Shown here: in pieces, positions 1 through 49,821 of the stretch
Position numbering within the stretch: the stretch's first letter is position 1
Layout of the letters: each line of letters opens with the position of its first letter
Assembly: GCA_027459745.1 (NCBI GenBank)
Contig: DAIDHL010000010.1
Location: forward strand, 1-49,821
Source: Candidatus Levyibacteriota bacterium
Lineage (GTDB): Bacteria > Patescibacteriota > Microgenomatia > Levybacterales > UBA12049
DNA: 49,821 nucleotides
Direction: 5' to 3'
Notes under the pieces: model-generated
What the model was told of the DNA's origin: nothing
The model's database searches: none
What the model saw: only the letters and a program-made list of their open reading frames with translations
Program-made: the position numbers and the translations under genes

Positions 1-36
1 ATATATAAGATGAAGTAATTATATAATTTGTTCATT

Positions 37-996
37 ATGTCTTCCAAAACATCATCCAAAATCACCATCAGGGAAATTCAGAAAAAAGACTTCCCAATTA
101 CAGATACTGTGTTTCGTCTTGCTTTCGGAACTTTCTTAAGAATTCCTGAACCAAACACGTTTTATGGAGATGCAGCAATGGTTGCATCACGATCGCTGGC
201 AAATCCAAATTCAGTCTATGTCGCAGAAGATAATGGAAAAGTCATAGGCTCTAGTTTTATCACCCGTTGGGGAAGTGTTGCATTTATTGGGCCACTTACT
301 GTTCACCCTAAATATTGGAATAAAGGAGTTGGAAAACTACTCCTGGAAAAAACCATGCAACTTTTAAACAGTTGGGATGTCAGCCTTGTGGGGCTTTTTA
401 CCTTTCCTCATAGTGAAAAACACATGTATTTATATGGAAAATATGGATTTTCTAAACAAAAACTTACCCCCTTATTGTCTAAAGACGTGAGAGAAGTTAA
501 AAAAGAAATAAATTCTACTATCTTTTCCAACGCTTCACTAAAGGAGCAAAACAATATTTTAAAAAAATGCTTTGCGTTAACAGATAATATTTACTCAGGA
601 TTCGATCTAAAACATGAAATTACGGAGACCACAAAACAAAAACTTGGTGAAACTCTTTTGCTTTGGGAGAAAGAAGAATTAATTGGATTTGCTATCTGCC
701 AATTTGGGAAGGGTACAGAAGGAGGAAGTAATATGTTGTATATAAAATGTGGTGTTATAAAACCAAGTAAGAATGCTGGGAACAATTTTGAATTACTTCT
801 CGATATGACAGAAGATTTCTCTCAAAAGAATAAACTGACAACTATATCATTGGGAATAAATAAAGCAAATACTGACGAATTAGAAAGGACATTGCGGAAG
901 GGATTTCATGTAAATTTTGAAGGAGTTATTATGCATCTGAATAATAACCCAGGCTTAAGAAATAGTAAAAACTATATAATTGATGATTGGAGATAG
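37..996 (+). CDS. GNAT-family N-acetyltransferase
   Basis: GNAT core 'VAFIGPLTVHPKYWNKGVGKLLLEKTMQLL'. ATG at 37 preferred over the TTG at 28 because TATAAT at 22-27 abuts the TTG. Confidence 0.8.
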   Translation: MSSKTSSKITIREIQKKDFPITDTVFRLAFGTFLRIPEPNTFYGDAAMVASRSLANPNSVYVAEDNGKVIGSSFITRWGSVAFIGPLTVHPKYWNKGVGKLLLEKTMQLLNSWDVSLVGLFTFPHSEKHMYLYGKYGFSKQKLTPLLSKDVREVKKEINSTIFSNASLKEQNNILKKCFALTDNIYSGFDLKHEITETTKQKLGETLLLWEKEELIGFAICQFGKGTEGGSNMLYIKCGVIKPSKNAGNNFELLLDMTEDFSQKNKLTTISLGINKANTDELERTLRKGFHVNFEGVIMHLNNNPGLRNSKNYIIDDWR

Positions 997-1005
997 TAAA
1001 TCAAA

Positions 1006-1051
1006 TTCTCTAACTTTTTCTCGTACAACCTTCGTTGTCAAAGTTAGAGAA
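1006..1051. terminator. Bidirectional hairpin terminator between convergent genes
   Basis: 12-bp perfect inverted repeat TTCTCTAACTTT (1006-1017) / AAAGTTAGAGAA (1040-1051), with inner ACAAC..GTTGT stem, between genes ending at 996 (+) and 1056 (-). Confidence 0.75.
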
Positions 1052-1055
1052 AAAA

Positions 1056-1442
1056 TCAAACTTCTACTAACTCAATTGGGATGCCATTGGGATCACTGAT
1101 AAATGCAATTCTTTTTACGGTTACACCTTTTTTTACTGGCCAAATAACTTTTGCTCCTGCTTTTTGAGCGTTGTCCATCACCTCATCGATATTTTCAACA
1201 ACAAAGGCAATATGTTTTATACCGTTTTGACTAAAGTCCATTAAGTCTTCATGTAAGGGTTTTGGGGACACATGTTCAAACAACTCAATGACTGTACCTT
1301 TTTCATCTTCCAGCATGATAAATTTCACGCCGATTTCCGGCCGCTCCCCTGCAACCTTAAATTTCATGCCAAAAATCTTTTCATAAAAGGATTGTGATTG
1401 TGGAATGCTCTGAACAGAAAGAGCTGTATGCATAAATCTCAT
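1056..1442 (-). CDS. VOC/glyoxalase-family protein
   Basis: 'MRFMHTALSVQSIPQSQSFYEKIFGMKF...FISDPNGIPIELVEV', typical VOC fold pattern. Confidence 0.8.
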   Translation of the reverse strand: MRFMHTALSVQSIPQSQSFYEKIFGMKFKVAGERPEIGVKFIMLEDEKGTVIELFEHVSPKPLHEDLMDFSQNGIKHIAFVVENIDEVMDNAQKAGAKVIWPVKKGVTVKRIAFISDPNGIPIELVEV

Positions 1443-1549
1443 AAAAAGTATTATAACAATAGTCCGAATCCCGTGTCTATTTATAGAATTTTACCTGACT
1501 ATACATATAATTTGCTATAATTTTGCATATCGAACTTCGATAAAACTTT

Positions 1550-2188
1550 ATGTCGACAGAAAATCCACTTCGTAGAGTAGTAGTAACTTCAGACATAGGA
1601 CAAACAGTTCTCGACGGAGGCATGCATTATTTCCGTGACTATGCACAGGAGTATAACCTCTCGATACGAGATATAACCAGAAATCTACAACATCTCACCA
1701 ACGTCTACTCTCGCTTCGTTCCCTTCCCTGGTGCACAAAGAGGTATACAAGATATCAGCCAGACCTTCGATGGTTTCGCTGGCTGGTATACGGTCCGACC
1801 CGAAGTCTTAGGTGCAGACAAACAATTAGCCCATAATGGCTTTATCTCTCCCGACGCCGTTCGAGTCTCGAAAGACTCTACAAAAAAGCTTCAACAGATC
1901 ACACAAGAACTCATCATACCAGGAGAACGAAGCGGCTCTCCCACCGCAGTTATCTTATTTGATGACAATCAGGAAAAAATTATTCGCGCCGGACAAGCAC
2001 TTTTGCGAGCTGAGTCTGATCAGGCAAGTCTTAAACAACATATACTAGGAAGACTTACATTAGTAGCCTATGGTTCAGATCAAGCACTACGAACAGATAC
2101 CGGTATTTCCACACTCGCTCTGCCGTCTTGGGATGAACCACATGTCAGCCACCTCAAGCGATCTCTTTCTTATCTCTATCAGAGTTAA
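1550..2188 (+). CDS. Hypothetical protein, possibly HAD-like
   Basis: ORF with upstream TATAAT; 'VVVTSDIGQTVLDGG' and 'AVILFDDNQEKI' loosely resemble HAD motifs. Confidence 0.5.
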   Translation: MSTENPLRRVVVTSDIGQTVLDGGMHYFRDYAQEYNLSIRDITRNLQHLTNVYSRFVPFPGAQRGIQDISQTFDGFAGWYTVRPEVLGADKQLAHNGFISPDAVRVSKDSTKKLQQITQELIIPGERSGSPTAVILFDDNQEKIIRAGQALLRAESDQASLKQHILGRLTLVAYGSDQALRTDTGISTLALPSWDEPHVSHLKRSLSYLYQS

Positions 2189-2364
2189 TTGAAAATATTT
2201 CTTAGAGAATGCATAGCTTATTCCGATGATATCACTCCCCTCCGTCATATTGTCATTCCGACTCGATCGGGAATCTATACATATTACTATTCCCGCTAGC
2301 ACATTTGCTCAATTTACCTGAACGTCCCAAACAAACGAATGCACCGATGTTAGCCCGCCTTGGC

Positions 2365-2400
2365 ACCCGGGTGTTGGAAGCTAGTCAACCCCGGAGGTTG
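2365..2400. repeat. 36-bp intergenic repeat, copy 1
   Basis: ACCCGGGTGTTGGAAGCTAGTCAACCCCGGAGGTTG, identical to 3282-3317. Confidence 0.9.
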
Positions 2401-2486
2401 AAATTTTCACCTAGAAGTAAGAGCTCAAGTAAATAGCTAGCACATCCTCAATGACCTTACCCGGGTGTTAGATTTCAGCGAATATT

Positions 2487-2521
2487 CCCTCTCCTTTTAG
2501 GAGAGGGCTAGGGTGAGGGGG
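2487..2521. repeat. Small REP-like hairpin element
   Basis: CCCTCTCCTTTTAGGAGAGGGCTAGGGTGAGGGGG: hairpin plus GGTGAGGG tail. Confidence 0.6.
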
Positions 2522-2572
2522 AAAAAAATGGATTAAAGAAAAGGTGTGAAACTAATCCACCTTCCAGGTGAC

Positions 2573-3073
2573 CTAAACTTGACTAAACAACTCCTTCACT
2601 TTTTTCTCGAAACTTAAATCAAATAAGCTAGATATATTTTCTATTTGCCAATCTTTGGCCAACTTGGCCACCGTTTCTAGAGAATATTTTTTAATTTGAT
2701 ATGGCACATGGATTTCTAAGTTGGGTGAATTAACTATACTCACGTCTTCAGCTAAAAAAAGATATTCTGCTATATTCTGTGGATACTCCCCTATATCGAA
2801 AGGTTGTCCTTTGGCCAATAATTTAACCTTGTCTGCCTGCAAACCAGCCAGTTCCATTAATTTATTGGCTTCCGCTTCCACATCTGCTGTGGTCGAGATA
2901 TATAATTCTATCAGTCTATAACTTATTTTCTCATTAGGTAATGATAATTCGATCATGATCAGCTCCCGATCAGAAGTCAGAGGTAAAATTTGTACTATAT
3001 CCGGCCCCGGCCCGCGTTTAAAATGTTTGGTATGAGGCAAAGGCCTCTCTATCCCCCCCACATTATCAGTCAT
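2573..3073 (-). CDS. Hypothetical protein
   Basis: 166-aa ORF with TATAAT upstream (3083-3088); no family recognised. Confidence 0.55.
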   Translation of the reverse strand: MTDNVGGIERPLPHTKHFKRGPGPDIVQILPLTSDRELIMIELSLPNEKISYRLIELYISTTADVEAEANKLMELAGLQADKVKLLAKGQPFDIGEYPQNIAEYLFLAEDVSIVNSPNLEIHVPYQIKKYSLETVAKLAKDWQIENISSLFDLSFEKKVKELFSQV

Positions 3074-3281
3074 ATGTCTAAAATTATACTCTTAGATAAA
3101 TCAGAAATCTAATAAGAATGTCATTCCAGATTTAATCTGGAATCCAGAGCTTTGATTCTGGCAAAGTCCAGAATCCAGTAATTGCTTTGCCATTCCGTAG
3201 CTTTATTTATCAGACATAACTTTAGTGACAGCTGAGCGAAGGAGACTCCAGAATCTAACCAAACCCCACTCATGTAACCTT

Positions 3282-3317
3282 ACCCGGGTGTTGGAAGCTA
3301 GTCAACCCCGGAGGTTG
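3282..3317. repeat. 36-bp intergenic repeat, copy 2
   Basis: Identical to 2365-2400. Confidence 0.9.
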
Positions 3318-3418
3318 CCAGGGCTCAAATCTAATTACTGCTCAATCTGTCATTCTGGGGAACGTAGTGACTCCAGAATCTAACGAAATACATCTCATTT
3401 TAACCTTGCGCTAAAGTT

Positions 3419-4375
3419 CTATAATTCTTTTATATCTTTATGCAAATACTTATAAGAATCTTTCGCTAATTCAATAGCCTCAGGAATTTGAGATTCATCT
3501 GTTATATAAACAAAACAGTTTCCAGTCGTCCAATGCCCCTTCTTACTAACGTCTTCAAGTTTTAAATTCGATCTTTGCATATCAATGGGAAATCTATAAT
3601 ACACTTTTAGTCCATTTTGTTGTGGAACTATTTCCACGTAATTCCTCCCATGTTTGGACATATATGCAATATATAATTTCGTAAATTTGATCTTCGTTTC
3701 ATAACCTATACTTTTCATTTGTCTATCAAATTCATCAAAAAGTTCTCTAGAGTCTGTCCAGCTTTGTTTGATTAAATCATCAATTGTATATACTTTCACT
3801 TCTTTAGAAACAATTTGGATAGTTTTATCTTTGGAGAGTTTGCCGATCGATTCAGTTGTACGATATGGCTTGATAGGATCATATTCGATGAGATCATTGG
3901 TATACATTCTGACTTCATATAAATAAATTGGCAGGTCTTTGAAATTGATGGCATTACGCTGGTAATTGGTAAATTCCGGCGAGACGAAAATAACCCTAGA
4001 CTGTTCCCAATCGATATCATTTTTGCCAAAACTTTTATGTAGTCTTTCATTTAATTCCAAAATAAAATCAGCTTTGTGATTGAGCATGGCCGAAAGGTAT
4101 GCAAATCCCTGATCAATGACACTGAAGCTTTTATCTTTTTTGTATTCGATGATTACGAATGATTTTTGCGTTTCATCAAAAGCCAGTGTGTCGATATAAA
4201 AGTCTTGTTCTTGGGCTCGTACAGAAAATTCTTTATTGGTGGCTCCACTGATAAAGGTCAGTCCAAACACTGTTTGTAAATTTTTTTCTGTCAATTTCTG
4301 AATTTGCTGTTCCAAGTCTATTTTCTTTTCTGAGACTGGTTTTAAGGTGGAATTGGAGAGTGAATAAATCGCCAT
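3419..4375 (-). CDS. DUF5655-like protein with nuclease-like N-terminus
   Basis: N-terminal 'FYIDTLAFDETQKSFVIIEYKKDKSFSVIDQGFAYLSAML' resembles a PD-(D/E)xK core (D..ExK); C-terminal region resembles DUF5655. Confidence 0.65.
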   Translation of the reverse strand: MAIYSLSNSTLKPVSEKKIDLEQQIQKLTEKNLQTVFGLTFISGATNKEFSVRAQEQDFYIDTLAFDETQKSFVIIEYKKDKSFSVIDQGFAYLSAMLNHKADFILELNERLHKSFGKNDIDWEQSRVIFVSPEFTNYQRNAINFKDLPIYLYEVRMYTNDLIEYDPIKPYRTTESIGKLSKDKTIQIVSKEVKVYTIDDLIKQSWTDSRELFDEFDRQMKSIGYETKIKFTKLYIAYMSKHGRNYVEIVPQQNGLKVYYRFPIDMQRSNLKLEDVSKKGHWTTGNCFVYITDESQIPEAIELAKDSYKYLHKDIKEL

Positions 4376-4431
4376 ATGGATTATTTTGTGTTTAGCCGCA
4401 TTATACTCTTGGATAAAAAAGAAATCTAATC

Positions 4432-5001
4432 TTATATTTTAATATACAACGTTATAGATTTGTACATACTTATAAATAACAATGAGAAAATTATAAAAAT
4501 AGCTAACCAAAATAAATCAAACCAAATATTTATCAACAAACTCGGTAGATATAAAATAAAATATAGACTGAAAGACATACTAAGAATAAATGATAATAGA
4601 AAAGTCCCACCCCATTTACTAAAAAATGATTTCATATTATATAACCTGACTATTTTTAGATAATAATCATTATATTGTATTACAGTTTTGCTTAACAAAC
4701 CTTCATCGATATGAAGTGATATAATTTCCTGAGGATAAAAGTTCGGTGAGCGTAGAAATGTAAGTATAAGACATAGCTGAGAGACAATTAAGAATGGGAA
4801 AACTCCTATTAACAAAAACCCTACTACTCTAATATCACTGTTTTTTGTTAATAAAATACTAACCGCACTGATTAAAACACCAACAAAAGATAACCCACCA
4901 AGAGATAGTGCCCTGCTTTCTAAGGATTTAACTCTGTCTTCCATCTCCTTTAAGTAAACCTTAGCATTATTAAATTCATCCTGTACTGTTGGTTTTATCA
5001 T
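4432..5001 (-). CDS. Membrane protein, unknown function
   Basis: 189 aa with several hydrophobic segments; downstream of hsdS on the same strand. Confidence 0.55.
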   Translation of the reverse strand: MIKPTVQDEFNNAKVYLKEMEDRVKSLESRALSLGGLSFVGVLISAVSILLTKNSDIRVVGFLLIGVFPFLIVSQLCLILTFLRSPNFYPQEIISLHIDEGLLSKTVIQYNDYYLKIVRLYNMKSFFSKWGGTFLLSFILSMSFSLYFILYLPSLLINIWFDLFWLAIFIIFSLLFISMYKSITLYIKI

Positions 5002-5151
5002 ATCGTTAGTGATAATTATTTTAACTAGATTACATTTTTCTTAAACAAAGAACTTACCTTTATATTAATCGTCGTTTAATATAATATACAAAGGAATTTT
5101 TTTGTCCATTCTCAACACATACTTTAGTTTTACCTTCTATTTTATGTGTAT

Positions 5152-6369
5152 TCAATTTACTTTTACCTGTCCGTTCATAAGCATAGGTAAAAGCCAATCT
5201 CTTAATTCTGATAATTGATAGTTCTGTTTTAAGTTAGAATTGTGTTTTTCAAACATAGGTGATATAAGTTTGTTAAATTCGTCAATTAACTTTATTTTTG
5301 GCAAAACCAATGGCATTCTATTTAATGTTTCTTGATTTACATTTTGCATAATAGTACCAGTAGACTTTGATGTAGTCGAACGTTCTAAGTCCTTCAAGCA
5401 AAAAAATAGGTAAATTTTGTATTTCAGGTCAATAACTTGGTAACGAATAATAAAGCCGCAGTAGATAGTGTTCTGAGCATACTCATACATAATACGAGTT
5501 GCACCGGGGATCCCGCTACGCGCAATAATAATATCCTTATCAGTTACTAAATAATTCTTCACATCTGAATATGGAAGGACAATCGTATCGAGTTCATATT
5601 GAGAAACAAACCAAGTGGAACTACTAATATTTCTTACATTAATTATTTTTGCTTCTACATCACCTTTTATGGATGGATCATAATTAATACCATTTTTAAA
5701 TTTTCCCAATTTTTCTAACCTAATCGTTGCCCATTCGTCTGGTATTTCTCTTTTTAGTTCTTCACTCCATACCATTTTTCCACCACTGGTTTTATACGGT
5801 TTCCCCTCACTGTTTGGAAAATCAAATTGTACGAACCAATAATTAAACAAAGTTTTTGCTATCGCTTCTAATTCAGCATTAATTTTATTGTTAAGTTCTA
5901 TTTTCGCATCAAGAGAAGAAAGAATTGAAGAAATTCTTTTTTGAGTGCTTAAGTCGTAGTTGGGGATAATATAGTTCAAAATTTGTTCTTTATCACCTCT
6001 GGGCATCTTAGATCCTTTTGACCCCTTCATCATATGGATAAAAAAATCATCTCTGAACATGTTGTAATAAATAAACTTTGAATCGAAGCTTTCATTAACC
6101 TGAAAGTTCAGAACATCTGCGGAACAGCCTCCACTTCTATCTGCATACCAAATTTTTTTGAGATAAGGTCTTATATTTGCCACTAGAATATGACCGTGAT
6201 TAAATGTTGATATGTTTGTTCCATTTGGTGGAAGATTTGTTGCATTAACTATACCTTTTTTATTTTGCAAAATATTATCTGTTGTAATATAGTTACTAAT
6301 GGTAAAGTTAGAGAGTGGGGCTCTATTTTTTGAATAGATAACTGCTTTTTTGAGTTGAATATTATTCAT
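5152..6369 (-). CDS. hsdS: Type I restriction-modification specificity subunit HsdS
   Basis: Two target-recognition-like halves, 'ISSILSSLDAKIELNNKINAELEAIAKTLFNYWFVQFDFP' conserved helix, C-terminal 'LRDWLLPMLMNGQVKV'. Confidence 0.92.
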   Translation of the reverse strand: MNNIQLKKAVIYSKNRAPLSNFTISNYITTDNILQNKKGIVNATNLPPNGTNISTFNHGHILVANIRPYLKKIWYADRSGGCSADVLNFQVNESFDSKFIYYNMFRDDFFIHMMKGSKGSKMPRGDKEQILNYIIPNYDLSTQKRISSILSSLDAKIELNNKINAELEAIAKTLFNYWFVQFDFPNSEGKPYKTSGGKMVWSEELKREIPDEWATIRLEKLGKFKNGINYDPSIKGDVEAKIINVRNISSSTWFVSQYELDTIVLPYSDVKNYLVTDKDIIIARSGIPGATRIMYEYAQNTIYCGFIIRYQVIDLKYKIYLFFCLKDLERSTTSKSTGTIMQNVNQETLNRMPLVLPKIKLIDEFNKLISPMFEKHNSNLKQNYQLSELRDWLLPMLMNGQVKVN

Positions 6370-7981
6370 TATAGTTAAGGGTGTTCAGTTGTTTTTGGAT
6401 TTCATCTTCTAGTTTTTTTGATTCTTCAAAGTAGTCTTTGAGCCTTTTTTTAGAAAAAGCCATTTTTTCTTGAAATTCTTGGAAAGTTATATCAACGCAT
6501 TCAATCTTTACTTCAAAATACTGCCCAGCATTAAAACTATAGTTATTTTTTTTAATCTCATCAAAATTTGCAAATATAGAAAAATCTTCTATTGACTTAC
6601 CGGCACTAAAGGCATCGATAATCTTTTGCTCCTCTTCGGGGCTAAGAACTGTTTTTTGGTTTTTACCATCTTTTACCTTGGTGCCAAGTCTAGATGCGTC
6701 AATTAGTACTACACTATCGGTATTTTTTTTGTCTATAAACATAACTGAGACATTTGTACCAGTAGTGGCAAATATATTTGGTGGCATGGATACTACACCT
6801 TTAAGCCATCTTTTCTCGATCAGTTTTTCTCTGATTTTTTTCTCGATACCATTTTTTGCAGTTAAAAAACCAGTCGGTACTACTACGGCTGCACGGCCAT
6901 TATCAGACAGGCTAAATATAATGTGCTGGAGGAACAACAGATAGATTGCCATATTATCCTTATCTTTATTAGGAATATTGGGAATACCCGCAAAAAAACG
7001 GTCATTAATGTTTGGTAGATTTACAATCTTTTCATGATCATCAGAAAAATCAATCTTGAATGGTGGGTTACTAACAACAAAATCAAACTTTTTAGTTATG
7101 TGTTTCGGTTCGGTGATAGTGTTCCCCTGAATAATGTGATCGATAGAATGACTGAGGTTATTCAAAATCAAATTAAGTCGCAATAGATTTGAAGATTTTT
7201 GAGAGATATCTTCAGAGTATATAGTACATCTATCCGGACTAATTTTGTGCGCAAGATTCATTAGAAGAGTGCCAGATCCTGCTGCTGGATCGTATACGGT
7301 CACATTGGATGGCCTACTGTCACCAACAAGAATTTCTGCCATAATCTTGGCTATTGAGTGTGGAGTGTAATACTCTGCATATTTACCACCGCCATCTTTG
7401 TTGTAATCTTTGATCATATATTCGAAGAGTGTCGAGAAAAAATCGAAACCTGCTGAAAAGAGTGCGTTGAAGTCAAATTTACTGTTGGCTAGTTTGTTGA
7501 CAAGTAAGCGAGCTGTTACGTCGTGTTTTGATTTGTCGTTTACTGCATCTTGAATAAGTTCTTCTTCAAAAAGGCGTATTTCAGTATCACCAGCTGTATG
7601 GACTGAAAAAATATCAGAATTATAAACAGCAATATCATTGAGTGTATCGTCAAATAATTTGGCAAAACCTTCGTCGTTTTGATGCTGGAAGAGATCCTCA
7701 AGCAAATGCTCTGGTTTAAGATGAGCTGACTTAGTACCAATCTTGATAATAAGGAGATCGTATTCCTTATCGCTAAGCTTTTTCAAATCTTCGTATGATC
7801 TAAGACTTGGATCTATCATACCCACTTCAAATAAAAACTTATCATTAAGAAATTTATAAAGGAAACTTTGAGTAACGATTTTATATTCATTTGCATCTCC
7901 CCCCAAACCAGCGCTGGAACAAATACCCTTAATGTCATCAATGAGTTTCTTGGCTTTGTTTGAAAATGCAGTTATATCCAT
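6362..7981 (-). CDS. hsdM: Type I restriction-modification methyltransferase HsdM
   Basis: 'YAEYYTPHSIAKIMAEIL', 'VYDPAAGSGTLL' and catalytic 'NPPF'; 8-nt overlap with hsdS. Confidence 0.95.
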   Translation of the reverse strand: MDITAFSNKAKKLIDDIKGICSSAGLGGDANEYKIVTQSFLYKFLNDKFLFEVGMIDPSLRSYEDLKKLSDKEYDLLIIKIGTKSAHLKPEHLLEDLFQHQNDEGFAKLFDDTLNDIAVYNSDIFSVHTAGDTEIRLFEEELIQDAVNDKSKHDVTARLLVNKLANSKFDFNALFSAGFDFFSTLFEYMIKDYNKDGGGKYAEYYTPHSIAKIMAEILVGDSRPSNVTVYDPAAGSGTLLMNLAHKISPDRCTIYSEDISQKSSNLLRLNLILNNLSHSIDHIIQGNTITEPKHITKKFDFVVSNPPFKIDFSDDHEKIVNLPNINDRFFAGIPNIPNKDKDNMAIYLLFLQHIIFSLSDNGRAAVVVPTGFLTAKNGIEKKIREKLIEKRWLKGVVSMPPNIFATTGTNVSVMFIDKKNTDSVVLIDASRLGTKVKDGKNQKTVLSPEEEQKIIDAFSAGKSIEDFSIFANFDEIKKNNYSFNAGQYFEVKIECVDITFQEFQEKMAFSKKRLKDYFEESKKLEDEIQKQLNTLNYNE

Positions 7982-7984
7982 AAG

Positions 7985-10900
7985 TTATTCTCCTTGATAT
8001 TCGTTCAAATATTCATCAGCCGTGAGAGCAATGAGACTCTTGATAATTCCAGCATCAACTTCATATTTCCCTGTTTGGAAACTTTCTAAGATATCTTCAC
8101 CCGTGGCTTGCCGGAAGTAACCAGAGTTAGCAAGTAAGTGTTGATTTTGTCCTAGTCGAGAGTCGATTCTCATCTTAGCATCGTTAAGGAGATTATATAG
8201 TGGCATATTGTCGCTTACTTTGCCAGATGACTGGATATTTTTGTAAATGACTGCGAGTTTTCGATCCCCCCCAAACTTTGCCATTAACATTGTGTTCTTA
8301 CGATTCAATTCTCGAATTTGATCAAATATCCGCAAGAGTTGCTCTGATTCAAATTTCATGGTATCTATGCTTTCTGAGTTTGGATCAATATTATGCTTAT
8401 GTAATAAATTAACAAATTCCTCATATAGAAGTATCCATTCACGATCTTTTTTATTTATATTTTTATCAAGCTCTGAACGCACTTTGCTTGCAAAGCTGTG
8501 GAGATCTTCTGAAAGTAATTTTAATTCTTCTTCACCAGTTTTAGTAAAAGTAAACACAACATCTTCTATCGCTGTGTTGAGAAGCTCTTGCGGATTTACG
8601 TCGTTCATAGCGTCTTTCAGATTAAGAAGTTTTAATCGGTCACTGACCATAGCTAATAATTTCGCCAGGAGCTTGAAATCGAGTTTTTCTAGAATCTCCG
8701 TATATCCAAGCAGACGGACGATATTGTAGATATCACGAGCTGATTCGAGTGCGTTTTTGAGTTTTTGAATTTGATGACGGTCATTAATAGCAGAAATTTG
8801 TCTACTAAATGTTTCAAGATTTTCCGTTGTAAAATCGGCAATCGCATTTTGCACTTCTGCAATTTTTTGATCTATCTCAGTCTTGCTCATGAACAATGAA
8901 CCAAAAATGTTGTTTGGATCTTCGTCGTCGAGATTTTCACTATATTCTTCATTAAGTTCGTGGAAATAAGCCTGGTTGGTGACTTCAAATTCTTCAGAAA
9001 TATCAGCAAAATCTACAACATAGCCAAGTTTAAAATTTTTGTATGGTCTATTAACACGGGTTAAAGTTTGAAGTAGGTTATGAGCTCGAATTTTTCTTCC
9101 TAGATAGAGCTTTTTTAGTCTTGGTGCATCAAATCCAGTAAGTAACATAGAGTAGACAAATAAAAAGTCGATTTTCCCATCTTTAAAATCTTTAACTTTC
9201 GTTCTGCGAGTTTCTTTGTCGTCTTCATCGTGAAGTATGAGTGCACCTGTTAATTTATGAGTTTCGACTGTTTCATTAAATAAATGAAACATCTCTCGTG
9301 CCTGCTCAGAACTATCGCAAACGACCATCCCACCTATAGATCTGTCGCCAAAACGAATGCGAGAATTGATAAAGTCGTTGGTTATATATTGAAGCATGGG
9401 AGAAACAAACTTTGGATGAGCATATAAATCTTTTTTACTAATATTACCATTTTGTACTTTGATATCATTAATAACTCCGCGGACTTTTTCTTTATAACTT
9501 GTTTCAATTTCTTCACGGAGAAGCCTTAGTGTATATCCGTCACGGATGGAATCATTATAGTAGTATTTGTGAATATAATCACCAAAAATATTTCGAGTCG
9601 TTTTGCTGTCTTCTTTTTGTGACGAATCCTTGATATCCCCATACTCGTCGTGATCCTTATAGATTATAAGCGGTGTACCTGTAAGAGCTATTTTGATGGA
9701 GTCCTTGTCTGAATTGTATAGATTAGCTAGAAAAGAACCTCTAGGATCATAACTTCGATGGGCTTCGTCAATGAAAAAAACTTTCTGTACATTGATGTTG
9801 TATCCACTGTCTCGAAGTGTATAAGTATCCTCACGAAATTTATGAATATTAACAACTGTGATTCCTTCAGAGGTAGTGTTATAACCAAAGTCAGCAATTA
9901 AAGCTTCTTTACTATCGATCGAGTGTACCACCAATCCTCTTTTGCTAAATTCTTCTTTTGCTTGTGTAGCAAGATCAAGACGATCAGCTATAAAATAAAA
10001 TTTTGGCATAATTCCTTTTTTGCCAAAATAATCTCTAAGTGAATATACATTATAAAATGACAAAGCAGTCTTACCTGATCCTTGGGTATGCCAGATTACC
10101 CCTCTTTTGATTCCATCCTCAAGCTTTGCTTTAATTGCTTTTGTTGCGAAGAATTGTGGATATCGCATGATATGTTTTTGGACGGTAACTTTACCACTAT
10201 TTTCATCAATTTCATTAACATAACATAGGCCATATTTCAGTAAATCTCTCAGCCTATTTTTACTAAACAGTGATGAGAGAATTCTATTGGTTGGTGTATC
10301 GATGTCTTTATTCGATATAAACTCTGGTGAGTGTTTAATAACTCTGCAATTATTATCAGCAAGAATGAAGTCTTCTGTATTTTCGTCGATATCTTTAATG
10401 TCATCAATATATTCTGACTTTTTTTTCTCACGAAAATTATTAAATGTAGTGTTAGTATTTTTTGCGGTTGTTGCATAAAATGCACCGATCAATTTGTGTT
10501 TGTCAGTGTCGTCATACTCCATATTATTGGAAAATACGATAAGCTGCGTAACGTTGATAAATTTCCTAAACTTATCATTTTTAAAGCGTGTATGAATTCG
10601 ATCTCGCTCAGCTTTGATCCCTTCTTGGTTGTTGGGCTTCTTTACTTCAATAAAAGCCAGAGGAAGGCCGTTAATAAAAATAGTAAGATCAGGACGAAAT
10701 TCATCCTCACCATTTTTATTAGTCAGTTCAGTAGTGACATAAAATGAGTTATTGGTGAAGTTATCCCAGTTTATGAGTCTCAGGTTTCCCTCTCCCTTAC
10801 CAAGTAATCGATTGTAGAATGCTCTACCTAAATCATCGTAGTTTAATTCTTCTTGTATGTTTTGCAGCTCTTGATTTATAGAATCTTCTGTGGATCCAGG

Positions 10901-11059
10901 ATTTAGTGCCCGGATTTGCTGTATGAATATGTTTGTAATAATATTTGTAGCTGAATCTAAAATATATTGTTTATCTTTAAGAGAAAAGTATATATAGCCA
11001 AGTCGTGTTAAATGAATTAATGCAGGAATTTTTACTCGTGTGTTTTCATTGAATGCCAT
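7985..11059 (-). CDS. hsdR: Type I restriction endonuclease HsdR
   Basis: Nuclease motif 'RPDLTIFINGLPLAFIEVKKP', Walker A 'WHTQGSGKT', 'DEAH', 'LTGTPL'. Confidence 0.95.
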   Translation of the reverse strand: MAFNENTRVKIPALIHLTRLGYIYFSLKDKQYILDSATNIITNIFIQQIRALNPGSTEDSINQELQNIQEELNYDDLGRAFYNRLLGKGEGNLRLINWDNFTNNSFYVTTELTNKNGEDEFRPDLTIFINGLPLAFIEVKKPNNQEGIKAERDRIHTRFKNDKFRKFINVTQLIVFSNNMEYDDTDKHKLIGAFYATTAKNTNTTFNNFREKKKSEYIDDIKDIDENTEDFILADNNCRVIKHSPEFISNKDIDTPTNRILSSLFSKNRLRDLLKYGLCYVNEIDENSGKVTVQKHIMRYPQFFATKAIKAKLEDGIKRGVIWHTQGSGKTALSFYNVYSLRDYFGKKGIMPKFYFIADRLDLATQAKEEFSKRGLVVHSIDSKEALIADFGYNTTSEGITVVNIHKFREDTYTLRDSGYNINVQKVFFIDEAHRSYDPRGSFLANLYNSDKDSIKIALTGTPLIIYKDHDEYGDIKDSSQKEDSKTTRNIFGDYIHKYYYNDSIRDGYTLRLLREEIETSYKEKVRGVINDIKVQNGNISKKDLYAHPKFVSPMLQYITNDFINSRIRFGDRSIGGMVVCDSSEQAREMFHLFNETVETHKLTGALILHDEDDKETRRTKVKDFKDGKIDFLFVYSMLLTGFDAPRLKKLYLGRKIRAHNLLQTLTRVNRPYKNFKLGYVVDFADISEEFEVTNQAYFHELNEEYSENLDDEDPNNIFGSLFMSKTEIDQKIAEVQNAIADFTTENLETFSRQISAINDRHQIQKLKNALESARDIYNIVRLLGYTEILEKLDFKLLAKLLAMVSDRLKLLNLKDAMNDVNPQELLNTAIEDVVFTFTKTGEEELKLLSEDLHSFASKVRSELDKNINKKDREWILLYEEFVNLLHKHNIDPNSESIDTMKFESEQLLRIFDQIRELNRKNTMLMAKFGGDRKLAVIYKNIQSSGKVSDNMPLYNLLNDAKMRIDSRLGQNQHLLANSGYFRQATGEDILESFQTGKYEVDAGIIKSLIALTADEYLNEYQGE

Positions 11060-11070
11060 AATTAACTGTT

Positions 11071-11104
11071 ATTATACGCTCTTTGGGGATGCTTGAGAAG
11101 CTAA
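11071..11104 (-). promoter_or_regulatory. hsdR promoter within a shared element
   Basis: Minus strand: TTAGCTTCTCAAGCATCCCCAAAGAGCGTATAAT; -10 TATAAT is 11 nt from the hsdR ATG. Matches the element at 15333-15366. Confidence 0.6.
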
Positions 11105-11110
11105 ATATTT

Positions 11111-11764
11111 CTATACAAAATCACTTCCTTGTTTATTTAATTCCAAATTCAACTTTTCGCAGACTTCAGGAGTCAGATGCGGATCAATCGGTCGATCTTG
11201 AATAATTTTATTCAGCCAAGATATACCAACCACAAAAACACCATCTTGTGGATGTTCTCCATAATGAACTTTTATCTTTCTATTTGTATATACTAAAATT
11301 GGAATTACCCAAATGTCTTCCTGCAAATTATCTTTTACAAACTTTCCAATTATTACCGCTTCTCTTTTGCTTTCTCTCAAATATTTTTCAAAATTATAAT
11401 CAAAAGACTTTTTAGACGTATTCTTTGCTTCAATAGCAAAAATTCCTGTCGGCCCAATCACTACAAAATCCACATTACCATACTGACCTGGCGCATAAAA
11501 ATCAGCAACATGTAAAAATTCTTTGGGTAATTTCTTTAATTCATCAAGTACTTTTTCCTCTCCTTCCGATCCTTTCACCCAACTGGGTAGCCAATCATTT
11601 TTTACCCAACTAAACATAAATAAAACTACGAGATCAGCGATAATTACCCACCAATATGTCATCCCTATCATCTTAAATTGAGCCAAGATAAACGCAAAAA
11701 TATCCAAGAGGACAATCGCAAAGATGCCTAGGAGAATCTGCAGGATATTAAATGATGGTCTCAC
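11111..11764 (-). CDS. NERD domain protein, membrane anchored
   Basis: N-terminal TM segments, then 'GSEGEEKVLDELKKLPKEFLHVADFYAPGQYGNVDFVVIGPTGIFAIEAKNT', typical NERD. Confidence 0.85.
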   Translation of the reverse strand: MRPSFNILQILLGIFAIVLLDIFAFILAQFKMIGMTYWWVIIADLVVLFMFSWVKNDWLPSWVKGSEGEEKVLDELKKLPKEFLHVADFYAPGQYGNVDFVVIGPTGIFAIEAKNTSKKSFDYNFEKYLRESKREAVIIGKFVKDNLQEDIWVIPILVYTNRKIKVHYGEHPQDGVFVVGISWLNKIIQDRPIDPHLTPEVCEKLNLELNKQGSDFV

Positions 11765-11839
11765 TTACCTATTACATGCCAACTGGACTACATTGTCAAC
11801 TATACTGTATTGCATACAATACTCTTGTATAATATAAAT

Positions 11840-12241
11840 ATGAAATTTAATGCGCTCATACCAGAACTATATGTCATAGACTTTGGCAAAAGTCTGGACT
11901 TTTATACCAAAACTCTTGAATTTAAACTTGAATATCAAAGGGATAATCCTAAGTTTGCCTTTATCTCCCACCAAGGCAGTCAGATTATGATCCAACAAGA
12001 TGATGACGATGAAGAATGGCATAATGCCAAAGCCGAATATCCCTATGGCCGAGGTCTAAATCTTGAAATCAAAACAGACAATATCGAAAAGATAATTGAG
12101 AATTTAAAACAGCATAATTATCCCCTCAAAAGAGGCTTACAAGAAAGTTCATATAACACAATCGACGGAGTCAAAAAACAAAAAGAAATCCTGGTCATGG
12201 ACCCCAGTGGTTATCTTCTCCGCTTCGCAGAGAAGAAGTAA
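11840..12241 (+). CDS. VOC/bleomycin-resistance-like protein
   Basis: 'MKFNALIPELYVIDFGKSLDFYTKTLEFKLEYQR...VMDPSGYLLRFAEKK'. ATG at 11840 chosen because TATAAT lies at 11828-11833. Confidence 0.85.
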   Translation: MKFNALIPELYVIDFGKSLDFYTKTLEFKLEYQRDNPKFAFISHQGSQIMIQQDDDDEEWHNAKAEYPYGRGLNLEIKTDNIEKIIENLKQHNYPLKRGLQESSYNTIDGVKKQKEILVMDPSGYLLRFAEKK

Positions 12242-12389
12242 CGTATAAGTTTTTTATTTGGAATCTCCAAAATGTCTCCGTGGTTAATTATAGTTATGTT
12301 TTGGACACGCGGTCACTTTATATATGAGATATCCTGAATATTTAATATGATTGCGATCGAATATAAAACAAACGCCACAAGCATAGTAG

Positions 12390-12692
12390 CTATAATTGTT
12401 TCAAATATAGTAACAAATAATAACTTTTTATTTTTTTAGGTTTATAAAATTCATAAGTTGTTTTGTAACAGAGCTTAAATATATATACCAATAACAATAT
12501 ACCTGAAATTACTGTCAGAATAATGAATTCATATTCAATATATGCATATTGAGCTTCTTTCTCAACAAATAAAACTAAGTTTTTTGCGACTCCAAATAAA
12601 ACTCCAAAAAGTGCAACCCAGGTAATTAACTTGAACCAATTATCTGTGATCTTCTCTATATTCTCCCAAATTCTCTTCCTATTATTTTTCAT
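12390..12692 (-). CDS. Small membrane protein; likely frameshifted (coding signal continues to ~12313)
   Basis: Hydrophobic segments; last gene of the HsdM-KilA-N operon, 3 nt after the preceding gene. See finding on the A7 tract. Confidence 0.55.
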   Translation of the reverse strand: MKNNRKRIWENIEKITDNWFKLITWVALFGVLFGVAKNLVLFVEKEAQYAYIEYEFIILTVISGILLLVYIFKLCYKTTYEFYKPKKIKSYYLLLYLKQL

Positions 12693-12695
12693 ATC

Positions 12696-12989
12696 TTAAT
12701 TCATTGCATATCTTCTTCTAATTTCCTCAATTATTTCTACATTCTCCTCGTTTTCTCCTGTCTCTATATAGCGATTAATCGGATATCGGCACTTATCGCA
12801 TTTCCCTCTCAAAATTATATCGTCAAGATCGTTAATCTCCACAGTATAATCCACGATCGTAGAATCGTACGCACTATTACACTTAGAACAATAACAATTG
12901 TGGATTATCTTTTCTTGAAAGATTTTCCATTCCTCACCCATGATCTTATGAAAATCTTCCAGGATTATCGATACTATTTCTTTCTGCAT
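12696..12989 (-). CDS. Cys-rich (zinc-ribbon-like) small protein
   Basis: Two CxxC pairs ('CYCSKCNSAYDS' and 'KCDKCRYP'); 13 nt downstream of the KilA-N gene. Confidence 0.6.
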   Translation of the reverse strand: MQKEIVSIILEDFHKIMGEEWKIFQEKIIHNCYCSKCNSAYDSTIVDYTVEINDLDDIILRGKCDKCRYPINRYIETGENEENVEIIEEIRRRYAMN

Positions 12990-13001
12990 AATTCCTCTTA
13001 C

Positions 13002-13835
13002 TTATCCCTCTCTTTCCAATCTCTTTACACTCGGATTATTCAATAGCGATTTCATTTGGGTTATTGCGCTTGCGTTGAGTTTACGAAGTCTTTCATTTTG
13101 TGACAAACCGGCGCGGATATATTCAGCATTCAAACTTTCTAAATTCGCCAGACAGACTAATTGCGTTACATCGGCATAATCGCGAATATTCCCTTCTGTT
13201 TTGGGATTCTTATCACGCCACTCTTTGGCTGTCATACCAAATAATGCAACATTTAGCACATCTGCTTCATTGGCATAAATGATAGTCTCTTTTTGTTTTG
13301 AGATGAAAGGAGGAATTAGATTCTCTTTTATGGCATCTGTATGAATATGATAATTTATCTTTGTAAGTAATCGTTTTGCATCCCATCCGAGAATCAAACG
13401 TTCGTTCTCCTCATCTTTGAGTCTTTGAAATTCTTTAATCAAAAAGAGTTTAAATTCAGGACTTATCCACGTAGCGAATTCGAATGCGATGTCTTTATGA
13501 GCAAAAGTACCACCACCATAGCGACCTGCTTTTGAAACCAAACCCATAGCCTTTGTCGACTCAACCCATCTTTGTGGCGTCAATGAAAAACTATTTAGTC
13601 CCGCTTGGCTTTTAAAGGCATCGAATTCGATGCTTTTAAACTGAGGATTATTTAATTTCTCCCAAAGACCGAGAAATTCAATAGTATCGCGATTTCTCAT
13701 CCAGTTTTGGATAATATAATTAGTTCGTTCTTTATCTTTATACCTGGCTATATCAGTAAGCGAGATAAAGTCCTTTTCATTTTTTTTAAACGTAACTACT
13801 TCTAGTCCTTTGACAATGATCGTTTTATTTTTCAT
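13002..13835 (-). CDS. KilA-N domain protein
   Basis: 'FISLTDIARYKDKERTNYIIQNWMRNRDTIEFLGLWEKLNNPQFKSIEFD...SPQRWVESTKAMGLVSKAGRYGGGTFAHKDIAFEFATWISPEFKLFLIKEFQRLK' pattern of KilA-N (residues quoted from the supplied ORF, with the stretch before 'PQRW' reading 'SFSLTPQRW'). Confidence 0.9.
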   Translation of the reverse strand: MKNKTIIVKGLEVVTFKKNEKDFISLTDIARYKDKERTNYIIQNWMRNRDTIEFLGLWEKLNNPQFKSIEFDAFKSQAGLNSFSLTPQRWVESTKAMGLVSKAGRYGGGTFAHKDIAFEFATWISPEFKLFLIKEFQRLKDEENERLILGWDAKRLLTKINYHIHTDAIKENLIPPFISKQKETIIYANEADVLNVALFGMTAKEWRDKNPKTEGNIRDYADVTQLVCLANLESLNAEYIRAGLSQNERLRKLNASAITQMKSLLNNPSVKRLEREG

Positions 13836-15318
13836 ATCCTAACTCCCTTATAAATCCTGCAACTTTTTTGTTAATTTCTTCCCTTTCTTTTTCCAGTGTT
13901 TGCAATTCTTTCCATACCTGCTTAACGTCAATATGCTCTTGCTCTTCATTGCTATCAATGTAACGTCTAACATTAAGGTTATAGTCGTTTTCCTCAACTT
14001 CTTTTATATTCACTACCCTTGCATACTTTTCTATATTTTTGTATCCATCGTATGCATTGATAATTTTTTCTATGTCTTGTGACCTGAGACTATTTTGATT
14101 TTTACCTTCAAGAAAATCTTTTTCTGCATCTATAATCAATATCTTTCCTTTTTTATGTTCAGGCTTGTTATTATTTAATATCCAAATAGCCGCGGGTATA
14201 CCAGTTCCGTAAAATAACTTTGAGGGTAATGCGATAATCGCATCAATTAAATCTTTCTTTATTATTTGCTCTCTAATTCTTCCTTCACTACCTCCCCGGA
14301 AAAGAACACCGTGAGGTAATACAATTCCTGCCCGACCATTTGTATTCATCGATTTGATGATATGAAGGACAAATGCATAATCAGCATTTTTCTGAGGTGG
14401 TTGATCATATCCAGCCGTACGGCTAAATTTATCATTTTTGAAAATACCAAATTCCCAATCTTTGATTGAATATGGTGGGTTAGCTACTACGATATCAAAC
14501 TTCTGCAAGTTGCCATTATTTGCAATGAATTGAGGCTTTGCTAAAGTATCTCCCCGTCTAATATCAGCACTATCCAATCCATGCAAAAACATATTAATCT
14601 TAGCAATCGCAAAGGTACTGATATTTAATTCTTGTCCATAGAGATAAAGTGTATTTGCAACTTGCTCCCCTGCTTTTTCCCGTAAATAATGATAGGCTTC
14701 TAATAAAAATCCCCCAGAACCTACTGCCGGATCATATATATGATCTTTTTGATGTGGTTTTACTATCTGTATAATCACACGCTCAACTTCACGAGGAGTA
14801 TAAAATTCTCCACCTTTCTTGCCAGCATCAGCCGCAAATTGTTTAATTAAATACTCATAAGCATCACCTAGAAGATCAGAACTAATATATGTATTGCCGA
14901 AATTGTATTGGGAAAAATGATTAATAAGCCTTTGAGTTGTTTCATTGGGAAAACGGTCTTTGTTGGCAAAATCTAAATCATCAAAAATCTTATCCAGCTT
15001 AGGACTATTTACATTCGTCAGAATGTCAAAAATCTCATTCAGCTTTTGTCCAATATTTTGTGAAGTCTCTTGTACCACCTGCCATTTGCAATTTCCGGGT
15101 ACCTGAAAACGATGATTATAATCTTCTTTGGCTAATTCTTCTTTACCAAATTCCTTAAGTATATTTTTGTACTCTTCATCCCAAACATCACTCATGCGTT
15201 TGTAGAACAACAAACCAAAAATATACTTTTTGTAGTCAGAGCTATCAATTTTTCCACGCAGAATATCCGCAGATTTCCAAAGAAATTGTTCTAATTGAGG
15301 TAAGGTAAGCTTATCCAT
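13825..15318 (-). CDS. HsdM-type N-6 adenine DNA methyltransferase (second, without hsdS/hsdR)
   Basis: 'GGEFYTPREVERVIIQIVKP', 'YDPAVGSGGFLLEAY', 'NPPYSIKDWEF'; N-terminal HsdM helical domain. Overlaps the KilA-N start by 11 nt. Confidence 0.95.
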   Translation of the reverse strand: MDKLTLPQLEQFLWKSADILRGKIDSSDYKKYIFGLLFYKRMSDVWDEEYKNILKEFGKEELAKEDYNHRFQVPGNCKWQVVQETSQNIGQKLNEIFDILTNVNSPKLDKIFDDLDFANKDRFPNETTQRLINHFSQYNFGNTYISSDLLGDAYEYLIKQFAADAGKKGGEFYTPREVERVIIQIVKPHQKDHIYDPAVGSGGFLLEAYHYLREKAGEQVANTLYLYGQELNISTFAIAKINMFLHGLDSADIRRGDTLAKPQFIANNGNLQKFDIVVANPPYSIKDWEFGIFKNDKFSRTAGYDQPPQKNADYAFVLHIIKSMNTNGRAGIVLPHGVLFRGGSEGRIREQIIKKDLIDAIIALPSKLFYGTGIPAAIWILNNNKPEHKKGKILIIDAEKDFLEGKNQNSLRSQDIEKIINAYDGYKNIEKYARVVNIKEVEENDYNLNVRRYIDSNEEQEHIDVKQVWKELQTLEKEREEINKKVAGFIRELGYEK

Positions 15319-15332
15319 AGAGCTTACTGCAC

Positions 15333-15366
15333 ATTATACCCTCTTTCCCCCTCCTTGAGAAGCCAA
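15333..15366 (-). promoter_or_regulatory. Promoter of the second methyltransferase operon (shared element)
   Basis: Minus strand: TTGGCTTCTCAAGGAGGGGGAAAGAGGGTATAAT, TATAAT 14 nt from the ATG. Confidence 0.6.
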
Positions 15367-15494
15367 TAGGACTGTCAATTATATCTTTAAATCTGTGGCT
15401 AGTCCACTAGTCCACCTTCCATTTGACCCAGGTTCACACCTTCTCTTTCCCCTTCCTTAAAAAGCTAAATTGTTGTAGGAAATTTAATGTTTCT

Positions 15495-15522
15495 GGATTC
15501 CGGCTCGTAGGCCGGAATGACA
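15495..15522. repeat. GTCATTCC/GGAATGAC palindromic intergenic repeat
   Basis: GGATTCCGGCTCGTAGGCCGGAATGACA hairpin; related to copies at 2251-2276, 3119-3145, 3349-3382 and 44787-44811. Confidence 0.6.
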
Positions 15523-15557
15523 ATACTTTTCTCTCATGAAGTATGTAAAAGGTAATT

Positions 15558-16172
15558 CTATGCTGCTAGCTGTTTAAGTTCATCTACCGAACACATGGAA
15601 ACTTTCTGGGTGTCTCCATTGAATAGCCCAATCCATTTTTCAGTGGTAGGACTATTAGGATGAGCCAGAATCATAAAACGGGTTTGCTCTAGATTAATAT
15701 ATGGTTCCCACACTCCTTCCAGCGGAAGACGTTGGGAAACTTCATCAATCACTATCACAATCGGCCCTTTATGCTCCTTTAACTTATCAATAGGTGGCAA
15801 TTTGGCAAAAGACACTCCTGTCTCATCCTTTTGTGGTTTAGCTCCAAATGTTTGTTGAGCCGATGCTGATGTAAAAAATATCAATGGTTGTTGCTTTTTT
15901 TTCTCCAGTACTCTATCCATTTCTGTACATACAGCAATCGCAGTAGTAGTTTTGCCTGATTTTGCACCACCAGTGATAATCACAGCTTTTTCATCATTGA
16001 TTAAAGCGTTTGATATCTCATCTATACCATTTTTATAATCCTCGATGTATCCTTTGATATGCTCACGATTTTCAGTGGAAGTTTTGACCTGACCAGCTTG
16101 CAAAGTAGCTAAAAATCGATCGCTTGGTCGCAAATTTATTATATTATCAATTCCCGCTCCTATTTCTCCCAT
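15558..16172 (-). CDS. P-loop NTPase-like protein
   Basis: Walker A 'ITGGAKSGKTTTAIAV' and Walker B-like 'GPIVIVIDEVSQ'. Confidence 0.6.
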   Translation of the reverse strand: MGEIGAGIDNIINLRPSDRFLATLQAGQVKTSTENREHIKGYIEDYKNGIDEISNALINDEKAVIITGGAKSGKTTTAIAVCTEMDRVLEKKKQQPLIFFTSASAQQTFGAKPQKDETGVSFAKLPPIDKLKEHKGPIVIVIDEVSQRLPLEGVWEPYINLEQTRFMILAHPNSPTTEKWIGLFNGDTQKVSMCSVDELKQLAA

Positions 16173-16400
16173 GTTTATTTAATTTTAGTATATTTTGTCC
16201 AATTATACATTTCCTGTTAAAAATCTTTAATTCCTTTATTTCTTCTAAATAGATTCGCTTCTATTATTCAATTTTTAAACTGAGGATATAGACTTTTAGT
16301 GATTTAATCTACCTCCAAAACCTATGACTATATCTGAAGAAAATATTAAATTTTACAATAAGAATATCAATTACGGATCTTTGCCTATAACTTAATCAGC

Positions 16401-17195
16401 TCATTTGGAACTTAAGAATTGTAGTTTGTCTTCGGGATACAAAAAGTCTATAGTGTCTGTGTCCGATGGTGCCCTTTGTTGGGTGGACATAAATAAATGC
16501 CAATATTCTGGTTTTATATCTTTTATAAGTGATCTTCCAAGTGTACCCGTAAAAAAACTTAAGTTACGTGTATCATTATTCCCCGTTATATAACGAAAAC
16601 CCATCTTTCTGGCCACATCCTGCAATCGTTTATAAAAACTCTTGGCAACGCCTTTTCCCCGCAATTCTTCACGGTCATGATATGTCCCTACATATAGGCA
16701 TCCATTTTCATTTACATCAAGTGTAATTACATTAGCAACATAATCATTAAAATCAATCAAACCCTGCTCAACAAAACTGTTATATAATAAATGCTCGGGA
16801 TCAATATCATCCGGACCGTCCGGTGGTATAAAAATCTCATCATTAGGGGTATTTTTTCTTTTTTGCTCGAGCAGCATATTATATTGTTCATAACTTTCAC
16901 TATTTGATACTGGTTGTAGTTTATGCTCTACCACAATACCATTTAGTCTTTTAGCTGTCTGATCTATAATTACCGCATTCACGGCTTCCGGATCATTACT
17001 TAATTCAAGAAAAACTTTGGGGACTAATATATAGCGCATAGCTGCGTGTGGAGCATCGGCGAAACTTTGTGCATGTTGCGGATCCTTATACCAATCTTCA
17101 AATGCTACTCTGTCCGAATCCACTATTCTCTCTACTTCAGTTTTCTTGTCGTTGTCTACTTGGGGTAGCAATCCATCTAAATTTGATTCAGCCAT
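16401..17195 (-). CDS. GNAT-like acetyltransferase
   Basis: 'LYVGTYHDREELRGKGVAKSFYKRLQDVARKMGFRYITGNNDTRNLSFF'. ATG at 17195 (MAESNL) sits 6 nt after TATAAT at 17202-17207. Confidence 0.7.
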   Translation of the reverse strand: MAESNLDGLLPQVDNDKKTEVERIVDSDRVAFEDWYKDPQHAQSFADAPHAAMRYILVPKVFLELSNDPEAVNAVIIDQTAKRLNGIVVEHKLQPVSNSESYEQYNMLLEQKRKNTPNDEIFIPPDGPDDIDPEHLLYNSFVEQGLIDFNDYVANVITLDVNENGCLYVGTYHDREELRGKGVAKSFYKRLQDVARKMGFRYITGNNDTRNLSFFTGTLGRSLIKDIKPEYWHLFMSTQQRAPSDTDTIDFLYPEDKLQFLSSK

Positions 17196-17260
17196 ATTAC
17201 AATTATACACTGATACTCTTTTACTACAATTTATATTTTATACCTACAGCTATAAAGGCA

Positions 17261-17289
17261 TTGACATTTTAAGCAGACGCATTTACAAT
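17261..17289 (+). promoter_or_regulatory. Consensus sigma70 promoter
   Basis: TTGACA (17261-17266), 17-nt spacer, TACAAT (17284-17289); ATG at 17302. Confidence 0.7.
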
Positions 17290-17301
17290 CACTCTCATTA
17301 T

Positions 17302-17592
17302 ATGAGTAGATCAGCAGAAGCATTACAAGCAAGGGGCTATAAAAGAACTGAAAGAGGAGTATACGTTTCACCTCAAGGGAATTCACCCGCGCTCAGAACA
17401 GATGGCATTCCACCAGAAAAACTTATTCGCTCTTATAGAGAGATGCATGTTCTACCTCCCGGAGAATCAATGGATGCTAATCGATATTTTCAATTCTCCC
17501 GAACTGAAGTAGATTTGCGTACAAAAGACCCCACTCTTCTAATAGAAGCTATTGCAATTACACCACGAAGGAGAAAAAAGCTCGGAAAATAA
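17302..17592 (+). CDS. Hypothetical protein, 96 aa
   Basis: 'MSRSAEALQARGYKRTERGVYVSPQG...'; start chosen from the upstream promoter. Confidence 0.55.
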   Translation: MSRSAEALQARGYKRTERGVYVSPQGNSPALRTDGIPPEKLIRSYREMHVLPPGESMDANRYFQFSRTEVDLRTKDPTLLIEAIAITPRRRKKLGK

Positions 17593-17748
17593 TTACACGT
17601 ATATCACCACCCTGATTCCATTTGTCTTCGTTACGCTAAGCTAATTTTTAATATACAATTAATAGTATATAGTCTAATAAACAAATTCTTTTCTATATAA
17701 ACCAGATTAAATAACAGATTATGAATTTTTTTATAATTAATAATTTTA

Positions 17749-18264
17749 TTAAGATTCTTTTTGATTAAAGTCAAGTACTTTCACTTTACCATTTTTTATG
17801 ATGGTTAAGATTCCAGGTGGTGGACTATTGATAAAAAAATCTTTAAAAGTAAAATGCTCACCTGATAATAATTTTATTAGAGCGACAATTACAACACTAT
17901 GTGTGCATATTAAGATTCGTTCATATTCGGATGATTCTAATTCTTTTATTAGCCTCTTGATACGTCTTCTAAAATACCAGGCTGGTTCAAAAACATTTTC
18001 ATTTAATCTTTTGTCGTATTTAAAGTTTTTGCCAGTAATTTTACTAATAATATTCGCAGTTTCTTTACAACGTCGAAATTCAGAACATAAATTACAATCT
18101 GTTGGTACTTTTTTTAAATATCTTGCAAGTTTTTCAGTTGTGGGTCTACCTATGGGTAAAATATGTGCAGTAAATATTTTAAACCCGTAGGTTCTAAACC
18201 ATCTTTTCGATTGAGTTACAAACGTCTCAGAATGACGAATAATATAATAGGTTTTTGCTTTCAT
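17749..18264 (-). CDS. Histidine phosphatase family protein
   Basis: 'YYIIRHSET', 'SEFRRCKETANII', 'ILICTHSVVIVALIKLL'. Confidence 0.85.
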   Translation of the reverse strand: MKAKTYYIIRHSETFVTQSKRWFRTYGFKIFTAHILPIGRPTTEKLARYLKKVPTDCNLCSEFRRCKETANIISKITGKNFKYDKRLNENVFEPAWYFRRRIKRLIKELESSEYERILICTHSVVIVALIKLLSGEHFTFKDFFINSPPPGILTIIKNGKVKVLDFNQKES

Positions 18265-18360
18265 AAAATATTTTAACTAATATGATTATGATTAATTATC
18301 AACTTATGAATAAAGCACTTCTTAATAGTGCAAAAATAAATATTAAATACGTTTAAGTAA

Positions 18361-19311
18361 TTAAATAAATCCTGCTCTTTTTTTAGATTCCGGAAATCCA
18401 CAAATTATTTTGAGGCAACTTGAGTTTATTCGATAACTGACCGGCGTTTCACCAAATAAGGTGGCGTCTGCATGAACAAGAACGGGCTGATTAGTAGTAA
18501 TATTAGCAGTTTTGCTTTCCAATATCCGTATATGTCTGCGATCCACGTGTTGATTAAAAAGTAATCTAAAAAAATATTTCATAGTTCCCCACCAACTCAT
18601 GTTATATATTACTACAGTTAAATTGTGATTATTTAATTTGGCCCCAGGCGCCATACGAAGTGAAGCTCCTGTTAGTGGTCCATTAGCTACAACTACTAAA
18701 TTTGCTTTACTTTCTATAGTTTTATCATCGGTTTGTATAGTAACCAAAAAGTTTTTAAATTTAAATAATGTTCTGAACATTGGTAAGATTTCTGCATAAT
18801 GCTTCTTCTCAATATTATCGAAATATTTTTGAAATTTTGCGTCAAGGCCAATTCCTGATGTCTCGAGAAAGTAGTATGGCTGTGATAATGACTTTCCTTT
18901 AATTCTAATTACTGACCCTAAATCTACCTTAATTACTCTATTAATCTTAATAATCTCGATTGCCTGCTCAAGCTGATTGGGTATTGCCATCATTTTGGCA
19001 ATATTCATGAATGAACCTAAAGGAATTATGCCTAATACTACGTTAGAACCAACTAAACCATTTGCGACTTCATTGATTGTGCCATCACCTCCAGCTGCCA
19101 AGACTATTTCGTATCCTTTTTTTGAAGCGGATTTTGCTAATTTTTTTGCGTCCCCTGGACCTTTAGTTTTAACATAATCAAAATTGAGATAATATTTTTT
19201 TAACAATGATTTAATTTCATCAATCGTAAAATTTGATTTTTTGCCTACTATTTCTCTTTTCTCCCCTGCGTGGGGATTAAATATGAGAAGAATGTTATTT
19301 TTCTTTTTCAT
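18361..19311 (-). CDS. Diacylglycerol/lipid kinase family protein
   Basis: 'LLIFNPHAGEKRE', 'VLAAGGDGTINEVANGLVGSNVVLGIIPLGSFMNIAKMM'. Confidence 0.88.
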   Translation of the reverse strand: MKKKNNILLIFNPHAGEKREIVGKKSNFTIDEIKSLLKKYYLNFDYVKTKGPGDAKKLAKSASKKGYEIVLAAGGDGTINEVANGLVGSNVVLGIIPLGSFMNIAKMMAIPNQLEQAIEIIKINRVIKVDLGSVIRIKGKSLSQPYYFLETSGIGLDAKFQKYFDNIEKKHYAEILPMFRTLFKFKNFLVTIQTDDKTIESKANLVVVANGPLTGASLRMAPGAKLNNHNLTVVIYNMSWWGTMKYFFRLLFNQHVDRRHIRILESKTANITTNQPVLVHADATLFGETPVSYRINSSCLKIICGFPESKKRAGFI

Positions 19312-19494
19312 TTATTTAGCAAAATCATATAACTATTTTGAATGTAATTACTCTCTACTAAATTTATCGAATTTCTTATTGGAATTATGTCCCACAGTAT
19401 ACACCTAATAGAAAGTACAAGAAAGCAAGAGTAAATATTTATTTTAGATCTTATTAATGAATATTTCTTATTTATTATCTGTTGAACTATATCT

Positions 19495-19900
19495 TTAATT
19501 GAGATGCAATACCCATTTTAACTCTAATTTGCATTCCTGAATTCTATGGTCTAGTAAAGATAATATTTCCTCTATTTATGATGGTTTCATTCCCCAACTT
19601 TGAGTATCTTTGGTTTGCTTGATTAAATGAGCTAAATTTTCATGAAAAAAAGTAGTATAGTGGTTAATTAAAAACAAACGTTCTTTTCTGGAAAGAAATT
19701 CGAAAACCAATACTTTAAAAAAACAAATCCTTATCCCGCCGGACTAATATTAGTATTCATCATAAGCTTGTGAGAACTTTTCTTACCAGTAATTGTGACG
19801 TTATATATTTTAAATTTTCGTTCACCATTTTTAAATATACGAGAAGTAATATATCCTTCTTATATTAGAGATAACATTGCATTAATCGAATTCAATAATT
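19495..19900 (-). pseudogene. Decayed PadR-family transcriptional regulator
   Basis: My minus-strand translation: 'LNSINAMLSLI*EGYITSRIFKNGERKFKIYNVTITGKK...' then, frame-shifted, 'FEFLSRKERLFLINHYTTFFHENLAHLIKQTKDTQSWGMKPS*IEEILSLLDHRIQECKLELKWVLHLN*', colinear with PadR N- and C-terminal regions. Confidence 0.6.
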
Positions 19901-19981
19901 TTATTTTTCAGGATAATAATAAATAACAGCAAATAAAATCTTTAATACTTGATTGTATTTTTCGATGACACTGAATTAGAA

Positions 19982-20959
19982 TTATGGGTTAGAAGTAGCC
20001 TTTGCATAAATGAAGATGGTATTATTTGGATCTGAACGTATACAACCATCTGTGATAGCTGCATAGTTAATTGCTAAACCCTTTTTTGTATACCAGTCGT
20101 TGGCTGCAGGTATTGCCTGATCCACCGGGAGGGTGGGGGTATATTCGATAAATTCTTGGGTAAACTGACTAAAATATGCAGCTTGTAGTTGTGGATTTGC
20201 GGTATCTTCTAAAAAATGCTGACCGAATGGAAAATTCTTTACTGAGGCGGCCTCACTTAAAAGTTTTTGATCATATATACATAAATCTTGATTTTCATTT
20301 AATGGAGCTAAATTATCTGCTGCTCTCTTTTGATTAATTAAGGTAAATATTTTTAGAGCAAATGCATCCGCCTGTGCTTGTGTATACTGCGAAGTAGAAG
20401 TCTGAGACAAATTACTCCCTTTCAATACACCTAAAGCGGTTGCTACAACAATAATTACCACTAAGATGATTCCTAATATAAAAGTGAGAAAAACGATCAG
20501 AATTGCCAACAGGGTATGCGATTTTCCACCTGTATTTACAACTATAGTCCCCGCCATTTTGTCATGCCAACCCTGTTTTTTGCTATCCCAGGCAACCCAA
20601 AGAAATCCTAAACAGAGTACAAATCCTGAAATTATATAACCTAAATAACGAATGATTGCCGAACCTAAGTCTAATGGCATCCCATTTTCTTTAACTACCC
20701 TAATGGCTAACAACTTATTACCCAGTGTCTGACCATTTTGACTGATCCAAAAGAAGACAAAATATACAATACCTACGAGTAAAGCGATTCCATTAACTTG
20801 AGGAGACAAAGTATGCTGACGAGACATTATGGATGAAAATGAAGTACCACCACCTACAGCTCCACTAATAATACCAATTATCAGTGTGTCAACTGAATAT
20901 GCGAGAAAGCGCTTCCAAAACCCTACGTATCCTTTAGGGTAAGATTTAGATTTTGCCAT
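19982..20959 (-). CDS. RDD-family membrane protein with C-terminal CAP-like domain
   Basis: RDD region 'GFWKRFLAYSVDTLIIGII...TLGNKLLAIRVV...WDSKKQGWHDKMAGTIVV'; then 'LINQKRAADNLAPLNENQDLCIYDQKLLSEA...' resembles CAP/SCP. Confidence 0.8.
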   Translation of the reverse strand: MAKSKSYPKGYVGFWKRFLAYSVDTLIIGIISGAVGGGTSFSSIMSRQHTLSPQVNGIALLVGIVYFVFFWISQNGQTLGNKLLAIRVVKENGMPLDLGSAIIRYLGYIISGFVLCLGFLWVAWDSKKQGWHDKMAGTIVVNTGGKSHTLLAILIVFLTFILGIILVVIIVVATALGVLKGSNLSQTSTSQYTQAQADAFALKIFTLINQKRAADNLAPLNENQDLCIYDQKLLSEAASVKNFPFGQHFLEDTANPQLQAAYFSQFTQEFIEYTPTLPVDQAIPAANDWYTKKGLAINYAAITDGCIRSDPNNTIFIYAKATSNP

Positions 20960-20964
20960 AAACT

Positions 20965-21216
20965 CTAATGTATTGAAATACCAAATAACACTTGTACGAC
21001 AAGATTAACTATAAAATATAAGACAAATATTCCGGGAAATCCAATGAGGGCGATAATGAGACTGATTATTGCTGCCTTCTTTATCCCCTTATTATTTTTT
21101 TTATTTGAGCTTACGGCATAGACAATAAACAAAATAATTGCTAATAATCCTGCTAAAATCGCCAATGGTATACTAATGATAGTTAAAATAACAAATATAA
21201 CGTTGATTATTGTCAT
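20965..21216 (-). CDS. Small membrane protein
   Basis: 83 aa, strongly hydrophobic, 5 nt upstream of the RDD gene. Confidence 0.5.
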   Translation of the reverse strand: MTIINVIFVILTIISIPLAILAGLLAIILFIVYAVSSNKKNNKGIKKAAIISLIIALIGFPGIFVLYFIVNLVVQVLFGISIH

Positions 21217-21547
21217 AACATAATCATGAGCTAGGATCTTAAATTTGTCAATAGCTTAAAAAAGTTGAAAAGTATATGAATTATCTTATGGAATGGTTAC
21301 CCGAATTAAAAATTAATATACTTTTTAGACTATTTTCATATAAGTAGAATAAAAATAAATTATAATACAATTAATATATCTTATTATTAAAATTAAACTA
21401 CACACCCCAATAAAAGCATAGTCTGAGATATCAAGCGTAAATTTCTCAATTTATTTCATAAGTATATATATTGACCATCAGAATACAGTGTTACTAAATT
21501 TTTATATTTTATGCTAAATGATAAAATCTAATTGCATTTTTTAATAA

Positions 21548-21865
21548 GTGTTAAAAGTCAAATTAGGACAGGTAGTTGAATACGCAAGCCATAATGAAAC
21601 ATTTATGCAAAGGGCAGTCAAAGAATTCTTTGGTAAGACCGTTATTGATCTTCGAGAAGATAATATAGAAATAATATCAGGATTGTTTAATGAGTGGCTG
21701 ATTTTTGATTTTAAAATTTCAAATGGAAGATCTCCTCGTGAGATGTGTAAAAAATCCTATAGAAAAAATTGGATCTACGACACTCTCAACATTGCGTATT
21801 ATTTTGCCTATTCATACCGTAATGCATCGATAGGGTTCATTTTGGCAGCTCTTTGTGCGGGGTAA
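21548..21865 (+). pseudogene. Probable N-terminal fragment of a truncated gene
   Basis: Protein-like sequence to about residue 75, then the frame runs antisense through the 3' end of the convergent ABC permease (stop at 21808). Confidence 0.4.
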
Positions 21866-22992
21866 ATACCAAAGAGCAAACCAATAATTATTGAGACAAT
21901 TACTGCAGCTATAATCGAACCTACCGGTAAGGTAAAAGGAACTTTAAGTATACTTGAAAGTAATAATCCCACCCCAATTCCCAAAGAAGTCCCAATCAAA
22001 CCTCCCGATACCGTCAAGACAACTGCTTCAATTAAAAATTGTACTAAAATATTACTTCTTGTAGCTCCAATGGCTTTAAGAAGACCAATTTCTCTAGTTC
22101 TTTCCGTCACCGTCACAAGCATAATGTTCATAATACCAATACCCCCGACCAGGAGAGAAATAGCGGCAATACCAGCCAAGACTCCACTTAAAATACTAGT
22201 AATTGTTCCCACCGTAGCCAATAAATCCTTTGAAGTAAATATGGCATATTTCTTGATCACATTTGGATCGGTTATATTATGCCGGTCGATGATTAACTGT
22301 TTGACTTCCAGAGCCGTAACTTCAACTGCATTACTATTGGTAACCCCTGCTTCAATATCTGTTAACGTCTGCTTTCCCGCAACTGTATTCATAGCAGTAG
22401 TCACAGGAATATATATCGAATTATCCGGATCTCCTGCAATGGAGCTACCTTTAGCCTGTAATACTCCTACTACGTAAAAAGAGCTGTTACCAATTTGTAT
22501 GATCTGTCCTACAGGATTGGAACCAGTCCCAAATAAATCGGTCACCACCTGTTGTCCCAATACTGCCACTGTACTGTATGAAGTAACATCATCATCCGTA
22601 AAAAAATTACCATACTGAGGAATAAGGGATAACATATCGGCATACGAGGGTGTTACACCATTGATGCTAACACTACTGCTTTGCCCGTTAGCAGAGACTG
22701 TTTTAGTCGTCACAACTTGTTCGGCTATCAAATTGATTTGCGGAATCTGCTGACTAATTGCTTTTGCATCATCCCGGCTTAAAGGAATATCGGGAGTAGA
22801 GACAATATATAATAGATTGGTACCAAGAGCTGATATTTTGGAGGTGATAGCAGCTGTTGCTCCCTGACTAATAATCAGTACTAATGTCACAGCAAAAATT
22901 CCGATAATAATCCCCAGCATGGTCAGAATTGTTCGCAAAATATTCGATCTCAATGATCTGACAGCCGTGATAAACACTTCTGAATAATTCAT
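21808..22992 (-). CDS. ABC transporter permease, MacB/FtsX type
   Basis: 'SEVFITAVRSLRSNILRTILTMLGIIIGI', 'GGIGIMNIMLVTVTERTREIGLLKAIGAT', 'GIYPAQRAAKMNPIDALRYE'. Confidence 0.93.
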   Translation of the reverse strand: MNYSEVFITAVRSLRSNILRTILTMLGIIIGIFAVTLVLIISQGATAAITSKISALGTNLLYIVSTPDIPLSRDDAKAISQQIPQINLIAEQVVTTKTVSANGQSSSVSINGVTPSYADMLSLIPQYGNFFTDDDVTSYSTVAVLGQQVVTDLFGTGSNPVGQIIQIGNSSFYVVGVLQAKGSSIAGDPDNSIYIPVTTAMNTVAGKQTLTDIEAGVTNSNAVEVTALEVKQLIIDRHNITDPNVIKKYAIFTSKDLLATVGTITSILSGVLAGIAAISLLVGGIGIMNIMLVTVTERTREIGLLKAIGATRSNILVQFLIEAVVLTVSGGLIGTSLGIGVGLLLSSILKVPFTLPVGSIIAAVIVSIIIGLLFGIYPAQRAAKMNPIDALRYE

Positions 22993-23747
22993 CTTTGCTC
23001 CCCTTTCTTTTTATGTTTATTCTTCTCATCTGAAACAATACTACCATCACGGATTAATATAATCCTATCAGCGTACGCGGCAATATCAGGTTCATGAGTA
23101 ATAACTACGATAGTGTGTCCCTGAGCATGCAATGTTTGAAAAAATGACATGATTTCATGCGATGTTTTACTATCCAAATTGCCGGTAGGCTCATCTGCTA
23201 ATAACAAGGATGGATTCATAACCAATGCCCGCGCAATCGCCACGCGCTGAATCTGACCACCGGAAATCTGATTGGACAGATTGTCCGCTTTTTCTTCCAG
23301 ATGTACGAGGCGCAGCATATCCATAGCCCGCTCTCTCCTTTTGTCCGGAGGATACAGAGCGCTAAAAGACATTGGCCGCTCGACATTTTTAATCACACTA
23401 GTTCTGGAGAGTAAATTAAATGATTGAAAGACAAAACCTATTTCCTGATTACGAATATGCGCCAGTTGATCGTCAGTATAGTTGGATATGTCTTTGCCGT
23501 TAAGCAAATATTTTCCGCTGGACGGTGTGTCCAAAGCTCCCATAATGTGCATTGTGGTTGATTTACCGCTACCCGATGGTCCCATAATGGCCACAAATTC
23601 TTCCCGCATGATTTGCACAGTTAAATCCTTCAAGGCTTCGTACTCATTATCCCCTGTTTTGTACACTTTACGTATATGCTGGAAATCAATAAGAGGTTCT
23701 TTAAGACTATTCATAAAACGCCCGTTAACCGCCGTTATTTGGCCCAC
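22989..23747 (-). CDS. ABC transporter ATP-binding protein (MacB/LolD type)
   Basis: Walker A 'GPSGSGKST', 'ISGGQIQRVAIARAL', 'LLADEPTGNLDS'. Confidence 0.95.
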   Translation of the reverse strand: MGQITAVNGRFMNSLKEPLIDFQHIRKVYKTGDNEYEALKDLTVQIMREEFVAIMGPSGSGKSTTMHIMGALDTPSSGKYLLNGKDISNYTDDQLAHIRNQEIGFVFQSFNLLSRTSVIKNVERPMSFSALYPPDKRRERAMDMLRLVHLEEKADNLSNQISGGQIQRVAIARALVMNPSLLLADEPTGNLDSKTSHEIMSFFQTLHAQGHTIVVITHEPDIAAYADRIILIRDGSIVSDEKNKHKKKGEQR

Positions 23748-24987
23748 TTGATTGGTTATTGGTTAACTGGGTATTACCCAAAATTACTTTCTCTCCTTGG
23801 CTTACGCCCTTAATAATTTCGCTGCGGGAGAACCCACGCAGGCCCACTAATACAGGCACAAACTTTACTTTGTCGTTTTTAGCTAAAATTTGTACTGCTT
23901 TTCCATTTTGATAAGGAATTATGGCCGCATTGGCAACAGTTAAGACATTATCTTTTTGAGCAGTGTGAATAGTCAGGTTAGCTGACATCCCCGGCCTAAC
24001 CAGGTTATCAGCATTAGGTAATTTCAAAAATACATTATATGTAACTACCCCATTGGTGTCCGTACCATAACTGTCAATTTGAATAATATTTCCGGTATAT
24101 GTTTTATTGGGAATACCGCTAAATGTTACATCAGCTTTTTGACCAAGTGCAACTTTATTTATATCCACTTCACTTACTGTTGTCTGAATTGAAGATCCAT
24201 GATTGGTACCTATTATCATTACAGGAGTAATTACAGTCGTAGTGGCAGTAGCTTGAGAACTGGACGTCTCGGCTTGAACTTTAGATCCAGTTAAGCCAAC
24301 AATATTGGCTATGATTCCATTGCTGGGAGCAGTAACCGTCGCATTTTGCGTTGCCTGATAAGCCAAATACGTACTATTTAGAGCTGCCTGATCCTTTGCA
24401 ATCACACTTTGTTGATTCTTAAAATTAGCCTGCGCGGCCAGCCAGTTATCTTGAGCTGTAGTAAATTGAGGTAAAACTCGATTGGTATAATTTGGTGAAC
24501 CATCACTATTTTGATAGGTAGAGCTGGTAGCTAAATTGGTAAATGTTTGCCAATCCGCAAACATTGTTGACTGCAGAGAATATAACGTGGCATTATCAGC
24601 ATTTAAATTGCTTTGAGCACTAAGGTAATTAGCGTAAGCAACTGCTTGTTCCTGAGCTGTAGCGCTACTGCGAACAGTAAATAATTTTTCACCCACAGAT
24701 ACGTTGTCTCCATTATGCACAAATAGCTGATCCAAGACTCCATTGGCGGGGGAATACACATCTGTCTGATTAGAAGAAGTTACTGTTCCGTTTTCCGTAA
24801 CCAGCTGATCTATATTTCCTAGTGAAACTGTGTCGAAGGTATATGCTTGTTTAGCAGAAGGTGAGAAGATATTTTTTAGGATCAATATTACAATTAACAA
24901 ACCCACCACAATTAGTATTTTTTTCTTCCAGGAAGTATGTAAAAACCATTTCCAAAATCTGAGTGGGGATTTCAATATTTTCTTCAC
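23725..24987 (-). CDS. MacA/HlyD-type efflux adaptor subunit
   Basis: N-terminal TM, 'VTENGTVTSSNQTDVYSPANGVLDQLFVHNGDNVSVGEKLF', barrel 'PGMSANLTI'; GTG start. Confidence 0.9.
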   Translation of the reverse strand: MKKILKSPLRFWKWFLHTSWKKKILIVVGLLIVILILKNIFSPSAKQAYTFDTVSLGNIDQLVTENGTVTSSNQTDVYSPANGVLDQLFVHNGDNVSVGEKLFTVRSSATAQEQAVAYANYLSAQSNLNADNATLYSLQSTMFADWQTFTNLATSSTYQNSDGSPNYTNRVLPQFTTAQDNWLAAQANFKNQQSVIAKDQAALNSTYLAYQATQNATVTAPSNGIIANIVGLTGSKVQAETSSSQATATTTVITPVMIIGTNHGSSIQTTVSEVDINKVALGQKADVTFSGIPNKTYTGNIIQIDSYGTDTNGVVTYNVFLKLPNADNLVRPGMSANLTIHTAQKDNVLTVANAAIIPYQNGKAVQILAKNDKVKFVPVLVGLRGFSRSEIIKGVSQGEKVILGNTQLTNNQSSGPNNGG

Positions 24988-25034
24988 TCACCCAGTTTAG
25001 CATGTAAATAATTTTAAATCCACCAACGTGCCTA

Positions 25035-25616
25035 TTACTGGAAAACTTTTCTATATATAGGAAATACGCCATAGGGGTCGAACAATTTATAACCCAGTTT
25101 AGTTGCCATTCTAGATGACCAGCCTGTTCTATTGGCAGGGTTATCTATTAGATTCGGGACTGCCATATCTATAATTTCTGAATATACATGTCGATTCACA
25201 AATCTTTCACGATGTCTCACCATGATATCTTCTATCACTATATCGCGTTCCAAACTTAAGGCGCTAGCCAAGCCTCTTCCTTCGAACTCGGGTCTAGTAA
25301 CTGCTAAAGCTCTAATCGGACACACGCTCGCCCTTTGTAAATCAAACTTGAATTTTAGTAAAGAGACTTGCTCCGGCTTTAAATTATGATTTGCTCTTCC
25401 TGTTGTATTTGTCCAACCTTTATCTGAAGCTTTGGCTAAATACAGTTCGGCAATTAATATTTCGTCTCCGGATATGGCATATCCTAGCTCAAAAGTATCA
25501 TTTCCCTGAAGAACTGTTTGCTGTCCTATAATTCCTGCAGTTTTCTTGGCTTGCAGTATTTTAATTAACCCTTCATGCACACATATCATTGACCCAGTCA
25601 AAAGCTCATTTTTCAT
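25035..25616 (-). CDS. GNAT-like acetyltransferase (tentative)
   Basis: 'VCPIRALAVTRPEFEGRGLASALSLERDIVIEDI' and C-terminal 'MATKLGYKLFDPYGVFPIYRKVF'. Confidence 0.5.
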   Translation of the reverse strand: MKNELLTGSMICVHEGLIKILQAKKTAGIIGQQTVLQGNDTFELGYAISGDEILIAELYLAKASDKGWTNTTGRANHNLKPEQVSLLKFKFDLQRASVCPIRALAVTRPEFEGRGLASALSLERDIVIEDIMVRHRERFVNRHVYSEIIDMAVPNLIDNPANRTGWSSRMATKLGYKLFDPYGVFPIYRKVFQ

Positions 25617-25718
25617 CTCTGAATTATAAATCAGAAGGTAACAATTTTAAACCCATACATAAGTATCTTTTTTATTTCTAATAGGCTCACTATATGTACA
25701 TATGATAAAATAATAAAT

Positions 25719-26132
25719 ATGCAAGGAAAAAAGCAACGCCAACTAAATTTTCATGCAATGGGTATGATAGTGTTACTTGTTATTCAATATCTTCTTGGCA
25801 TGATTACCACTTTGTACATAACTTTTCCTACTAGTACCAAAGATGCGTTTATGTGGAAATTTGCCTGGGAACAGCTACCATTGGCAGCCCATATTATTGT
25901 CGGATTGTTACTTTTACTTGGTACGATTGCTTTGTTTGTGAGAGCGATTATGCTCAGGAAAAATTACTGGATCTGGGCATCAGGAGTTGGCTTAGCTGGT
26001 GTGTTGTTATCAATTTTTAGCGGTTCTGCTTTTATTCCTTCCCAAGTAAGTCTTTATTCTTTAGTAATGGCAACTGGCTTTATAATTTCCCTGCTCTCGT
26101 ATTTTTGGGGACTATATCAAAATAAAATTTAA
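25719..26132 (+). CDS. Membrane protein, unknown function
   Basis: 137 aa, four hydrophobic segments; extended -10 TGATAAAAT 7 nt before the ATG. Confidence 0.65.
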   Translation: MQGKKQRQLNFHAMGMIVLLVIQYLLGMITTLYITFPTSTKDAFMWKFAWEQLPLAAHIIVGLLLLLGTIALFVRAIMLRKNYWIWASGVGLAGVLLSIFSGSAFIPSQVSLYSLVMATGFIISLLSYFWGLYQNKI

Positions 26133-26166
26133 CCTTAATTTTTATTTAGTTTTTCAACCAATTTTG

Positions 26167-26796
26167 CTATTTCCCCCAGCTTAAGAAATCTTCCCAAGAG
26201 CGCATTTTAATACTCTCCAAACCCTTTGGTTTAAAACTGACTTTTTTATGAGAATAGATATATCCCAAGCGTTGATAACCAATATAGCTCAATACAATCC
26301 CCGTGCTAGTTCCTAGATTTAAACTTTCCACTATACCTCCCATGGGAATTTGAATACACATATCTGCACCATTAACTGCCTCTTCAGAAATTCCTCTTGT
26401 TTCATTGCCAAACCATACTGCCAATCTTTTCTGTGTAAAAATCTGTGCATACAGATTTACATTTTTTTTATCTTTTATATGTGACGAGGTTACTGCAATC
26501 GTATATAAATTTTTTCTCAAATGTGCTAAACATTCATCTGTCGTATCAAAATATTTCACAAATACCCATTTATTAGATCCTACACTTAAATTGGTTAATT
26601 TTTTGTTTTGGCGTGTTGATTCAAAATCATGGGAAATTTTTTTATTGCCTATGACATACAACTTTTCTACTCCAAACGCCGACACATTACGCAAAGTAGC
26701 TGCGATATTCATAATATCCGTCGGATTTTCCAGAACACAGATAAAATATCTGTTTCGTAAATGTTTAATCTGTCTTATTCTCTCTCTTAATGACAT
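26167..26796 (-). CDS. TrmH/SpoU-family RNA methyltransferase
   Basis: 'NPTDIMNIAATLRNVSAFGV', 'LAVWFGNETRGIS', 'IPMGGIVESLNLGTSTGIVL'. Confidence 0.93.
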   Translation of the reverse strand: MSLRERIRQIKHLRNRYFICVLENPTDIMNIAATLRNVSAFGVEKLYVIGNKKISHDFESTRQNKKLTNLSVGSNKWVFVKYFDTTDECLAHLRKNLYTIAVTSSHIKDKKNVNLYAQIFTQKRLAVWFGNETRGISEEAVNGADMCIQIPMGGIVESLNLGTSTGIVLSYIGYQRLGYIYSHKKVSFKPKGLESIKMRSWEDFLSWGK

Positions 26797-26875
26797 AACT
26801 ACTAAATTATATAATATTTATCTTTTTATTTAAGACCACACTTGACAATGTTTGCGAGGGAGTAAATAATAAGTT

Positions 26876-27589
26876 ATGGATAATTCTGCCCAAACTGGAT
26901 CATCTTCATCCCAACACTCTGCACCTGTAAATAACACCACTCCACCCACTCACCATGTCCATTCGGGCAGTAAACATTTTTTAATTTATATATTGGTGGC
27001 AGTGATTTTTTTGGTAGGTATTGTAGCTGGGTATATTCTAACCAACGCCTTGCCTAAAAGTACAGTGCAAAATCTTCCTGTAAAAACCCAGACCCAAGCG
27101 CTTACACTACCCAAAGACGCTGAGATGATTGAAACTTGTTCCAATCATCAAGGACAATTATATATACGTCCGATAGATATCCCGCAAGGGCCAGTGTATA
27201 TGGTAAATAATGGCAAAATAATAGGTCTGGAGTATATGCTGGCTAAACAGTCATTTTTGGATGGACAGGGTGTTTCCAATTTGCCAGCTATGGATATCAA
27301 TGTCAACCATGTCGATATAACATACGAACCCGATGGACACGCTGGCTACAACGCTCCTCATTATCATGTTGACTTATATTTAGTTCCTAACTCTGTAACT
27401 CAAAATATCGTTTGCGCAGGTAACTCTAACTCCAACGACCAGATGAATAAGATCATGAATATGGGAAGTACACAATCAGCTACTCCTTCTAATAGTATGT
27501 CAGCTTCACCGACTGCAACCATGAAGATGTCTTCTCCCCAAACTAAAGCTCCGATGTCACCTGCTCCTACTGTAGGCATGAAAATGTAA
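26876..27589 (+). CDS. Single-TM exported protein, DUF5602-like region, Met-rich tail
   Basis: TM 'FLIYILVAVIFLVGIVAGYIL', 'HVDITYEPDGHAGYNAPHYHVDLYLV', C-terminal repeated Met/Pro/Ser ('MKMSSPQTKAPMSPAPTVGMKM'). Confidence 0.65.
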   Translation: MDNSAQTGSSSSQHSAPVNNTTPPTHHVHSGSKHFLIYILVAVIFLVGIVAGYILTNALPKSTVQNLPVKTQTQALTLPKDAEMIETCSNHQGQLYIRPIDIPQGPVYMVNNGKIIGLEYMLAKQSFLDGQGVSNLPAMDINVNHVDITYEPDGHAGYNAPHYHVDLYLVPNSVTQNIVCAGNSNSNDQMNKIMNMGSTQSATPSNSMSASPTATMKMSSPQTKAPMSPAPTVGMKM

Positions 27590-27655
27590 TTTCTAAAATC
27601 TTCAAAATATATAAAAAAGCAAATTGGGAAATAGTAGTTAAACTGCTGGTTATTC

Positions 27656-28081
27656 TTAATTTTTTGTGGAGTCTGATGATTGTGGTGCTTTATTTTGCGC
27701 TAAAATATTCTTAACCTCTGCCACCAACTGTGTAGGTGTAAAATTAGCTTTAATCAAATAACCATTAGCACCAATCGTCATACCTTCTTTTATAACAGAA
27801 TCCTGTCCGAGATTGGTGAGCATGATGATAATTACATGAGCATTCTTATTATCCTTGCGAATTTCTTTAAGTATTTCTAAACCATTGGTGTCTGGTAGCA
27901 TTATATCCAGCAATACCACATCATAACTATTTCTGCCAAATGCTTCCAACCCTAACTTACCAGTTGTAAAAGTATCTGTCTGCATGCCAGCCAAATCGAG
28001 TTGTCTTTTGTAAATAAAACCTATCGATTGTTCATCTTCTATTAGGAGAATTCGAGGTGTCGCCCCAATCATAGTAGTCAT
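27656..28081 (-). CDS. Response regulator, receiver domain only
   Basis: 'RILLIEDEQS', 'YDVVLLDIMLPDTNGLEIL', 'IIMLTNLGQ', 'GYLIKANFTP'. Confidence 0.92.
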   Translation of the reverse strand: MTTMIGATPRILLIEDEQSIGFIYKRQLDLAGMQTDTFTTGKLGLEAFGRNSYDVVLLDIMLPDTNGLEILKEIRKDNKNAHVIIIMLTNLGQDSVIKEGMTIGANGYLIKANFTPTQLVAEVKNILAQNKAPQSSDSTKN

Positions 28082-28141
28082 TATAAAAAAATCTACATAT
28101 AAGTAAAGGGCAGATAACTGACAAAACCAGTCAAATGTATT

Positions 28142-30412
28142 TTATACTTTGTCAGCTGGCAAAGAGAAACTGAAAGTTGATCCTTTCCCTTCTACTGAAT
28201 CTACCCAAATCTCTCCGTGATGTAGTTCTACAATACTTTTAGCGATATACAGTCCTAAGCCCGTTCCTTTTGCTCCTGCTGCAAGTTCACTGGAGACCCG
28301 ATAAAACTTGGTAAACAGATGTGAACGAGCATCTTCAGGAATGCCAATGCCTGAATCTTTAACATGGGTAATAATTTTGTCATCCTGTTTTTCCAGTGAT
28401 ACCATCACACGACCACCTTCGGGAGTATATTTGATAGCATTATCAATTAAATTTGCCAGTACTTCATGTATCTTCATTTCATCAGCAATCACATGCGGCA
28501 AATCAGTTGGACTATCTTGAAAAACTAACATAATATTTCTGGATTTTGCCGTAGGACTAATATCAGTAACCGTTTGCTTTACCAATCCCACCCAATTCAC
28601 AGATACAGGATGTAACTTGATATTATGTTTTTCAATATTGGTGACATCTAGAATATTATTGATCAAGAATGTTAACTGTTCTACTCCTCGGCTGATATTA
28701 TCTAAAAACATATTCTGTTCATTATTTAATTTGGCAATATTCTCTTCCCGAAAAACTGACATATAATTACGTATAATGGTAAGAGGCGTACGTAGCTCAT
28801 GTGCAGCAATAGAGACAAAATCAAGTTTCATCTTTTCTAAATTCAACTCTTCTGTTAGATCATGGATAGTCAAAATATACGTGATATCGGAAGATTCATT
28901 TTTATGCAAAATTACCGACGTAAGTCTGACCGGCAGCTTATGACCTCGATTGGTTTGTAATTGTATTTGTAGTTTGGAAAACATTTCGCTAGCAGCTGGT
29001 GCAGTGTCGGATGATGTTTCAGGAGCATATACATTTGCTGTTATAGGTTTGTCTTGTTCATAGAGGGAAATAATACTTTCTATAGGTTTACCAATAGCTT
29101 CTTGCTGAGAATATCCGGTCAATTTTTCTGCCACCGTATTAAATAACACGATGTTCCTTTTTTCATCTAGTGCAATGATAGCCTCAGTCATGTTATACAA
29201 GACTAAATCCGCTTTATTGCGCTCGAAGGCAATTTTTTTATTACTTTCATTTAACCTGGCGAAGGCCTGTTGAAGATTTTTTGCCATGTCATTAAAAGTT
29301 GATGCTAGATCTTCTAACTCGTCACGCGTGTTTATAAGTACTTTAGATTGAAAATTCCCCTGCCCGAACTGCTTGGCGCCTGCCGCCAGAATATGAATTG
29401 GCGTAGTAATATTTTTGGCCAGACCCAAACTGATAATGGTAATAAATATCAACATTACCAGAAAGAGAACTATGCCAAATATTTCCACCTGCCTTACAGA
29501 ACTAAGAGCGTCACTGATAGGTACTCGAGCTATGATTCCCCATTGAGTCAGTAATACTTGACTATAGGTAGTCAGAACTTGTTTACCTTGGTTATCTACA
29601 CTGTTTGCCACCGGCTCAGGCGTACTGCTAGTACTAGGAAGAGAATTGACAAATGCAGCTACTTCTTTTTTGTTTAAAACTGTTGAAGCATTATTTGCTG
29701 TTGGAGTTTTAGGGGAAAATATTAACTTTCCATTCTCATCAACCACATAGATATAACCGGAATTATCAATTTTAATCGTGGACAGCTGCTTCCACAACGA
29801 AGCTAATTCTGTTTTTTCTTCGAGCACGCCGGCAATCTCATTACTATTCCGAAATGTCCCAATAGCTGAAGTGTTCATATCCTCAATATTGGGTAAATTG
29901 TGAGAGATAATAATGGGAATGGACAATGTAACTTGTTGATCACCTGCTGCATCTATGCTTACCGGACTGACATATTTTTCTCCTCCACCAAAGTTTGGTA
30001 CTTTGAAGGATGGGTCATTGGCGTCATTTTTCAACTGGCTAACAGGATAGACTTTGTCGCGTGAGACATGTACTAATTCATTGCCATTTTTATCTAATAA
30101 TATTAGATCCTGAATGTCGGGGTCTTGGGCTATATAATTTTGCAATTCAGAAGTAGTATTGGGTATATCTTTCGTACGAACCGGCAATGTCTGCGAATAA
30201 ACAATAAGGCTGACAAGCTTATTTTTTAAAAAATCTGAAGTTTCAAGTTGCCCCTGACTGGCTGCTTCTCTAACTAAAGTCGAGGTGTTATTCAGAATTT
30301 GATTTTGTGAGATGGTTAGCCAAACAAAGTTTGTAATAAGCAGAGGGACAATTGCCACGAGAATAAAAAGGAGTAAAATCTTCTGTTCAATTTTTACTTT
30401 AGGCAGCTGCAT
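28142..30412 (-). CDS. Sensor histidine kinase (extracellular sensor, HAMP, PAS, HisKA, HATPase_c)
   Basis: H box 'FVSIAAHELRTPLTIIRNYM', N box 'LANLIDNAIKYTPEGG', G boxes 'DSGIGIPEDA' and 'GTGLGLYIAKSIVELHHGEIWVDS'. Confidence 0.95.
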   Translation of the reverse strand: MQLPKVKIEQKILLLFILVAIVPLLITNFVWLTISQNQILNNTSTLVREAASQGQLETSDFLKNKLVSLIVYSQTLPVRTKDIPNTTSELQNYIAQDPDIQDLILLDKNGNELVHVSRDKVYPVSQLKNDANDPSFKVPNFGGGEKYVSPVSIDAAGDQQVTLSIPIIISHNLPNIEDMNTSAIGTFRNSNEIAGVLEEKTELASLWKQLSTIKIDNSGYIYVVDENGKLIFSPKTPTANNASTVLNKKEVAAFVNSLPSTSSTPEPVANSVDNQGKQVLTTYSQVLLTQWGIIARVPISDALSSVRQVEIFGIVLFLVMLIFITIISLGLAKNITTPIHILAAGAKQFGQGNFQSKVLINTRDELEDLASTFNDMAKNLQQAFARLNESNKKIAFERNKADLVLYNMTEAIIALDEKRNIVLFNTVAEKLTGYSQQEAIGKPIESIISLYEQDKPITANVYAPETSSDTAPAASEMFSKLQIQLQTNRGHKLPVRLTSVILHKNESSDITYILTIHDLTEELNLEKMKLDFVSIAAHELRTPLTIIRNYMSVFREENIAKLNNEQNMFLDNISRGVEQLTFLINNILDVTNIEKHNIKLHPVSVNWVGLVKQTVTDISPTAKSRNIMLVFQDSPTDLPHVIADEMKIHEVLANLIDNAIKYTPEGGRVMVSLEKQDDKIITHVKDSGIGIPEDARSHLFTKFYRVSSELAAGAKGTGLGLYIAKSIVELHHGEIWVDSVEGKGSTFSFSLPADKV

Positions 30413-30504
30413 TAAAAATATTGTAGCTCAATTATTCCTAAATTACCAAACTAGACCAGATATTTATAAAAACAAAATTTGATAGCCTCTGCTAAAATTA
30501 ATTC

Positions 30505-30806
30505 ATGCCTTTCATAAAAAAATTAAAGACAATTGCCAGCGCAGATGGTAAATATTTTGAACAGTTACCAGCTATACTTATCTTTTCTTTGCGCAAACTA
30601 CCCTCATCGCACAAAATCTTGTATGGAAATCAACCATTCAAACCTCGATTTATACCCAATTTTTGACTTACTTGATACCAGTAGTTTTTATTTACGCCGC
30701 TCTAGTGACCTTTAAATATCCCTCTGACAAATTTGATCGTGATATGACTTTGTTTTTCAATTTATCCTTATGCATTCTCATTTTTATCTCACCTTTTGTA
30801 AGTTAA
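30505..30806 (+). pseudogene. Small membrane protein gene interrupted by a frameshift
   Basis: Frame 1 'MPFIKKLKTIASADGKYFEQLPAILIF', continues in the -1 frame as 'FFAQTTLIAQNLVWKSTIQTSIYTQFLTYLIPVVFIYAALVTFKYPSDKFDRDMTLFFNLSLCILIFISPFVS*'. Confidence 0.5.
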
Positions 30807-30896
30807 ATCAGATTAAAAGATATGCACAAATTAGTTATATTGAATAAGTAATAACCGGCCAATTATATAATAATAGTTCCGTTTCTAAACGAGGGA

Positions 30897-31439
30897 TTAG
30901 CAACTTTTTTTATTTTTAACTAATATAATTACTTTTTCTACAGCCTCTTTTGCCGATCTGGCTCCTAAAACTTTTATCCTCCTCCTCTCATCTAAAAATG
31001 TTCCTGCTAATCTCTCACTCCACCCTCCGCTTTGAGCTAAAGCCACAATCGGAATATTAGCCTGATAAGCAATGGCCATTTCAGTCAATGTTCCTGAACC
31101 ACCATTAATGGTAATAACTGCATCGCAACTGTTAACTAAGACAAATTCTCTACCCCCACCGCGCTCCAAACCCGTGGCAATTACTGCGTCAATATTTTTC
31201 TCACGCACATCCAGGCCTTTACCATATGTCACCCCAATGACCAGACCCCCTGCTTTTTTGGCTCCCCGACAAGCTGCTTGAGAAAGAGAGTCTATATCTT
31301 TTTCCGCACCTATCAATAAGCTTGCTTTGTTTTGTGCGATTAAAAATCCTACTTCCTCAGCTAATTTTAATAACTCTTCAGAATGTACTATATCTGTACA
31401 TGAACCCATTACACCAATTTGTAATTGACGTTTTCTCAT
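30897..31439 (-). CDS. TIGR00725 / LOG-like (SLOG superfamily) Rossmann protein
   Basis: 'IGVMGSCTD', 'ADKDIDSLSQAA'-like region (given as 'GAEKDIDSLSQAACRGAKKAGGLVIGVTYGKG'), 'VLVNSCDAVITINGGSGTLTEMAIAYQANIPIVAL'. Confidence 0.85.
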   Translation of the reverse strand: MRKRQLQIGVMGSCTDIVHSEELLKLAEEVGFLIAQNKASLLIGAEKDIDSLSQAACRGAKKAGGLVIGVTYGKGLDVREKNIDAVIATGLERGGGREFVLVNSCDAVITINGGSGTLTEMAIAYQANIPIVALAQSGGWSERLAGTFLDERRRIKVLGARSAKEAVEKVIILVKNKKSC

Positions 31440-31441
31440 AG

Positions 31442-32500
31442 CTACATCCTTTCTCTTTTGAGTCTACCATTTTCTCCTACAAAATCTAATCTGGTTTCAT
31501 GTGACACTTCTTGTTCTCTGCTCACCTCTTGTAATTCCCTGATGGTTTCACATATTTCTGTTTTGTGTTCTCTCAACTGTTGCTGTCTCACTCTTCGAGA
31601 AAAAGACGGCATCAACCAGTTAGGTATATTTCTGTCAAAAAATGAATTTTTATTTAGGCCATTCTGAGCGACCACTTTTCCTTCTGACTGTAACATCTTC
31701 ATTTCTTGTGTGCCTATAGCCTTGGGAAACAGGGTCTCACGCTGGACTGTAAGAATATCTTTTATTTCTCTCTCTATACTTTGTTTACTTGTCTCGTCGG
31801 CAATAACTAATCTCTCGCGCAAGGATTGTAGATGAATAATGAGATCAAACACTTCCGTCCGTCCAAGACCTGGGTGGTCAAAAAAATCCACTAAATGAAA
31901 TCCATCATCTTGCGGTGTCTGCACCATACTTCCTGCCAAAACTTGAGCTCCTGCTTGTTCCAACATTCTTGTTCCACCTGGTCTGTCTGGTCCGAAATTT
32001 CCCATATTGGCCGTAATAAAAGCAAATGTTGCCTTTTCCATATCTACGCCCAGCAATCTTGCTGCATCGATCATAGTACGCCCTGACCAACCAACATCGT
32101 CTAGAAATAATGTTTGGGATAAATCCAAAGATTCACGCAATGATTGAATTTGTCTCGTCCCCAACGACACGAAATGCCCAATCCCATCCACGCGGGGAGA
32201 AGAGACAACTCTAACACGACTTAGATGCAAGTCTCCTCTAATGGTTGTCTGAGGAAAGATGTCTACTAATTGACGCTGCATTTGTCCTGACAGATCAATG
32301 ATCGTACTGAAAGAGCGTGTGCTTAATTCACCTTGCAGTGCCTGCAAATGTGAAATGGGATCCACAATTAGATTCTCGAAATCCGGATGGCCAACACGCT
32401 GAATCAGTCTTCGCGTAAGTACATCTAATCTACCCCAATCTCGGGGATCCGTACGTAGCTTTGCGCTATCTTGAAACCATAATATTCGTTGTTTGTTCAT
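31442..32500 (-). CDS. PRTase-like protein under T-box control
   Basis: PRPP-loop-like motif 'SLDLSQTLFLDDVGWSGRTMIDAARLLG'; directly downstream of the T-box leader and 2 nt from the TIGR00725 gene. Confidence 0.65.
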   Translation of the reverse strand: MNKQRILWFQDSAKLRTDPRDWGRLDVLTRRLIQRVGHPDFENLIVDPISHLQALQGELSTRSFSTIIDLSGQMQRQLVDIFPQTTIRGDLHLSRVRVVSSPRVDGIGHFVSLGTRQIQSLRESLDLSQTLFLDDVGWSGRTMIDAARLLGVDMEKATFAFITANMGNFGPDRPGGTRMLEQAGAQVLAGSMVQTPQDDGFHLVDFFDHPGLGRTEVFDLIIHLQSLRERLVIADETSKQSIEREIKDILTVQRETLFPKAIGTQEMKMLQSEGKVVAQNGLNKNSFFDRNIPNWLMPSFSRRVRQQQLREHKTEICETIRELQEVSREQEVSHETRLDFVGENGRLKRERM

Positions 32501-32510
32501 AGTTTTTCAC

Positions 32511-32847
32511 AAAAAAACCTCGCCCTCATCTATCACATTCTCGTAGATAGACAAGGGCGAGGCTTCTCGCGGTACCACCTTGCTTTGCTAATAGCTAAAA
32601 AAAAGACCCTTTGCGGGTCTTAAAATTATGACTAAATTAGCCTCATTTCAAGTGCTCCGTTTCCGACACACTTTTTCAGCTATAACGGGCTTACCCGTAA
32701 ATCTTAATGACTTGCGCTTTAGGATTTCGACTCCAGAGAGTAATTCGAAGATATTAAGTTCGGGGAGTCTTTCATCAACCGCTCCCTTTCTGATGTCACC
32801 TTAATTCTCTACTTCTTCTCCTTCATAGTCTTTCTTATTAAATTGTA
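32511..32847 (-). promoter_or_regulatory. T-box riboswitch leader
   Basis: Minus strand: T-box AAGGTGGTACCGCGAGAAGCCTCGCCCTT (around 32555-32581), mutually exclusive terminator CCTCGCCC...GGGCGAGG + T7, Stem I distal loop-like AGAAAGGGAGCGGTTGATGAAAGACTCCC, specifier region GAATTACTCTCTGG. Confidence 0.92.
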
Positions 32848-32853
32848 GAAATT

Positions 32854-32882
32854 ACTATAACACCTAAATTTCTTTTTGTCAA
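32854..32882 (-). promoter_or_regulatory. Consensus promoter for the T-box leader
   Basis: TTGACA (32877-32882), 17-nt spacer, TATAGT (32854-32859), minus strand. Confidence 0.85.
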
Positions 32883-32921
32883 TTATTAAATAATGAACCA
32901 ATTACCAAACTTTGAGGATTG

Positions 32922-33065
32922 TTAAATTGCCCATTGCCCGAAAAGCTTGGCAAAAGAACTTAGGTATGTATAGTTGACAACTGCAAATACCAAGCCGTGT
33001 AATCTAAGAAGAAGGATGAGAAATAATACTAGTAATCCTGAAATTTTAAATACAAATCTTCTCAC
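32922..33065 (-). CDS. Putative 47-aa single-TM protein
   Basis: GTG start: '(M)RRFVFKISGLLVLFLILLLRLHGLVFAVVNYTYLSSFAKLFGQWAI*'; below the ORF-track length cutoff. Confidence 0.35.
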   Translation of the reverse strand: MRRFVFKISGLLVLFLILLLRLHGLVFAVVNYTYLSSFAKLFGQWAI

Positions 33066-33274
33066 ATATTTAGAATAATAAATTGTGATTTGAATTATAA
33101 AGGTTGCAAAATAAGATACCTAATTCTCTATAAATCTCCCATTTTACGATACTCAGCCAAGCGAGTTAATTCATAGGCAAAAAAAACTTTTTTTCTAACT
33201 TCATGACGTTGTTTATCCTCAAGTGTTGTCTCTCTGTCAAGAATTTTTAATTTGTTTTAACCAGGCGAATAATA

Positions 33275-33691
33275 TTACTTAGCAGAGATATTAAGCATTA
33301 AATTCAAAATCTCCCCTAATTGTTTTTTTTGCTGATCACCTAAACTATGTAGGTAATCAGGTCTCATGGCATCTATTTTCTTCGTAATCTTCTCACATAA
33401 GTTTTCACCTTTTGTGGTTAATTTTATCATTTTTTCTCTTCTATCATCAGGATTTTCCTCACGGGTAATATATGTATGATTAAATAACCGATCTACTATT
33501 CCAGTAATATTAGAAGCATCGCAGTGCAATCGGTTAGACAGAGAATTCATAGGTATGGATTTATTATTCGCCAACATACACATCGTGTATAACTGCATCA
33601 CTGATAAGTCGAATTCATCGGCAATTGTCATAAGGTCATGCTTGGCAATTAGTGCCACCTGAAATAATTGAAGATAAAGATTGTTTTTCAT
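33275..33691 (-). CDS. MarR-family transcriptional regulator
   Basis: 'LTTKGENL', 'LSNRLHCDASNITGIVDRLFNHTYITREENPDDRREKMIKLT'. Confidence 0.93.
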   Translation of the reverse strand: MKNNLYLQLFQVALIAKHDLMTIADEFDLSVMQLYTMCMLANNKSIPMNSLSNRLHCDASNITGIVDRLFNHTYITREENPDDRREKMIKLTTKGENLCEKITKKIDAMRPDYLHSLGDQQKKQLGEILNLMLNISAK

Positions 33692-33735
33692 ACAAAACCT
33701 ATTTTGAATTATATATCAATTATATAGTAAATTCA

Positions 33736-33769
33736 ATAGTTGACAACTTAAACTATTTAATAGTACAGT
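33736..33769 (+). promoter_or_regulatory. MFS promoter with MarR-operator-like inverted repeats
   Basis: AATAGTTGACAACTTAAACTATT (AATAGTT...AACTATT) and ACTATTTAATAGT overlap -35 TTGACA (33740-33745) and precede -10 TACAGT (33764-33769). Confidence 0.6.
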
Positions 33770-33775
33770 CATTTC

Positions 33776-35209
33776 ATGTTTAAAAATAAATCTTGGTTAA
33801 TATTTCTACTAGTGGCTATCGCTCAATTTATGGTAGTTTTAGATTCTTCAATTACCAATGTAGCACTTCCTGCTATTAAACAATCACTCCATTTTAATAC
33901 TGATACATTGCAATGGATAGTAACTGCATACTCGCTGACATTTGGCGGATTTTTATTACTGGGAGGCAGAACTGCAGATTTATTTGGTAGAAAGAAAACA
34001 TTGTTATTTGGCATGGGTGCCTTTACATTAGTATCATTTATTATAGGCATCAGTCAGTCGGCATTTTTATTGATAGTTCTTCGTGCTCTTCAGGGTCTAG
34101 CAGCTGCATTTATGTCTCCAGCCGCCTTGTCGATTGTTCTGACAATTTTCCCAGAAGGAACTGAGAGAAACAAAGCCTTATCTTTATGGACTACAGTTGC
34201 TACCGGAGGAGCTGCACTAGGCCTATTATTGGGAGGTTTTTTGACTGAATTTATAAACTGGAGATGGAATTTCTTTATAAACGTACCTGTGGGAATTGTT
34301 ATTAGTCTAGCCATTGCACTTATCCTTCCCGCTCATGAGAAGGAAGAAACTACCCATAAAAATTTAGATCTACTTGGAGCAAGTTTGATCACCGGAGGTA
34401 TTATGACTTTAGTCTTTACTATCAGTGAAGCAAGTATCTGGGGGTGGACGAGTATCCAAACTATTTCGCTTTTGATATTGGCAATTGTATTTCATGTATT
34501 TTTTGTTATACGAGAAAAAACCTATCATCATCCATTAATGTCCTTGGATATTTTTTCTTCCAAAAATGTAGTGATTGCCAACATTATGATGGCACTCTTG
34601 GCCGCTACTCTGTTTGGTAACTTTTTTATAACATCACTTTACTTACAAACTATTCTGCATTATTCCTCATTTATTACCGGACTAAGCTTCTTGCCATTCC
34701 CCCTAATTCTTGGTATCACATCTTCCAGAACTCCAAAACTTGTTGCAAAGTATGGTTTTAAGCCATTTTTGATATTGGGACCAATGATTGTAATGACGGG
34801 CCTTGCGTTTCTAACTATTATGCCTGTTAATGGGAATTATTTTAGCGTCTTGCCATCATTTGTACTTATCCCACTGGGCATGGGTTTGACATTTATGCCG
34901 GTGGTATTAACTGCTACTACGGGGATCCCTGCTCACAAAGCAGGATTAGCCTCAGGTCTTATTAATACTTCACAGCAAATGGGAGGCGCACTTGGACTGG
35001 CTGTTTTATCTAGCATAAGCACAACTGCAACTAATAATTTTGCGGGTAACATTAGTTCTCCCTCAGCTATAGTTGAGGGATATCACATGGCATTTTTTAC
35101 CACTCTTTTTTTCCTTCTACTTGTGGTATTAGCAGCAACAGTTGTTAACTCAGGAAAGAAAAAACTATTAAACAACTCTCAAATACGCCAACCCATACTT
35201 TCAGAATAA
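33776..35209 (+). CDS. MFS drug:H+ antiporter, DHA2/EmrB-QacA type
   Basis: 'VVLDSSITNVALPAIKQSL', 'WIVTAYSLTFGGFLLLGGRTADLFGRKKTLLFG', 14-TM-like length. Confidence 0.93.
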   Translation: MFKNKSWLIFLLVAIAQFMVVLDSSITNVALPAIKQSLHFNTDTLQWIVTAYSLTFGGFLLLGGRTADLFGRKKTLLFGMGAFTLVSFIIGISQSAFLLIVLRALQGLAAAFMSPAALSIVLTIFPEGTERNKALSLWTTVATGGAALGLLLGGFLTEFINWRWNFFINVPVGIVISLAIALILPAHEKEETTHKNLDLLGASLITGGIMTLVFTISEASIWGWTSIQTISLLILAIVFHVFFVIREKTYHHPLMSLDIFSSKNVVIANIMMALLAATLFGNFFITSLYLQTILHYSSFITGLSFLPFPLILGITSSRTPKLVAKYGFKPFLILGPMIVMTGLAFLTIMPVNGNYFSVLPSFVLIPLGMGLTFMPVVLTATTGIPAHKAGLASGLINTSQQMGGALGLAVLSSISTTATNNFAGNISSPSAIVEGYHMAFFTTLFFLLLVVLAATVVNSGKKKLLNNSQIRQPILSE

Positions 35210-35277
35210 ATCTGATAAAGAAATTGAGTATTTTTGATAATTTTGACTGAGTAGATCTAGAATGTTAAAATCCGTCC

Positions 35278-36168
35278 ATGGTTGAAAGCAAAATGCCAGA
35301 TGTAATCAGCTCAGATATTTATACCTTGGATCAAACAATAGTTGACCCACACACTAGTACGAGAGTCCATTCCTCAATTCCTGGAGAAATAGCCAAACTA
35401 CTAAATTCCGGTAATATCCATCTATATAATATCGCTACCCGCAGTCGGGTAGCTCAGCCAGGCTTGGAAGTTGGGCCTTTCTCTACTTCTATGAACGTTA
35501 TTGAACAAACTTTAAAACCACTTCATGGAGGTAAAAGATATACACCCCATCATCCTATGTACGCTGAAGTTGAGGTAATGAATCATTCAGAAAGACCTAT
35601 TCACATTCCTGGAGATATTGCCATATTCCGTTTCATACGTAAATCCTCCAAGTCACTTAAGGGAGCACAATTAATTTCTGCTTTGGACAGTGGAAGAATT
35701 GTTATAACTGGTGACTATAATAAAGATTGGAAATTTTCCTATAGAAACGGCTCTAGAAAAACAGAAGACATTTCAGGAATACATTTCAGCCTGGATCCTA
35801 ACTCACATAAATGGCTTCCACCGTCGGCTGATCCAACCCCTTTTAACTTAGGTGAGGTTGTAAATCTTGCATCAAGTCAATATAGAAAGTACATTGATAG
35901 CTTTCTGGAACCAATACCTGTTAGCAGTCAGCCAATCTTAACAATTTCCGAAACACTCTCCCATTTAACTCTTAATGGAGTACACGCTCTTATCTATCCC
36001 TTAGTGAAAAATTCAAGTGGTGAATATGGCACTGCTATACATATCAATTCGCTATTTGTCGAAAATGGTAGTAATTGGAGGATTAGAACCGAAATTCGAG
36101 GTGCTACAACACCTAATCAAACTCCAGGAGGAGTAACTATGCATTTTTGGTATGCTGGGACAAAGTAG
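35278..36168 (+). CDS. Hypothetical protein with weak dUTPase/dCTP-deaminase-like region
   Basis: 'YAEVEVMNHSERPIHIPGDIAIFRFIRK' resembles the Dcd/dUTPase barrel; TTGACT-17-TAAAAT promoter 6 nt before the ATG. Confidence 0.5.
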   Translation: MVESKMPDVISSDIYTLDQTIVDPHTSTRVHSSIPGEIAKLLNSGNIHLYNIATRSRVAQPGLEVGPFSTSMNVIEQTLKPLHGGKRYTPHHPMYAEVEVMNHSERPIHIPGDIAIFRFIRKSSKSLKGAQLISALDSGRIVITGDYNKDWKFSYRNGSRKTEDISGIHFSLDPNSHKWLPPSADPTPFNLGEVVNLASSQYRKYIDSFLEPIPVSSQPILTISETLSHLTLNGVHALIYPLVKNSSGEYGTAIHINSLFVENGSNWRIRTEIRGATTPNQTPGGVTMHFWYAGTK

Positions 36169-36169
36169 A

Positions 36170-36301
36170 TTACTCACAGCAAGGATCCTTGAAGCCGCAA
36201 TTTTTACAATACGCATCTCTACTACCGGGCATATCACCCATTAGCTCCTCACAAAAAGGGCACTTTTGTGCCCGTATAATTATTTTCTGAGTTTGTTCCA
36301 T
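36170..36301 (-). CDS. 43-aa zinc-ribbon protein
   Basis: My translation: 'MEQTQKIIIRAQKCPFCEELMGDMPGSRDAYCKNCGFKDPCCE*' with CPFC and CKNC knuckles. Confidence 0.6.
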   Translation of the reverse strand: MEQTQKIIIRAQKCPFCEELMGDMPGSRDAYCKNCGFKDPCCE

Positions 36302-36355
36302 ATAAGTGTTTTATCTATTCTAGAGATAGATAAAATTTCAACACATATTACACTC

Positions 36356-38005
36356 TTAAATTTTACCTGGATTGTAATGAACTAACTTATATATTTTTTC
36401 AACCGAGACTTGCCATTGTCCGACTATTTGAGCCTGTCCAAATCCTGCAATGGGAAAATCGGAATTGGCGATTACCTGACAAGGTTGTGATTCACAAACT
36501 ACGAATAACTGATTGGTAACAGTAGTACGATTAGGGTCATTGATAAGATTATCAATCGTCACAGGATCACGATGTGCGATATGGAAAAAGTATAGATATG
36601 CATCTGGAGAATCTCCTTTCGAAGCTAAAGCAAAGTTATAAGGTTGGTTATTGGTCTTACTAAGTATAAAATCTGATACTTCCTGCATTTGTCGCATTTG
36701 ATTATTTGGAGCATATTGAATAGGAGTTTTATAAAAATTAAAAGCTATTATACAAACAAGAATTATAAGGGCTAAACTATTATAAACTTTGTGAGATTTT
36801 CTAATCCTTGTAATTACATAAAAAAGATTTCCATATAATAAAAATGGCAGAACAAACATAAATTCAAAATAGTAATCATATATCGGTTTGTGATAAAAAG
36901 AGAAAAGACATACTCCCAAAATTAACCATAAAAAAAGCAACATAGCAAACAGTTTATCTTTGATAAAACGTATTGCGTACACAGATACCAAGGATATAAC
37001 CACGATTACAGCCATCCATAAAATTAATAATCCTGATGGGTATGAGCTAGTCGAGTTGTAACTAAATTCTTTATTAGGATAATAATAAATTAGATGTCCA
37101 AATAGTCTAAAGAAGACATCTGAGATAGTAGTCCAAAAAGGATTATGTGTAATATCGTTGGCTGTAGGATCTCCCACCAGAATAAATTTCCAAATTGCCT
37201 TGGTGTTCTCAAATTGATGCCTGATCTCAAAGGCAATAAAGGGTGAAAATCCAATTAGAAAACCCAATATTAACTGCAAATACTGCTTTATATCCCTACC
37301 AATTGATTCTTTAAAACTCTTTAAATAATTTTTTATACCCTTTTGTGATGCGACCAAATAACTGTTACCACATAAAACAAAGAAAAAAATTACAACTCCT
37401 GTAAAAACTTCTATATAATGCAGTTGAAGTGCTATACCATATAAAAAACCTGCAGACACTATCCATTTCCAGGCGGTTTTCTTTACTCCCAGGTATAGCC
37501 AATATAACAGCAGTAAAGTAAAAAATGGCATAGGGTTGGGATTCCATGAAGATCTGGAATAAGTAATAACCAAAGGAGAAATAGCATACAATATAGCCGC
37601 AACCAAAGCTCCACTAACACCAAAGAATTTTTTGGAAATATAGTAGATCAACCAAACCGTAGCAACACTTAACAGTGCAATCATCACTGCGGGTCCAACC
37701 GGACTATTATTAAATAGCGCAAAAAAAGGAGCCATCATATAGTAATAAATAGGACCTGTGAAGAAATCTCCGGCTGATGCTCGCGGTCCAAGCAGAGTTA
37801 AATGGCCATGAAGTATATTATACGCAACCAATGCATCTCTTCCTTCATCACCCAAAAAAGTCAGATAAGCAGCAATATTATATAAGCGGAGGAATCCTGC
37901 TATAGCTAGTATGATAAGCAAAAATATCAATTCTTTATATTTATTCCAGAGTTTCATGCGGATATTAAAACAAAATCTATTATAATACTTTGTTTTCTTC
38001 AACAA
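36356..38005 (-). CDS. GT39/ArnT-like integral membrane glycosyltransferase
   Basis: 'RLYNIAAYLTFLGDEGRDALVAYNILHGHLTLLGPRAS' followed by multiple TM segments. Confidence 0.82.
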   Translation of the reverse strand: MLKKTKYYNRFCFNIRMKLWNKYKELIFLLIILAIAGFLRLYNIAAYLTFLGDEGRDALVAYNILHGHLTLLGPRASAGDFFTGPIYYYMMAPFFALFNNSPVGPAVMIALLSVATVWLIYYISKKFFGVSGALVAAILYAISPLVITYSRSSWNPNPMPFFTLLLLYWLYLGVKKTAWKWIVSAGFLYGIALQLHYIEVFTGVVIFFFVLCGNSYLVASQKGIKNYLKSFKESIGRDIKQYLQLILGFLIGFSPFIAFEIRHQFENTKAIWKFILVGDPTANDITHNPFWTTISDVFFRLFGHLIYYYPNKEFSYNSTSSYPSGLLILWMAVIVVISLVSVYAIRFIKDKLFAMLLFLWLILGVCLFSFYHKPIYDYYFEFMFVLPFLLYGNLFYVITRIRKSHKVYNSLALIILVCIIAFNFYKTPIQYAPNNQMRQMQEVSDFILSKTNNQPYNFALASKGDSPDAYLYFFHIAHRDPVTIDNLINDPNRTTVTNQLFVVCESQPCQVIANSDFPIAGFGQAQIVGQWQVSVEKIYKLVHYNPGKI

Positions 38006-39173
38006 TCAGATTTTTCTTCAAATATTGTGTCTTCCAAATTACCTTATTATAAATAATGTAGTTTAACGGAATCACCAAGAAAATAATTGTCGGAAAAAGA
38101 ATTGCAATTCTGGTCTTGAGCATAAATCCAAAAATATGCATATTAGGTCCTAATACCAATTCTGCCAGCCAAATAGCTACCACTTGAATAATAATCGAGC
38201 CCAAAGAGGCAATGTTAAATTTCACCATTTTCACCCAAATATTTGAACTTTCTTTTATACTATGTGTATCATTAAACGTCCAAAAATGATTGATTAAAAA
38301 ATTTGAAATAATGGCACTTTCAGCTCCTACTCCTACCGCCAGCCAGTCTGGTACATGAAATATTCTCGCACTACCTTCTTGAAGTAGTAACTGAATTATA
38401 AATCCCGTACCTCCCACAAACAAAAACTTTATAATTCGAATCGAATCGTCAAATTTTAAACGCAAAACGACAAACATTGATTCAAAGGATTCTTTCTTGT
38501 TAATTTTACTTACGCCTTCTTTCCGCTCATAAAAAATGATTGGTATTTCTTTAACCTTTGCTCCCATTTTTACTACATCATGTAGTACATGTAGTTTGTA
38601 AGCAAATGCCTTGGAATATAGATGTTCTAGATCAACTTTCTTCAAATATTCTGTTTTAGTTAACTTAAAACCCGAAGTAATGTCGTGTATAGAAAAGTTC
38701 AACCATACTACTCTAGCAAATAATCCCCCAAATTTACTGAGTAATTTGCGATCTAATCCCCACTCTTTGGGCACAGCACCACCGGGAATATACCGACTGC
38801 CTATAACATAATCATATCCCTCATCCATAGCGGCAACCAATCTTGGTAAATCATGCGGGTCATGTTGAAAATCTGCATCAAACTCTATAACTGCATAAGC
38901 TTCAAGTTTATCTATGGCGTAACGCATAGCTCTCGCATATGCCGCTCCTAAACCAGCCTTTTTACCTTCAAGCAAATTCAGATTTTTGTATTCTTTCATA
39001 AACTTTTCAACTACATTTTTTGTCCCATCAGGAGATGAATCATCAGCAATTAATATGCCTAGTTGATGATTTTTTATTTGTGGAAAAATCTCTTTTTCTA
39101 ACAGTGGAATCATTTTCTCAATATTTTCTTTTTCGTTATAAGTAGGAATAATAACTATAATCTTCATAATCAT
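37980..39173 (-). CDS. GT2 (DPM1-like) fused to a GtrA-like membrane domain
   Basis: 'IIPTYNEKENIEKMIPLLE', 'DDSSPDGT', 'EFDADFQHDPHDLPRLV'; C-terminal 'FLFVGGTGFIIQLLLQEG...AIISNFLINHFWTF' = GtrA. Confidence 0.92.
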   Translation of the reverse strand: MIMKIIVIIPTYNEKENIEKMIPLLEKEIFPQIKNHQLGILIADDSSPDGTKNVVEKFMKEYKNLNLLEGKKAGLGAAYARAMRYAIDKLEAYAVIEFDADFQHDPHDLPRLVAAMDEGYDYVIGSRYIPGGAVPKEWGLDRKLLSKFGGLFARVVWLNFSIHDITSGFKLTKTEYLKKVDLEHLYSKAFAYKLHVLHDVVKMGAKVKEIPIIFYERKEGVSKINKKESFESMFVVLRLKFDDSIRIIKFLFVGGTGFIIQLLLQEGSARIFHVPDWLAVGVGAESAIISNFLINHFWTFNDTHSIKESSNIWVKMVKFNIASLGSIIIQVVAIWLAELVLGPNMHIFGFMLKTRIAILFPTIIFLVIPLNYIIYNKVIWKTQYLKKNLIVEENKVL

Positions 39174-39206
39174 TGATATTTAAGCAGAATATTACTTAAA
39201 ATATCT

Positions 39207-40178
39207 TTACTTTATTTCTGGCAATAATTCTGACTTAAAATAGTCAATGGTCTTTCTCAAACCTTCTTCTAAACTTACCCGAGGTTCCCAATTCAAAAGC
39301 TGCTTTGCTTTTGTAATATCAGGCTGACGACGCAGGGGATCATTTTGCGGCAAAGCCTCGGAAAACTCGATTTTTACGTCTGCATTAACTAAATTTTTGA
39401 CCATTGTTGCATATTCTAAAATAGTGTGTTCCTCCGGAGAACCGATATTAACGATCTCCCCTCTGGTATCAGAACCAAACATCAATTTTATCATACCTTC
39501 CACAGTATCACTGACGTAACATAAAGAGCGCGTTTGACTTCCGTCTCCAAAGATTGTAATTGACTGGCCCTTAAGTGCCTGCAAGATAAATACAATCAAC
39601 ATTCTCATATCTTTCATATTCATATTGGGACCATAAGTATTAAAAATTCTGATTATCCTGGCATCTAAATTTTTTTCTCGACAGTAGTAAGCAACTAAGG
39701 TCTCACCAAATCTTTTAGCTTCATCGTAGACAGATCTTGGCCCGGTGGTAGAGACATTCCCATTATATGTCTCCTTTTGTGGATGCTGCAAAGGATCTCC
39801 ATATACTTCGGAAGTTGAAGCAAAAAGAAATTTAGCATTATTGCGTAATGCAAAATCTAATAATTGGTGTGTTCCTGTTGTATTGACCATCATAGTTTCC
39901 ATAGCTAGTTTATGATAACTGATTTCACTATGATGATTAGGTGAAGCAGGTGAGGCTAGATGAAAAACGTAGTCGGCATTTAACTCCTCTGCTAAAGGAA
40001 GAGTAACATCCTGATGGATAAATTGGAAATTATCATTTTCTTTAAGTTGGTCAACATTTTTACCATTACTGGTTATAAGACTGTCTATGGCTATTACCTT
40101 ATAACCCATATCCAACAAACGAGCGCAAAGATGAGAGCCAATAAATCCAGCCCCTCCGGTAACAATTACTGTTTCCAT
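39207..40178 (-). CDS. UDP-glucuronate decarboxylase-like SDR (UXS family)
   Basis: 'METVIVTGGAGFIGSHLCARLL', 'FASTSEVYGDPLQHPQKETYNGNVSTTGPRSVYDEAKRFGETL', 'RIFNTYGPNM'. Confidence 0.85.
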   Translation of the reverse strand: METVIVTGGAGFIGSHLCARLLDMGYKVIAIDSLITSNGKNVDQLKENDNFQFIHQDVTLPLAEELNADYVFHLASPASPNHHSEISYHKLAMETMMVNTTGTHQLLDFALRNNAKFLFASTSEVYGDPLQHPQKETYNGNVSTTGPRSVYDEAKRFGETLVAYYCREKNLDARIIRIFNTYGPNMNMKDMRMLIVFILQALKGQSITIFGDGSQTRSLCYVSDTVEGMIKLMFGSDTRGEIVNIGSPEEHTILEYATMVKNLVNADVKIEFSEALPQNDPLRRQPDITKAKQLLNWEPRVSLEEGLRKTIDYFKSELLPEIK

Positions 40179-40252
40179 AAATATGACTCTATTGTACAAG
40201 AAAAACAGCTGTTGAGAAAAGTCCCTCTTTTGTGATAGAGTATAGATGTTCT

Positions 40253-41257
40253 ATGGCAAAAAATGCTCTGATTATTGGAGTTTCCTCACAAGATGGTTCT
40301 TATTTAGCTGAACTATTATTAGAAAAAGGCTACAATGTAACGGGTACTGTACGTCATTCGACCAGTTTTTATCACGAGAATATCAAACATTTATATGGAA
40401 AGATAGCGATAGAAATCGCAGATTTAATCGATCTGGAAAGCCTTGCCCATGCCATGCGTGAGCACAAACCAGACGAGGTATATAATATTGCCGCTCAATC
40501 AATACCTGCTGACAGCTGGACGCATCCCTTCTATACTGGAGAAGTCACGGCTATCGGTCCGGTACGAGTCATGGAAGCAATAAGACACTTTGCGCCTAAT
40601 GCTCGATTTTATCAAGCCACCAGTCGGGAAATCTTTGGGAACATTCAAGCAGAATCTGCTACTGAAAGTACACCTTTTGACGGTAATAATCCCTATGGCA
40701 TTGCAAAAGCTTATGCCCACATGATGACTCGCTGTTATAGAGAATCCTATGATATGTTTACCTGTGGTGGAATACTATTCAATCATGAATCTCCCCGTCG
40801 TGGTCTTCATTTTGTAACCAGAAAAATTACGGCTGGAGTTGCGTGTATTAAAAACCAAGTAAAAAATATGCCAATGAATGAAGCAGGTGAGCCATTGATT
40901 GGCACTGATAGAAAACTGCATATGGGTTGGTTGGACTCACAGCGCGACTGGGGTTATGCCAAGGAGTATGTGGAGGCCATGTGGTTGATGCTTCAACAAG
41001 ATAAACCCCAAGATTACGTTATTGGCACCAATACCACTCACTCTGTACGCGATGTTTGCAAAATTGCGTTTGCACATGTGGGATTAAATTGGGAAGATTA
41101 TGTGGTAGAGAATAAAAAGTTCTTCCGCCCAACTGAGATTAAGGAATTGAAAGGTGATTATTCTAAAGCCAAGCAAGACCTAGGTTGGGAACCCAAAACC
41201 AGTTTTGAAGATTTGATCAAACTCATGGTTGATGCAGATCTTGAAAGATTTAAATAG
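40253..41257 (+). CDS. gmd: GDP-mannose 4,6-dehydratase
   Basis: 'ALIIGVSSQDGSYLAELLLEKGYNVTGTVRHS', 'NPYGIAKAYAHMMTRCYRESY', 'GILFNHESPRRGLHFVTRKIT'. Confidence 0.88.
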   Translation: MAKNALIIGVSSQDGSYLAELLLEKGYNVTGTVRHSTSFYHENIKHLYGKIAIEIADLIDLESLAHAMREHKPDEVYNIAAQSIPADSWTHPFYTGEVTAIGPVRVMEAIRHFAPNARFYQATSREIFGNIQAESATESTPFDGNNPYGIAKAYAHMMTRCYRESYDMFTCGGILFNHESPRRGLHFVTRKITAGVACIKNQVKNMPMNEAGEPLIGTDRKLHMGWLDSQRDWGYAKEYVEAMWLMLQQDKPQDYVIGTNTTHSVRDVCKIAFAHVGLNWEDYVVENKKFFRPTEIKELKGDYSKAKQDLGWEPKTSFEDLIKLMVDADLERFK

Positions 41258-41287
41258 ACAATTTTTTATTGATAAGTAAGAAAACCT

Positions 41288-42250
41288 CTAAATACTTTTT
41301 CGCCAATATTCCAGCAGCTCTTTGAGCGTAGTATCGATATCAATCTCTGTTTCCCAGCCTGTTAAATCTTTAAACTTCGTCGCATCACATACCAGTTCGG
41401 GGATATCACTTGGTCTCATTTTGGTCGGATCTGCTTTAATTTCAATCCTTGATTGCGACATCTTCAACAGTTTATCCAGTAAACTGCCAATTTCATATGA
41501 CTGTCCACTACCTATGTTATAGACCTCACCTGGTACACCATATTCAGCAGCTAGGACATAACCTCTCACCATGTCGTGTACATCTGTAAAATCACGTTTG
41601 GTGGTAATATTTCCTACTGCTAGCACTGGCTCAATTTGCTTATTTTCAATTTTGGCAATTTGCTGGGCAAAATATGAGAGACTTATTTCCGTATTCAGTC
41701 GAGGACCCAAATGATTAAACGGACGCAGCCGAATAATTGGCATTTTGTAAGCCAGGAAATATTGCAGTGCTATAAAATCCTGTGTTATTTTTGATACAGC
41801 ATAAGGATTATCCGGATTTAAAGGAGTATTTTCATTAATGGGCAGATCCTCTTTCTTAACTTGTCCATAGACATTAGCTGAAGAAATTACAATAACTTTT
41901 GTATTCGATAAATTTTGTCGTCGTAAGGATTCAAATAAATTAATTTGTGCAGACGCATTATTGGAAATAACCAATGAGGGGTTACGATAGCTATCACTAA
42001 CAGTACTAATTGCGGCTAAATGATAAATAATATCAGGACGATTAGTTTCTATTAAGCTAGAAACCGCACTAAAGTCTGTTAAATCAACCTTCACTAAATG
42101 CAAATTATTTTTTATCTGTTCTATATTCTCTAAACTTCTATCTGATAAATAAGTTCCGATTATTACGTCTTCTGGAGCTTTATCAACTAAATATTCAGCT
42201 AAAAAACTACCCGCAAAACCTGTAATACCGGTAATTAATATTTTTTTCAT
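41288..42250 (-). CDS. rmd: GDP-6-deoxy-D-mannose reductase-like SDR
   Basis: 'ILITGITGFAGSFLAEYL', 'NPYAVSKITQDFIALQY', 'IRLRPFNHLGPRLNT'. Confidence 0.8.
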   Translation of the reverse strand: MKKILITGITGFAGSFLAEYLVDKAPEDVIIGTYLSDRSLENIEQIKNNLHLVKVDLTDFSAVSSLIETNRPDIIYHLAAISTVSDSYRNPSLVISNNASAQINLFESLRRQNLSNTKVIVISSANVYGQVKKEDLPINENTPLNPDNPYAVSKITQDFIALQYFLAYKMPIIRLRPFNHLGPRLNTEISLSYFAQQIAKIENKQIEPVLAVGNITTKRDFTDVHDMVRGYVLAAEYGVPGEVYNIGSGQSYEIGSLLDKLLKMSQSRIEIKADPTKMRPSDIPELVCDATKFKDLTGWETEIDIDTTLKELLEYWRKSI

Positions 42251-42326
42251 TCAATGTAGTATAGCATAGGAGCTGCAAAATTTTCAGATTTCGTCGCTTA
42301 AATGGATAATTTTAAACTTAAATGGC

Positions 42327-43622
42327 TTAGCGGCCCACACCAAGGTAATTAAAACCTAATTTCTTCATTTCTACCGGATCATAAATATTTCTTCCATCAA
42401 TTAAATTAGCCGTTTTCATCATATCTTTAACCTTAGTCATATTCATTTCTTTAAACTCATTCCATTCAGTAACTAACATCAATAAATCGGCTTCTTTGGC
42501 TACCCCATATTCATCGTCACAGTAAACAATATCCTTTTCATCTTTGAAAATTTTTTTTCCATTTTCCTGAGCGATCGGATCAAAAGTTTTAATTTTGGCT
42601 CCTGCCTTTAATAAGGCCCGAATAATATAAATAGCTGGCGCATCACGCATATCGTCAGTATCAGGTTTGAAAGCCAAACCTAAAATACCGATAGTTTTAC
42701 CATCGACATCTCCCAGCATTTTTTTCGCTTTAGTAACCATCAACTCCATAGCTTCCAGGTTAATATCCTGAGCAGATTTTATCATTGAGAAATTGTAACC
42801 ATTTTCTTTGGCAATCGCATCTAAAGCTTTTACATCTTTGGGGAAACAAGATCCACCCCAACCCGCGCCGGCATTAAGAAAAGCGGTACCTATTCTACGA
42901 TCTAATCCAACTCCTCGCAACACATCAGGTCCGTTAGCTCCGGTTTTTTCTGAAAGCTGAGCAATGGCATTGGCAAAGGAAATTTTAATTGCCAAGAAAG
43001 CGTTTGAGGCGTATTTAATCATCTCAGCTGTAGGAATATTGGTCAAAACCATCTCTCCATCAATCGGCTTATGTAGTTCCACCAATTTGTCCTGAGCCTT
43101 TTGTGTTTCTGTACCGATGACAATACGACTTGGATGAAGTGTGTCAGTAATAGCAACTCCTTCGCGCAAGAATTCCGGCACAGAAGCGACATCAAATTCA
43201 GCATTTTCTGGTCTGACATTATTAATTAATTCTTTAACTTTAAAGTTAGTGCCAATGGGTACAGTACTTTTAACAATAACTACCGTATAATCCTGTAAAT
43301 GTTTGCCAATTTCTTCCGCTACGGAAAACACGACTGATAAATCTGCTTCACCTGTTGGCATTGGCGGAGTACCTACTGCAATAAAGACTACTTCTGATTC
43401 TTTTACACCGTCATAATCTAGAGAAAATAGTAAACGACCAGCATCAACGTTGCGTTTGACCATTTCCTCAAGACCCGGTTCGTATATAGGTAAAACACCA
43501 TTTTTAAGGTTATCAATCTTCTCCTGAGTATGTCCAATGACATGAACTGTATTACCTAAATCAGCAAATACTGTGGCTGTAACTAATCCAACATATCCAT
43601 GACCTACAAATGTAATTGTCAT
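42327..43622 (-). CDS. ugd: UDP-glucose 6-dehydrogenase
   Basis: 'MTITFVGHGYVGLVTATVFADLGNTVH', 'GAGWGGSCFPKDVKAL', 'ILGLAFKPDTDDMRDAPAI'. Confidence 0.95.
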   Translation of the reverse strand: MTITFVGHGYVGLVTATVFADLGNTVHVIGHTQEKIDNLKNGVLPIYEPGLEEMVKRNVDAGRLLFSLDYDGVKESEVVFIAVGTPPMPTGEADLSVVFSVAEEIGKHLQDYTVVIVKSTVPIGTNFKVKELINNVRPENAEFDVASVPEFLREGVAITDTLHPSRIVIGTETQKAQDKLVELHKPIDGEMVLTNIPTAEMIKYASNAFLAIKISFANAIAQLSEKTGANGPDVLRGVGLDRRIGTAFLNAGAGWGGSCFPKDVKALDAIAKENGYNFSMIKSAQDINLEAMELMVTKAKKMLGDVDGKTIGILGLAFKPDTDDMRDAPAIYIIRALLKAGAKIKTFDPIAQENGKKIFKDEKDIVYCDDEYGVAKEADLLMLVTEWNEFKEMNMTKVKDMMKTANLIDGRNIYDPVEMKKLGFNYLGVGR

Positions 43623-43666
43623 AAAACAAGATTTATTTTAGCACTAAACCAACAATATAAAAAGAA

Positions 43667-44206
43667 TCAAATCTTCCCGCTTTGCCTTAATTTATCCACC
43701 CATAAAATATTAGTAACTGCTGCGGCCGTATTAATTTCCCCTGTTAACACTTTTTCTATCGCTTCTTGAAGAGGTAACTTCACTACAGAAATCTCCTCAG
43801 CCTCCTCAAGATCTCTCTTTACCATACTCAGCCCCTTGGCTAAAAATAATCTAGTCTCCCAGGTTAATATACTACTCGCTGCCTGATACTTACCTAATTC
43901 CAACCAATCAGTAGCAGTTATACCTGCTTCTTCTTGCAATTCCTTTTTTGCTGTATCTAATGCACTTAGACCATGTTCCACCATTCCCCCAACTGTTTGG
44001 AGTAAATATTTCTTATACATATACCTGTATTCTTTTATCAAATAAATATCTCCATTCTTGTCCATAGGAATAACTGAAATAGATGGATCACGCCGGCCCT
44101 GAAGATAAGTTCTTTTTGAACCATCTTTCAATTCCAGATTAACTTCATTAATCTTAAAAAAATCGGCTGTCAAAACAGTTTTTTCTGATAGAACTTTAGT
44201 ACTCAT
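43667..44206 (-). CDS. NUDIX hydrolase
   Basis: NUDIX box 'GGMVEHGLSALDTAKKELQEEAGI'. Confidence 0.9.
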   Translation of the reverse strand: MSTKVLSEKTVLTADFFKINEVNLELKDGSKRTYLQGRRDPSISVIPMDKNGDIYLIKEYRYMYKKYLLQTVGGMVEHGLSALDTAKKELQEEAGITATDWLELGKYQAASSILTWETRLFLAKGLSMVKRDLEEAEEISVVKLPLQEAIEKVLTGEINTAAAVTNILWVDKLRQSGKI

Positions 44207-44754
44207 AATTCATTTTTCTTTATATATTCCTCCAGATAATGATAAGCGACAATCGTTGGACCATCTAAAATCTTCCGCTGAGAAATTAATTGTCCCATTT
44301 CCTCAAAAGTTGAATCAACATATTCAAAAAATTCTCCCTCTTCCGGCTTGGACTCTCCCTGTTCTAAATCTGTCGCTAAATAAACATAACATTTCTGGTC
44401 TGTCGTACCTGGCCCATACCAGTACCAACCAAGTTCTATTAGTTTGTCAGCTTTCATTCCCATCTCTTCTTCTAACTCAATAACTGCGGTATCATAAGGA
44501 TTTTTACCCTCCACAAAACCCATAGGAAATTCTAACGAGATATTTTTAATATGATATCTAAATTGTTTTACTAAATGCAATTTTTTATCGGCAGACATGG
44601 GAATAACCACGCTAAAAGGTGATTTTCTGCGGACATAAAAAGTCCCTGTTTTACCATCAGGAAACTCTACTTCATCTTTCCAGATTTCCCAATATTTATT
44701 TTTATAATCTATCTTTGAAGACAAAGTTTTCCAATTAGTTGAAACTTTAGACAT
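44203..44754 (-). CDS. NUDIX hydrolase
   Basis: NUDIX box 'GFVEGKNPYDTAVIELEEEMGM'; 4-nt overlap with the next NUDIX gene. Confidence 0.88.
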   Translation of the reverse strand: MSKVSTNWKTLSSKIDYKNKYWEIWKDEVEFPDGKTGTFYVRRKSPFSVVIPMSADKKLHLVKQFRYHIKNISLEFPMGFVEGKNPYDTAVIELEEEMGMKADKLIELGWYWYGPGTTDQKCYVYLATDLEQGESKPEEGEFFEYVDSTFEEMGQLISQRKILDGPTIVAYHYLEEYIKKNEL

Positions 44755-44788
44755 AGTTTAAAATTTACCTACAAGTACCTGCTATATG

Positions 44789-45673
44789 TCATTCAGGCTT
44801 GTCCAGAATCTGCCCCATTTTGGATTTAATAATCTCTAAACTTTCTTGTAAAGAATGTAACTTAACTCCCAAATTTAAAATTTTAGAACTACTCAATGAA
44901 GTATTAAAAGGCCTGAATGCTTTACCGGCAAAATATTCTTCGCGTGTTGTAGTACCGATCAATCTTTTATCTAAACTAAAAGCCTCCGCAATCTGTTGAG
45001 CAATGCTGTATGGAGTCAAAGCTTCAGAGCCACCCACATGATAAATACCTCGCGCATTTTGTGTGATTAAAATATCCATTGCTTGGGCTAAATCATCCAG
45101 CCAGGTGGGTGTAAATGTTTCATCCGTAATTCCTTTGATGGGTAAATTTTGCGACAAACGATTATATATCGCCTGCACAAAATGTTTTTTATTATTGAGA
45201 AATGTAAAGGGAAAAGCGATACGCAAAATAAGAAAATGCAAACCTGAATTTTCAACTATTTTTTCTCCTTCAGCTTTGGTAACCGCATACCAATCTTGGG
45301 GATCTCTATCATCATCTTCAGAATAATTACCTTTATCGCCAGAAAAAACTAAATCAGTAGAAATATAAATTAATTTTTTATTGTCTTTTTTACACGCTTC
45401 AACGACATTCTTAACCCCTGTGACATTGATCTTCCACGCTTCACCATTCTCACCCAACTCTTTGTCTTTCTCACATCCATCCACATCGGCTTTAGCCGCA
45501 TATAAAATTACCCATTCATGTTCATTGTCTTGGGAAATAATTTCTAAACTTGGTGGATTAGTAATGTCTAGGCCACTTGCTCGACTTAAGTCAGTAAATG
45601 TATATTTGGCATTTAAAACTGCTGCGACTCTGGATCCAACTAACCCGTTTCCTCCGATGGTAAATATATTCAT
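44789..45673 (-). CDS. dTDP-4-dehydrorhamnose reductase-like SDR (RmlD family)
   Basis: 'MNIFTIGGNGLVGSRVAAVL', 'LIYISTDLVFSGDKGNYSEDDDRDPQDWYAVTKAEGEKIV'. Confidence 0.82.
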   Translation of the reverse strand: MNIFTIGGNGLVGSRVAAVLNAKYTFTDLSRASGLDITNPPSLEIISQDNEHEWVILYAAKADVDGCEKDKELGENGEAWKINVTGVKNVVEACKKDNKKLIYISTDLVFSGDKGNYSEDDDRDPQDWYAVTKAEGEKIVENSGLHFLILRIAFPFTFLNNKKHFVQAIYNRLSQNLPIKGITDETFTPTWLDDLAQAMDILITQNARGIYHVGGSEALTPYSIAQQIAEAFSLDKRLIGTTTREEYFAGKAFRPFNTSLSSSKILNLGVKLHSLQESLEIIKSKMGQILDKPE

Positions 45674-45701
45674 AAAGATATAAATTTAAAATAGTATTAA
45701 A

Positions 45702-46115
45702 CTAGACTTCTTTTATGTTCTTGTCTCTAATAGTGAGGTACTGTTGATAATCTTCTAAGTAATCACTTCTATCTGGGTTATAATTGGTCGAAGACAACGC
45801 TAATAAAATCGCATCGGAAGAAAAGTCCTTAAACCCATGCCAAACATAATTGGGGACATACAAAGCTGTTTCGCCTCCAGACATGCTTATCTCCTCTTTT
45901 CCCTTACCACTATCAATAACCGCCGTGCAAGAACCACTTAACAATAAAAAAAATTCTTTTTCTCTATAATGACAATGTTCACCCGTAGCTTGCTTGGCCT
46001 CCGAAATAAAATAAATTCTTTTAACTTCAAAATCTATATAATCTTTAAGCTCTACTGGATGCATTATGAATTTTTCAGTGGATTTATTCTCTATGTCTAT
46101 AATTTTAAACTTCAT
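45702..46115 (-). CDS. FdtA/WxcM-like cupin (dTDP-hexose 3,4-ketoisomerase family)
   Basis: 'FEVKRIYFISEAKQATGEHCHYREKEFFLLLSGSCTAVIDSGKGKEEISMSGGETALYVPNYVWHGFKDFSSDAILLALSS'. Confidence 0.8.
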   Translation of the reverse strand: MKFKIIDIENKSTEKFIMHPVELKDYIDFEVKRIYFISEAKQATGEHCHYREKEFFLLLSGSCTAVIDSGKGKEEISMSGGETALYVPNYVWHGFKDFSSDAILLALSSTNYNPDRSDYLEDYQQYLTIRDKNIKEV

Positions 46116-46124
46116 AGAAAGATA

Positions 46125-47189
46125 TTAAGTAGAGGACTGCTGTTTTTCATCACTTCTTTCGAGTCCTTTTTGGAACACATTCATCTCGTTCTGTTTTTTT
46201 TGCCAAATATTCTCTACCCATTGTGTATTATTTTTATACCATTCAATTGTTTCTTTTAGACCTTGCTCGAATTTATCACGAGTATATTCTGGTATCCAAC
46301 CTAGAGCTGTTATTTTACTGGAGTCAATCGCATAACGTCTGTCATGACCAGGACGATCAGTAACATATTCTATTTTATCTTCCCCAAAACCCATAAGTTT
46401 AAGAACCATTTTAGTAATTTCCAAATTACTTCGTTCATTATCGACTCCAATATTATAAACTTCTCCCAAAACACCTTTATGTAATAACAAATCCAATGCT
46501 TTAGCGTGATCTACTGCATGAATCCAGTCACGAATATTTAACCCATCTCCGTATACTGGAACTTTTTCTCCTTTTAGTAATTTGAATACAAAAAATGGAA
46601 TTAACTTCTCCGGAAATTGATATGGTCCATAGTTATTAGAACAGTGTGTAACAATAACTGGAACTTTATGTGTAATCCAATATGCATTACACATCAAGTC
46701 TCCTCCTGCTTTCGCAGCTGCATAAGGCATATTCGGCCAGATAGGAGTTGTCTCTGTGAATTTTCTATCCTCATTTAAACCCAGTGAGCCAAAAACTTCA
46801 TCTGTCGAAACTTGAATAAATCTTTCAATCTTATTAAATCGCACTGCATCCAAAATCATTTGTACACCTAACGTATTAGTTAAAACGAATTCTTTCGTTC
46901 CACCATGAATTGAACGATCTACATGAGTTTCTGCCGCAAAATTAATAATATGGGTAATATTATGTTTGCTGATTACTTCATTAAGACGATCTAGGTCAGT
47001 AATATCTCCTTGTTCAAATTTATAACGTGGATTATTTTCAATCTCCCTAAGATTATCCAAATTACCTGCATAAGTGAGCTTGTCATAATTAACAATCTCA
47101 TAGTCCGAATGCGCTTTTAAAGCAAAAAGAATATAATTTGTACCGATAAATCCTGCTCCACCACAAACTAAAAGTTTCATATTATTCAT
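46125..47189 (-). CDS. rfbB: dTDP-glucose 4,6-dehydratase
   Basis: 'CGGAGFIGTNYI', 'AAETHVDRSIHG', 'VSTDEVFGSLG', 'PYAAAKAGGDLM', 'THCSNNYGPYQFPEKLIP'. Confidence 0.96.
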   Translation of the reverse strand: MNNMKLLVCGGAGFIGTNYILFALKAHSDYEIVNYDKLTYAGNLDNLREIENNPRYKFEQGDITDLDRLNEVISKHNITHIINFAAETHVDRSIHGGTKEFVLTNTLGVQMILDAVRFNKIERFIQVSTDEVFGSLGLNEDRKFTETTPIWPNMPYAAAKAGGDLMCNAYWITHKVPVIVTHCSNNYGPYQFPEKLIPFFVFKLLKGEKVPVYGDGLNIRDWIHAVDHAKALDLLLHKGVLGEVYNIGVDNERSNLEITKMVLKLMGFGEDKIEYVTDRPGHDRRYAIDSSKITALGWIPEYTRDKFEQGLKETIEWYKNNTQWVENIWQKKQNEMNVFQKGLERSDEKQQSST

Positions 47190-47907
47190 TATACGTTTTT
47201 TTTGCTTTCTCTGCCATATAATTATTTACTCTCAGTAAACTATCAAATGTCCCGGCATCTTCCCAAATTCCCTTCACAAATTCTACTTTCAATTCAGATT
47301 TTTCTCGATATTGATTAACAACATCTACAATTTCAATTTCACCTCTGTTGGAAGGCTTTACATTTTTAGCTAAAGCCGAAACATTATTATCAAAAATATA
47401 AATACCTACCTGAGCGTATTCGCTTTTGGGCTGTGTTGGTTTTTCTTCAATAGACAACACTTTATTATTCTCATCAAATTCTATAATTCCATAACGTTGA
47501 GGATCTGGCACTTTCTTGGCAAATACCATTGCTCCGGACTGAAAATTGTTAATATAAGTACTAAAATCATCATCAAAAATATTGTCTCCTAAAATCATGG
47601 TCACATTATCATTGCCAATAAATTTTTCACCCACGATAAAAGCATCGGCCAGACCACGTGGTTCTTCTTGAATTTCATAGGTAAATCTTGCTCCAAAATC
47701 TCTACCACTACCTAATAGATTCAAAAAGTGGCCTGCGTAGTCGGGAGCGATAATAATTAAAATATCTTTTATCCCAGCATTAATCAATGTTTCCAGGGGA
47801 TAAAAAATCATTGGTTTATTATATACAGGCAAAAGCTGTTTTGAGGTTATTTTTGTCAGGGGTCTTAGGCGAGTAGCTCTCCCACCTGCTAATACAATTC
47901 CTTTCAT
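47182..47907 (-). CDS. rfbA: Glucose-1-phosphate thymidylyltransferase, short form
   Basis: 'MKGIVLAGGRATRLRPLTKITSKQLLPVYNKPMIFYPLETL'. Confidence 0.95.
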   Translation of the reverse strand: MKGIVLAGGRATRLRPLTKITSKQLLPVYNKPMIFYPLETLINAGIKDILIIIAPDYAGHFLNLLGSGRDFGARFTYEIQEEPRGLADAFIVGEKFIGNDNVTMILGDNIFDDDFSTYINNFQSGAMVFAKKVPDPQRYGIIEFDENNKVLSIEEKPTQPKSEYAQVGIYIFDNNVSALAKNVKPSNRGEIEIVDVVNQYREKSELKVEFVKGIWEDAGTFDSLLRVNNYMAEKAKKTYNE

Positions 47908-48060
47908 AGCGAATATGAGTTATTCTAACATATTATACCCAACACTGCATCAAATAGTCAAAAATCAAGCTGTTTTTTATAACTAGCTACGACTAAACTT
48001 TTAAGTTTATGCCTGAAAGAATTTGCATTATAAAATAGATTATGAGAGACTAGGAACATA

Positions 48061-48987
48061 ATGGCGGCAGAATTATCAATTATCATCCTTAACTATAATA
48101 CCAAAGCTATCACTCTTCAGGCCATTGAATCGATTGAAAAAAATTATCCTAAAGAGGTCGCTAGTGGAGCGTATGAGGTAATCGTTACAGATAACGCTTC
48201 TCCAGATGACTCTTTAGCCGCATTCAGACAATATAAAAAAATATCCAAAATTAAGTCTTTTCATGTGGTTGATAACGGTGGTAATATCGGCTTTTCAGCT
48301 GGCAACAACAAAGGAGTGCCTTATGCAAAAGGACAATATGTACTATTCCTAAATCCAGACACCATTTCTTATCCTAATACACTTTCATATATGCTCAATT
48401 TTATGAGAAATCACCCTGAAGTTGGGGCAGCTTCCTGTAAACTAATCAATAAAGATGGAAAACTCGATTTTAATTGTCATCGTGGTTTCCCTACACCCTG
48501 GAATTCATTTTGCTACTTCTCAGGTTTACAAAGACTATTTCCCCATAACAAAATTTTTGCTGGATACACACAAGGATGGAAAGATTTGAACACCACTCAC
48601 GAAGTAGACGCCATAGAGGGTGCTTTTCTACTCATACCTTATAAGGTGGGAGAGAGAATTGGATGGTGGGATGAAGATTATTTTTTTAATGGTGAAGATC
48701 TTCAATTTTGTTTTGACATCAAAAAATTAGGTTATAAAATCTATTATGTTGGCGAAGTGAGTATTATGCACATTGGGGGTGCCGCCAGTGGTATTAAAAA
48801 AAGCGGAGCAGTTGTTAGTACAGCTAATATTGAAATAAAGCGCAAGGTTCAAGGCTGGCGTTTTGACTCTATGAAAAAATTTTATCTTAAAAACTATGCC
48901 AAATCTAATCCGTTTTTCATCAATTGGCTAGTATTAAGCGGGATAAATTATTTATACAGGAAAAACTTACCACAAACCACACAATAG
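48061..48987 (+). CDS. GT2 glycosyltransferase, rhamnosyltransferase-like
   Basis: 'LSIIILNYNTKAITLQAIESI', 'VTDNASPDDS', 'NGGNIGFSAGNNKGV', 'FLNPDT'. Confidence 0.93.
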   Translation: MAAELSIIILNYNTKAITLQAIESIEKNYPKEVASGAYEVIVTDNASPDDSLAAFRQYKKISKIKSFHVVDNGGNIGFSAGNNKGVPYAKGQYVLFLNPDTISYPNTLSYMLNFMRNHPEVGAASCKLINKDGKLDFNCHRGFPTPWNSFCYFSGLQRLFPHNKIFAGYTQGWKDLNTTHEVDAIEGAFLLIPYKVGERIGWWDEDYFFNGEDLQFCFDIKKLGYKIYYVGEVSIMHIGGAASGIKKSGAVVSTANIEIKRKVQGWRFDSMKKFYLKNYAKSNPFFINWLVLSGINYLYRKNLPQTTQ

Positions 48988-49030
48988 TTTATATCCTTCA
49001 GCAATAACCATAGATAAAAAATTATAAAAG

Positions 49031-49324
49031 TCAAGATTGTAGCTGAAACATAAAAAAGGCGATACTCGTACCCAAAAATCCCATCAGGATATATTCCAAA
49101 ACTATCTGTGGATGTAAATCATGATTTAGATAATGATGCATGCTCGCCCAAACCACATACACAATGCTGGTAGAGATAACAATCAACATCTGTGTGGAAA
49201 TATGCGGAGCAGCTAAAAATACCATATAATAGCTTGTCAGCTGAAGAAGAACTAATGAAATATAATATAAAAAATGTTGACGAATATGAGGATGAATAAA
49301 ACTATTTACAGTACTTTTGATCAT
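49031..49324 (-). CDS. Small membrane protein
   Basis: 97 aa with three hydrophobic segments; overlaps the preceding gene's stop by 4 nt. Confidence 0.55.
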   Translation of the reverse strand: MIKSTVNSFIHPHIRQHFLYYISLVLLQLTSYYMVFLAAPHISTQMLIVISTSIVYVVWASMHHYLNHDLHPQIVLEYILMGFLGTSIAFFMFQLQS

Positions 49325-49821
49325 AACGTAACTCCTTTACCCATGATGAATAATATTAATAATAGTATCATACCTAAAAAAAGAATATGATCAACATTGT
49401 GAGAAACAAATCTTACCACTTGTTTTCTTTCTAAGAAGATTAGATCTAAAATTAAGGCTATAATCAAAACCAAAATTACTACTATTGCTAAGTTTCTACT
49501 AAAGGCTGCACTATCGACTAATGGCTTAGCACTCGTATTGGCCAGTTTGTTTATAATTTTTTGCTGAGTAACTTTACCTACAAGTTTCATATTTGGAGTT
49601 GGGGAGATGAAAATTGTAGGTGAGACCACATTCGCTGACGAACTAGAATTAGCCGATAGAGCTAGTTCAGCTACACTATTATTGGCCGACAGTGTACTTG
49701 GCGCGGCAGAAGGAGGCTGACTGCCAAACATTTCTACTACTAATACTGTATCTTCACCGGTCAAGTTTCCTTCTTCAATTGCAAAACCAATATCTTTGTA
49801 ATTAGGTGAAAGTATATTTGC
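49321..49821 (-). CDS. CAP/SCP-domain protein, C-terminal part (5' truncated by window edge)
   Basis: The frame is open to 49821: 'ANILSPNYKDIGFAIEEGNLTGEDTVLVVEMFGSQPPS...', end of a CAP domain, then linker and TM. The track's TTG start is internal. Confidence 0.65.
   Translation of the reverse strand, partial: ANILSPNYKDIGFAIEEGNLTGEDTVLVVEMFGSQPPSAAPSTLSANNSVAELALSANSSSSANVVSPTIFISPTPNMKLVGKVTQQKIINKLANTSAKPLVDSAAFSRNLAIVVILVLIIALILDLIFLERKQVVRFVSHNVDHILFLGMILLLILFIMGKGVTL

Follow-up and report, generated by a model that had tools for sequence, protein, structure and literature searches.

A predicted tRNA-sensing leader, a gene for a phosphoribosyltransferase (PRTase)-like protein and a gene for a SLOG-family protein follow one another on the minus strand of the 49,821-nucleotide stretch of DNA analyzed here (the window, whose coordinates are used throughout; all features of the leader and operon are on that strand). 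The source genome, which belongs to the Levybacteria (Patescibacteria), comprises 1.37 Mb in 22 contigs, is 97% complete and has 44 tRNA genes. Patescibacteria have reduced genomes, and their nutrients must come from other cells. The leader gave the sole Rfam match across the whole window, and a search of the whole source genome revealed no second T-box. Elsewhere in the window, positions 5152-15318 carry genes that by eye resemble those of a type I restriction-modification system (HsdS/HsdM/HsdR-like), with a second HsdM-like gene close by.

Transcription of the leader would begin at a sigma-70-like promoter, in which the -35 hexamer TTGACA (32877..32882) and the -10 hexamer TATAGT (32854..32859) are separated by a 17-nt spacer and agree with the consensus at 11 of 12 positions. 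The initial annotation had marked this promoter, which a promoter check found to be present, and the T-box leader it had also called was borne out by cmscan: the RF00230 model (positions 1-219) matches 32550..32835 with 98.7 bits against a gathering threshold of 93 (E 1.3e-20). Stem I (32729..32830), delimited from the covariance-model alignment and from covariation in 18 leaders, holds a k-turn, loop E (AGUA/GAA) and the distal T-loop motif GCGGUUGAUGAAAG. Across these 18 related leaders 92.6% of the Stem I cells are paired, both sides have changed in 13 of 15 pairs, and the covariation score was reached by none of 500 shuffles, which demonstrates that the T-box is not a chance resemblance. 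Stem II (32699..32727) also aligns to RF00230, with an S-turn whose letters differ from the usual GAA/AGUA form. The Stem IIA/B pseudoknot element ACGGGUAAGCCCGUUA (F-box; 32683..32698), placed by the same alignment, is common to relatives, and between it and Stem III lies a conserved hairpin AGUGUGUCGGAAACGGAGCACUU (32650..32672) that many other leaders in the class share.

The T-box sequence itself, AAGGUGGUACCGCG, is located at 32568..32581 by sequence and model alignment and includes UGGU (32574-32577), which is predicted to pair with the 3' ACCA of tRNA. Folding places the antiterminator at 32551..32584 and the switch terminator, T2, at 32511..32563, with energies of about -13 and about -38 kcal/mol, respectively. 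The overlap of the two described in the initial annotation was found in the strand GCCUCGCCCUUGUC, which is common to both and makes the predicted structures mutually exclusive. Similar competition is evident in most of 24 folded leaders, the terminators of L038, L061 and L073 being unresolved among these folds (the wrong U-run was taken, or none was found). The U-run of T2 ends at 32511 and the PRTase ATG is at 32500, a gap of 10 nt, in keeping with the terminator noted just before this start codon.

The genes under the leader

The first gene (31442..32500) encodes a 352-aa protein, recognized as a divergent type I PRTase from its motif, structural model and Foldseek matches; the second (30897..31439), which starts 2 nt after it, encodes a 180-aa SLOG cluster 4/TIGR00725-like protein of the LOG superfamily. 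The start codon of the PRTase gene is without a clear Shine-Dalgarno sequence. Examination of the open reading frame lists revealed no aminoacyl-tRNA synthetase or known biosynthetic gene between the leader and the PRTase, and the PRTase-like and TIGR00725/LOG-like identities first assigned to the downstream genes have both held.

No Pfam or NCBIfam family matches the 352-aa protein, a sequence search against solved structures gave nothing useful for it, and Pribosyltran was matched by two of seven PRTase homologues (best E 0.0084) and not by the window protein. It does carry the PRPP motif LFLDDVGWSGRT, of which D134, D135, S139, G140 and T142 are invariant in the homologues. An AlphaFold2 model built from seven sequences has a mean pLDDT of 86.8 (the other four models, 57-66), and its best PDB matches in Foldseek are type I PRTases (E 7.6e-5; TM-score by target up to 0.58), by which the predicted structure confirms the PRTase-like identity at the fold level. 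The DDVxxSGxT PRPP motif and core fold are shared with the uracil, adenine and purine enzymes of this type, from which the window protein differs in its 9-16% identity in the matches, in its extra N- and C-terminal parts and in having no Pfam family.

The SLOG protein matches PF18306 with E 8.9e-32 (110 bits, against a cut-off of 26.3) and TIGR00725 with E 6.1e-25, a score below the TIGR00725 cut-off that sets it apart from members of that family. It has the GGxGTxxE motif and distant sequence matches to the Moco carrier protein and LOG enzymes, and in PF18306 and this motif it resembles the LOG/SLOG cluster 4 proteins (TIGR00725, Moco carrier protein, cytokinin riboside 5'-monophosphate phosphoribohydrolase). 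A PRTase attaches a base to PRPP, and enzymes of the LOG type release one from a nucleoside monophosphate; base salvage or base exchange is accordingly a fair guess for the pair, and no more. A place in a defence system was considered and set aside: PADLOC had no hit to the PRTase and, for the SLOG protein, nothing beyond PsyrA at E 0.0044, and Pfam PRTase-CE matched only at E 0.057.

Specifier and cognate tRNA

As read from comparative alignment, the specifier is UAC (tyrosine) at 32740..32742, within GAA-U-UAC-U. The class leaders that have a full Stem I and a specifier loop like that of the window form a set of 36 full-length sequences, in all of which the loop is GAA-N-UAC, with N being U in 22, A in 12, and G and C in one each; GAA and UAC are likewise invariant, and the intervening base variable, in the 18-row alignment. 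Pfam identifies tyrS (PF00579) at most 1.5 kb downstream of such leaders in L038, L040, L042 and L061, tyrS follows further such leaders as judged by translation reading only, and 11 of the 36 have a tRNA-Tyr(GUA) gene beyond the terminator. The same register gives AGA in leaders ahead of argG (L007) and of tRNA-Arg(UCU) (L016, L174, L175). With the register fixed as GAA-N-UAC, the cognate tRNA would thus be tRNA-Tyr(GUA) and not an isoleucine or leucine tRNA. The tRNA-Tyr of the source genome, examined with the Rfam tRNA model and ARAGORN, has anticodon GUA and a discriminator A that matches UGGU, the base that the initial annotation had predicted. The default register of TBDB, which takes positions 2-4 as counted from the specifier bulge's end, agrees with UAC, as does the preference for a 3'-C over a 3'-U in the specifier (PMC7778990). 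The tyrS gene of the source genome (G000:C16:52461-53312) has no T-box and no long leader.

The specifier had at first been read as isoleucine (AUU, 32742-32744), with leucine (UUA) as the alternative register, and both readings gave way to tyrosine when the 36 leaders were aligned. A purine after the specifier is usual in T-boxes, as a preference and not a requirement; AUU is followed by A, which fits it, and UAC is followed by U in the window (C in 24, U in 9, G in 2 and A in 1 of the 36), which departs from it. However, AUU extends into the GAA of loop E, and relatives in which the first U of A-U-U has become A, G or C keep UAC and precede tyrS or tRNA-Tyr. Together with the disfavored 3'-U (PMC7778990), this makes isoleucine a very improbable reading. 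Leucine is slightly less probable again: UUA is found in 22 of the 36 leaders and the source genome does have a tRNA-Leu(UAA), but the other 14 have AUA, GUA or CUA at this place with UAC unchanged, often with tRNA-Tyr or tyrS downstream.

Transfer RNA-Tyr bears Q34 in many bacteria, and a link of the operon to queuosine was entertained as an idea only, with nothing in the data to support it. Among similar leaders, the specifier loop is GAAUUACC in L044 and GAAUUAACC in L050, L056 and L064, which suggests a shift of register or specificity; the first open reading frames behind the leaders of L044, L050 and L064 are homologous.

The Stem III hairpin and T-boxes of related genomes

Between Stem IIA/B and the T-box, the leader contains a further hairpin, T1 (AAGACCCGCAAAGGGUCUU plus a U-run, 32597..32621), that is terminator-like by a simple scan. 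Sequence reading and the model alignment suggest an outer helix GCUAAU/AUUAGC around it (Stem III, 32587..32641), and T1 is read as the tip of Stem III. A T1-like hairpin, defined as a perfect stem with 5 or more pairs, at least 4 of them G-C, plus a U-run, is present in 30 of the 36 tyrosine leaders. Dinucleotide shuffles would lead one to expect 0.09 (at most 1 over 100 rounds). Most of these hairpins lie 21-34 nt ahead of the T-box GGUGG. The letters of T1 vary among loci and its shape is kept. Such hairpins are rarer elsewhere, being found in 15 of 81 other T-boxes of the class and 2 of 24 outside it. The hairpin may end transcription, may make RNA polymerase wait for tRNA, or may merely resemble a terminator; if it were a full terminator, transcription would stop before the T-box could act. 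An anti-T1 strand, formed from the T1 5' arm and IIA/B, appeared possible by eye in L001-L003 and was dropped, as it is absent in L038 and L039; no anti-T1 pairing common to the group was found.

Matches to the T-box model occur in 31 of 82 genomes of the order (E <= 0.001), in about half of the genomes sampled from the class (182 of 374, with E <= 1e-4) and in 126 of 380 genomes of the phylum; by this measure, T-boxes are common in these bacteria, although few score above the Rfam cut-off and many have a short Stem I. The genes downstream include argG, argH, proS, ornithine cyclodeaminase, hisG, glyS, pheS and tyrS as judged by open reading frame reading (tyrS alone was checked with Pfam). 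Wels et al. (2008) recorded T-boxes in Firmicutes, Actinobacteria, Chloroflexi, Deinococcus-Thermus and two Proteobacteria (PMC2494555), and a literature search from which most subscription papers were missing found no earlier report of them in Patescibacteria.

A limited group of accessory genes without an evident link to tyrosine also recurs behind tyrosine T-boxes. These encode an Asp/Glu racemase (L003, L079, L095), a methyltransferase with a MetE-like protein (L005, L053, L073), a methyltransferase-like protein (L051, L059, L062, L076, with a PLP enzyme as well in L051, L059 and L062) and a small kinase-like protein (L061, L074, L111).

At 17 of 117 class loci examined, the leader has a tRNA gene no more than about 330 nt away on its own strand, where chance would give about 0.5% (44 tRNAs in 1.37 Mb), and the amino acid of the tRNA matches the specifier in each case but the ambiguous L059; two of the 17, L108 and L114, look like one sequence in two genomes. 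A tyrosine T-box precedes tRNA-Tyr in L038, L040, L048, L051, L053, L076, L077, L079, L084, L092, L101, L108, L114 and L121, an arginine T-box precedes tRNA-Arg in L016, L174 and L175, and a phenylalanine T-box precedes its cognate tRNA in L110. The two arginine leaders L174 and L175 are outside the class, each ahead of three tRNA-Arg genes, and some of the T-box/tRNA loci continue into tyrS or pheS. In L040 the tRNA follows the terminator U-run after only about 10-15 nt, which leaves no room for a promoter. The same literature search, with its gap in subscription papers, found no report of T-boxes over tRNA genes. A T-box ahead of the gene for its own ligand would mean that uncharged tRNA raises the level of that tRNA, a possible positive loop that standard descriptions of T-boxes would not lead one to expect and that poses a testable puzzle. 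At L059:1948-2036, the tRNA-Tyr-like gene after a tyrosine T-box has the anticodon GUU according to ARAGORN; a partial duplication adjoins, and the copy may be altered.

The T-box, PRTase and SLOG genes occur together in three species: the source genome (G000), another member of its genus (G027, 69% identity) and G210 (46-48%). The PRTase homologues at L033, L035, L036 and L037 have no T-box and, where the contig permits a view, no SLOG neighbor; a contig scan for PRTase relatives found only two. In a tree of leaders, in which the deeper forks have weak support, the G000 leader groups with L002, L048 and L003 (L048 and L003 being over other genes) and that of G210 with L068 and L073. Since the G000 leader is closer to those of L048 and L003 (81-82% identity) than to that of G210, the PRTase-SLOG pair seems to have come under tyrosine T-boxes of two different lineages. 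Either leaders have passed from one operon to another or two separate recruitments of the gene pair took place, and both would favor a functional tie to tyrosine; horizontal transfer of parts may be a further reading of the tree. The PRTase relative at L033 has two terminator-like hairpins immediately before the gene.

A probable tyrosine-responsive switch and its rivals

Taken with the leader parts and the operon linkage, these comparisons make it very probable that a transcription-attenuating, tRNA-Tyr-specific T-box riboswitch controls the two-gene PRTase-SLOG operon in this Levybacteria genome. The binding of tRNA and the direction of regulation are those expected from the known T-box mechanism. 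When tyrosine is sufficient, charged tRNA-Tyr would fail to stabilize the antiterminator, T2 would form and transcription would end 10 nt short of the PRTase ATG. Under tyrosine shortage, the Stem I specifier UAC would be bound by uncharged tRNA-Tyr(GUA), the 3' ACCA of this tRNA would pair with UGGU, and the antiterminator would form, allowing the operon to be read. T-box genes are on when their tRNA is uncharged, so PRTase and SLOG should be made in tyrosine shortage. Several observations speak against this reading: the U after UAC, the atypical letters of the Stem II S-turn, the four PRTase homologues that have no T-box, and a T1 hairpin that, as a full terminator, would act too early. Such a switch would place a tRNA-sensing RNA in Patescibacteria and link an orphan enzyme pair to an amino acid, tyrosine.

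The leader might instead be decayed or misplaced, either a relic or one bypassed by a PRTase-SLOG operon read mainly from another promoter, so that the tie to tyrosine has no function. Relatives do carry the same type of leader over unrelated genes, the PRTase start codon has no clear Shine-Dalgarno sequence, and T1 could block the leader. Decay is hard to reconcile, however, with switch parts that are intact, a Stem I that covaries and a gene order that three species, whose proteins are 46-69% identical, retain under leaders of two lineages, and the 10 nt from the end of the T2 U-run to the ATG leave no room for another promoter there; a functionless leader is thus improbable. Contamination, by which a Gram-positive contig was binned into a Levybacteria genome, would accord with the Firmicutes being the best-known hosts of T-boxes, but similar leaders are present in other members of its genus, family and class, two of which share the operon, and this is the least probable of the explanations considered.

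Beyond the tyrosine switch itself, a wider proposal is plausible, if somewhat on the doubtful side: Patescibacteria may have a distinct branch of T-boxes with successive terminators (T1 in Stem III, then T2), used for aminoacyl-tRNA synthetases, amino-acid genes and the gene of the ligand tRNA itself, and the switch described here may drive a new PRTase/SLOG nucleotide pathway in the response to tyrosine shortage.

Among known systems, the leader most resembles the class I transcriptional T-box (RF00230) of the Bacillus subtilis tyrS type, with which it shares UAC in loop E of Stem I, the distal T-loop motif, IIA/B, the T-box UGGN, the exclusive antiterminator and terminator, and tyrosine specificity. 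It differs in its patescibacterial host, in its target (PRTase-SLOG instead of tyrS), in the terminator-like hairpin within Stem III and in its unusual S-turn and post-specifier base. An amino acid-specific T-box over genes that serve neither as aminoacyl-tRNA synthetases nor in transport or biosynthesis is also found at the B. subtilis anti-TRAP operon, and Wels et al. (2008) listed 8% of T-boxes as being without an apparent amino-acid gene (PMC2494555); the window is unlike these cases in the genes concerned and in a linkage that is repeated in three species.
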